Shown one piece after another: positions 1 through 43,034 of a DNA stretch of 43,034 bases. The position numbers and the translations under genes are program-made. The DNA comes from Calditrichota bacterium (GTDB taxonomy: Bacteria > Zhuqueibacterota > Zhuqueibacteria > Thermofontimicrobiales > Thermofontimicrobiaceae). The stretch spans positions 1 through 43,034 of the forward strand of contig JAADFU010000192.1 of NCBI GenBank assembly GCA_013152715.1, written 5' to 3'. Numbering within the stretch: the first letter of the stretch is position 1; each line of letters opens with the position of its first letter. Below the pieces are notes generated by a model. The model ran no database searches and had not been told where the DNA came from. It saw only the letters and a program-made list of their open reading frames with translations.

Positions 1-65
1 GCCGCTGTCATCGCACTGTACTTAAAGAAATCCCGGCGATTTATTTCTCCAAATAATGAACTCAA
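1..65 (-). CDS. 5' end of a Tat-exported protein, cut by the window edge
   Basis: Only the first 21 codons are in the window. On the minus strand a strong ribosome binding site (AAGGAGGT, positions 70-77) precedes a TTG codon at 63-65. The frame then stays open to the edge and encodes a twin-arginine signal of the type NRRDFFKYS around residues 9-17. It begins 17 bases after the stop of the nonahaem cytochrome, so it is probably the last or next gene of the ferredoxin/NrfD/cytochrome operon. In such operons a Tat substrate is often a molybdopterin or other cofactor-bearing catalytic subunit, but nothing in the visible residues identifies the cofactor. The start and Tat motif are seen directly; the catalytic role is inference. 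Confidence 0.65.
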   Translation of the reverse strand, partial: MSSLFGEINRRDFFKYSAMTA

Positions 66-82
66 CGTTACCTCCTTAAAGT

Positions 83-1012
83 TTAATTCATTGTTTTGCT
101 CGACATCTTTTTCGTTTTATTCAAATTCTGATTTTGGTGACTGAATTTTTTTATCGAAATACTATTGATTAATGAGCTTTTGTTATCTACATTTTTCAAA
201 TGACATTTACCGCACTTTTCCTTATTGTCAACATCATGGCAGAGCATACAGGTACCATGGACACCTTTTCGAGCCAATACACTTATCGATGGTGGTTGTT
301 CAGCATTCTGATAATGACAGGCGATACATTTCCCTTTGGTATGACAATCGGCGCATACTAACTGCTGCTTGGTTGAATGCTTTTCATGCGAGAATTTCAC
401 ATAGGGACCTTCAAAATAGCGACAAAAATAGACCAACTCGTTAGGCTTTTTAGGTTGGCGTAGCGCCGGTCGTGTATAGCTTGTTTTTTCACCATTTTTA
501 CCATTTGTTGAATGACAATAGTTACAATCTGTTTTTTTACTCCATTCTACATGGCATCCTACACACTTTCGATGATAAGCTGCTTTTAATTCAATTTCTG
601 CTAAATTTGTCATTGAAAAATCTGGTTCATGACATTCACTACATTTAGGAAACTTCTTTTTTAATGGCGTGTGGTGATGACAATCTGCACAATCACCCAA
701 AGTTTCTGCCATGTGCAAATGCTTGTTATGGTCGAATTTTACAGGACCATATTTTTCTTCTATTTCATAAATAATTATCGAGTCTGCCGGCAGTCTATCT
801 CGTGATATTTTAATATCCTTGTCCAAAAAAAATGAATCTTTAAGCTTGAGACACGGATTTTTTGTGGTGGGATTGACGCATTCATGACAGGCAGAACATT
901 TTAAATCTTTTATCGTATTGTGGAGCTTGCTTATTTTTCTCTCCTGCGCAGTCAGTACTGTTACAAAACCAACTACAAAAATAAAAATTAACGATACTAA
1001 TTTCTTAAACAT
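83..1012 (-). CDS. Nonahaem c-type cytochrome, periplasmic
   Basis: A 309-residue exported cytochrome with an N-terminal signal peptide (hydrophobic residues about 6-21, ending near TAQ). It has nine CXXCH haem motifs: CSACH, CADCH, CSECH, CVGCH, CNYCH, CADCH, CIACH, CMLCH and CGKCH. Extra His residues in FDHNKH and FSHEKH are typical distal ligands of the cytochrome c3/c7 fold. A clear AGGAGTG ribosome binding site supports the ATG at 1012. It follows the HybB-like gene by 39 bases and precedes the Tat-protein start by 17 bases, so it is probably the electron-carrying subunit of that membrane complex, exchanging electrons between the quinone module and periplasmic partners. The last 30 residues are rich in Lys, Asn and Ser with no haem site. 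The partners are inferred. Confidence 0.92.
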   Translation of the reverse strand: MFKKLVSLIFIFVVGFVTVLTAQERKISKLHNTIKDLKCSACHECVNPTTKNPCLKLKDSFFLDKDIKISRDRLPADSIIIYEIEEKYGPVKFDHNKHLHMAETLGDCADCHHHTPLKKKFPKCSECHEPDFSMTNLAEIELKAAYHRKCVGCHVEWSKKTDCNYCHSTNGKNGEKTSYTRPALRQPKKPNELVYFCRYFEGPYVKFSHEKHSTKQQLVCADCHTKGKCIACHYQNAEQPPSISVLARKGVHGTCMLCHDVDNKEKCGKCHLKNVDNKSSLINSISIKKFSHQNQNLNKTKKMSSKTMN

Positions 1013-1051
1013 TTTTCATCACTCCTTTTCCAAATTTTTATCAAATATTTT

Positions 1052-2239
1052 TCAAGCTTGCTTCTCATGAGCAGGTAATATGGGAAAAATGCTAACAATA
1101 ATTCGATAAAGTAAAATCAGCGCTGCAATCAATCCGATGGTTACAGCAAATTCGCCGATGGCCGGAACGTATTGTTTTTCAGCATACTGAGGCTGATAGG
1201 CGATAAAAAAAACATTGACTCGATTCAAAAGAACGCCAAATAAAATATAAAGTGCAGATGCAATAAACAGCAACTTTGGTGATCTTCTTACTTTTTCGAA
1301 TAGTAACATAATTAATGGAATGACTAATCCTACTACAAATTCAAGAAAAAACATATTACTCTGCAAACTTCCTTCAAATGCAAAACCCCAGGCTTCTCGG
1401 ATGGTCAAATCAATAATGCGCATGAAAAAATAAATAGCGATGATGACTGCTGCTACCTTTGACAGGGGAGAAAGAACATCCATTTCCGGTTTTCGTTTAA
1501 ATGACCAGGACGCCCAGATTGATTCGAACATGACCATAGGAAGTCCTACTGCGATCGCAGATGTTAAAAAGAGCAACGGCATAACACGAGTGTACCATAA
1601 CGGGTGCATTTTATAAGGTGCAATTACCATTAAGTTACCGAGTGAAGATTGGTGGAGACATGAAAGCAAGACACCAAGAATAATGAATATCCACATAATT
1701 TTATTGAAAATTCTATCCAGAAATTTTAAGATTGCATCTATCCATTTGGGAGAATGTCCGATAAATCTTTCTGTGACAATGGGAATGAATTCAATATACA
1801 AAACAGTTAAATAAAGCATCACGCACATACCCACTTCAAATAGAACTGAATTTCCCTGCCACATTGTGGGCAGCAGTGGATGCCAGACATTATACCATCG
1901 TCCCAGATCAAATAATAATCCGATCGCCACAAAGGTGTACCCCAGCATGGCAGTGAGATGAGCAGGCCGACCAATAACTGCGTATTTGTCCCGGTAAAAA
2001 ATGTGGATGAGCGCTGCGGTCGTAAAACCTCCGGCAGCCAGGGCAACGCCACTGGATACATCAACGCCAATCCAGAGTCCCCACGGATATTGGTCATTTA
2101 AATGGGTCACGGAACCTAAACTGAAAATAAAACGATATAATCCGAATGCCATGCCGATGCCAAATATAGCGATTAAAATTTTGACACCAGTCGTAAAGAA
2201 TTTTTTTTCTATCGGAGCTGCTTGAATATGTCCGCTCAT
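1052..2239 (-). CDS. HybB/NrfD-family quinone-reactive membrane subunit
   Basis: A 395-residue polytopic membrane protein of the NrfD/PsrC/HybB superfamily, with about ten hydrophobic helices. It carries the family-typical stretch around YPWGLWIGVDVSSGVALAAG in the first third and a conserved LHQSSLG segment mid-protein. Family members bind menaquinol at the periplasmic side and pass electrons to a partner ferredoxin without carrying a cofactor themselves. Its start overlaps the stop of the ferredoxin gene by four bases (ATGA), and a GGAGGTGA ribosome binding site sits six bases upstream, so the two are translationally coupled. It is clearly paralogous to the protein encoded at 11456-12742. 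The direction of electron flow cannot be told from sequence. Confidence 0.9.
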   Translation of the reverse strand: MSGHIQAAPIEKKFFTTGVKILIAIFGIGMAFGLYRFIFSLGSVTHLNDQYPWGLWIGVDVSSGVALAAGGFTTAALIHIFYRDKYAVIGRPAHLTAMLGYTFVAIGLLFDLGRWYNVWHPLLPTMWQGNSVLFEVGMCVMLYLTVLYIEFIPIVTERFIGHSPKWIDAILKFLDRIFNKIMWIFIILGVLLSCLHQSSLGNLMVIAPYKMHPLWYTRVMPLLFLTSAIAVGLPMVMFESIWASWSFKRKPEMDVLSPLSKVAAVIIAIYFFMRIIDLTIREAWGFAFEGSLQSNMFFLEFVVGLVIPLIMLLFEKVRRSPKLLFIASALYILFGVLLNRVNVFFIAYQPQYAEKQYVPAIGEFAVTIGLIAALILLYRIIVSIFPILPAHEKQA

Positions 2240-3156
2240 TCTTCACCTCCCTCCCGTTTGCCTTCAACCTCGTCTCTCTTTTTAAATAGCCACATAATAC
2301 CGCCTAACAAAGCAAATAGAGAAATTTGGGGAACAAAATGTTTGAAAATTCCGTGTTGAACCGGCTCGGTATAAGTGGGAATGGGCCGTTCGCCAAATTT
2401 CTTCATGCCCATTTCAGTCATTGGCTTACCTGAAAGGTATAGCCACGCGGTTCCTCCCAGTTCATGTTCGCCGTAAATATGATCAACATACCTGTCTGGA
2501 TAAGTTCTGATTTTCTGCCGCGCTATCTCGATTAATTCTGATCGTTTCCCGTAAGTCATTGCCTGAACCGGACAAATCTCGACGCAGGCCGGCCGCCCCT
2601 GATATTTGGATAATCTTTGGTAACAAAAAGTGCTTTTTCTCACCTGCGGTGTTAAAGCATTATCATATTCATAGGCAGGAATTTGAAAAGGACAGGCAAC
2701 CATACAATAGCGGCAGCCAATACATTTCCAGGGATCATAAATAACTGCTCCTGTCTTTGCATCTTTTTTTAGCGCTCCTACGATACAAGCAGAAACACAG
2801 GCAGCGTCAATACATTGCATGCACTGATATTTTACGTAATAGGGCTTTTCAGGACTTTTAGGATTTTCAAACTGATTGACAACAGTATATGCTCCTGCAG
2901 AAGGGCGTCTCATTTTCTTAAAGACTGATTTGTCTTCATAACTTTCTATGGGTTCAGTGGGAAGTTTATTGATGTTTTTACACGCCCATTCACATTTACG
3001 ACAGCCAATGCAAACCGTCGTATCCAGCAAGACACCTGCCCAGTCACCCGAATCTGGTTTGGGAGTCGAAGCTTTAACTTTCTGAACAGCACTCGCAGCG
3101 CCCATTGTTCCTGTTGCAACCGTGAATTTTAGGAAATTTCTTCTGTTCAAGTCCAA
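2236..3156 (-). CDS. HybA-like 4x[4Fe-4S] ferredoxin with Tat signal and C-terminal anchor
   Basis: A 306-residue iron-sulfur protein. The N-terminus has a Tat motif (RRNFLKF, residues 5-11) and a hydrophobic stretch. Four cysteine groups follow: CIGCRKCEWAC, CMQCIDAACVSAC, CIGCRYCMVAC, and a last group with FCYQRL and CVEIC. These give the sixteen cysteines expected for four cubane clusters. A hydrophobic helix near the C-terminus (about 268-288) followed by KKR looks like a membrane anchor, as in HybA. The start is TTG at 3156 with an AGGAGG site seven bases upstream. In the HybA/HybB arrangement it relays electrons along the periplasmic face between NrfD-type subunit and cytochrome. It is paralogous to the gene at 10594 but diverged outside the cluster-binding motifs. 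Confidence 0.92.
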   Translation of the reverse strand: MDLNRRNFLKFTVATGTMGAASAVQKVKASTPKPDSGDWAGVLLDTTVCIGCRKCEWACKNINKLPTEPIESYEDKSVFKKMRRPSAGAYTVVNQFENPKSPEKPYYVKYQCMQCIDAACVSACIVGALKKDAKTGAVIYDPWKCIGCRYCMVACPFQIPAYEYDNALTPQVRKSTFCYQRLSKYQGRPACVEICPVQAMTYGKRSELIEIARQKIRTYPDRYVDHIYGEHELGGTAWLYLSGKPMTEMGMKKFGERPIPTYTEPVQHGIFKHFVPQISLFALLGGIMWLFKKRDEVEGKREGGEE

Positions 3157-3263
3157 ATTTTATCCTCCTCAAGTTTAATCCTTTAATAAAATATTTTATG
3201 ATAAAAATAAAATATGCGACAATTATATTAAAACTTCAGAAGTCCTCTGTATTCTTAAGCAGA

Positions 3264-3644
3264 TTAAGAATATTCTTGATGCTGTTTAAAAGCTGCTCCC
3301 AACGACATAATTAATTGTTCTTTATTTAGCGGTGGTGCCATCAACTGAAACACACCTTCACTCAAAATTTTTCCCCCAAATTTCCTATTTAATCCGGAAG
3401 CAAAAACAAGTAGCGGTATTTTGGGTCTCATTCGACGAATTAATTTTATTGATTTTAACGAATCCCAACTTCCCAGTTCAAGATCAAAAAGAATTACCTG
3501 ATACTCACTTTGTTGAATAGCAAGCAGAAAATCCTCAATTTTTTCTTCCAATAATAATTTAAACCCAAGTTCATCTGCCACTTCATAACAAAGTTGAATA
3601 GTTTCTATGTTTTGGCTTCCTAAGAGGAATGTTGGAGATAACAT
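3264..3644 (-). CDS. Stand-alone degenerate receiver (REC-like) protein
   Basis: A 126-residue single-domain protein with the length and alternating beta/alpha pattern of a response-regulator receiver. The predicted phosphoacceptor Asp is present (D54 in ILFDLEL), and a Ser occupies the switch position (S83 in FASG). However, the acidic pair that binds magnesium after the first strand is replaced by GSQ, and the lysine before the usual Pro is missing (MAPP, residues 102-105). It may therefore be phosphorylated poorly or not at all and could work as a pseudo-receiver. A GAGGA ribosome binding site lies six bases before the ATG. It precedes the HybA-like gene by 107 bases in the same direction and may be the first gene of that operon. 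No output domain is present. Confidence 0.75.
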   Translation of the reverse strand: MLSPTFLLGSQNIETIQLCYEVADELGFKLLLEEKIEDFLLAIQQSEYQVILFDLELGSWDSLKSIKLIRRMRPKIPLLVFASGLNRKFGGKILSEGVFQLMAPPLNKEQLIMSLGAAFKQHQEYS

Positions 3645-3678
3645 AAGAAATCCTCACTACAAATTAGGTAAATTAATA

Positions 3679-3695
3679 CTCAAAAATTATTCCAG
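3679..3695 (-). promoter_or_regulatory. Weak candidate sigma-54 promoter for the receiver/HybA operon
   Basis: On the minus strand the bases read CTGGAATAATTTTTGAG, with GG and GA at the correct spacing for a -24/-12 element. The -24 CTGG and -12 TTG match, but the canonical GC of the -12 box is GA. A start about 12 bases downstream (near 3669) would give a leader of about 25 bases with the GAGGA ribosome binding site inside it. About 130 bases upstream is an imperfect dyad at 3815-3830 (GGGACA, four bases, TGTCTC). In an AT-rich stretch this could arise by chance. Confidence 0.3.
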
Positions 3696-3942
3696 CTTCA
3701 CATAAAGTGCCGCTTCATCGTTGATTAAATAATAGGATAAGTCCTTAAAAATCAAGCACACCAACAAAAAATCGTAAACAATCAAAACAATTTTAAATTT
3801 AAAAATATACAACCGGGACATTGGTGTCTCAAGATATTTAAAAATAATTTCTAATTCTTTAATTAATAATGTATTAGTAAAGGTGGGACTATGGCATGAA
3901 AATGAGACAACAATGACTCAATTTTTTTAAAAGATATGAATT

Positions 3943-3986
3943 AAAAAAAATGGGTAAGCTTTGTTAGAAGAATCAAAGCTTACCCA
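3943..3986 (-). terminator. Rho-independent terminator after the T9SS-tagged cytochrome
   Basis: A perfect 13-base inverted repeat (TGGGTAAGCTTTG at 3951-3963 and its complement at 3974-3986, ten-base loop) is followed on the minus strand by a run of eight T (3943-3950). It lies 34 bases beyond the stop of the gene ending at 4020. The rest of the 375-base gap (3645-4019) is AT-rich and holds no gene I can support. Confidence 0.9.
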
Positions 3987-4019
3987 TGATGTGCTAATTC
4001 TGTGGGAATTTCCCTAAAT

Positions 4020-5762
4020 TTATTTAAGCAAAGTCATCTTTCTGATGCTTTTGTATTCAGCGGCTGTAATCCGGTAAATATAAATTCCGTTCGGCACTTC
4101 TTTTCCCACATCATTTCTGGCGTCCCAAACTACCGAGTGCTCGCCGGCGTTTTGTTGTGAGTTCACCAGCGTTCTCACTTTTTCTCCGAGAAGATTGAAA
4201 ATTTCCAGTGTCACCTGGGTGCGTTCAGGAAGCACATAAGCAATTTTTGTCGTTGGGTTAAATGGATTCGGGTAGTTCTGAAAAAGCGAAAAAGTTCTAG
4301 GGTTTTTGACTCCATACTCTTGAACACCCGTTGCAGCAAGAATATCATTAGCATTTTGAATAACATTTGCTAATAAATCCATTTGATATTTGTGATTATG
4401 AAAGCCGCCGCTTTCGTCTCCTTCGACCAAAGCAAGATTGGTTTCCGCTTCAGCTAACTTGGCCTGCAGCGTGGCATCTGTGTTGCCTTCCATCTGGCTT
4501 GCTGCTAAGGCAAATTTTTGTTCAGCGCTATCCAGACGCGCTTCCGTCTCATCCTGATATGTTTGGATGTCTGATCGGGAAACGGTCGCGTCCTTGTCCT
4601 GATGACAGGCTTGACAGGAAACTGTCTCACTTCCGTTCTCCTCTGCCACAAATATTGACCAGCTATGACCATGATACATGGTTGAATTGCTTTCCTCAAC
4701 ATCGCTGGCGTACATGTGGCAGTCAGTACAAGTGACGCCGGACATGGTTTCGCTGAATTGAACGCCGGACGCGCCTATGCCTTTCAGAATATTATAGGAT
4801 AAATGATCCGTATCAGGAAATCTTAAATTTCCGTGACATTGCCCACACAATTTATCCGCGCTATCCATAGTCTCATATTCCTTGGTACTGGAATTAAAAT
4901 AAGAGACTTCGTTCGGTGTGTGTGGATTGTGGCAGGAAATACAAGAAACATCGGGCCACTCATCTTTATGAAGAGAAACCGTATTTGAAGAGAAAACACC
5001 ATTTTCTGTGGAAAAGAAATAGTCAAGTGCTTCTACCTCACTCATTTCTCCGTTGGCAAGAACAGCCGTGGGCCCATGGCAGGCAATACAATTTTCAGGA
5101 TCAGAGCCAGCAATAACCGAATCCGGTGATTCACCGGTACGTTCTTCGGCTAACTCATCAGCCACGTCATCCTGGGTTAGAGAATGTTTGCTCATGTCCC
5201 AGGCATTGTAGGTCAGATGGTCTGTCCCTTCAAAACGAATATTTCCGTGACAACGCCCGCATAAAGTCGCCACTTTGCCTATATCATCGTAGTTGGTAGT
5301 TGTGGAATTAAAATAGCCAAAAACTGGCATGGAAGCCGGATGATCTGTCGGAACATTGTGGCAGGTGGTACAATAAGTATGAGGCCAATTTGCTGTGTCA
5401 GCAGCAGTAGTAGATTCTGTAAACACACCGTTAGTCGTCGTGAAAAAATGCGCTAATGCCTCTGCTTCGGTCATTCCGCCGTTTTTTGTAACAGCTAAAG
5501 CTCCATGGCAAGCGATGCAATTTTCAGCATCCGAACCATACAATACAGTATCTGGTGATTGTCCGGTACGTTCTTCCGCCAATTCACCCGCAACGTCCAT
5601 TTGCGTGTCGGAATGGCTTCCGGCTAACCATTGTTGATAAATGGAATTATGACACAATTTACAATCCAAATTGGATTGCGAGAAAACCATCTGATTCGTT
5701 GCCATGATGAATAGCGTCATAGCAGCTAAAAAGATGATTGAACCGTAACGTTTAATTTTCAT
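4020..5762 (-). CDS. Nonahaem cytochrome c554-like protein with T9SS C-terminal sorting domain
   Basis: The start is set at the ATG at 5762, because a GGAGGT site lies eight bases upstream and a signal peptide follows directly; a longer frame to 5807 has no such signals. The product is 580 residues with nine CXXCH motifs. Two tandem units of about 130 residues each carry ELAEERTG, an ENCIACHG motif, a cytochrome CXXCH pair and a LCG[RQ]CHGN[IL]RF motif, pointing to an internal duplication. A helical segment rich in Ala and Glu follows the haem region. The last about 85 residues are a type IX secretion sorting domain (NYPNPFNPTTKIAYVLPE, then GIYIYRI and KM-L-K), so the protein is probably exported to the cell surface. 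Its family resembles cytochrome c554 and related tetrahaem folds. The role in surface redox reactions is inferred. Confidence 0.9.
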   Translation of the reverse strand: MKIKRYGSIIFLAAMTLFIMATNQMVFSQSNLDCKLCHNSIYQQWLAGSHSDTQMDVAGELAEERTGQSPDTVLYGSDAENCIACHGALAVTKNGGMTEAEALAHFFTTTNGVFTESTTAADTANWPHTYCTTCHNVPTDHPASMPVFGYFNSTTTNYDDIGKVATLCGRCHGNIRFEGTDHLTYNAWDMSKHSLTQDDVADELAEERTGESPDSVIAGSDPENCIACHGPTAVLANGEMSEVEALDYFFSTENGVFSSNTVSLHKDEWPDVSCISCHNPHTPNEVSYFNSSTKEYETMDSADKLCGQCHGNLRFPDTDHLSYNILKGIGASGVQFSETMSGVTCTDCHMYASDVEESNSTMYHGHSWSIFVAEENGSETVSCQACHQDKDATVSRSDIQTYQDETEARLDSAEQKFALAASQMEGNTDATLQAKLAEAETNLALVEGDESGGFHNHKYQMDLLANVIQNANDILAATGVQEYGVKNPRTFSLFQNYPNPFNPTTKIAYVLPERTQVTLEIFNLLGEKVRTLVNSQQNAGEHSVVWDARNDVGKEVPNGIYIYRITAAEYKSIRKMTLLK

Positions 5763-6261
5763 CTTTTGTAACCTCCAATGTTTTTGTTTAACTACGAATT
5801 GCGTCAATGATTTTTCTCGCCTTTTTGAAGCGTTTTGAAAATTTCGCTTTTGATGATTACTTTGTTATAAATTTATTCTTGCTTCCCATGATAAAATCTC
5901 CTTGATTTTAAGAGGTGCGGTGTGTTAATAGATAATTTTCTCAGCCCATTGATTCTCTCAATCTTTTTCCCAAAAAGCTTTAGAGGTAAAAATTTATTAT
6001 TCGCTAAAAGCTAAGTATAATCAATAATTGTACCAAAAATAACAATGGAATAAATACTTTTACGATTTACTAACTTAATAACTCTAATAAAAACAATGGA
6101 CAAAATTAAATTGACTAAATTAGCTTCCTAATGAAAAAAATGTTAGGGAGCCCATGCGTCAAGAATGTCACATTTAAAATTTTATAATCACAACTAACTC
6201 ATTGAAAATATTATAAGATAATCATTGTAGAGCAAATTTCTTTCAATGGGACATCAATGAC
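5763..6261. other. 500-base AT-rich intergenic region
   Basis: No coding frame is supported here. It holds the leader and promoter region of the T9SS-tagged cytochrome and the 3' flank of the sigma-54 regulator. The only recognisable site is the candidate -24/-12 element at 6020-6036. The pentamer CATTG and its complement recur around 6200-6250, but no clear operator was found. Confidence 0.6.
6020..6036 (-). promoter_or_regulatory. Candidate sigma-54 promoter for the T9SS-tagged cytochrome
   Basis: On the minus strand the bases read TTGGTACAATTATTGAT. The -24 box matches TTGG-AC and the -12 box reads TTGAT, with correct spacing, but GA replaces the usual GC. The predicted transcript would start near 6010 and carry a leader of about 250 bases. 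The neighbouring sigma-54 regulator gene (6262-7668) makes such a promoter plausible. The long leader and AT-rich context lower confidence. Confidence 0.35.
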
Positions 6262-7668
6262 TCACTTTTGATTTCGCCAGGCGGCTGGGTTCAGACCATG
6301 GCGATTTAATATGCGATGTAAATTTCGTCGTGTCATTTTTGATTTTTCAGCGATTTTGGTGATATTCCCATGATATTCTTTTAACAGAGCAAGAAGGTAA
6401 GTTTTCTCTGTCTTTTCAATGGCACGGCGTTTTGCTTCAGCTAAAGGTAAAGAAGTCAACGGTTGAATTTCATGATGGTTCTGCACGAATTGCAAAATAG
6501 ATTCAGGCAAGTCATTCAGCAAAATTTCATCCCCTCTTGCCAATGAAATGGCGTGTTCGACAACATTTTCCAATTCGCGAACATTCCCGGGCCAGGGGTA
6601 CACTTGAAATAAATCCATCACCTGAGGGTGAAATCCCTGAATGGACTTGGGAGAGGATTTCAATTGTTCTCTTAAAAAATGCTCCATTAGCAAAGGAATA
6701 TCCTCGGGTCGTTCACGAAGCGGCGGCAAATGAATATTTACCACATTCAAGCGATAATAAAAATCGTCTCGAAGCACACCTTTCTCCCGTGCTTGCTGAA
6801 GGTCCCAATTCGTAGCAGAAATCACTCTGACATCAACTTGAATTAACCCAGTACCGCCAATATGACGAAGCCGCTGATCTTGAAGAACCCGTAACAATTT
6901 TGCCTGTAAAGAATTCGGTAGTTCACACACTTCATCGAGGAAAAAAGTACCGCCATCGGCAAATTCCAGCAAGCCCATTTTGCGTTTGTTTGCCCCGGTA
7001 AACGCGCCCCTTTCGTACCCGAAAAGTTCGGCTTCAAACAGACTTTCCGGAAAAGCGCTGCAATTTACAGGGACAAAAGGATTTTTTTTTCGATTACTTC
7101 TGGCGTGAAGACTGCGAGCGATCAATTCTTTCCCAGTACCACTCTCTCCGGTAATAAGCACACTGGCATCAGTTTTAGCAATACTTTCAATCGTATCAAA
7201 AATACGGCGCATTGCCATGCTTTTTCCAATAATATTCTCAAAGCTATATTTTTCTTCGAGTTGGTTGATTAAATTTGTTCGTTCCTGATAAAGCCGACGT
7301 TGTTTTAATCCTTTCTTGATGAGAACTTTTAAATATTCGATATCAAATGGTTTTTCGATGAAATCAAAGGCGCCGTATTTCATCGCATCAACGGCACGGC
7401 CGATCGTACCGTAAGCTGTAAAAATCACAACCGGCGTAAATGGCGCCAGTTGTTTTGCCTGTTTTAATACCTCCTTACCATCCACATCAGGCATGAAAAG
7501 ATCGCATAAAATTAAATCGAATTCATCTTGTTGAAGCAAGTCTATTGCCAGCGCGCCACTGGCAGCGGTGGCGGGAATATACCCCAACGCTTGAATAATT
7601 TTACTACAGCCATTGAGCATATCCGTTTCATCGTCAACAACCAAAATTCGAGCGGCTCGCGTTTTCAT
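6262..7668 (-). CDS. NtrC-family sigma-54 response regulator
   Basis: A 468-residue three-domain activator. Residues 1-125 form a receiver with the acidic pair VDDE, phosphoacceptor D56 (LILCDLFMP) and EKPF lysine. Residues about 145-385 form the AAA+ domain with Walker A GESGTGKE, the sigma-54 contacting loop GAFTGA and the RLNVVNIHLPPLRER segment. The C-terminus has a Fis-type helix-turn-helix (NITKIAEKSKMTRRNLHRIL). Its start overlaps the stop of the upstream kinase by four bases, so kinase and regulator are a matched pair. It flanks the T9SS-tagged cytochrome, a likely target, and may also act on the divergent region at 9896-10003; targets are inferred. Confidence 0.95.
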   Translation of the reverse strand: MKTRAARILVVDDETDMLNGCSKIIQALGYIPATAASGALAIDLLQQDEFDLILCDLFMPDVDGKEVLKQAKQLAPFTPVVIFTAYGTIGRAVDAMKYGAFDFIEKPFDIEYLKVLIKKGLKQRRLYQERTNLINQLEEKYSFENIIGKSMAMRRIFDTIESIAKTDASVLITGESGTGKELIARSLHARSNRKKNPFVPVNCSAFPESLFEAELFGYERGAFTGANKRKMGLLEFADGGTFFLDEVCELPNSLQAKLLRVLQDQRLRHIGGTGLIQVDVRVISATNWDLQQAREKGVLRDDFYYRLNVVNIHLPPLRERPEDIPLLMEHFLREQLKSSPKSIQGFHPQVMDLFQVYPWPGNVRELENVVEHAISLARGDEILLNDLPESILQFVQNHHEIQPLTSLPLAEAKRRAIEKTEKTYLLALLKEYHGNITKIAEKSKMTRRNLHRILNRHGLNPAAWRNQK

Positions 7669-9467
7669 AATTCTGACCCATTATTAGAATTTACCGGAAG
7701 AAAAACATTGAATGTGGTACCGACGCCACGTTCGCTAATGACACTAATTTTGCCATGGTGTCGCTGAATAATTGCCTTGGAAATGGAAAGCCCTAAACCA
7801 GTTCCCCTTGCCGCAAATTTTGTGCTATAAAATGTCTCGAAAATATGTGGCAGATTTTCCGGTGAAATCCCTTCTCCGGTATCTGATATAATAATCTCCA
7901 TCCCATTCGAGTCATCTCTATTGCTTATCCTTGTTTCTAATTTAATTTCCCCATTTCTGCCAATAGCATCAACTGCATTGTTAAGAATATTAATGAAAAC
8001 TTGTTCAATCTGTCTGCGATCCGCAGAAATGTTGAGTGAATGTGGAGCATAATTTTTTATAATTTTAATGCTACTCGCCCTAAACCTGGGCGCCAATAAA
8101 AACAAACACTCATCAAGCAGCCTTGACAAATTAATTTGTTTGGGTTCAAAAGGCATACTTTTTGAATAATTGAGCAGCCGATGGGTGTAGTATCTCACTC
8201 GTTGGACTTGCTTCTTAATAATCTCAATTTCTTCTCTGAATATATTCTGGTCTTCTTTCATTTTTAAAAATAATGCATCTGCCTGAGTCATGATGATACT
8301 GACGGGCGTATTAATTTCATGAGCAACGGCGTCAACCAGTTCGCCCACTGATGCCAGCTTGGATGCCTGACAAGCTTGCAGATGCAAGAGTTCTTTTTGC
8401 TGACTCAGTTTTTCAGCCTCTTCTGCTTGTATTCGTTTAAGGTTCATTTGGTAAAAATAAATAGCAGTAATGACAATGAATGCGAGAATGAAAATGACCA
8501 GTACAAAAAACAAAGAAAATTTACTTCTCAAAACGGCGGTCACATCTGACAAATTGGAAGAAATGACAAGCATCCACCGCGCGTTGTGAATTTGAAGCGT
8601 AATGTGAGACATTATTTTTCGGGGTTCGTTTCCCACCGTGTACTCACCAAAAGCCGCTTCAGAAGTAAGCATCCGTTTTTGCCAATCAAAAGAAGAATGA
8701 CATTCCATGCAATCTGCTGAATCATTTTCTATACTCCGCAAGACCATTTCCGAATGATGCGAGTGAAAAAGAAGACGGCCGCCGCTGTCCATCAGCCACA
8801 CCGACATGCGAATTTCGCGATCCAACGGAGTCACATAATGTTTGACCAGCCAATCGAAACTCGCAATGACTCCAATGTAACCGATTATTTGATTTCTCCG
8901 GTTCTCATTTTTGGCAATCCCGGCGTTTCGAAATATCGGAAGAATTACTGAATAGCCGAGCTCTCGTTGCGTGGTTGCAAGGGGAAAGATTTTTGAATAC
9001 CAAGCTTTTCCACCTTCTTTCTCCAGAAAATCGCGAATGTCCCCTGTCGGCAAGGCCAAAATATATTCGGTAATGTTATCGGGCAATGAAAAAATTGTAT
9101 TGAAATTTGCATCAGTGACAAATATCCCCTTGAGATTGGAACGCGCATGAACCAGGAAAAAATCATTTAAAAACAATTTATAGTCATCTTTTGCCATATT
9201 TTGCAAACAGGGCGAAACTGCTAATAGCTGAATGTCTTCTGTCACATGTGTTAAATAATGCCGAATTCCAGTTGCGGAAACGACAATCATTTCCTTTTGC
9301 ATCAGTTGGTGATTTCGTTTCGTCTCATCAAGCGCAATGTGATATATTTTCAGGGAAGAAAAACTGACAAGAGAAAGAAAGAATAGGGTGGCGACTAATA
9401 TCCGGATTAAATGTAATCGATTGCTTTTCATTTTTCCCGACAAGAATATACAAAGCGATTTTTTCAT
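7665..9467 (-). CDS. Membrane sensor histidine kinase with a periplasmic CXXCH motif
   Basis: A 600-residue kinase. A first membrane helix (about 20-42) is followed by a periplasmic sensor region of about 270 residues resembling a Cache-like fold. It contains CMECH (codons at 8697-8711, residues 253-257), a c-type haem attachment motif. A second helix near residues 320-345 leads to a coiled linker, an H-box (AVAHEINTPVSI), an N-box (INILNNAVDAIG), and the ATP-binding motifs SDTGEGI and GTGLGLSI. The start is uncertain: neither the ATG at 9467 nor the one at 9431 has a strong ribosome binding site. The ATG at 9431 gives a more ordinary basic N-terminus before the helix. The haem motif suggests sensing of redox state, gas ligand or electron flux in the periplasm. 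This is an inference, since a single CXXCH can also bind other ligands. Confidence 0.9.
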   Translation of the reverse strand: MKKSLCIFLSGKMKSNRLHLIRILVATLFFLSLVSFSSLKIYHIALDETKRNHQLMQKEMIVVSATGIRHYLTHVTEDIQLLAVSPCLQNMAKDDYKLFLNDFFLVHARSNLKGIFVTDANFNTIFSLPDNITEYILALPTGDIRDFLEKEGGKAWYSKIFPLATTQRELGYSVILPIFRNAGIAKNENRRNQIIGYIGVIASFDWLVKHYVTPLDREIRMSVWLMDSGGRLLFHSHHSEMVLRSIENDSADCMECHSSFDWQKRMLTSEAAFGEYTVGNEPRKIMSHITLQIHNARWMLVISSNLSDVTAVLRSKFSLFFVLVIFILAFIVITAIYFYQMNLKRIQAEEAEKLSQQKELLHLQACQASKLASVGELVDAVAHEINTPVSIIMTQADALFLKMKEDQNIFREEIEIIKKQVQRVRYYTHRLLNYSKSMPFEPKQINLSRLLDECLFLLAPRFRASSIKIIKNYAPHSLNISADRRQIEQVFINILNNAVDAIGRNGEIKLETRISNRDDSNGMEIIISDTGEGISPENLPHIFETFYSTKFAARGTGLGLSISKAIIQRHHGKISVISERGVGTTFNVFLPVNSNNGSEL

Positions 9468-9895
9468 GATAGCTTACAGAATATAATTTATGATTTTTTT
9501 TATAAATGTCAATAAAAAAGCAAAAAAATGAAATAAAATCGGGCCGATCATTTTGCTGGAGTTCTCGACCGCCGCTCATATCAATTGAACATCAAAAAAA
9601 TGCACGCAACAATGAATCGCCACGATTTTGAAAAGCGAAGTCGTAGTGACGCAAATGACATGTCTTTTCGATATTTTGTCAGTTTGCGATATTTCAAGCT
9701 GACTTTTCCGAAAGCTATTTTGAATGAAAGCAAAAATTGTCGTTATCAAAGCTCATCTCCAAATACAAGCTTAATCGATTGAAGAGTTCGTCTCTTTTGC
9801 TACCAGCATTTGACGCCACCCAAATCAGCCAAAAAGCTTCAAGCTCGGCCAAAACTATTAAACGCAAAATGCATTGAATTCGCCCGGAATGAATT
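9468..9895. other. Intergenic region upstream of the sensor kinase, no gene seen
   Basis: About 430 bases between the divergent sensor kinase and the microprotein region. Open frames here are short, have no ribosome binding site and no recognisable family. Some remnants of coding-like composition appear between 9600 and 9850, but I cannot assign them. The kinase promoter should lie in the first 150 bases, but no convincing box was found. Confidence 0.5.
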
Positions 9896-9933
9896 TGTTG
9901 TATTTTTCAACACGACTGTTGACATATTCATCA
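9896..9933. promoter_or_regulatory. Tandem dyads, candidate upstream activator sites
   Basis: TGTTG, seven bases, CAACA forms a perfect 17-base dyad at 9896-9912. A second copy with one mismatch (TGTTG, seven bases, CATCA) lies at 9917-9933, 21 bases on, which is two helical turns. They sit 54 to 91 bases upstream of the -24/-12 element at 9987-10003, a usual place for an NtrC-type enhancer. The same geometry (five, seven, five, with about 20-base repeat) recurs at 14320-14356. Confidence 0.5.
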
Positions 9934-9986
9934 CTCCCGACAATGCCATCGCATCATATCATATTGTTTATTAATTAGTTAATAAT

Positions 9987-10003
9987 GTGGTATGTTTGTT
10001 GCC
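9987..10003 (+). promoter_or_regulatory. Candidate sigma-54 promoter upstream of the microprotein
   Basis: The bases read GTGGTATGTTTGTTGCC, with TGG at -24 and TTGC at -12 at correct spacing. It is the only one of the five candidates in this window with the canonical GC in the -12 box. The expected start is near 10014, giving about 98 bases of leader before the microprotein at 10112. Two dyads upstream add support. Confidence 0.55.
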
Positions 10004-10111
10004 AACAAAATCGTAGAACTGTTTGCTCAAAGACAATGCTTTTTATGTCGGCGACGAAATCTCAAAATTCATTCAAGATAGAAATCTTCATTAATTTTGA
10101 AGGAGGAAAAC

Positions 10112-10201
10112 ATGTCAATCTTACTCGCGATAGTCACAACGATATTTTTTATGATGGTGAACGCTGTTGTTCGGAAAATTGACGCTGGACGCGTAAAATA
10201 A
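10112..10201 (+). CDS. 29-residue single-helix membrane microprotein
   Basis: A very short frame preceded by a perfect AGGAGG ribosome binding site (10101-10106), five bases before the ATG, and ended by TAA. The product starts with a hydrophobic helix (MSILLAIVTTIFF and onward to about residue 20) and ends in a basic tail containing VRKI and RVK. This hydrophobic-then-basic pattern is like the N-terminal anchor of the GcvH-like protein at 15297 (helix followed by DKIRKR). It may be a true small membrane subunit or regulator, or the remnant anchor of a decayed GcvH-like gene. It is downstream of a sigma-54-like promoter and upstream of the second HybA/HybB cluster. No family is recognised. Confidence 0.55.
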   Translation: MSILLAIVTTIFFMMVNAVVRKIDAGRVK

Positions 10202-10593
10202 TCGTCCCCTTCGCTTGGAAGCCCTGAAATTGTGTTCTCAATTAGATGGGTTTTTGTCTTGCAAAACCAAAAATGTGGGCAAATAGTGGCGGCGTGAAAA
10301 TCACTAATTGGGAACGCACCGGCAAAGCGAATATTTATGAAATGACCTTAAGACGCGATGGAAATGCCGCAAATGTAATTTTTTGCAAACAAATTATTGG
10401 CGACCTTTCATTAGGGTGATTCCTTCGCAATCAAAAACTCTGTGTGCTTTGACATTGAGGAATCAGCAACATCCGTCAGATTTCTGTTTTCAATATTGTC
10501 ACAATTCGAATAAATATTTGACGCAGATAAAAAAATCAGGTTCATTACTACTGTAAATTCCGATGAATCTCAAAATAGGAGAGAAAGCTGAAA
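10202..10593. other. 392-base leader/intergenic region before the second HybA gene
   Basis: No gene I can firmly support. A 57-codon frame at 10246-10419 (starts MGFCLAKPK, contains WERTGKANIYEM) is open but has no ribosome binding site and no known family; it may be a decayed fragment. If transcripts from the promoter at 9987 read through, this stretch would be a long untranslated spacer inside the operon. Confidence 0.45.
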
Positions 10594-11463
10594 ATGGAGA
10601 GAAGAGACTTCCTTAAGACTCTGGGCGCAGCCAGCGCTTCACTTCTGGTCGGCAAATCAGCTCTTGCAAAAGACGCGAAGCCGAATGAAGAATTTGTCGG
10701 CGTTCTTTTTGACGCCACGCGCTGCATCGGCTGCCGCACGTGCGAAATGGCGTGCGCCGAAGCCCACAATCTACCGCTGCCGGATACAGATAACGAAAAA
10801 ATCTTTGAAACCGAAAGAAAGATGTCTGCCCATCAGTGGACTGTTGTCAATCGCTATGATACGGACGTGGGACAGGTTTTCGTAAAAAAGCAGTGTATGC
10901 ATTGCGACGAGCCGGCCTGCGCATCCGGCTGTCTGACCAAAGCAATGTTCAAGACGAAACAGGGACCGGTCATCTGGCGCAGTGAAAAATGTATGGGCTG
11001 CCGCTTTTGCATGATAAATTGCCCATTTGACGTTCCCAAATTCGAATACGATAGCCCTAATCCTAAAATTCAAAAGTGTATTATGTGTTATGAGCGGCTC
11101 CAGCAAGGCGAAATTCCCGCCTGCGTGCAAGCCTGTCCCGGAGGCGCGCTAATTTTCGATACGAGAAGAAATCTCCTCGAAATTGCCAGAAAACGAATTT
11201 ACGACAATCACGACAAGTACGTAGATCACATTTACGGCGAAAATGAAGCCGGCGGAAGCGGCTGGCTGTATCTTTCACCTGTCCCGTTTGAACAACTGGG
11301 TTTTCGAACAGATATTGGCACGACTCCCTACCCTGAGTACAGCAAAGGTTTTCTTTACAGCGTGCCAATTATTCTGACGCTTTGGCCCGGCATTTTGCTG
11401 GCAATAAGCAATGCAACCAAAGCGAACAAAGAAGATATTGAAAGGGGGGCCAAATATGAATAA
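10594..11463 (+). CDS. HybA-like 4x[4Fe-4S] ferredoxin, second copy
   Basis: A 289-residue exported iron-sulfur protein. It has a Tat motif (RRDFLKT, residues 3-9) followed by an Ala-rich hydrophobic stretch ending at ALA. Four cysteine groups follow: CIGCRTCEMAC, CMHCDEPACASGC, CMGCRFCMINC and a final one with KCIMCYERL and CVQAC, sufficient for four [4Fe-4S] clusters. A hydrophobic helix near residues 252-273 is the likely anchor. The ATG is preceded by AGGAGAG. It overlaps the NrfD-type gene by eight bases. Compared with the copy at 2236-3156 it has the same architecture but serves a different set of partners: GcvH-like proteins and a trihaem lipoprotein instead of a nonahaem cytochrome. 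Confidence 0.92.
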   Translation: MERRDFLKTLGAASASLLVGKSALAKDAKPNEEFVGVLFDATRCIGCRTCEMACAEAHNLPLPDTDNEKIFETERKMSAHQWTVVNRYDTDVGQVFVKKQCMHCDEPACASGCLTKAMFKTKQGPVIWRSEKCMGCRFCMINCPFDVPKFEYDSPNPKIQKCIMCYERLQQGEIPACVQACPGGALIFDTRRNLLEIARKRIYDNHDKYVDHIYGENEAGGSGWLYLSPVPFEQLGFRTDIGTTPYPEYSKGFLYSVPIILTLWPGILLAISNATKANKEDIERGAKYE

Positions 11464-12742
11464 TCTGCAGACGAATAAAGCGCCTCTAAAACCCGAATTG
11501 AAAAGATATTTTAAATTCTTGCTGAGCGAGCTAAAACCAAAAGGAAAACTGCTCACTCCTTTCAACGTCATTTCAGCAATTATTCTTCTCACTGCGGCTG
11601 TTTTGTTGGTCATTCGTTTCGCCAAAGGGCTAGGATCCATCACCAATCTTTCTCAGGATTTTCCCTGGGGATTTTGGATTGGATTCGACGTCGTCACCGG
11701 CGTCGCCTTTGCCGGTGGCGCGTATGTGATTACGTTCATGGTCTATATTTTGAGAAGAGAAAAATACCACCCCATCGTCAGAGCGACAGTGCTCAATGGA
11801 TTATTAGCTTACATGTTTTATGCCGGCGCGTTGGTTCTCGATCTGGGAAAACCCTGGAATATCATCAATCCCATTATAGGAAATTCGTTCGGCGTAAGTT
11901 CTGTGCTATTTCTCATTTCCTGGCATTTTTTGCTGTACATGATATCGGAATTTCTCGAATTTTCCCCGGCAATCGCCGAATGGCTGGGTTTAAAGCGTGT
12001 ACGCAAAGTTCTCAATTCATTAACATTAGGCGTTGTGATCTTTGGAATTGCACTATCAACGCTGCACCAATCAGGACTCGGCGCACTGTTTGTCATGGCG
12101 AAAGCAAAACTGCATCCGCTATGGTATTCTGAATTCATTCCCATACTTTTCTTTGTCTCCAGTATTTTTGCCGGTTTGTCCATGGTTATTATAGAGGGTT
12201 CGATCAGTCATCGCGTATTCAGGAAACTCATCAGCCCTAAACATCACGGGGAATACAAAGGTATCGTTTTAGGCCTGGCGAAAATTTGTGCCGGCACAAT
12301 GTTTTTCTATTTTTTCCTAAAACTATTGGTGCTGATTCACGGACAACACTGGAATTTGCTCAACACCCCCATGGGTTACTGGTACCTGACTGAAATGATC
12401 GGCTTTGTGCTCCTACCCATGTCACTTTACGTCAAAGGACTGCAAAGCGCTCATATTCCGACCATTCGTGTCGCTGCTATCTGGTCGCTTTTAGGAATTA
12501 TTGTTAATAGATTGAATATTTCAATTATCGCGTTTAAATGGTACGCTCCAAATCACTATATTCCCAGTTGGATGGAAATCGAAGTCACCTTAGCGATTAT
12601 CACTATGGAAATTATCGCTTTCCGCTGGATAGTAAATCGCATGCCTGTTTTTCAGGAGTCACCGCTCTGGGAAAGTCAACAAAAAGAATCCGGTTCAAAG
12701 GATGCAAAAAAATACACGGAAATGATCACTGAGGAGGTGTAA
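11456..12742 (+). CDS. HybB/NrfD-family quinone-reactive membrane subunit, second copy
   Basis: The start is placed at the ATG at 11456, which follows a G-rich ribosome binding site inside the end of the ferredoxin gene; an upstream frame to 11411 is less likely. The product is 428 residues with about ten membrane helices. It carries the family stretch FPWGFWIGFDVVTGVAFAGG, an LHQSGLG motif and a PLWYSEFIPILFF segment matching the first copy. An N-terminal cytosolic extension of about 40 residues is longer than in the first copy. It should exchange electrons with the menaquinone pool together with the Tat ferredoxin. The next gene starts one base after its stop. Confidence 0.9.
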   Translation: MNNLQTNKAPLKPELKRYFKFLLSELKPKGKLLTPFNVISAIILLTAAVLLVIRFAKGLGSITNLSQDFPWGFWIGFDVVTGVAFAGGAYVITFMVYILRREKYHPIVRATVLNGLLAYMFYAGALVLDLGKPWNIINPIIGNSFGVSSVLFLISWHFLLYMISEFLEFSPAIAEWLGLKRVRKVLNSLTLGVVIFGIALSTLHQSGLGALFVMAKAKLHPLWYSEFIPILFFVSSIFAGLSMVIIEGSISHRVFRKLISPKHHGEYKGIVLGLAKICAGTMFFYFFLKLLVLIHGQHWNLLNTPMGYWYLTEMIGFVLLPMSLYVKGLQSAHIPTIRVAAIWSLLGIIVNRLNISIIAFKWYAPNHYIPSWMEIEVTLAIITMEIIAFRWIVNRMPVFQESPLWESQQKESGSKDAKKYTEMITEEV

Positions 12743-12743
12743 A

Positions 12744-13439
12744 ATGGACAGTTTCACTTATGTGGACATATTCGCGACAAAAGGAATCGAATACCTGTTG
12801 GTCATCGGTTTTCTCATCGCTTTAATTTTTTTCTGGCGAGTTTTGAATAAAACGAACCAACCCGCCCGCGCTGCTTTTCGGCAAAAAGACTCGATCCGGG
12901 TGAACGGAGGATTTCAAATCGCTCTGGGAAGATTTTACCATCAAGGGCACAGCTGGGTGCAGCCGGTTGGCGGCGACGTCGTGACTATCGGAATCAATGA
13001 TTTTGCTCACAAATTCCTGGGAACCCCCAAAGCCGTTACACTTCCGGCTATCGGCTCCAAAATAAAGCAAGGAAAAGCCGCCTGGAAGCTTCAGATTGGC
13101 TCGACGAGTGTGGACATGATTGCTCCGATAGATGGCGAAATCATTGACGTGAATGAAAAATTACTTCAATCGCCTGAAGTTCTGCAAGAAGATCCATACG
13201 AAAAGGGCTGGTTTCTGAAAGCAAAAGTAACAAATTGGAAATCAAACATCAGCAATCTTCTTTCCGATAAACTGGCGCTGGCATGGATGGACCTCACTTC
13301 CCAAAAACTTCAGGAAAAATTAGCGGGGAATCTGGGCTTTGTGCTTCAAGACGGAGGCGCACCCATTACCGGATTTGCGCTGCAAACCTGGCCCAAGGAA
13401 TGGAAAGAAATTGCCAAAGAATTTTTGCTAACATCTTAA
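12744..13439 (+). CDS. Membrane-anchored GcvH-like protein without the lipoyl lysine (copy 1)
   Basis: A 231-residue protein with one N-terminal membrane helix (about 18-36) and a domain with the glycine-cleavage H-protein pattern (about 58-165): HSWVQ, TIGINDFAHKFLG, LPAIGSKIKQGKAAW, IAPIDGEIIDVNEKL and EDPYEKGWFL. In true GcvH a lysine eight residues before the AP of this region carries lipoate. Here the segment reads LQIGSTSVDMIAP, with no lysine, so lipoylation as in GcvH is unlikely. A C-terminal region ends with a DGG motif (LQDGGAPITGF) shared with the other two copies. GGAGGTG five bases upstream supports the start. Its presence in a quinone/ferredoxin operon suggests a structural or redox-linked role that I cannot define. 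Confidence 0.82.
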   Translation: MDSFTYVDIFATKGIEYLLVIGFLIALIFFWRVLNKTNQPARAAFRQKDSIRVNGGFQIALGRFYHQGHSWVQPVGGDVVTIGINDFAHKFLGTPKAVTLPAIGSKIKQGKAAWKLQIGSTSVDMIAPIDGEIIDVNEKLLQSPEVLQEDPYEKGWFLKAKVTNWKSNISNLLSDKLALAWMDLTSQKLQEKLAGNLGFVLQDGGAPITGFALQTWPKEWKEIAKEFLLTS

Positions 13440-13583
13440 TTCATGAGTTCATTCAAAAAGTGACTGTTTTTAGAACAAGCTCATTCATTTTTTGATGCAG
13501 AAAAATTTATTCAAAACAAATTATTTTCGTAATGTCGAAATAGTAGGAAACGATGCCACTATTCTAACTTCATGGAGTAAAAT

Positions 13584-14030
13584 ATGAACGGCTCAATGAA
13601 TCGTCTTTTGCCTGTTGCATTGTTGATCTTTGGATTTGGTTTTTCGCTTTGTTTGTCCGGTTGCCTCACTCAAAAAAGCGAAGCGACGCCCAAAGTGGTT
13701 GCGGCACACAAACCTCTCAGCAAATACGTGGTCGCAAGCAGAGAAAATGTCAAACTGCCAGCAGACTTTCAATTTCCCCTCGGCGAAGATAGTCCGGGAC
13801 CGGTGGTTTTCAGTCATGAATCGCATTATGATTACGAAAGTCCCAATTGCGTTTCCTGCCACGGGAAGCATTTTAATCTGCTCGAATCAGGAAAATCACC
13901 GGAGGGACCTATCAACATGGACACCATGAGCGACGGGAAAAATTGCGGCGCTTGCCATAACGGAGACCTTGCGTTCGATAGCCAGGATCCCGAACTTTGC
14001 AGTTCCTGTCACCAGGGGATGGAAGAGTAA
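13584..14030 (+). CDS. Trihaem c7-type cytochrome lipoprotein
   Basis: A 148-residue protein with a lipoprotein signal (lipobox LSGC, Cys27) and three CXXCH motifs: CVSCH, CGACH and CSSCH. The pattern GPVVFSHESHYDYE, CVSCHGKHF, DGKNCGACHNG and ELCSSCH matches c(7)-type trihaem domains, where three closely packed haems relay electrons. It follows the first GcvH-like gene by 144 bases and is probably a periplasmic membrane-tethered electron acceptor or donor for the HybA/HybB unit. The ATG used has GGAG nearby; a second Met at residue 5 is possible. Localisation follows from the lipobox; partners are inferred. Confidence 0.9.
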   Translation: MNGSMNRLLPVALLIFGFGFSLCLSGCLTQKSEATPKVVAAHKPLSKYVVASRENVKLPADFQFPLGEDSPGPVVFSHESHYDYESPNCVSCHGKHFNLLESGKSPEGPINMDTMSDGKNCGACHNGDLAFDSQDPELCSSCHQGMEE

Positions 14031-14043
14031 ACTTTTTGAGAAC

Positions 14044-14073
14044 GGGCAGGGGCACTTGTCAGCGCCTCTGTCC
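14044..14073 (+). terminator. Possible terminator hairpin after the trihaem lipoprotein
   Basis: A ten-pair stem (GGGCAGGGGC with GCCTCTGTCC, including two G-U pairs) with a ten-base loop starts 13 bases after the stop codon. There is no T run after it, so intrinsic termination may be weak. Confidence 0.45.
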
Positions 14074-14319
14074 ATTCATTGGCAAATATTTCGAAAGAGC
14101 TTTTTCGTCGTTCATTTAATTGAGTCATGACTTTCAAACAAATCTCGAAATCTATCCTGCCTTGTTCAGGCGCTATTTTCAAAAAAATATAGAAGAATAT
14201 TTAAAAGTACTATCTATCTTTAAACAATCATAAATGATGCCAGTGGACTTGTTTTACGACCTTCGATCTGAACCGTGGAGGAATTTAAAAATATGCCTTT
14301 CAAGACAGCAATATTTCCT

Positions 14320-14356
14320 TGTGGCATTTTCCGACACATTGTGGCATTACCCCACA
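14320..14356. promoter_or_regulatory. Tandem dyads, candidate upstream activator sites for the GcvH-like operon
   Basis: TGTGG, seven bases, CGACA (14320-14336, one mismatch) and TGTGG, seven bases, CCACA (14340-14356, perfect) form two 17-base dyads set 20 bases apart. They lie 55 to 91 bases upstream of the -24/-12 element at 14411. The spacing by two helical turns and the distance are what an NtrC-type regulator needs. The layout repeats that at 9896-9933 almost exactly, with related half-sites (TGTTG and TGTGG). The rest of the 439-base gap 14031-14469 holds no gene I can support. Confidence 0.6.
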
Positions 14357-14410
14357 TTTTGTCGCTGCAAAAAATCGTACAACTAATTGATTTTTAATTA
14401 ATTATGCGGT

Positions 14411-14427
14411 TTGGCATATTTTTTGAT
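14411..14427 (+). promoter_or_regulatory. Sigma-54-like promoter of the GcvH-like gene pair
   Basis: The bases read TTGGCATATTTTTTGAT, a full TTGGCA -24 box with TTGAT at the -12 position and correct spacing. The second base of the usual GC is A. A start near 14438 leaves about 32 bases of leader with a GAGGT ribosome binding site before the ATG at 14470. Confidence 0.55.
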
Positions 14428-14469
14428 GTTACCAAAGTAGGAAAAGAGAAAAATCAATGAGGTCATAAA

Positions 14470-15246
14470 ATGACAGCCTCAAAACAAAATTCATCATGGG
14501 AAATAAGGAAACGAAGCAACCAGGTTTGCGAATGGGTCAAAGCCGGCATTCTGACCTACAAATTATGTGACAGAAAATTTGATTGTGAAAACTGTCCTCT
14601 TGACAAAATCCTGCGCGGCGAAACTAACCTTCAGGTGAACGGCCGCTTGAATCTGTTCAATTATTTCAGTTCATTGCGGCATTTGCTCAAAATCAAAGCC
14701 GACGAAAGATTTTACATCAGTCCCAAGCATTCCTGGATAAAAGTCGATAATAGCCATCACGTCAAAATCGGCTTCGACGATATCATCGCGATTGTGTTGG
14801 GTTCAATTGAGGCAGTAATTTTGCCGGCAATTGGGGAAAAAATAGAAAAAGGAAAATCTTGCTGTCAAATAATACAGGACGAATTCGTATTTTCATTGCC
14901 AGCGCCGCTCTCCGGAAAGGTTGTGGAAGTGAACCAGGATTTGAAAAGCTTCCCGAATGAGGCTACTTTGGATCCGCTCAATAAAGGCTGGCTGTTAAAA
15001 ATTTCTCCAACGGATCTGTCCCAGCATTTGGAAGAATGCCGGACCGGCGAGAATTTATTGAATTGGTATTTGCAAGAGATAAACTGGGTGGAGCAAAAAT
15101 TGGAATTTATTATGCACAAAAAAAGCTTGAAAATTGGCGCAACAATGGCGGACGGGGGAGAGCTTTCCCGTGAAATCCGCCGCTCTGTGAGCGCAAATGA
15201 TTACCGCTTTCTGGTAAATTATCTTTTGGGAAACCCCTATTATTAG
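14470..15246 (+). CDS. Soluble GcvH-like protein with an N-terminal four-cysteine motif (copy 2)
   Basis: A 258-residue protein without signal peptide or membrane helix. Its N-terminus has four cysteines, C20, C33, C39 and C42, in the pattern CEWVKAGILTYKLC followed by DCENCPLD, which looks like a metal or iron-sulfur site. The GcvH-like domain follows (about 80-185): HSWIKV, IGFDDIIAIVLG, LPAIGEKIEKGKSC, LPAPLSGKVVEVN and LDPLNKGWLLKI. The position of the lipoyl lysine is Glu in the segment QDEFVFSLPAP. The C-terminal DGG motif (TMADGGELS) is shared with the other copies. GAGGT upstream supports the ATG. The next GcvH-like gene starts 50 bases after its stop, so the two form an operon behind the promoter at 14411. 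Confidence 0.82.
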   Translation: MTASKQNSSWEIRKRSNQVCEWVKAGILTYKLCDRKFDCENCPLDKILRGETNLQVNGRLNLFNYFSSLRHLLKIKADERFYISPKHSWIKVDNSHHVKIGFDDIIAIVLGSIEAVILPAIGEKIEKGKSCCQIIQDEFVFSLPAPLSGKVVEVNQDLKSFPNEATLDPLNKGWLLKISPTDLSQHLEECRTGENLLNWYLQEINWVEQKLEFIMHKKSLKIGATMADGGELSREIRRSVSANDYRFLVNYLLGNPYY

Positions 15247-15296
15247 AATTTTCGCGAGCAAACCCGAATAAATATTATGTGAAGGAGGTGTTCATC

Positions 15297-15977
15297 ATGA
15301 CAGTCATAATGGTAGCTCTGACATTTGTCGCATTCATCGTAGCGGGAATCATCGTCGACAAAATTCGCAAACGACAGGCTGCGCCGCTGAAAGCAAAAAC
15401 AGCGCCAGCAGCGTCCTTTCAGATTAAACCCGAGGACTTAGTCGTTCCCATGGGACTGTTCTTTTATCGCGGACATACGTGGGCGAAAGTCGAACCCAAC
15501 GGTGAGATTAAAATTGGCATTAGCGATTTTGCCCAGAGGATGTTCAAAAAGATCGATTCTGTGGAAGTCGGCGAAGTTGGCGCGAAAGTGATGCAAGGCG
15601 ATAAAACCATCGCCATTAAGCAAGGAAATCGTGAAGTGCAGCTCAGCGCGCCCGTTTCCGGTGAAATTCAAGCCATCAATCGCCAAGCGCTGGAAAATCC
15701 GGATGCCCTCAAATCTGATCCTTACGGAAAAGGTTGGCTGCTCTCTATTAAGCCTGGCAAACTGATGCAGGACATCCGTTATCTCAGAATCTCGCAGGAC
15801 GCCCGTCTCTGGATGAATGACCAAGTCGAGAGGTTGAAAGATTTTTTAATGCGGGAATTTTCCAACGGCCGCGTTCTGCCGAACACCATGGCCGACGGCG
15901 GCATTCCGGTCGATGGCATCAGTGAATTTCTCGATGAGGATTCCTGGGAGCGAGCCAAAGAAACTTTTCTCATCTGA
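15297..15977 (+). CDS. Membrane-anchored GcvH-like protein (copy 3)
   Basis: The ATG at 15297 is the likely start, because the AAGGAGGTG ribosome binding site lies six bases before it; an upstream GTG at 15279 overlaps that site. The product has 226 residues: one N-terminal helix (about 3-20) followed by DKIRKR, then a GcvH-like domain (about 48-155) with GHTWAKV, IGISDFAQRMF, VGAKVMQGDK, LSAPVSGEIQAIN and SDPYGKGWLLSI. The lipoyl lysine position is Asn in QGNREVQLSAP, so it is probably not lipoylated there. The C-terminus carries TMADGGIPVDGI, the shared DGG motif. A strong hairpin lies 24 bases after the stop. Confidence 0.82.
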   Translation: MTVIMVALTFVAFIVAGIIVDKIRKRQAAPLKAKTAPAASFQIKPEDLVVPMGLFFYRGHTWAKVEPNGEIKIGISDFAQRMFKKIDSVEVGEVGAKVMQGDKTIAIKQGNREVQLSAPVSGEIQAINRQALENPDALKSDPYGKGWLLSIKPGKLMQDIRYLRISQDARLWMNDQVERLKDFLMREFSNGRVLPNTMADGGIPVDGISEFLDEDSWERAKETFLI

Positions 15978-16000
15978 GAGAAAGCTTAATAGCAAACGCA

Positions 16001-16049
16001 AACAGCATTTCATTAAATTCGCACTCCTCGGAATTAGTGAAATGCTGTT
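16001..16049. terminator. Bidirectional terminator between convergent genes
   Basis: A 12-base perfect inverted repeat (AACAGCATTTCA at 16001-16012 with its complement at 16038-16049) is extended by an imperfect inner stem ending in AATTC/GAATT. It serves the GcvH-like gene on the plus strand. It also contains the last codons of the archaemetzincin gene on the minus strand. Confidence 0.75.
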
Positions 16050-16594
16050 TTATCATATCCGATTTTTTGGCGAACAACAGCCTCGCACTCGCGGCAGAAG
16101 ATTGCGGATTTTTCATCGATGTCTTCAACATAAGTTGAAAAGTTCATCGCACAGCCGGGATGCGAACAATGCGTCAACCCGAATGTATGTCCCAACTCGT
16201 GAGTCGCCTCTTTGGCGAGCCGTTCGCTTAATAGAGCGGAATTTTTTCTCCCGCCATAAAACTCGTTTCTCAAACGATTCGTAGAAACGATGGCGCCGAT
16301 GCCGTCCAATTGCGCCTCGCCGAAGACGTAGGTAAAAATTGGAATAAAAAGGTCAAAATCACACAAGCCAAGAATTTTGCAATCGCCGCTGTCAGGCGGG
16401 TCGTCAATGAGTTGAGAAAGTAAAATTGAGGAATTGTATTGCCGACGCGAGCGGCTAAAAGCTTCCTCAACTATAATTTTTTTTTGCCGCACCTCCACTT
16501 GCAAATGGAATGTGTGGGACAGATAAAAAATCAACGAATCCAATAGTTTGGTTTCTGCAAATTCTATCGGGATCAGGCATATACTTCGGATCAT
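16034..16594 (-). CDS. amzA: Archaemetzincin-type zinc metalloprotease
   Basis: A 186-residue protein with the archaemetzincin signature: the zinc site HELGHTFGLTHC, followed by HPGCAMNFS and a downstream FCRECE, which together hold the catalytic zinc and a second structural zinc through four cysteines. The length is normal for the family. Its start lies four bases after the stop of the sigma-54 regulator, so it is co-transcribed with kinase and regulator. No signal peptide is seen, so it is probably cytosolic. Physiological substrates are poorly known. Its place in a two-component operon suggests a link to redox signalling or cofactor turnover, but this is a guess. Confidence 0.9.
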   Translation of the reverse strand: MIRSICLIPIEFAETKLLDSLIFYLSHTFHLQVEVRQKKIIVEEAFSRSRRQYNSSILLSQLIDDPPDSGDCKILGLCDFDLFIPIFTYVFGEAQLDGIGAIVSTNRLRNEFYGGRKNSALLSERLAKEATHELGHTFGLTHCSHPGCAMNFSTYVEDIDEKSAIFCRECEAVVRQKIGYDKTAFH

Positions 16595-16598
16595 TAAT

Positions 16599-17948
16599 CT
16601 ATTTGCTCAGATTGTATTTTTTCAATTTATTGTACAACGTTGTGCGGTCAATTTTGAGCAACTCGGCGGCGCGAGAAATTTGCCAATTCGTTTTCTCCAA
16701 CACTTTCCTGATCTGCCGCTTCTCAACTGATTCCAGACTCTGATCAAATTCACCCGCCATCTCTTCATGAAGCTTGAACGGAAAAGACAAATCTTTCTCC
16801 TGAATCGCCTCTCCTTCGCAAACGACGATGGCGCGCTCAATTGTATTGCGCAATTCGCGCACATTTCCCGGCCAATGGTATTTCATCAAAATTTTCATTG
16901 CTTCTTCGGAGATATCGCAGACCGGTTTTGTCATGGATTTGGAAAATTGATTTAAAAAATAGCGCGCCAAAAGCGGAATATCTTCTTTCCTCTCCCGCAA
17001 CGGCGGAATATCAATCGCAACCACATTCAAACGGAAATACAGATCTTCTCTGAATTCCCCATTTTTTACCGCCTTTTCCAGATCTTTATTTGTCGCGCAA
17101 ATCACGCGAAAATCCACTTCGATCGGTTTGTCGCCACCGACTCGAGCGAGCTGATGCGTCTCCAAAACGCGCAACAGGTTCATTTGCATCTTGACGCTGA
17201 TATTACCTATTTCGTCAAAAAATACAGAGCCTTTATTCGCCCGTTCCAATTTGCCAATGCGCATGTTCTCAGCGCCGGTAAAGGCGCCTTTTTCGTGGCC
17301 AAAAAGTTCACTTTCCAGCAACGTTTCCGGCATTCCGCCGCAATTAATGGAAATGATTGGCGCGTATCGCCGTGAGCTATTCGCGTGAATGGCCCGAGCA
17401 ATCAGCTCTTTTCCGGTGCCGCTTTCGCCGCGAATCATTACTGTACTGTCTGTGGGAGCCACTGACTTCACAAGTTTCAATACATTTTTTAATTGTATGG
17501 ACCTCCCGACGATATCGTCGGGCATAATCAGATCCTCGATGCGCTTGCGCAACTGGACATTCTCTTTTGCCAATTCACGCTTCTCTAATGCATTTCTTAT
17601 TATGTGCGTCAAATACTCAGGGTCGATCGGTTTAGAAATATAATCAAAGGCGCCGTCTTTAATCGCCTGAACCGCGGTCTCCACGGTCGCAAAAGCGGTA
17701 ACAATGATCACAATGATATTTTTGTCAATGCTCATAATGTGTCGATTAAATTCAATGCCATTCATTCCCGGCATTTTGATGTCCAAAAGAACGATGTCCC
17801 ACGTTTTTTGCTTGAATTTTTCAAAAGCAGCTTCAGCGCTCTCCGCCGTATCTACATTAAAACCATCTGCTTTGAACCATTGGCAGAGAGAATCACGCAC
17901 TGAAAATTCATCGTCAACAATGAGTATGCTCACATCTTTATTTGTCAT
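16599..17948 (-). CDS. NtrC-family sigma-54 response regulator
   Basis: A 449-residue regulator. The receiver (1-125) has VDDE, phosphoacceptor D56 (IVLLDIKMP) and the SKP lysine. The AAA+ domain (about 140-380) has GESGTGKE, the sigma-54 loop GAFTGA and RLNVVAIDIPPLRERKED. A Fis-type helix-turn-helix closes it (NWQISRAAELLKIDRTTLYNKL). An AGAGG ribosome binding site precedes the ATG. It is encoded after the haem-motif kinase (125-base gap) and before the archaemetzincin (four-base gap). The convergent GcvH-like operon with its tandem dyads and -24/-12 element (14320-14427) is the closest likely target; that link is inferred. Confidence 0.95.
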   Translation of the reverse strand: MTNKDVSILIVDDEFSVRDSLCQWFKADGFNVDTAESAEAAFEKFKQKTWDIVLLDIKMPGMNGIEFNRHIMSIDKNIIVIIVTAFATVETAVQAIKDGAFDYISKPIDPEYLTHIIRNALEKRELAKENVQLRKRIEDLIMPDDIVGRSIQLKNVLKLVKSVAPTDSTVMIRGESGTGKELIARAIHANSSRRYAPIISINCGGMPETLLESELFGHEKGAFTGAENMRIGKLERANKGSVFFDEIGNISVKMQMNLLRVLETHQLARVGGDKPIEVDFRVICATNKDLEKAVKNGEFREDLYFRLNVVAIDIPPLRERKEDIPLLARYFLNQFSKSMTKPVCDISEEAMKILMKYHWPGNVRELRNTIERAIVVCEGEAIQEKDLSFPFKLHEEMAGEFDQSLESVEKRQIRKVLEKTNWQISRAAELLKIDRTTLYNKLKKYNLSK

Positions 17949-18073
17949 AACAGCCTCTAAACTTAAGCGAACAATTTTCCAAGGTGAAAAAAAACTGTGA
18001 ATTCATAACAGCACCAAAAATATTTCAACAGCGGTATTTCTCGTTCATTAGTCAAAACTTAAAATCGTGATTT

Positions 18074-19690
18074 TCATACTTCATGCCGATCGTAATCATT
18101 AATCGGCAAAGTGACGGCAAAGGTCGTCCCCGCGCCTTCTTCTGATTTTACGTCAATGGAGCCGGCGTGTCTTTCGACAATTCCGTAAACTACGGCGAGG
18201 CCTAATCCCACGCTTTTTTCATTGCTCTTGGTCGAATAAAACGGCTCAAAAATGTGAGGTAAATGCATCTGTTCAATGCCACAGCCATTATCGCTTACTT
18301 CTATTCGGATCGATTTTTTCTCTTCCAATCTCTCCAGCCGTACGCTAACCACGCCGCTTTTCTCCGGGCAGGCTTCAATAGCATTAATCAGCAACGCGAC
18401 CGCCATTTGTTCCATCGCGGCGGCGTCGCACAGCAAATAGGTATCTTTTTCAGTAAAATCGACGTTTAATTGAATACCTTTTATATCAAAACTGTGTTTA
18501 ACAAGCTTAATGCTCTTGTTCAAAATTTGCTTTAAGTCCTCTTTTGTTTCTCCCCCCATCGGTTTCTTCGCAAAAAGAAGCAAATTTTTAACAATGTTGC
18601 CGCATCGTTCGGATTCATGTCTTATTACTTGCAAATTTCCGATGGATTCGTCAATGGCGTCTTTATTCGGCTTCTGTTGCAATTTCCGAATTATCAATTT
18701 CGAATACGTGAGAATGCCAGAAAGAGGATTATTGATCTCATGGGCGACAACAGCCGCTAATTTTCCCATGGATGCTAATTTTTCAGCCATGATCAACTGG
18801 CGCTGGGCGTTTTCCAGTTCTTCGGTTTTCTCCTTTACTCGATCCTCTAATTTTTCAGACAGTTCTTTTAGTTCATTTTGTGCTTTCTTCAATTTTTCCG
18901 TCATGCCGTTGAAAGATTCTGCCAATTTTCTCATTTCATCCGGATGCTGAATCTCAATTTTGTGATCCCAATTCAGCCTGGAAATTTGCTGCGTCCCTTT
19001 GATCAAAGCAGAAATGGGCTGATGAATCTGCGTACGAATAATCCGGGCAAAAACGCCTGCAGTAACAATTGTAACAATGACAAAAATTAGCATGGCGTTA
19101 TTGCGCGCCTCTACTCGATTTCTTTCTTGCTGGGCCAAGGAAATTTGCACATCAAGCAAACCGAGCAATTTTTCACCCACAGAATGCACATGACAATCGG
19201 CTTCGTAACAAGTTTTTTCGTTTTCAATCGGATTAATCAAACCCAGAATTCGCTCACCAGTCGTTGACGGAATTTCGCGAAACCTGTTGAGTTTTGGAAT
19301 CGTGCCTTTTGCTTTATTCGTGGCATGGCAAAAAATACACTGTTCTGATTTTTTGCTCACTTGTTGGTTAATGTCAGAAGTATCGCTGGCAAACGCGACA
19401 ACGCCGGCCTTGTTGTAAATGTGAATACCTTTGATTGCTTTTTCAGACGCTAAACCTCTAATTGTCAGCGCCAACTCTTCCCGACGGTTTTTAAGCATGC
19501 TCTGATGCAGTGATCTTTTGATCAGATTGCTGATCTGAATCGCATGATCGCGTACGTTATCTTCCATGCGTGCGATAATAAAATGGATAACCACAAAATT
19601 TACCACCACGCCAACAATGATAACCTGTAATATTAGCAAAATCAAAAGGATAAATCCAATACTTCGGCGTGGCTTTAGTAGTCTTTTCAT
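18074..19690 (-). CDS. Sensor histidine kinase with periplasmic CXXCH and CX4CH motifs
   Basis: The start is set at the ATG at 19690, with GGGTGA upstream; the longer frame opens with TTG. The product has 538 residues: a membrane helix (about 12-38), a periplasmic region to about 195, a second helix (about 196-218), a HAMP-like linker and coiled coil, then H-box VVAHEINNPLSGI, N-box ALLINAIEACP, and SDNGCGIEQ and SVGLGLAVV ATP motifs. The periplasmic region has CIFCH (residues 118-122) and CYEADCH (161-167), a CX4CH motif, with GLLDVQISL after it. Pairs of such motifs occur in signalling proteins of anaerobic, cytochrome-rich bacteria and suggest one or two covalent haems used for redox sensing. 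Haem binding is not proven by sequence. Confidence 0.92.
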   Translation of the reverse strand: MKRLLKPRRSIGFILLILLILQVIIVGVVVNFVVIHFIIARMEDNVRDHAIQISNLIKRSLHQSMLKNRREELALTIRGLASEKAIKGIHIYNKAGVVAFASDTSDINQQVSKKSEQCIFCHATNKAKGTIPKLNRFREIPSTTGERILGLINPIENEKTCYEADCHVHSVGEKLLGLLDVQISLAQQERNRVEARNNAMLIFVIVTIVTAGVFARIIRTQIHQPISALIKGTQQISRLNWDHKIEIQHPDEMRKLAESFNGMTEKLKKAQNELKELSEKLEDRVKEKTEELENAQRQLIMAEKLASMGKLAAVVAHEINNPLSGILTYSKLIIRKLQQKPNKDAIDESIGNLQVIRHESERCGNIVKNLLLFAKKPMGGETKEDLKQILNKSIKLVKHSFDIKGIQLNVDFTEKDTYLLCDAAAMEQMAVALLINAIEACPEKSGVVSVRLERLEEKKSIRIEVSDNGCGIEQMHLPHIFEPFYSTKSNEKSVGLGLAVVYGIVERHAGSIDVKSEEGAGTTFAVTLPINDYDRHEV

Positions 19691-19746
19691 GAGAAATTCA
19701 CCCAAAATTTCCCGAATTTAGCGACTGATCCATCGCCTGACAAAAC

Positions 19747-19776
19747 AAAAAAGCCAGAAAATGTCCTGACTTTTTT
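19747..19776 (-). terminator. Terminator at the end of the electron-transfer operon
   Basis: An 11-pair stem (AAAAAAG, then T or C, then CAG, with one G-U pair) and an eight-base loop lie 26 bases beyond the stop of the gene ending at 19802. The arms themselves give a T run on either strand, so it may act in both directions. Confidence 0.75.
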
Positions 19777-19801
19777 GTTTATTATTATTGCATTCCGAAT
19801 A

Positions 19802-21736
19802 TTATTTCCCTTCTTTGATGGCGCGGTCAAAATCCAGCGGATGTTCCTCGCGATAATCATCTTCATCCATTTTGCCAGTGAGGCACGTCGTATTCATGGG
19901 ATAGACATGCGGGTCAAAAAATTGAAAATAGAAATGCCACACCAAAATAGCCAGCGACGCCAGAATCGCCTCGTAATAGTGAATCACCAAACTCATATCG
20001 ATGAACCATTTTGGTAAAAATCTCAGGGAAATATTTTCAAACCACATGATTAATCCGGTAATAGCCATCACCGCGGTTCCCCAAATCAAAGCGAGATACT
20101 CCGCTTTTTCTATATAGCTATATCTTTCGAAGCGAGGCCTTTCATTTGCAAAGCCCAGATAATATTTCAGCATGTGTACCACGTCTTTCGCATCTTTAGC
20201 TGTGGGCAAGAAAGCGAGTATTTGTTGCCTACCGCGTTTTGTAGAAATAATATAATAAAGATGATAAAATGAAAGAGATAGCATTACTACCGCCGCCAGA
20301 CGATGCACGAAACCGCGAAATGCAAATCCGCCTTCCCAGTCCAACAGCGGACGCGCCCACCAGGCTTCAGGAAATTTCATGCAAAATCCCGTGTAAGCTA
20401 AGGTAATAAAGCTCGCCATGAGCGCGAAATGTTGAACTCGCTCGTTCACTGTCAGCCGTTCAATCTGTCTTCTGAAGGTGGGGTCATAAGCTATTTTTTC
20501 CGGCGGATTCTTGAATTTCGCGCGAAGCTTTTTCAAAAAATCCAAACCGTTGTGCGCCGCCATACCGCCGATAGTGCCAAAAATAAGGAAATAATACAGA
20601 ATGGTCACATAATAAATCGCCTTACTGCTTTCGCGACTGGGAGTGTAATGCACTTTCCCGACGGTGACTTTGTTGGAAGCGCCAGGATGACATTTGCCGC
20701 ATGTTTTCGCCAGATTAGCCGCGTTAATTGTGGACAAGGGATCATCTGAACTGCGGATATTATGCACGCCGTGGCAACTGGCGCAATTTGCCGCAACAAG
20801 AACGCCGCCGCGAATCATGAGTCCGTGATAGCTATCATCGTAAGTTTGAACGACTCCTTTTTTTATGCCATATTTTGTAGCAATTCTTTTCCCTTCATGG
20901 CATCTCGGGCATAAAGTTTTTGAGACCACGGCACTGTAAACAGTCGAAGTGGGGTCTGAAGGCGCTTTGATATCGTGTTCCGAATGGCAATCAGTACAGA
21001 CCGGAGCGTCTGTGGCTCCGAACGAAATTGCCCGGCCATGCACACTTCCCATGTATTCCTGATAAATATCATCGTGGCATTTGGAACAAGTCTTCGGAAC
21101 ATTGAATTTATTTGTCAAAGAATTGGCATCATTCGAGGGCAAAATATTATGTCCGCCGTGGCAGCTATGGCAAGTGGCCGCGTTAAGATTTCCCTCTTTT
21201 TTCGCCTTCTGGAAATGAATGCTTGTTTCAAAAGCTTCTACAGCGGTTGAAATCGGAATGTGATATTTCCGATTAATTTTTGGATCCGCATGACATTTGG
21301 CGCAGGTCGCCGGCTCATTCAAAACAAACAATGTAGATAGCGAATCGTCCGTAGGATACACATAATGAGAACCATGGCAATCCCAACATTGTGGCGCTTC
21401 AGCGGCTCCTTTCGCCAAAAGTTTTCCATGGACGCTATTTGCGTATTCTGCCGCCGCATCATCGTGGCATTCGCTGCATTTTACGCGCTGCAAATTTTCA
21501 TCATGAGGCAGATCCTTAATATCAACATGGCAATCAATACATTCAAGATCGCCGTGTACTGAATTAGAAAATTTGCTCATGTCAATAAAAACTGAAATCT
21601 CAACGGAATCATTTACCGTTTTTGTCAATTCTTGATCACCATGGCATTCCATACAATCTTTGCTGGTAATGTCCTGGCTCCACACAATCGAACTACTCAT
21701 CAGAATGAATAAAACAACTCCGGCCCAACGAACCAT
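19802..21736 (-). CDS. Undecahaem c / b-type cytochrome fusion, inner-membrane quinol oxidoreductase
   Basis: A 644-residue protein. A signal peptide (cleavage near IVWSQ) is followed by about 370 periplasmic residues with eleven CXXCH motifs, from CMECH and CIDCH through CASCH and CGKCH. Repeated units contain SVHG and CxDCHGxH. The C-terminal part has about five membrane helices with histidines placed as in HydC/FdnI-type b cytochromes (for example FVHRLAAVV and VIHYYEAI). The plan matches CbcL-like proteins, in which a b-type module oxidises menaquinol and a multihaem domain passes electrons to the periplasm. It is the last gene of the minus-strand electron-transfer cluster, 200 bases after the tetrahaem gene, so it could also have its own promoter. 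AGGAAGGG precedes the ATG. Confidence 0.9.
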   Translation of the reverse strand: MVRWAGVVLFILMSSSIVWSQDITSKDCMECHGDQELTKTVNDSVEISVFIDMSKFSNSVHGDLECIDCHVDIKDLPHDENLQRVKCSECHDDAAAEYANSVHGKLLAKGAAEAPQCWDCHGSHYVYPTDDSLSTLFVLNEPATCAKCHADPKINRKYHIPISTAVEAFETSIHFQKAKKEGNLNAATCHSCHGGHNILPSNDANSLTNKFNVPKTCSKCHDDIYQEYMGSVHGRAISFGATDAPVCTDCHSEHDIKAPSDPTSTVYSAVVSKTLCPRCHEGKRIATKYGIKKGVVQTYDDSYHGLMIRGGVLVAANCASCHGVHNIRSSDDPLSTINAANLAKTCGKCHPGASNKVTVGKVHYTPSRESSKAIYYVTILYYFLIFGTIGGMAAHNGLDFLKKLRAKFKNPPEKIAYDPTFRRQIERLTVNERVQHFALMASFITLAYTGFCMKFPEAWWARPLLDWEGGFAFRGFVHRLAAVVMLSLSFYHLYYIISTKRGRQQILAFLPTAKDAKDVVHMLKYYLGFANERPRFERYSYIEKAEYLALIWGTAVMAITGLIMWFENISLRFLPKWFIDMSLVIHYYEAILASLAILVWHFYFQFFDPHVYPMNTTCLTGKMDEDDYREEHPLDFDRAIKEGK

Positions 21737-21936
21737 TTTTTGCCCTTCCTAATTAACTTCACGATGCTTAAATTTCCGAATTAAATGACGCTGTCTGTGC
21801 AATCTTTTTGGATAGCTTCAAAAAGCACAACTGAAGAGATATATTTTAAAAAAGCGCTGAAAAATTTTCCCAAAAAATTCATCGCCTTAAATTAAAAAAT
21901 AGCATTTTGGCACGGAACAATTAGCTTTGCAATTCT

Positions 21937-22353
21937 TTAAAACGGGACACTCCCTGCCTGGTGACAATCATAACAGGACACGTCGCTCTTGCCGCCGGTC
22001 AAATCTGAACCGTGGCAGGACCTGCAGAATGAAATGGCATTGCTGTTATTGGCAATATATGCCGCATGATTTTTTTCGTTATCCACCAAAATCCAACTGG
22101 CGGGATGCGGATAAGTCTGATGGCACTGAAAACAACTAAGCCCGGTTTTGCCGCCATTCAAATCAGCGCCATGACATGCTTTACACGATGTATAACCGCT
22201 TTCTAACACTTTTGTTCCATGAAAATTTTCAGCGTCCGCCGTATTCCAACCTTCAGGATGAGCGGTACTGGGCAACGGATTTTTATCAGTTGAACATTGC
22301 CACATCAACAAGCCAAAAAGCACAATCAGGCCGAGAATAAATATTTTTTTCAT
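21937..22353 (-). CDS. Tetrahaem cytochrome, probable lipoprotein
   Basis: A 138-residue protein with a hydrophobic signal and a cysteine at residue 20 (LLMWQC), a lipobox with unusual Trp and Gln before the Cys. Four CXXCH motifs are arranged as two repeats of about 50 residues, each with a CHGADL/CHGSDL GGK unit followed by a second motif: CKACH and CFQCH, then CRSCH and CYDCH. AGAGGT precedes the ATG. It lies 34 bases after the dodecahaem gene. Its size and repeat suggest a small electron shuttle or a surface-exposed terminal haem protein of the conduit; which side of the outer membrane it sits on cannot be told. Confidence 0.88.
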   Translation of the reverse strand: MKKIFILGLIVLFGLLMWQCSTDKNPLPSTAHPEGWNTADAENFHGTKVLESGYTSCKACHGADLNGGKTGLSCFQCHQTYPHPASWILVDNEKNHAAYIANNSNAISFCRSCHGSDLTGGKSDVSCYDCHQAGSVPF

Positions 22354-22387
22354 TTTCTACCTCTGCTTAAAACTCGAATGATCCATT

Positions 22388-23263
22388 TTACTTATGGCAA
22401 ACCACACATACAGGTTCACTCTGCGCATCTGAATGGCAGCTCAAACAGGAATCTAAATCCAACTGCGCGGCTCGTGCATGAGCGCCGCCAGTCGTGGTGT
22501 TACTCCAATTGGCAAACGAATGATTCCGCGGGATGACCATTCTTCTCTGGTGACAGTCCACGCAAAATGCCTGTTCTTCGTGGCAAGTATAACAATTTTC
22601 CTTGTTTCCTTTGGCGTACAAACCGTGATTGTTCACAAAATTCAAAGGATGTACCTGCCTGTCCAGATTGTCCGATTTGTGGCAGTCGAGGCAATAGGCC
22701 TTTGTGTGGCAAGTTTCACAGGAGCTTTCGTCCGCTTCGGCGGTGATGCCGTGGCTCGATTTCCAGGCAAAATCGTGCGTCGCCGGTTTCAACTGATCTT
22801 TTTTCGCATGGCAATCATAGCAATAGTCATCCCGAGCAATCTCTTTGTGACATTCGACGCACACAGTCATTTTGGGCAGATGTTTTTCCAGAATATTCTC
22901 GCTGCCGACCACATTTTCATGGCATTTCTCACAGGGGATATTTTTTGCCACGTGTTTGTCGTGCGGGAATTTTGCGATGTAATCGGTGATTCTCGGATAA
23001 TCGATGGCATTGTCCGGATCTTTGTGACATTTGCTGCATTCCTCATCTTCGTCATGACAGGAATAGCAGGCATCCATATCCGGCAGCAAATTATCCGACG
23101 CCTTGGCGCTTTCGCTCGCTTTGTGACAATCGCTACAAGATGCGCCTACTTCTTCGGCGTGATATTTGTGCGAAAAAATAAGCTCCACATCCTGCGCCAC
23201 TAACAAGACGCTGATAAACGCGAGAAAAATCAATGCGACAATTACAATAACGGTTTTTTTCAT
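22388..23263 (-). CDS. Dodecahaem periplasmic cytochrome c
   Basis: A 291-residue exported cytochrome with a signal peptide (about 1-23, ending LLVAQ). It has twelve CXXCH motifs, CSDCH through CVVCH, one haem per about 22 residues, a density typical of haem wires. Histidines such as those in FSHKYH, FPHDKH and HSF provide possible distal ligands. It starts 11 bases after the beta-barrel gene (GAGGAAAT before the ATG). In porin-cytochrome conduits a periplasmic multihaem protein plugs the barrel from inside; its place directly next to the barrel gene suggests this job. No membrane anchor is seen, so it may be soluble or barrel-bound. Confidence 0.92.
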   Translation of the reverse strand: MKKTVIVIVALIFLAFISVLLVAQDVELIFSHKYHAEEVGASCSDCHKASESAKASDNLLPDMDACYSCHDEDEECSKCHKDPDNAIDYPRITDYIAKFPHDKHVAKNIPCEKCHENVVGSENILEKHLPKMTVCVECHKEIARDDYCYDCHAKKDQLKPATHDFAWKSSHGITAEADESSCETCHTKAYCLDCHKSDNLDRQVHPLNFVNNHGLYAKGNKENCYTCHEEQAFCVDCHQRRMVIPRNHSFANWSNTTTGGAHARAAQLDLDSCLSCHSDAQSEPVCVVCHK

Positions 23264-23274
23264 AACAATTTCCT

Positions 23275-24468
23275 CTACCAGCTAAAATGGATGTGATTTA
23301 ACACACGGGAATCGCTCTCTTTGAAGCGATTTGTCAACCATTGGTATTCCAGATCAACAGACCAATATTTTTTAAATTTATAAGATAACCGAACAGCATT
23401 GGCGATTTGATTTTCAAATTCATAAACTTTTTCCGTTCTGTAGCGCGAATAATCGACATTCAAGGATGCCAACAGACTCGGCGTAATCGAATAGGCGTAA
23501 TCCAGCACCACGCCGATCTGATCGCCGGCATAGCCTGACTCGTACACCAGACCTACGCTGCCGTTCAGATTGCTCACTGTGAAAAACAGACGATTGGCGG
23601 TTTCGGTGTCAAATTGGATCAATTGATATTGGCAATTCATAAAATAATCGCCTTTCAGCCGATAGCTGCCTCCCAGTCGATATTGCCAGTACGGATCGAT
23701 TTCAAAAATCGTGAAAAAAGAATTAGCGTAAACCTGCGGATATTGATTCTTCACACCGAAATTCAGATACAGATTTTTCAATAAATGATGCCGGGCGTTG
23801 AAATAAAGGCGATGAAAACGGGCATTTTGCAGGTCGTAGTGAGTTTGCACCTGAACCTGAGTTTTGGGAATCAATGAAGTGCTGAAATTGACACCGGCAA
23901 TCTGCCAGAAAATATCTTCGCTGTTCATTTTTTGCAAATAAAGCAATTGTAAATGAGAAGAAAAAATCTTTCTCAAGTCAATCACGCCACCGGCTGTAAA
24001 ACTATCGTCAAATTTGTAAATTTTAAAACTCCGATTGAATTGAGATTCCACGCCGGCGTAAAGGGAAAGGGACAAATGGTTTACAATCCGGGCTCGCGCA
24101 AAAAGTCCGTCCAGCCCGCCTAAAACAGTCCCTGGATGAAGAAATTGACGCCCGATGATAACATCAAACCGATTCAGCACTTTTTTGAATTCCAGATTCA
24201 ATTGATAGGCGCGAAATCGCATGTCGCTGTCCAGCGTCTGGTTGAAATCTGTGAGCGCACGAAAAGAAGCGTTCAACGTCGCATTTGCCAATTCCGGCGA
24301 ATTCAAATTAAAGCGGACAAGTTGGTACATGCGCGTATGAGTCGTGGTATCCTCATAGCTATAAAAGGAGTTTGATGCTCTGCCGTGGAACTGAATTCCG
24401 ATAGCGTCAACTTGAGAGTTGAACATTACGAAAAAAACCAGCACCCAAATTTTTGTTATTCTTTTCAT
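23275..24468 (-). CDS. Outer-membrane beta-barrel protein, candidate conduit porin
   Basis: A 397-residue protein with a signal peptide (ending near VDA) and no haem motif. The sequence alternates polar and aromatic or hydrophobic residues in strands of about ten separated by turns (for example SFRALTDF, YLNFGVKNQY, YRLGGSYRLKGDYFMNCQYQ) and ends in ...HIHFSW, the terminal aromatic residue expected of a barrel. The length would suit a barrel of about 20 strands, though I have not predicted them. It is flanked by a rhodanese lipoprotein and a dodecahaem cytochrome, the setting of porin-cytochrome conduits such as Geobacter ExtI. Unlike MtrB it has no N-terminal CXXC. The conduit role is inferred from context. 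Confidence 0.82.
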   Translation of the reverse strand: MKRITKIWVLVFFVMFNSQVDAIGIQFHGRASNSFYSYEDTTTHTRMYQLVRFNLNSPELANATLNASFRALTDFNQTLDSDMRFRAYQLNLEFKKVLNRFDVIIGRQFLHPGTVLGGLDGLFARARIVNHLSLSLYAGVESQFNRSFKIYKFDDSFTAGGVIDLRKIFSSHLQLLYLQKMNSEDIFWQIAGVNFSTSLIPKTQVQVQTHYDLQNARFHRLYFNARHHLLKNLYLNFGVKNQYPQVYANSFFTIFEIDPYWQYRLGGSYRLKGDYFMNCQYQLIQFDTETANRLFFTVSNLNGSVGLVYESGYAGDQIGVVLDYAYSITPSLLASLNVDYSRYRTEKVYEFENQIANAVRLSYKFKKYWSVDLEYQWLTNRFKESDSRVLNHIHFSW

Positions 24469-24557
24469 AGCGTCATCTTCACTCTGGTTAAAAGATAAAA
24501 TTTAAGAGCGGCAGGTTTAAACTGCCCGCCGCTCTTCACAATTTCTTCAAAAGTTAA

Positions 24558-25562
24558 TTATGGTTTTTCCAAAATAGCATCATAAATTCCCGGCTGGGGA
24601 GGTCCGGCATATTTATGTGCGGCTAACTTTGAATAAGCAAACCCATTGAAACCATAAAGCAAACTTTTTACATCGTAGCCCAATATTTTCAGATAAGTTG
24701 ATACCTGAGCGGATGTCTGACCTGTATAGCAATACACTACAACAGTCTTATTCGTCGGCAGCAGATTTAATTTCGCATCGGTTTTTAAAGATGTATTTGG
24801 TGTAAACTGATAAGCGCCGGGAATATGTCCGGGATTCAGGTACTCATTTTCAGGCCAATAATTAACAATAAAATAATTGCCTGTATTGTCCCACACATCG
24901 TCAGCACTAATTTTTGGCCATCCCGGAGCAATAACTTCTTTAAACCGAGCTTTAATGATCGCTTCTGCTTCGGTCTCACCAGTATTCAATTCCGGAAAAT
25001 CATAAGTCGTTGTGGTCGTATTCGCTGTAGTTTCCAGATCATTAAAATGCTCATCCGAGGCTACCTGGCCCATCCACTGATGCGAATTGGAAATGCTTGT
25101 GTCCACAGCACACATTCCGAACAGCAAGTTTTGTGCGTCGTAGCCCAGCAAATTCAACACAGCAGTCGCCACACTTGCAGTCTGGCCTGTGTAACAAATA
25201 TTCAAAATGACCTTATCTTTGGGAATAGTGCCATCATCCACTTTGTCCACAAGATCGCCTAATGCCATATTCATTGCGCCTTTAATATGGCCGCTGGCAA
25301 AATCTGTTGCGGAACGATAGTCAATGATGAACGGATCATTCGCTGTATTGCCGTCTGTAAGCACATCATAAACTGCTGAAATAGCAGTATTTACCGGCAA
25401 GCCGCTCGGTGTGGTGTAATTTGAGAAATAGGTGTCACCCTTTTCTGCGACAAGAGCAAACTCATCAACTTCTTCCGGTTCCGTTCCATTGTCTTTGTCG
25501 CATCCAAGAATGATAACTAATGCGAGCATGAGCACGAGAAAGATTGTTAAATACCTTTTCAT
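24558..25562 (-). CDS. Double-rhodanese lipoprotein
   Basis: A 334-residue protein with a clear lipoprotein signal (lipobox IILGC, Cys21). Two rhodanese-like domains follow, about 45-160 and 195-325. Each has the active-site loop CYTGQT (around residues 123 and 278) and the paired motifs IIDYRSATDFASGHIKGA and IVNYWPENEYLNPGHIPGA. Both catalytic cysteines are present, so sulfur transfer or persulfide chemistry is possible. GGAGGT lies six bases before the ATG. It lies between the multihaem selenoprotein candidate and the barrel gene. A rhodanese-family lipoprotein (ExtH, from memory) accompanies the barrel in the Geobacter sulfurreducens ExtHIJKL conduit, so it is probably a true conduit component and not a passenger. 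Confidence 0.9.
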   Translation of the reverse strand: MKRYLTIFLVLMLALVIILGCDKDNGTEPEEVDEFALVAEKGDTYFSNYTTPSGLPVNTAISAVYDVLTDGNTANDPFIIDYRSATDFASGHIKGAMNMALGDLVDKVDDGTIPKDKVILNICYTGQTASVATAVLNLLGYDAQNLLFGMCAVDTSISNSHQWMGQVASDEHFNDLETTANTTTTTYDFPELNTGETEAEAIIKARFKEVIAPGWPKISADDVWDNTGNYFIVNYWPENEYLNPGHIPGAYQFTPNTSLKTDAKLNLLPTNKTVVVYCYTGQTSAQVSTYLKILGYDVKSLLYGFNGFAYSKLAAHKYAGPPQPGIYDAILEKP

Positions 25563-25604
25563 TGCAGGACCTCCAACTTGGTTAAGAAATTAAATTAATT
25601 AGTC

Positions 25605-26939
25605 TTAAAACGAACTTGGTGGAATTTTGTCATCCATTACAATATCTTTGTTTGCGTCGACTTCATAATCAAACAGGTCTGTAGTCAACAAATAATATTC
25701 TTTCGTCGTGTGACATTTTAAATAACAACTTCCATTAGTACCGGTCGTATCGGTTTGCGCCGTCCACCGCTGAATATTGTGCGGCGTGGTGTATTTCCAG
25801 GTCGGTTCGCTGTTGAAATTCGGCAAATCAGCGATCCCCCAACTGGCGTAAGTGTCCGGGGCAACCGGAATGTGACGCACTGTCACATAGTCATATTCAG
25901 CGTTCTCCGCCCGAATATTGAATTTATTTTTGGCAATTTTAAATGCAATATAAGAGTTGCCGGTAATTCCCGCGCCGCCGGTGTGGCAGGCATTGCAATT
26001 TTTATAAGGCTGAGCGTGACAAATCTGGCAGGAAAGCGTGGCGCCGGCAAGACCTTTCCAGTGCATTTGATGATAGATATTGGCATCCAGTTTATCTTCA
26101 TGACAACTTTCGCAGCGCGGTGCGTTTTGAACCAGATAGCGATAGTCCGCAGCGCCAGCGTCGCCATGCATCTCATTTTCGGTGTGGCAAAAAGTACATT
26201 TCGAACCGCCGGGTTTGTAGCGATGCACATCAGCGAAATAGCCTTCGCGCTGACCCAGATATTCTTCGCCGACACGGCTTCCGTGGCAAGCAACGCAGTT
26301 ATTGTCCCGCTCGGGCTCGCTGAAAACATGGCCGCTGGTAAAACCACCCTTTACAGAAATCGGTCGCTGGACATGACACTGACCGCAAGTACCGTGGCAT
26401 TTTCCGCACTCGGCTTTAAATTTGCCCATCATCGTCGCGTCATTTTCAATACTGTAGCCAAGACGATTTTCAATTCTCTTCAGATAACCCGACTGTGTTT
26501 TGTGCAGCGACGGGCTGTATTGATTAACGATATCTTCATGGCAGCCAGAGCAATAGGCCGTTGCTTTGTCGCTGGGCACAGCCACAATATTTTGATGAGC
26601 AGAATCTTTATCAAACGCCGTTTTATCGCCACCGTGACAAACGACACAACCAATTCGTCCGTGGGGCGTGCTGAGAAAATCTTCTTCGACATTAACCATT
26701 TCCCATGCCTCTAACTGAGGCACAGAGCCGCCTCAGCCTTCGCCCGAATCACCACTCTCCGGTGGCAATGGCGTCGCAACCTCTTTCAACAGCGACGAGT
26801 TCAAATGGCAGTAAGTGCAACTGGACTCTTTTGAAGCAAACTGGCTGGACGTCGGCTGATATTTATCCGTACAGCCGCTGCCAATGAGCAAGAAGAGGAA
26901 TAACAAAAAAATGCCATAAAGAAATATTTTGGATGTCAT
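25605..26939 (-). CDS. Multihaem lipoprotein cytochrome read through an in-frame UGA, probable selenoprotein
   Basis: One continuous frame of 444 codons is interrupted only by TGA at 26733-26735 (residue 69). The first part has a lipoprotein-like signal (Cys23 in SGC), a CTYCH haem motif and a Gly-rich stretch (ESGDSGEG). After the UGA come GGSVPQLEAWEMV and nine more CXXCH motifs (CVVCH, CSGCH, CGKCH, CGQCH, CVACH, CTFCH, CESCH, CQICH, CNACH) plus CYLKCH, a CX3CH variant. The part after the UGA alone (from GTG at 26723) would have no signal peptide, so its haems could not be attached in the periplasm. A hairpin directly after the UGA fits bacterial SECIS elements, which favours selenocysteine over a nonsense mutation. 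The start overlaps the stop of the TPR gene by four bases. Confidence 0.8.
26702..26726 (-). promoter_or_regulatory. SECIS-like hairpin for selenocysteine insertion
   Basis: On the minus-strand RNA, UGA is followed by GGCGGC and then a stem of up to ten pairs. The core is GUGCCUC, loop AGUUA, GAGGCAU (seven pairs, one G-U), extended by three more pairs (UCU with GGG, two of them G-U). The loop starts 16 bases after the UGA, is five bases long and has G in its second position. These fit the described bacterial SECIS rules (loop of 3-14 bases, G among its first two bases, 16-37 bases from the UGA). It has no T run and lies inside the coding frame, so it is not a terminator. Confidence 0.75.
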
Positions 26940-27397
26940 TTGTTCCCCTTTAATCCGTTTGATATTAAGTAAGAAGTTAAATAATCAATTATCTCATTAA
27001 TCGTTTCATCTTTAGGCGCAGATTTCTGGTATTCTCTGAAATAGCCATACGATTTTTCCACATCACAATAAAGCCAGAGAATAGCGAGTTTTATCAAATA
27101 TTCTTTGGAATCACTGATATTTTTGAACCGCTCCTCAAAATCGTAAACCAGTTCCGGACACGGACAATCATCAAGCAAAGGGTCTGTCTCGACAATGCAA
27201 TCAATATCGTTCTCATGGACAAGGCTCACAAGAAGTTGTAGCGCGCGTTCCAGATTGCCTTCCTGTACATGGCAAACGATGAGCTTTTTGCGAATCGCCT
27301 TGCTCCTCGGATTCTTCTCCAAAATGTCATCCAATTCTCTCGCTGCCAGAGCATACCTTCTGGCTAAAAAATATTGATTTCCTAACATCTCAGACAT
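26936..27397 (-). CDS. TPR-like protein, first gene of the electron-transfer operon
   Basis: The start is set at the ATG at 27397, with GGGAG upstream; a TTG at 27424 would overlap the promoter. The product is 153 residues with no signal peptide or haem motif. Residues about 6-60 have TPR-like helix pairs (ARRYALAARELDDILEKNPR, then GNLERALQLLVSLV). A DDCPCPEL stretch follows and the rest is helical. It may help assemble or deliver the cytochromes, or act on the UGA-containing mRNA next to it, but no function can be assigned. Its stop overlaps the start of the cytochrome gene (ATGA), so translation is coupled. Confidence 0.75.
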   Translation of the reverse strand: MSEMLGNQYFLARRYALAARELDDILEKNPRSKAIRKKLIVCHVQEGNLERALQLLVSLVHENDIDCIVETDPLLDDCPCPELVYDFEERFKNISDSKEYLIKLAILWLYCDVEKSYGYFREYQKSAPKDETINEIIDYLTSYLISNGLKGNK

Positions 27398-27429
27398 TCT
27401 TTTCTCCCAGCTATTAAGGTTCAATGTTT

Positions 27430-27446
27430 GTCAAAAACCTTGCCAG
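27430..27446 (-). promoter_or_regulatory. Sigma-54-like promoter of the electron-transfer operon
   Basis: On the minus strand the bases read CTGGCAAGGTTTTTGAC: a full CTGGCA -24 box and TTGA at -12 with correct spacing. The predicted start near 27420 gives a leader of about 22 bases that contains the GGGAG ribosome binding site of the TPR gene. This fixes the ATG at 27397 as its start. Palindromic sites lie 53 to 148 bases upstream. Confidence 0.65.
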
Positions 27447-27498
27447 AAGATGTATCGCTCTGTTTATAATGGGATTAGCTAATTTTTCAAGATAAGAC

Positions 27499-27594
27499 AA
27501 AGTGTTTCACGTAAAACACTTTATTAGCGCCCATCTCTTTATTTTTTCAATAGTTAGGGTATTTTGAAACGATTTGTTTCGTGAAACGTTTCAC
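27499..27594. promoter_or_regulatory. Palindromic operator array upstream of the electron-transfer operon
   Basis: A near-perfect 24-base palindrome lies at 27499-27522 (half-site AAAGTGTTT, centre with ACGT, one mismatched pair). A second site at 27581-27594 is a perfect 14-base palindrome, GTGAAACGTTTCAC. Between them GAAAC and GTTTC half-sites recur at 27566-27580. All share the GTTTCAC/GTGAAAC half-site. They lie upstream of the -24/-12 element at 27430 and just after the end of the PAS/sigma-54 activator gene, whose product is the probable binder. Confidence 0.65.
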
Positions 27595-27600
27595 AGCAGG

Positions 27601-28926
27601 CTATTGAGGAAGATTGATCTGTTTCATTTTTCGCCACAGTGTGCTGCGGCTGATACCCAATTCCTGGGCAACGCGCGTTTTATTCCATTTATGTCTTTCC
27701 AGCAATTTTAAAATAAGCGAACACTCCTCCGATTCCAAACAGGACGCATACTGAGCACGCACAGAAGATACGCCGCTACGAACAGACAGTGGTAATTTGC
27801 TCAACGCTATTGTCGAACTGTCGCGAGTGCGGACAAAGGCATACTCCAGCGCATTTTCCAACTCGCGAATATTGCCGGGCCAGGTGTATTCGACTAATAA
27901 TTCCAATGCCGGGTCTTCGATATCGTTCATCTTTTTTCCATAAATCAAAGAGAACTTTCTTAAAAAATGTTTCACCAAATAAGGCACATCTTCGGGTCTT
28001 TCCCGCAACGGCGGCACAGAAATAGGGATCACATTCAGGCGATAGAACAAATCTTCGCGAAACTCCCCGTTTCTGATTGAATCCACCAAATTTTTATTGG
28101 TCGCCGCAATCACGCGCACATCCACGGTTCGGCTTTTCGATTCGCCGACGCGTTCAAAAGCGCCCTCTTGCAAAACACGGAGAAGTTGAAGCTGCATTTG
28201 CACTGGCATCTCGCCGACTTCATCCAAAAAAATCGTGCCTCCATTTGCGAGCTCAAAACGCCCTTCTCGGTCGCGAATAGCGCCGGTAAAGGCGCCTTTT
28301 ACATGACCGAAAAGCTCACTCGCCAGCAACTGCCGCGAAAAAACCGAGCAGTTGACTTTCACAAATGGTTTGTCTTTGCGTTGGCTTGTCGCCTGAATCG
28401 CATTGGCAACCATCTCTTTTCCGGTTCCGGACTCCCCTTGAATCAGAACCGACGCATCAGAATCGGAAATCTCGTCAATGAGCTCAAAAATTTCATGCAT
28501 CGCTTTGCTGTACCCGACGATACCTTGAAACTGAAATCGCCGCGTATGTTTTTCTCGAAACATTACTAAATCCGAGACGTCCCGAAAAGAGATGACGCCC
28601 CCAAGCGGTTCGCCCTCGGAATTGCGCAAAATTGCGACATTCATTTTTACGGGGATCATCTTCCCTGCTTTATCTCTCATTTTTGAATCCAAGTCGTAAA
28701 TATTCTTTCCCGATTCCAGCACTTGCGCAATCGGACATTGAATAAAACATAAATTAGACTTGAAAATATGCTTACAAAATTTGCCGAGGACTTCGGAACG
28801 ATTCATTCCGGTAATTTCTTCTGCCGCTCTGTTGAAATAATTTATTTTAAAATCTGCATCAACAGTAAAAAGCCCTTCGGCAATGGAATCCAATATGTCA
28901 TGAGTCAGTTCTTGATCAGTTGGCAT
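27601..28926 (-). CDS. PAS-domain sigma-54 activator
   Basis: The ATG at 28926 (with AGGGTG upstream) is preferred over the longer frame to 28965. The 441-residue product has an N-terminal PAS domain (about 5-115) instead of a receiver. It holds three cysteines, C51, C60 and C64 (FCKHIFKSNLCFIQCP), a pattern suited to metal, haem or redox sensing. The AAA+ domain (about 130-365) has GESGTGKE, the GAFTGA loop and RLNVIPISVPPLRERPED. A Fis-type helix-turn-helix ends the protein (NKTRVAQELGISRSTLWRKM). No kinase gene is adjacent, so it probably senses a signal directly in the cytosol. The palindromes and -24/-12 element next to its 3' end point to the electron-transfer operon as its target. Confidence 0.93.
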   Translation of the reverse strand: MPTDQELTHDILDSIAEGLFTVDADFKINYFNRAAEEITGMNRSEVLGKFCKHIFKSNLCFIQCPIAQVLESGKNIYDLDSKMRDKAGKMIPVKMNVAILRNSEGEPLGGVISFRDVSDLVMFREKHTRRFQFQGIVGYSKAMHEIFELIDEISDSDASVLIQGESGTGKEMVANAIQATSQRKDKPFVKVNCSVFSRQLLASELFGHVKGAFTGAIRDREGRFELANGGTIFLDEVGEMPVQMQLQLLRVLQEGAFERVGESKSRTVDVRVIAATNKNLVDSIRNGEFREDLFYRLNVIPISVPPLRERPEDVPYLVKHFLRKFSLIYGKKMNDIEDPALELLVEYTWPGNIRELENALEYAFVRTRDSSTIALSKLPLSVRSGVSSVRAQYASCLESEECSLILKLLERHKWNKTRVAQELGISRSTLWRKMKQINLPQ

Positions 28927-29280
28927 TTTCACCCTTTCTCGTTTCATTTGCTGAAAATGAAACAATTCGTTCTAAAAGATAATAACTTTTCTCAAAAAGT
29001 CAAGCGAAATCCACTGGCATTACCCGGGAAATGATTGAATTGGCAGCAAACTCACTGTTGCTCCGGCATATAAACTTCGTTGGGAAATAATAAATCCTTT
29101 GCACGATAAAAAACAACATGAAAATCATTTAAAAAAAATCACACTATCGTCGTGCCGCAAAAAAACCAACCGGGCGTTATCGTAATAGTTACTATTTTTG
29201 CAATCGGTGGTTGTAGAATTATTTTGTCAATAATCATTTTGTCATTTTTTTACAACTGACAGAACAGTTGCCTTCTGTTC
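28927..29280. other. Intergenic region with a secondary hairpin, no gene seen
   Basis: AT-rich and without a supported coding frame. It should hold the promoter of the PAS/sigma-54 activator. A six-pair inverted repeat (GAACAG at 29262-29267 with CTGTTC at 29275-29280) lies just beyond the terminator of the dikinase gene and may be a second, weaker stop signal. Confidence 0.5.
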
Positions 29281-29325
29281 AAAAAAGAAGCGACTGAACG
29301 GATTTTTTTTCGCCGCGCAGTCGCT
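29281..29325 (-). terminator. Terminator of the pyruvate phosphate dikinase gene
   Basis: An eight-base perfect stem (AGCGACTG at 29289-29296 with its complement at 29318-29325) is followed on the minus strand by TCTTTTTT. It starts 35 bases after the stop codon. Confidence 0.8.
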
Positions 29326-29359
29326 CCTGATATTTTGCAATTAGTAATTTGTAAATTTG

Positions 29360-32035
29360 TTATTTATTTTGAATCGCCGCTTGAGCAGCAGCCAGACGCG
29401 CAATCGGCACGCGGTACGGCGAGCAGCTCACGTAATTCATTCCCACGCGATGGCAGAAATCGATGGAACGCGGATCTCCGCCGTGTTCGCCGCAAATACC
29501 CACTTTCAAATTCTGTCGCACGCTGCGGCCTTTTTTCACGCCCATCTCGACCAACTGTCCCACGCCTTCCTGATCAAGAGTCTGAAACGGATCATCGGCA
29601 AGAATGCCCCTGTCCAGATATTCTTTGAGGAATTTTCCGGCATCGTCGCGGCTGTAGCCGAAAGTCATCTGCGTCAAGTCATTCGTGCCAAAAGAGAAAA
29701 ATTCCGCTTCTTCTGCCACTTTGTCAGCAGTCAGCGCGGCGCGCGGAATTTCAATCATGGTGCCGACCTTGTATTCCACTTTCACGCCCATCTCTTTTTG
29801 CACTTCTTCGGCAACTCTGATAACCACAGTTTTTTGATCGGCAAACTCGGCTTTGGTGCCAATCAGCGGAATCATAATTTCAGGATAGACATTCACGCCT
29901 TCTTTTTTCAACTGACAGGCAGCTTCCATGATGGCGCGCGCCTGCATTTCGGTAATTTCCGGGTAAGTGATTCCCAGGCGGCAGCCGCGGTGTCCGAGCA
30001 TGGGATTGAATTCAGCCAGCGCCTCAACTTTGGCTTTGACATGCTCTTTGGAAACGCCCATCTCTTTTGCCATTTCTTCCTGGTTGGCGTCGTCGTGCGG
30101 CAGGAACTCATGCAGCGGCGGATCCAGCGTACGAATTGTCACCGGCAAATCGTGCATGGCTTTGAAAATCCCGTAGAAATCTTCCCGCTGATACGGCAGC
30201 AGTTTGGCCAGCGCTCTTCGTCTGCCTTCTTCGTCTTCTGCCAGAATCATTTCCCGCACTGCTTTGATGCGATCTCCTTCAAAAAACATGTGCTCTGTAC
30301 GGCACAGTCCGATTCCTTCGGCGCCGAAATTTCTCGCTACTGTCGAATCGTGTGGCGTGTCAGCATTGGTGCGCACGCCCAGTTCGCGAATTTCGTCCGC
30401 CCAAGACATCAATTTACCAAAATTTCCGGACAATTCCGGTTCCACTGTGGGCACTTTACCCTCAATGACTTCGCCTTTAGAGCCGTCCAGAGAAATCCAA
30501 TCGCCTTCTTTGTAAACTTCGTTGTTTACGGTCATGGTTTTGTTTTTGTAGCTAATTTCCAGATCGCCGCAACCAGCTACGCAGCAAATTCCCATTCCGC
30601 GGGCAACAACGGCAGCGTGCGAAGTCATTCCGCCGCGAGCGGTCAAAATTCCTTTAGCCGCGCTCATCCCGCCGATATCTTCCGGCGAAGTTTCAATACG
30701 GACCAAAATGACATCTTCGCCTTTTTTCTCCCAATCTTCGGCGTCATCAGCGTGAAAAACGATGCGGCCCGTCGCCGCGCCCGGTGAAGCGGGCAAACCT
30801 TTGGCAATCAGTTTAGTTTTTGCATTAGGATCAAACATCGGATGCAAAAGCTGATCCAATTGGCCAGGTTCAACGCGCATGACTGCGGTCTCTTTGTCGA
30901 TCAGACCCTCGTCAACCATTTCCACTGCGATCCGCACGGCAGCAGCAGCAGTGCGTTTCCCGGTGCGAGTTTGCAACATCCAGAGATGTCCTTTCTGAAT
31001 GGTGAACTCGATGTCCTGCATATCTTTGTAGTGATTTTCCAATTTTTTGTAAATCGCTTCCAGCTCAGCGTACGCTTCAGGCATCACTTCTTGCAAAGTT
31101 TTGTGCGAAGGATCTCTTTTTGTCGAGTCGTTGATCGGCTGCGGCGTACGAATACCAGCGACCACATCTTCGCCCTGGGCATTGACCAGATATTCGCCGT
31201 AAAACTGTCTTCTTCCCGTCGCCGGATCGCGCGTGAAAGCTACGCCAGTGGCACAGTCGTCTCCCATATTTCCGAAAACCATGGATTGCACATTCACCGC
31301 CGTGCCCCAATGCGCAGGGATGTTATTCAATTTGCGGTAGGTAATGGCGCGAGGATTATTCCAGGAACCGAATACAGCGCCAATTGCTCCCCAGAGTTGC
31401 TCCCAGGGATCAGTAGGAAAATCTTTACCAGTGCGTTTTTTAATTTCCGCCTTGAACAACTCGACCAAACGCTTCAAATCTTTTGCTTCCAGCTCCGTGT
31501 CCAATTTGACGCCCTTTTCCGTCTTGACCTTATCAATGATGACCTCAAACGGATCCTCTTCCTCTTTAGATTCCGGTTTCAAACCCATGACCACGTCACC
31601 GTACATCTGGACAAATCTGCGGTAAGAGTCCCAGCCAAAACGTTCGTTATGGGCATGGTTAATGACTCCCTGAACAGTTTCGTCGTTCAAGCCGAGGTTC
31701 AAAACCGTGTCCATCATTCCGGGCATGGAAGCAGGTGCACCCGAACGTACAGAAACCAGCAGCGGGTTTTCCTTATCGCCAAACTTTGCTCCCATTACAT
31801 TTTCAATATGTTTCACGCCTTCGATTACTTGTTCCCTGACATCCTTGGTCAACACGCCGCCATTTTCATAATATTGAGCGCAGACTTCAGTTGAAATAGA
31901 GAACCCAGCCGGAACCGGCATTCCCAGATTAGCCATTTCAGCCAGATTGGCACCTTTGCCGCCGAGCAATTCCTTCATCGACGCATCGCCATCAGCTTTT
32001 CCTTTTCCAAATAAATAGACATATTTCTTGCTCAT
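29360..32035 (-). CDS. ppdK: Pyruvate, phosphate dikinase
   Basis: An 891-residue enzyme that interconverts pyruvate, ATP and phosphate with PEP, AMP and diphosphate; in anaerobes it often runs in the glycolytic or gluconeogenic direction. The N-terminal ATP-grasp domain starts with [16 protein letters not shown]. The swivelling phosphohistidine domain has [15 protein letters not shown] with the catalytic His. The C-terminal TIM barrel has [22 protein letters not shown] and the [10 protein letters not shown] cysteine. The length is normal. The ATG at 32035 (GGAG eight bases upstream) is favoured over the TTG just before it. It stands alone on the minus strand with a terminator after it; the protease gene upstream ends 43 bases before it. 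Confidence 0.98.
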
Positions 32036-32078
32036 CAACCAATCTCCTTCAGTTTCAATTGCAATAATTTCCAGTCAT

Positions 32079-33794
32079 TTAATTCGCGTCATTCGGTTTT
32101 AATAATGAAAGATACACATCATTATTTTTCAATGTCTCCACTGCTTTTTTCACTACCTTATCATATTGAAAAACGCTCTCATACTTTCCCTTGGTTCCCC
32201 AAAGCTTGGCACTGATTTCTTCACGCAGATAGCGTTTAATGATTGGTAAATTTTTCTCAAAATCACCCTTTTTCTCAAAAGCGATCACTTTTTCCAACTC
32301 TCCCATTTTGGCAGCTACATTATCAGAAAAATCATCCTGCTTGATCGCTTTTTTCAAGTCGTCGATAACTTCCTCAGAGGCTGTCTTGTAAGTAAAATTT
32401 TTCTCTTTTAAAAAAGTCTTGAAGTCGGAAATAATTTCATCGCCCACGGTGAAGTCTCTGCCCAATGCCTCATGCTTGGAGGCATAATCGAGCGCAAAAT
32501 TGAAAAACATGGATTTCATGATCAAATTACCGACAAGCGGCGTCATTTTTTCACCCTTCACCTCGACATCAGGTTTAATGCCGCCGCCGCCTTTAACTTC
32601 CCGTTTGGCGGCAGTGTAAAAAATCTCATCCTGCTTTTTTGTCGTCGTGTCTTCTTTGCTTTTGTCGTACCCCCACAGCACATTTGGGGAATGAATGAAA
32701 TGCGGTTTCTGAATCAGCCTTCCGCTGGGCAGATAGTATTTCTCCGAGGTAATTTTCAGAGAAGAACCGTTTCTGTCCACCGGGATAACTGTCTGCACAA
32801 GGCCCTTGCCAAACGTGGGCCGGCCGACAATCACGCCGCGGTCCAAATCCTGAATAGCGCCGGCGACAATTTCAGACGCCGAAGCGCTGAACCCATCAAC
32901 TAAAATAGCGAGCGGCTGATCGGGCCAGATCGCATCCACGCGGGAATAGTAATCCTTGTCAGAAGACGCACGTCGGCCATGTTTGGAAACGATCAAATTT
33001 CCTTTTCCGACAAAACTTTCCGCGACCTGCACTGCCGATTCCAGCAGTCCGCCGGGATTCCCACGCAAATCGAGAATGAGTCCTTTCATGCCTTGATCGC
33101 GCAGCGCGGCAATAGAATCCTGCATTTCTTTTCCGGCTTTGCGGGTGAACTGGCTCAATCGAATGTACCCGATCTGGTCGTCCACAAACCCGGAGTAAGC
33201 AATGTCGCTCACGTTAATTTCAGCGCGAATCAGACGGAATTCCAATGGCTTCTCGGCCCCGTAACGCCGAATTTTGATATTCACTTCCGTGCCGATCTTG
33301 CCGCGCAATCGTTGCGCAGTCTCGCTGATAGTGAAATCTTTTGTTGACCCGCCGTCAATTTCGATAATTTTGTCGCCTTCCCGAATGCCGGCGCGCGCCG
33401 AAGGAGTGCCTTCAAACGGGGGCTCCACAACCGTGGGCCAACCATCTCGCTTGGCGATACGCATGCCCACGCCGCCGTACTTGCCTGTCGTCAATAATTT
33501 CAGATCAAAATTTGTCTCTCCCTCGTGCTCGATGTACATGGTGTAGGGGTCCAACGTTCGCAACATGCCGTCTATTCCGGCACGCATAAATTTTTCGGGA
33601 TCAATCACTTCCACGTAGCGTTTGGTGACCTCCTCGTAAATTCGGCCAAAGAGAGCCATGTTTTTTTTGATTTGAAAATAATAGTCAGGCTTTTCGGTTT
33701 TCGTCTGTCCGGCGATCCATCCGCCGAACATAGTCGTGGAAACCGCCAACAAAACGATCAACACTATGGTCAGATACTTTTTATTTTTCATCAT
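32079..33794 (-). CDS. S41-family C-terminal processing protease
   Basis: The start is at 33794, where AAGGAGG lies six bases upstream and a signal or anchor helix follows (YLTIVLIVLLAVSTTMFGG); the frame opening at 33875 is too long. The 571-residue protein has a tail-specific protease layout: N-terminal region, PDZ domain (about 85-170, with PSARAGIREGDKIIEIDG), and S41 domain with LDLRGNPGGLLESAV, the catalytic Ser in VDGFSASASEIVAGA and Lys in FGKGLVQT. A C-terminal helical extension of about 170 residues follows. It cleaves C-termini of exported proteins in the periplasm. It follows the thymidylate kinase gene by 41 bases and shares its direction. Confidence 0.95.
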   Translation of the reverse strand: MMKNKKYLTIVLIVLLAVSTTMFGGWIAGQTKTEKPDYYFQIKKNMALFGRIYEEVTKRYVEVIDPEKFMRAGIDGMLRTLDPYTMYIEHEGETNFDLKLLTTGKYGGVGMRIAKRDGWPTVVEPPFEGTPSARAGIREGDKIIEIDGGSTKDFTISETAQRLRGKIGTEVNIKIRRYGAEKPLEFRLIRAEINVSDIAYSGFVDDQIGYIRLSQFTRKAGKEMQDSIAALRDQGMKGLILDLRGNPGGLLESAVQVAESFVGKGNLIVSKHGRRASSDKDYYSRVDAIWPDQPLAILVDGFSASASEIVAGAIQDLDRGVIVGRPTFGKGLVQTVIPVDRNGSSLKITSEKYYLPSGRLIQKPHFIHSPNVLWGYDKSKEDTTTKKQDEIFYTAAKREVKGGGGIKPDVEVKGEKMTPLVGNLIMKSMFFNFALDYASKHEALGRDFTVGDEIISDFKTFLKEKNFTYKTASEEVIDDLKKAIKQDDFSDNVAAKMGELEKVIAFEKKGDFEKNLPIIKRYLREEISAKLWGTKGKYESVFQYDKVVKKAVETLKNNDVYLSLLKPNDAN

Positions 33795-33835
33795 ACAAAT
33801 CCTCCTTGAGGAAAACGTTAGTAAATTTCTACCGG

Positions 33836-34474
33836 CTAAGTGGCGGACAAAATTCGATGATCTATTTCTCGCCAAATTTCTCGGCTGATTTCATCAATAG
33901 CTTTTTTACCATCAATGACGCAAAATCGTTCCGAATTGAACCGGGCGAGCGCCAGATAACCCTCTCTGACCCGGCTGAAAAAATCGTGTTCCTGATCTTC
34001 CATGCGGTCGGGAATTTTCCCGGCAAGTTCTCTTCTTTTTTTCATTTCGGTTAGATCAATATCCAATAAAAAAGTCAAATCAGGATCTGTGCGCTGGCTC
34101 GCCATTCGATTTACTTTGTGAATAAAATCCAACTCAATGCCACGGCCATAACCCTGGTATGCAGCGCTGGAATCAAAAAATCGATCTAAAATCACAATTT
34201 TTCCATCTTCCAGCGCCGGAATGATTGTCTGCCGCGTCAGTTGCGCTCTTGCCGCGGAGAAAAGTAAAAACTCCGCCACCGGCGTCATGGGTTCTTCGGC
34301 TTTGGCAAGCAAGACTTCTCTGATCTTCTCCGCGATAATTGTGCCGCCGGGTTCTCGCAGCAAAATATACTCAATGCCCTTTGATTTCAACTTTTGCGTG
34401 AGCCGCTGTACCTGGACCGATTTGCCGCAGCCATCGATGCCCTCGAATGTGATCAAAAATCCGGTTTTACTCAT
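33836..34474 (-). CDS. tmk: Thymidylate kinase
   Basis: A 212-residue kinase that phosphorylates dTMP to dTDP. It has the P-loop FEGIDGCGKSVQ, LREPGGT, the DRFFDSSAAYQGYGRG nucleotide-binding segment and a lid region with Arg residues (REGYLALAR). Length is typical. Its start is one base after the stop of the MATE transporter gene, so the two are probably co-transcribed. Confidence 0.97.
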   Translation of the reverse strand: MSKTGFLITFEGIDGCGKSVQVQRLTQKLKSKGIEYILLREPGGTIIAEKIREVLLAKAEEPMTPVAEFLLFSAARAQLTRQTIIPALEDGKIVILDRFFDSSAAYQGYGRGIELDFIHKVNRMASQRTDPDLTFLLDIDLTEMKKRRELAGKIPDRMEDQEHDFFSRVREGYLALARFNSERFCVIDGKKAIDEISREIWREIDHRILSAT

Positions 34475-34475
34475 A

Positions 34476-35816
34476 TTAAACCTTCATTGATTTCCAGCGC
34501 CCCCCCTTGAAGCGCCAGTAATTTACCGAGTAGCGCAGACCTTCATCCAGCAGGTGAACGCCCCACAAACCTGCCACGCCCAGATTAAACACGAAAGCGA
34601 CCACCCAGTTGAAACAAATTTCCAGCAGCAAAACGCCAATGAGCGTCATGTACATGATCCACTTCAAATCGCCGGCGCCGCGAAGATTTCCGATGACCAC
34701 GCCGTCCATTGCTTTGGGAATCTGCACAAAAGCGAAAACTACCATAGCGTTCGCGCCAATTTGAATAACTCGAGATTCCGGCGTGAAAATATAAAGTATC
34801 TGCCGCGAGAAAACCAACAGGACAACGGCGACAACAGTAGAAAAGAAAAATCCCACCCAACTGGTCGTTCGCGCCGTGCGTTCTGCTAACTCCCGATTTT
34901 CCGCCCCCAAATGCTGTCCCATTAAAGTCATGGCGCCCATGCTCAAACCGAGGTAAGCCATGGACAAAACGTTCTGAATTTTATTGAACGCCATGTGTGC
35001 CGCGAGATAGTCTTTTCCCATTTGCGCCGCGTACAAAGAGACAATAAGCAAACCGACCGCCCAAAAAAGCTGCTCCATGGTCGTCGGCAACCCGGTGTTA
35101 ACAAGACGCTTGAAAGTCTTGAAATTGGGTCGGGTAAGTTCCTTGAATGAAAGAAACAGGACGGATTTTCTCGTCCGCAAAATGTAAAGCGTCATCAAAA
35201 ATCCGACCGAATGAGAAATGCCCAGCGCAACCGCAGCGCCTTCCACTTCCCAGCGGGGAAAGCCAAACCAGCCGAAAATGAACAGCGGCGACAAAATGAC
35301 GTTCAAAGTATTGATGGTCAAATTGACGAACATCGACAGATGCGTATCTCCTGCGCCACGAATACAGCCGACCGCCACCAGATTGGTAATGACGATCGGG
35401 GCAAACATGGCAATGATACGCAAATAAGAAATTCCGGCATTCTGCGCTTCTAACGACCCCCCTTCTTTGATCAGCTTGAACAGATAAATTCCCCCGAAAT
35501 ACCAGACAAACGCAAAAACAAAAGAAATAATCACGCTAATCATGACTGCCTGTCCAAAAACATGATTCGCCTCACGATGCTGGTCGGCGCCAACGTGTCT
35601 GGCAATGATCAAAGAGCTTCCAACGATAAAAGTGATAATTATCGTCAAAAACGCAATGATGACCTGGATGGCAAGTCCCTGTCCGGCAAAAGCAGCCGTA
35701 CTCAAGCGCCCGATAAAAATCGCCTCAATGGTAAAAAAAATAGTTTGCGACGATAAATCTATCATCGCCGGAACGGATGTGCGCAATATTTTTCTTAGCG
35801 GATTACTGTGTGCCAA
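34476..35816 (-). CDS. MATE-family multidrug/cation antiporter (copy 1)
   Basis: A 446-residue membrane protein with about twelve helices in two related halves, as in MATE transporters (for example VPAMIDLSSQTIFFTIEAIFIGRL, RGAGDTHLSMFVNLTINT in the first half and LRGAGDLKWIMYMTLIGVLL in the second). It should export organic cations or drugs in exchange for H+ or Na+. The start is TTG at 35816, with GAGG five bases upstream. Paired with thymidylate kinase in an apparent operon, which is an incidental arrangement. Confidence 0.92.
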   Translation of the reverse strand: MAHSNPLRKILRTSVPAMIDLSSQTIFFTIEAIFIGRLSTAAFAGQGLAIQVIIAFLTIIITFIVGSSLIIARHVGADQHREANHVFGQAVMISVIISFVFAFVWYFGGIYLFKLIKEGGSLEAQNAGISYLRIIAMFAPIVITNLVAVGCIRGAGDTHLSMFVNLTINTLNVILSPLFIFGWFGFPRWEVEGAAVALGISHSVGFLMTLYILRTRKSVLFLSFKELTRPNFKTFKRLVNTGLPTTMEQLFWAVGLLIVSLYAAQMGKDYLAAHMAFNKIQNVLSMAYLGLSMGAMTLMGQHLGAENRELAERTARTTSWVGFFFSTVVAVVLLVFSRQILYIFTPESRVIQIGANAMVVFAFVQIPKAMDGVVIGNLRGAGDLKWIMYMTLIGVLLLEICFNWVVAFVFNLGVAGLWGVHLLDEGLRYSVNYWRFKGGRWKSMKV

Positions 35817-35875
35817 TACTGCCTCAGTTTTGCCATGCGAAAATCCCCAAATCGCTCGGTTATCATTTGCAAGAA

Positions 35876-35908
35876 TGGCTGGAAACTAATAGCGGCAGTT
35901 TCCAGCCA
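35876..35908. repeat. Perfect 12-base inverted repeat in the gap 35817-36180
   Basis: TGGCTGGAAACT at 35876-35887 pairs perfectly with 35897-35908 across a nine-base loop. It lies 60 bases upstream of the MATE start codon and 270 bases after the inositol-phosphate synthase gene. It may be the terminator of the latter, though only a weak T stretch follows, or a leader hairpin of the MATE mRNA. The rest of the 364-base gap holds no gene I can support. Confidence 0.55.
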
Positions 35909-36180
35909 ATCAAAATAACTCATCGAAAATTCAAAGAGTCTGCCTTTTCATCAAAATTCTAAATGAAATCCGTTGCTGCAATTAGCGTATTTCAATCCCT
36001 GAATCAATTCAGGCGACAGGACTAATTTTCCAGCCGGCGGAAAGCGTCTCAATAATTGCTGTTATCAGGCAGGAACCTCCGCTCCCGGCTGAATAATCGA
36101 CGCCATTGGTGCGCTTTACTTTCTATCTGTTCGATTTAGAATTTTGGTTAAATTTGAAAACGGAAAAAGCCAACGAAAAT

Positions 36181-37494
36181 TTAATCGTAATATTCCATTC
36201 CCAGATGCGTGATCAGCTCTTCGCCCTTCAAATAGCGCAGCGTGTTTTTCAGCTTGATCAATTGGATGAAAATATCGTGTTCCGGATAAACTTCCGGCGC
36301 GTGCATCGGGCTCTTGAAATAGAAAGAAAGCCACTCCTGGATGCCTTTCCAATGACAACGATGAGACAAATCCATTAGTAGCGCCAGATCAAGCACAATC
36401 GGAGCCGCCAAAATACTGTCTCGGCAGAGGAAATCGACTTTGATCTGCATAGGATAACCCAACCAGCCAAAAATATCGAGATTGTCCCAGCCTTCTTTGT
36501 TGTCGCCGCGCGGGGGGTAATAATTAATGCGCACCTTGTGGTACAAATCTTTGTACAAGTCAGGATAGACTTCCGGCTGCAAAATATGTTCCAGCACCGA
36601 TAGTTTGCTCTCTTCTTTTGTCTTGAACGAATCGGGATCATCCAGCACTTCGCCGTCGCGGTTGCCCAGAATGTTGGTCGAAAACCAGCCGCGAAGACCG
36701 ATCATTCTCGCTTTCAATCCAGGCGCCAGAATCGTTTTCATTAACGTCTGCCCTGTTTTGAAATCTTTCCCCGCGAGCGGTACGTTTTTCTCGTTGGCGA
36801 ATTCCACGAGCGCCGGAATGTCAATGGTTAAATTCGGCGCGCCGTTGGCAAAAGGAACCCCGGCCTTGATCGCCGCGTAAGCGTAAATCATGCTCGGCGC
36901 AATGCCCGGATGGTTTTCTTTCATCGCTTTTTCGAATGATTCCAGCGAATCGTGAAGCGCTTCCGGTTTCATGAAAACTTCTGTGCTTGCACACCAGATG
37001 ACCACCACTCGATCCAGATTGTTTTCTTCTTTAAATCTATTAATATCATCAATCAACATCTGCGCTAAATCATATTTTGTCGCCGCTTGCTTCACATTCG
37101 GGCCACTGAGATTCTTCACGTATTTCTGATCAAAAACCGCCTTCATCGGCTTTATTTTCTCGATCTCCGGTTTTACGGACTCTAACAGATCTTTGTCCAA
37201 CACGCCCGCATTCATCGCCGATTCGTAAACGTTATCCTCAAAAATATCCCAACCGCCAAAAACCAAATCATTCAGACCTGCCAATTCGACAAAATCTTTA
37301 ATCATGGGAACGCGTTTTTCCGATCTTTTGCCCAGCCGAACGGTGCCCATTTGCGTCAAAGAGCCAATCGGTTTGGCGATTCCTTTTTTCACCGCCTCGA
37401 CACCGGCAATAAAAGTAGTCGCCACTGCGCCCAATCCTGGCGTTAGTATGCCCAATTTCCCCTTTGGCCGGTCAATTTCTTTCACTTCTCTCAC
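36181..37494 (-). CDS. ino1: Inositol-3-phosphate synthase
   Basis: A 437-residue enzyme that converts glucose-6-phosphate to myo-inositol-3-phosphate with NAD. Recognisable segments are the NAD-binding GILTPGLGAVATTFIAG, then VVVIWCASTEVF, NGAPNLTIDIPAL, the LAGKDFKTGQTLMKTILAPG core with catalytic lysines, and the NILGNRDGEVLDDP loop. The start is GTG at 37494, seven bases after AGGAGG. With the CDP-alcohol phosphatidyltransferase nearby (38159) it could supply inositol phosphate for inositol lipids or other inositol compounds. The gene lies 42 bases after panD. Confidence 0.97.
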   Translation of the reverse strand: MREVKEIDRPKGKLGILTPGLGAVATTFIAGVEAVKKGIAKPIGSLTQMGTVRLGKRSEKRVPMIKDFVELAGLNDLVFGGWDIFEDNVYESAMNAGVLDKDLLESVKPEIEKIKPMKAVFDQKYVKNLSGPNVKQAATKYDLAQMLIDDINRFKEENNLDRVVVIWCASTEVFMKPEALHDSLESFEKAMKENHPGIAPSMIYAYAAIKAGVPFANGAPNLTIDIPALVEFANEKNVPLAGKDFKTGQTLMKTILAPGLKARMIGLRGWFSTNILGNRDGEVLDDPDSFKTKEESKLSVLEHILQPEVYPDLYKDLYHKVRINYYPPRGDNKEGWDNLDIFGWLGYPMQIKVDFLCRDSILAAPIVLDLALLMDLSHRCHWKGIQEWLSFYFKSPMHAPEVYPEHDIFIQLIKLKNTLRYLKGEELITHLGMEYYD

Positions 37495-37536
37495 CTCAAT
37501 TCCTCCTGTTATTAAATGTCTTAAACTTTATCGGTC

Positions 37537-37884
37537 TTATTTGACCTTATTTTTGTCATCAACATGAACGACGCTTGGCTTAAACGATAATGCCTTTGCC
37601 GTCTCCATCTGCGCGAACGCAGCAATGATAATTAAATCCCCTTTTTCCACAAGCCGGGCGAGCGCGCCATTGCTGCAAATTTCTCCCGATCCCCGTTTAC
37701 CCTCGATGACGTAGGTGATGGCTCGCGCCCCGTTATTAATATTGAAAACGTGCACTTTTTCGTACGGCACAAGATTCGCCGCATCCATCAAATCGCGGTC
37801 AACAGTAATGCTTCCTTCGTAATTCAGATCGGCGGCCGTGACCGTCGCCCGATGGATTTTTGATTTTAAAAGTTCAACGAACAT
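37537..37884 (-). CDS. panD: Aspartate 1-decarboxylase proenzyme
   Basis: A 115-residue pyruvoyl enzyme that makes beta-alanine for pantothenate and CoA. The self-cleavage site is present as YEGSITVD: cleavage before Ser gives the pyruvoyl group. The segments [16 protein letters not shown] and [29 protein letters not shown]-like core match the family (the end of that core reads NGALARLV here). The ATG at 37884 has GAGGT five bases upstream, preferred over the TTG at 37896. It lies directly upstream of the inositol-phosphate synthase gene, with no functional link that I know. Confidence 0.97.
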
Positions 37885-38158
37885 CCCAAACCTCAAAAAA
37901 ACTAAACGTCATCAAGAAAAACTGCCATGCTAAATGTGCTTTTGTCAGACGACAATTAGGCGTTTAAGATTAAGACACGCTTTCAGCGCTCTTTTGCGAG
38001 GGAGTCGCCTTGCCTCAGGCCCTTCTCATTTCCGCAGTTCGGCAAAAAAGCCCTCGAATGGCGCCACGGCGCGTGCAACGTAGCGCAATTTCAACAAAAA
38101 TGCTCAAACCATTTGCCATCGCCCACCAAAGCAGCGCACAACGAATTATTTCGCCTGA

Positions 38159-38827
38159 TTACTTTTGCGGCACAGAGACTTCTGATTTGCGCCGCTCATT
38201 TTTCCACACATAAAGCAAACGCTGAATGGCGGTAATGTTGGAAAATATTGCCACGATGATAATTGCGATAACCAACGTTTTCAGATGAAAAATAGCGCCA
38301 AATGCAATGAATACAACTCGTTCAGCCCGCTGCATGACGCCGACTTTGCAGTCCAGCCCCAGGCCTTCCGCGCGCGCGCGAACGTAGCTGGTCATCACGC
38401 CCCCTCCAATCGCCACAGCCACAGCAACCGCAGTTATCAACGAAATTAGCGAAGCATGGTGATTCCAATCAACGATAAAATAGTAAATTAAACCGAAAAA
38501 AATCATCACTTCGGAATAGCGGTCCAGCGTAGAATCGTAAAGGGCGCCAAATTTTGTCGTGCGATTTGTCGCTCGTGCCACGCGTCCGTCAATAATATCA
38601 AACGTTCCGCCTAAAAGCATAATCGCGCCTGCGATGCGATGATAGCCGATGGCAAATAAATAAGCGGTGGGAATACTCAGCAGCAGCCCCAGCGTTGTGA
38701 AATGGTTTGGATTAAGTCTTTTTTTGATAAAGAAATTAATCACTGGCGTAATTAATGCCAAATAAAAATTTTTAATCCAATCCGGTAACAAATTTACTTT
38801 CAACTTGACCCTTTCTCTTTTTTCCAC
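38159..38827 (-). CDS. CDP-alcohol phosphatidyltransferase family membrane protein
   Basis: A 222-residue polytopic membrane enzyme with the CDP-alcohol motif DIIDGRVARATNRTTKFG followed by ALYDSTLDRYSE, which gives the DG-AR-G-D-D pattern. It joins a CDP-diacylglycerol lipid to an alcohol. The Arg after the last Asp (DR) is typical of enzymes using inositol phosphate, and inositol-3-phosphate synthase is encoded close by, so phosphatidylinositol-phosphate synthesis is the leading guess. Phosphatidylglycerol-phosphate synthase is the alternative. The start is uncertain: GTG at 38827, or TTG at 38803 after AAAGGG. Confidence 0.88.
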   Translation of the reverse strand: MEKRERVKLKVNLLPDWIKNFYLALITPVINFFIKKRLNPNHFTTLGLLLSIPTAYLFAIGYHRIAGAIMLLGGTFDIIDGRVARATNRTTKFGALYDSTLDRYSEVMIFFGLIYYFIVDWNHHASLISLITAVAVAVAIGGGVMTSYVRARAEGLGLDCKVGVMQRAERVVFIAFGAIFHLKTLVIAIIIVAIFSNITAIQRLLYVWKNERRKSEVSVPQK

Positions 38828-38939
38828 TCAGATTTTTTATGGTCTTGTAAACTTATTTTTTCTGTACCCACTCTTTCAAAGGTTTTCCGTTGTAATCAAG
38901 AGCCTTTTCCAACTTAAAGTTGATCATCATTTTTTTAAT

Positions 38940-39632
38940 TTATCGGGATTTTCCTTTTCCCTCAACAACCAGCACAAACTCGCCTTTCGTTTTGATCAGG
39001 TCGGGTTCGCGGACAAATTTTTCAATTGTTCCCCGATAAACTGTTTCAAATTGTTTTGTCAATTCTCGGCAGATGCAAATTTGCCGGTCGCCTAAAAATT
39101 CCAGCAACTGCTTCAAAGTTTTGTGAATTCGATGAGGCGACTCGTAAATAATAATCGTGCGTTTTTCTGCTGCCAACTCCTTCAGCCGCGTCTGTCTGCC
39201 TTTTTTTTGCGGCAAAAATCCCTCAAACACAAAACGGTCTGTGGGCAGTCCCGAAACGATCAGCGCCGTCACAAAAGCCGCGGCGCCGGGAATCGCTTCT
39301 ACTGAAATCCCCCGACGAATCGCCTCCCGCGCCAGATAAAACGCCGGATCGGAAATCCCCGGCGTGCCGGCATCGGAAATCAGCGCAATCGACTTGCCCG
39401 ACTTGAGCCTGTCAATCAAAAACGGCGTTTTTTTTTCTTTGTTAAAATCAAAATAACTCGTTGTCGGCGTCTGAATCTGAAAATGACGCAGCAGCACGCC
39501 TGAGCGACGCGTGTCTTCCGCCGCAATCAAATCCACTTCTGTCAAAGTTTCCAACGCGCGTTGGGAGATGTCTTTCAAATTTCCGATTGGCGTGCTCACC
39601 AGAAACAATTTGCCAAAATCCTGTTCGCCCAC
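38940..39632 (-). CDS. rsmI: 16S rRNA (cytidine1402-2'-O)-methyltransferase
   Basis: The start is set at GTG 39632, because GAGGAG lies six bases upstream and the conserved part begins 8 residues later; the open frame continues to 39689 with poor start signals. The 230-residue product has the tetrapyrrole-methylase fold typical of RsmI: LFLVSTPIGNLKDISQRA, AAEDTRRSGVLL, SDAGTPGISDPA, IPGAAAFVTALIVSGLPTDR and the ESPHRI motif. It methylates the ribose of C1402 in 16S rRNA using S-adenosylmethionine. It stands alone between the lipid and lysine aminotransferase genes. Confidence 0.96.
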   Translation of the reverse strand: MGEQDFGKLFLVSTPIGNLKDISQRALETLTEVDLIAAEDTRRSGVLLRHFQIQTPTTSYFDFNKEKKTPFLIDRLKSGKSIALISDAGTPGISDPAFYLAREAIRRGISVEAIPGAAAFVTALIVSGLPTDRFVFEGFLPQKKGRQTRLKELAAEKRTIIIYESPHRIHKTLKQLLEFLGDRQICICRELTKQFETVYRGTIEKFVREPDLIKTKGEFVLVVEGKGKSR

Positions 39633-39793
39633 AACGCGCTCCTCGATGGAAACTCTTCCCACACATTGAACTTCAACCTGCGGGGACAAATCAATTGGGA
39701 ATAATGGTCGTCACCGGGAGCAGTCACGCCCGTCTCCCAAAAGCTCATTCGCCGTTCAGCCTTGCCAAAATGTTAATTTTAATTATACGATTT

Positions 39794-41128
39794 TCACGCA
39801 ATTGCGTTCACTGATTTTTTTAATATTGAAATCGCTTCGTCAACAATTTCATTCGTCACATTCAGCGAAGGTCTGAAACGAAGCGATCTGTCGCCGCACG
39901 GCAAAATCAACATTTTATTTTTCAACGCCTCAACGCGCAACTGGTCTCGTTTTTCGCCATCCGGCAAATCGAATGCGATAAACAATCCCTTGCCTCTGAC
40001 GTTGGAAATCACGTCGCTGAAATTCTGCTGCAAGTCTTCAAGCGCCGACTGAAAATAGGCGCCGACTTTCGCTGCATTTTCCACTAAATTTTCTTCCTCA
40101 ATAATTTCCAGATAGCGCTGGCTGCGAACCATATCTACCAGATTCGCACCCCAGGTGGAATTGATGCGGCTGGACTCCTGGAAAACATTACCTTCGACTT
40201 CATCAATTCTTTTGCCTGCCATGATACCGCACACCTGCGTTTTTTTGCCAAAGGAAACGATATCCGGCTCCGCGCCATAGTGCTGATAAGCCCACATTTT
40301 TCCGGTCACGCCGACGCCGGTTTGCACTTCGTCAAAAATCAACAAAATGTCATTTTCATCCGCAATCGCGCGCAAAGCCGCAAAAAATTCGGGACGAAAA
40401 TGATTGTCGCCACCCTCGCCCTGAATCGGCTCGACGATGATCGCAGCAACGTCATCGGGATTGTCTTGGATTGCCCGCTTGATTTGATTGAGGCTCGTTT
40501 CTTCAGCCTGCTTGACTTTCGTCAGATTCTCTTCATTCAACGGAAACGTAATTTTCGGGTTCAAAACGCGCGGCCAGTCAAATTTGGGGAAATATTGCGT
40601 TTTGCGCGGATCCGCCGTGTTTGTCAGCGACAGCGTGTATCCGGAACGGCCGTGAAAAGATTGCTGAAAATGAATCACTTGGCTGCCTTTTTCCTCTTTG
40701 TGGCCTTTTTGAAAATTTTTCCGCACCTTCCAGTCAAAAGCAGTCTTGAGCGCATTTTCAACCGCCAGAGCGCCGCCGCTGATGAAAAACAAATGCGGCA
40801 ATGTGTCCGGCGTTGCCACACGCGAAAATGTCTCCACAAATTCCGCCATTTCCGTGGTGTAAAAATCCGAATTCGAAGGCTTGTTGATCGCCGCTCGCAA
40901 TAATTTTTCCAAAAAATCGTCATCAAACATTTTCGGGTGATTTATGCCTATCGGCAAAGTTGCAAAAAACGTAAAAAAGTCAAGATAGCGATCTCCATTG
41001 CGCGCATCGTAAATATAACTGCCCTGACTTTGTTCCAGATCAACGATAATCTCAAACCCATCTGCCAATATGTGTTTCGACAACAAGCCTGTCACATTCG
41101 CCGCTTCAATTCGCTTCATATTGTTCAT
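39794..41128 (-). CDS. lat: L-lysine 6-aminotransferase
   Basis: A 444-residue class-III PLP aminotransferase that moves the epsilon amino group of lysine to 2-oxoglutarate. It has the family features LPHLFFISGGALAVENALK, HFQQSFHGRSGYTLSLTNT, IIVEPIQGEGGDNHF, the LLIFDEVQTGVGVTG Asp and the Schiff-base lysine in IVSFGKKTQV, followed by NSTWGANLVDMVRS. These match lysine 6-aminotransferases better than ornithine or GABA types. It could serve lysine breakdown through 2-aminoadipate semialdehyde. The ATG at 41128 follows AAGGGAG closely; the ATG nine bases on is possible. Confidence 0.93.
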   Translation of the reverse strand: MNNMKRIEAANVTGLLSKHILADGFEIIVDLEQSQGSYIYDARNGDRYLDFFTFFATLPIGINHPKMFDDDFLEKLLRAAINKPSNSDFYTTEMAEFVETFSRVATPDTLPHLFFISGGALAVENALKTAFDWKVRKNFQKGHKEEKGSQVIHFQQSFHGRSGYTLSLTNTADPRKTQYFPKFDWPRVLNPKITFPLNEENLTKVKQAEETSLNQIKRAIQDNPDDVAAIIVEPIQGEGGDNHFRPEFFAALRAIADENDILLIFDEVQTGVGVTGKMWAYQHYGAEPDIVSFGKKTQVCGIMAGKRIDEVEGNVFQESSRINSTWGANLVDMVRSQRYLEIIEEENLVENAAKVGAYFQSALEDLQQNFSDVISNVRGKGLFIAFDLPDGEKRDQLRVEALKNKMLILPCGDRSLRFRPSLNVTNEIVDEAISILKKSVNAIA

Positions 41129-41499
41129 TCTCCCTTTTTAAATATTGGTTCTCTACAAATTCTTTGAGGACTTCCAATCCATCTTTCAAAATCAAAACAC
41201 GCAATTAAAACTTATAATTATAAGAAAAATATTCATAAAAGTCAAGGGACAATCCAATGCCGCAAAAATATTTTAGCTTTCTCCACTTCAAAATGGACGC
41301 CGTGAAATTTGTTCCTTGAAATAAAAAAAAAGCGAAATGGGGCAGTGCGTCAGCAAACGCCGCTGAACGCAGCAGAAAATAACTGCCGCAATTTAAAAAC
41401 ATCCTTGACCGTAAAAATAATTATTGAATTATTCTCTTTTTTTCACGATATTAATTCCTTAAATCGAAAATACCAATACAAAATGAGCCTGACGAAAAT
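41129..41499. other. Divergent intergenic region, no gene seen
   Basis: It holds the promoters of the lysine aminotransferase (minus) and the MATE transporter (plus). A 14-base perfect AT palindrome, CTTATAATTATAAG, lies at 41211-41224 and could be a regulator site or a chance product of composition. No coding frame is supported. Confidence 0.5.
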
Positions 41500-42936
41500 A
41501 TGCAAAATTTGATTCAAAACACAAAAAATCGCTGGCGAGCCGAAGGCGGGTATCGGGAAGTGCTTGCTCTATCGCTGCCGCTCATTTTAAGCACCAGTTC
41601 GACGACGATCCAGCATTTTGTCGATCGCATGTTTTTGACCTGGTACTCGCCGGAAGCAATCGCCGCTTCTGTTCCTGGGGGAATTTTGTCTTTCACACTG
41701 ATGTGTTTTTTCATCGGCACCGCGACGTACACCAATACTTTTGTCGCCCAGTATTTTGGCGCCAAACAAAACGACAAAATCGCCCGTGCTGTCTGGCAGG
41801 GGGTCTATTTTTCGCTCGTTAGCAGCGCCATTGTTTTTGTCTATTTGCCGCTGGCAAAGCCGATTTTTCAATTAGTCGGACACACGCCGGAAGTTCAGAC
41901 CCTCGAGATTCAATATTTCCGCATTCTCTGTCTCGGGGCTCCGGCAATTTTCGTCGCCGCTGCTGTCTCCGGATTTTTCAGTGGGCGTGGGGAAACATGG
42001 ACAATCTTGTGGGCAAATTTAGCTGCCACGGCGGTCAACATTGTTCTCGATTATATTTTCATTTTCGGAAAAATTGGCTTTCCCGAATCAGGCATTCGCG
42101 GCGCGGGGCTGGCAACGGTGATTTCCAATTATCTCTACACGCTCATTTTGTTCGCGCTGATGTTGAAACCCGCTTTTCGCAAAACTTTTCAGACGTGGAA
42201 GAACAGGCAAGTCGATGGGGAAATTTTCCGCCGCCTCATGCGCTTCGGAACGCCGAACGGCGTGAATTTTATGCTGGACTTGTTGGGCTTCACTCTTTTC
42301 ATTTTGCTCGTCGGCAGATTCGGCACAATCGCACTGGCTGCCACAAACATCACTTTCAACATCAACGCGTTTGCATTCATGCCCATGGTCGGTATGGGGA
42401 TCGCCGTGGAAATTATCGTGGGGCAACGGCTCGGTGAAAACAATGCCCAATTAGCGCGATTCGGTACAAAGTCTGCGCTGCATTTGACAATTTTTTACAT
42501 GGGGCTCATTTGCCTGACTTATCTTTTTCTCCCGCAAATCTATTTGATGCCCTTCGCCGCCAATGCCGATGCGGGCAAATTCAAAGAAGTAGCCGAAATT
42601 ACAATCAAGTTGCTCTATTTCGTTGCATTTTATTCCATTTTCGACACGATGAATATTATTTTCTCCAGTGCACTGCGCGGCGCCGGCGATACGCGATTTG
42701 TGATGTTCGTCAGTATAAGCCTGTCGTGGATTTTAATGATTATTCCCACTTATCTGGGAAGCGTCGTTTACAACTGGGGCTTGTACGCCACGTGGATTTT
42801 CATCACAGCGTACATCGCGGCGCTGGGAATAGTTTACTATTTTCGATTTCGTCAGGGAAAATGGGAGTCCATGCGCGTCATTGAAGAACCGAAATTTATC
42901 ATTTCTCCCAATCTGCCGGAAAATCCGACGCTTTAG
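41500..42936 (+). CDS. MATE-family multidrug/cation antiporter (copy 2)
   Basis: A 478-residue protein with about twelve membrane helices and the MATE repeat pattern (LALSLPLILSTSSTTIQHFVDRMFL, FSGRGETWTILWANLAATAVNIVLDYIFIFG in the first half; FSSALRGAGDTRFVMFVSISLSW in the second). It is the only plus-strand gene of the right third. No strong ribosome binding site precedes the ATG. It is not a close duplicate of the gene at 34476, since the N-terminal extension and loop sequences differ. Substrates are unknown. Confidence 0.93.
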   Translation: MQNLIQNTKNRWRAEGGYREVLALSLPLILSTSSTTIQHFVDRMFLTWYSPEAIAASVPGGILSFTLMCFFIGTATYTNTFVAQYFGAKQNDKIARAVWQGVYFSLVSSAIVFVYLPLAKPIFQLVGHTPEVQTLEIQYFRILCLGAPAIFVAAAVSGFFSGRGETWTILWANLAATAVNIVLDYIFIFGKIGFPESGIRGAGLATVISNYLYTLILFALMLKPAFRKTFQTWKNRQVDGEIFRRLMRFGTPNGVNFMLDLLGFTLFILLVGRFGTIALAATNITFNINAFAFMPMVGMGIAVEIIVGQRLGENNAQLARFGTKSALHLTIFYMGLICLTYLFLPQIYLMPFAANADAGKFKEVAEITIKLLYFVAFYSIFDTMNIIFSSALRGAGDTRFVMFVSISLSWILMIIPTYLGSVVYNWGLYATWIFITAYIAALGIVYYFRFRQGKWESMRVIEEPKFIISPNLPENPTL

Positions 42937-43034
42937 TTTTATCGGCTAAATTTTCATTTTCTCTGCAACTTGAAACCACAGAGTTCACAAAGTAGGCGCA
43001 AAGAACACAAAGAATATCTTATTGAAAATAATTA
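42937..43034. other. Short terminal non-coding stretch
   Basis: The last 98 bases hold no gene start. They contain an ACCACAGAGTTCACAAAG type sequence followed by a partial repeat (AAGAACACAAAGAA), resembling simple repeated units seen between genes in some environmental genomes. Too short to classify. Confidence 0.3.

Follow-up and report, generated by a model that had tools for sequence, protein, structure and literature searches.

Multihaem cytochromes are usually drawn as wires; to our knowledge very few are thought to carry selenocysteine (Sec), and the role of the residue is unknown. In Wolinella, the extracytoplasmic rhodanese Sud passes polysulfide sulfur to the respiratory polysulfide reductase Psr, a molybdenum enzyme. 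An inventory of prokaryotic selenoproteins dated 2026, with 119 families and subfamilies, has as its multihaem cytochrome entries ExtKL and the octaheme tetrathionate reductase family, for which Sec-containing members are listed (PMC13188914). ExtKL of Geobacter has an in-frame UGA, and Sec is predicted at this site (PMC1914089, PMC6148476). It features five CXXCH motifs at the N-terminus, followed by a part without known relatives; the UGA is located at the ExtK/ExtL junction, and its discoverers did not detect a SECIS (PMC1914089). The ExtKL gene cluster also encodes an extracellular rhodanese lipoprotein and an outer-membrane porin (PMC6148476, PMC5877670). A different rhodanese-like protein, a non-orthologous replacement, is found in 10 of 18 ext clusters (PMC6148476), and the porin affects the reduction of selenite and tellurite (PMC5877670).

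The locus described here is found in a window of 43,034 nucleotides, the whole stretch of DNA analysed, which is contig JAADFU010000192.1 of a Calditrichota bacterium (assembly GCA_013152715.1). A cytochrome gene on the minus strand (positions 25605-26939), assigned to our conserved family A1 and to Pfam Cytochrome_C7, encodes 444 residues if a UGA is read through, and is terminated by TAA. Its only in-frame TGA is found at residue 69 (26735-26733, minus strand), in the context GEG-U-GGSVPQ. Translation bears out the frame and coordinates given in an earlier reading made from the sequence alone (hereafter the sequence-only reading). The same reading assigned ten haem motifs to the body that follows the TGA. 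This count holds only if a terminal CX3CH (CYLKCH, residues 405-410) is included, as the protein has ten CXXCH motifs, one N-terminal and nine C-terminal to the TGA. The N-terminus is lipoprotein-like, while the downstream body by itself lacks a signal peptide. An annotation terminating at the UGA drops both the signal peptide and the first haem, a mis-annotation that probably affects such genes in many uncultured bacteria. Residue 69 is located in a Gly/Pro-rich linker between haem motifs 1 and 2, and the suggestion that it could be a haem ligand found no support. The linker has no nearby cysteine, and a resolving thiol, if any, would thus come from a partner. The predicted structure, which does not include haems, is of moderate confidence (pLDDT 71.8), and a fold search with this model gave no significant match.

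The cytochrome resembles ExtKL in being a multihaem c-type protein with one in-frame UGA, whose gene is clustered with those of a rhodanese lipoprotein and a barrel, the latter only putative here. The two differ in the place of the predicted Sec, which here lies between the first two of at least ten haems, and in the clear covarying hairpin that follows it here. The ExtKL model NF040886 (cut-off 250 bits) did not match the window protein, nor any of 26 family members. The sequence-only reading had pointed to ExtKL: the in-frame UGA of ExtKL is real, but the absence of a model match and the different architecture (one CXXCH before the UGA, nine after) rule out membership. No ExtKL was found by searching 290 related genomes, a search in which controls gave no match either and which therefore carries no weight. 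A very distant homology cannot be excluded, as ExtKL sequences were not directly compared. The octaheme family (TIGR04315; PDB 1sp3) is similarly multihaem with some Sec members. Between the A1 profile and 1sp3 there is a match over positions 162-294 (2.4e-6), but ten or eleven haem motifs are present here, and the Sec linker is, as far as known, absent there. The TIGR04315 model matched weakly one of the 26 members (9.6e-4) and did not match the window protein. Similarity to ExtM/ExtN and DmsE-type cytochromes is weak and limited to the haem-rich body. The ExtM model (cut-off 800 bits) matches 19 of the 26 members, at best with 2.1e-10, and the DmsE family 16, but scores are far below the curated cut-offs, and haem-motif similarity is expected among such proteins. 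Neither multihaem entry of the 119-family inventory (PMC13188914) fits the cytochrome family, which is absent from it. The family looks like an undescribed selenoprotein family that would work like the ExtH-ExtKL pair without detectable membership, within the limited literature covered. It adds to the known ones an apparently undescribed type of Sec-cytochrome with a clear SECIS-like element. The inventoried 'GUxG' family NF049953 (a 172-position model) was also considered, and discarded because it gave only weak, sub-cut-off matches elsewhere in the genomes.

Homologues were collected from 99 related genomes and from a second collection, and the set was then extended by profile search. The closest belong to the same genus and the most distant to other phyla, with identity down to about 30-40%. 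Public records include two homologues of candidate division KSB1, and the nearest is 90% identical. By reading each locus, TGA was found at the aligned position in 30 homologues, from many genera and several phyla, within a motif fitting G-x-G/S-U-G/A-G/A. Such retention goes far beyond what chance would give. Neither TAA nor TAG was found at this site among the homologues read. Cysteine, the replacement that the sequence-only reading had proposed to look for, is encoded in two genomes of one genus (TGC in G038, TGT in G060). One gene has Leu (CTG) and one Arg (CGG), and the whole linker is missing in three homologues. The family thus satisfies the criterion for bacterial selenoproteins that UGA be the only stop at a conserved site, with sense codons in some homologues; a different stop, or no aligned Cys or Sec, would have refuted the initial proposal. 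The idea that the TGA arose from faulty sequencing or assembly, or marks a decaying gene, has nothing in its favour except the stop codon itself. Error is excluded because the TGA recurs in independent genomes, being common to 30 homologues of independent assemblies, and Sec machinery and a SECIS-like element are present; we give this explanation practically no weight. Most of the genomes compared are drafts. Other genes carrying the GEGUGG DNA motif in relatives were inspected and rejected, as their frames look fortuitous and share neither a downstream hairpin nor the cytochrome context.

The UGA could alternatively be a true stop separating two products, a short one-haem lipoprotein and a cytochrome started at the GTG at 26723. 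Many annotation programs would call the genes in this way, and GAGG-like bases are found upstream of this GTG. The codon is not conserved, however, being replaced in homologues by GTC, GCG, CCA and others, and re-initiation at this position is rejected on this ground. The Cys, Leu and Arg versions are moreover one continuous frame, the body alone would have no signal peptide, and covariation and codon constraint are found exactly where a SECIS is expected. We regard the two-product reading as very improbable.

Bacterial recoding of UGA to Sec depends on SelB and on a SECIS, a hairpin located directly 3' of the codon. The sequence-only reading had proposed to look for such an element, and a hairpin was found. 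The SECIS-like element spans positions 26705-26735 on the minus strand, UGA included, with a 5' arm at 26723-26717, a loop at 26716-26712 and a 3' arm at 26711-26705. The seven-pair stem starts nine bases 3' of the TGA, and the five-base loop has conserved G and T residues. A bacterial SECIS should be a conserved hairpin immediately after the UGA whose small apical loop contains a G, and this requirement is fulfilled. The 42 bases from the TGA on are aligned without gaps in 29 genes. In this alignment pairing holds in 90.6% of the cells, and all seven stem pairs show at least one compensatory change. Double-change cells are 16 in the stem vs 2.0 in shuffles, none of 500 shuffles being as high, and shifting the stem arms by 1-3 columns abolishes the covariation signal. 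The stem is largely rewritten in some distant members, as in L089 (GTCGGG/CCCGGC), L041 (TCCCTC/GAGGGA) and L096 (TTCCGTC/GGCGGAA). Over the ten codons that follow the UGA, synonymous identity reaches 2.06 times the expectation (mean over the gene 1.09, sd 0.18), and the segments of the gene scoring highest for silent constraint all fall in this region. By inspection, the hairpin is lost in the Leu and Arg versions. Against a codon null encoding the same peptide, the hairpin energy is lower in 28 of 28 genes, with a mean z of -1.87, but single genes are often not significant, and the SECIS argument is therefore carried by the covariation and codon-constraint tests. The hairpin matched none of the Rfam SECIS families. 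Recoding of the UGA by SelB through the hairpin directly downstream is supported by these comparisons, and has not been demonstrated by chemistry.

The four genes selA, selB, selC and selD, whose presence in the same genome had been proposed as a check, have all been identified, the genome having been searched family by family. SelA and SelB adjoin on one contig of the source genome; SelD is present in this genome as well. The tRNA-Sec gene (L001:853-949, plus strand) scores 67 bits, and was called by ARAGORN as tRNA-SeC with anticodon TCA. A survey of KSB1 reported selABD, and selC as absent from the phylum (PMC9012183); the tRNA-SeC gene of the source genome is at variance with this survey. 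SelB was found in 20 of the 24 genomes carrying the cytochrome. It was not found in the other four: two of these host TGA versions and are incomplete (73% and 56% complete), the third has a linker-deleted version, and the fourth a Cys version. Formate dehydrogenase, sought in the source genome as a positive-control selenoprotein, gave no full-length match. Cys homologues, Sec machinery and covarying hairpin all support the proposal that residue 69 is selenocysteine, which we hold to be almost certain, on comparison only: neither selenium nor the full-length protein has been measured.

The cytochrome gene is part of a set of genes all transcribed from the minus strand. A TPR protein (26936-27424, Pfam TPR_19) overlaps the start of the cytochrome gene, and a sigma-54-type activator with GESGTGKE and GAFTGA motifs (27601-28965) is located further upstream; in other loci, orthologues of the TPR protein are found at the same place, and those of the activator upstream. 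Downstream are encoded a lipoprotein-like, exported rhodanese with two domains, each with a CYTGQ active-site loop (24558-25562; Pfam Rhodanese 4e-24, in two stretches), a putative outer-membrane beta-barrel (23275-24468), an exported cytochrome with 12 CXXCH (22388-23263) and a lipoprotein-like cytochrome with 4 CXXCH (21937-22353). The two cytochromes were identified by motif count and conserved position, the former also by Pfam. The barrel is inferred from sequence, has no family match in Pfam or NCBIfam, and has syntenic orthologues in 13 other loci, both Sec and non-Sec. Next comes a fusion of an 11-CXXCH cytochrome with a membrane domain of cytochrome b561 type (19802-21736; Pfam Ni_hydr_CYTB 6.9e-16 and Cytochrome_C7, motif count), a possible quinol-side entry of electrons, by inference. 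The order activator, TPR, Sec cytochrome, rhodanese, barrel, 12-haem and 4-haem cytochrome is recurrent in many members. It fits an outer-membrane porin-cytochrome conduit, but the barrel is only inferred, and location across the membrane is unproved.

The rhodanese, on which the sequence-only reading was silent, is the best functional clue. A rhodanese-domain profile was run on the sequence downstream of the cytochrome loci. A rhodanese gene is directly downstream in all the 29 TGA versions with enough contig (23 plus 5 loci, and the window); the thirtieth (G050) was left out because located at a contig edge. In contrast, none of the seven non-Sec versions with context has an intact rhodanese. 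Five lack any (G066, G070 copy a, G013, G018, G386). Both Cys loci carry only remnants: in G038 a 78-residue C-terminal piece survives, and the gene of G060 has an internal deletion and a change of frame. Five non-Sec loci have retained the barrel; it is therefore the rhodanese specifically that was lost. Genome G070 has two paralogues, a Sec copy (L099) with a single-domain rhodanese and a Leu copy (L100) without rhodanese. The Fisher probability of 29/29 vs 0/7 is about 1e-7 if loci are independent. Since related genomes are not, the changes between Sec and non-Sec on the maximum-likelihood tree, of which there are at least four, are the safer count. The rhodanese subfamily varies beside Sec versions, from two-domain sulfurtransferases (L092, L095, L096) to the single-domain type of L099, and this exchange is echoed by the replacement of rhodaneses in ext clusters. 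Sec and rhodanese are probably linked in function, a link resting on their association. In two loci the downstream rhodanese frames have four domains rather than two, as if duplicated inside a single gene (L090:9409-11455 and L094:7792-10249, in cytochrome orientation).

Comparison supports the export signal, the haem motifs, Sec, the SECIS and the pairing with rhodanese, and from these the chemistry is inferred. In the mechanism that we favour, the exported rhodanese would carry a persulfide, or perselenide, on its catalytic Cys and exchange it with the selenol of Sec, which would ride on the flexible Gly/Pro-rich arm between haem motifs 1 and 2. Electrons would be supplied or removed by the haem chain, together with the putative barrel and the adjacent cytochromes of 12 and 4 haems. 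Acting in the periplasm or at the cell surface, the system would serve as a terminal reductase (or oxidase), with sulfane sulfur, polysulfide or selenite as substrate. The analogy to Sud and Psr is functional only, and implies no membership, since the partner is here a Sec multihaem cytochrome. Synthesis of Sec is cytoplasmic, which makes the exported rhodanese unlikely as a supplier of selenium for it.

Sec may alternatively be there to tune a nearby haem or to act as an anchor in a protein whose main role is that of a wire within a porin-cytochrome conduit to metals or electrodes, the rhodanese being a mere operon companion. The many haems, the putative barrel and the further cytochromes of the cluster are all in line with a conduit, and a metal-reducing one also fits the gene context. 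In Geobacter, moreover, extHIJKL has a part in the reduction of Fe(III) and Mn(IV) (PMC6148476). Against this reading, the rhodanese tracks Sec and not the barrel, which non-Sec loci keep while dropping rhodanese, and rhodaneses of different subfamilies occupy the same slot. Sec is, besides, in a flexible linker and not at a conserved ligand position. We deem the wire reading rather improbable.

If Sec and rhodanese are instead partners, their substrate may be selenite or tellurite, reduced or detoxified as proposed for the Geobacter ext cluster, and it is because of the analogy with this cluster that such a role is retained. An ExtI knockout is poor at reducing selenite and tellurite (PMC5877670), and formation of perselenide by rhodanese is possible (PMC5877670 and its reference 88). 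Beside the cytochrome, however, no arsenic, selenium or tellurium genes have been identified, and seleno-oxyanions are scarce relative to sulfur species in sediments, from which several of the genomes, by inference, probably originate. We see this role as unlikely, though less so than the wire. Sulfane sulfur is favoured for its abundance, and a sulfane-sulfur or polysulfide chemistry, rather than one of Se, Te or metals, has in our estimate a little under an even chance, substrate and direction of electrons being open. More tentative still, and perhaps one chance in three, is the full picture: a widespread selenoenzyme, a haem-driven, molybdenum-free surface reductase of sulfane sulfur (polysulfide, elemental sulfur or selenite) in which an exported rhodanese would load a swinging Sec arm with a persulfide or perselenide, arisen independently of, and in parallel to, Geobacter ExtH-ExtKL. 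The strict link to rhodanese makes the question of why selenium is found in a cytochrome testable, in terms of sulfur or selenium atom transfer.

Some other genes of the window deserve mention. Positions 4020-5807 (minus strand) encode a cytochrome with nine CXXCH motifs, a Por secretion tail and a FlgD_ig domain. An orthologue of it is found in the place of rhodanese beside the Leu and Arg versions (L100, L101), as if one outer partner had replaced another. Three GCV_H-domain proteins (12744-13439, 14470-15246 and 15279-15977, plus strand) are encoded beside 4Fe-4S/NrfD genes. The position of the GcvH lipoyl-lysine reads IGSTSVDM, IIQDEFVF and IKQGNREV in the three, and the lysine seems absent. 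The short protein encoded at 16034-16594 (minus strand) features HELGHTFGLTHCSHPGCAMNF, a sequence resembling the metalloprotease motif of the archaemetzincin type.
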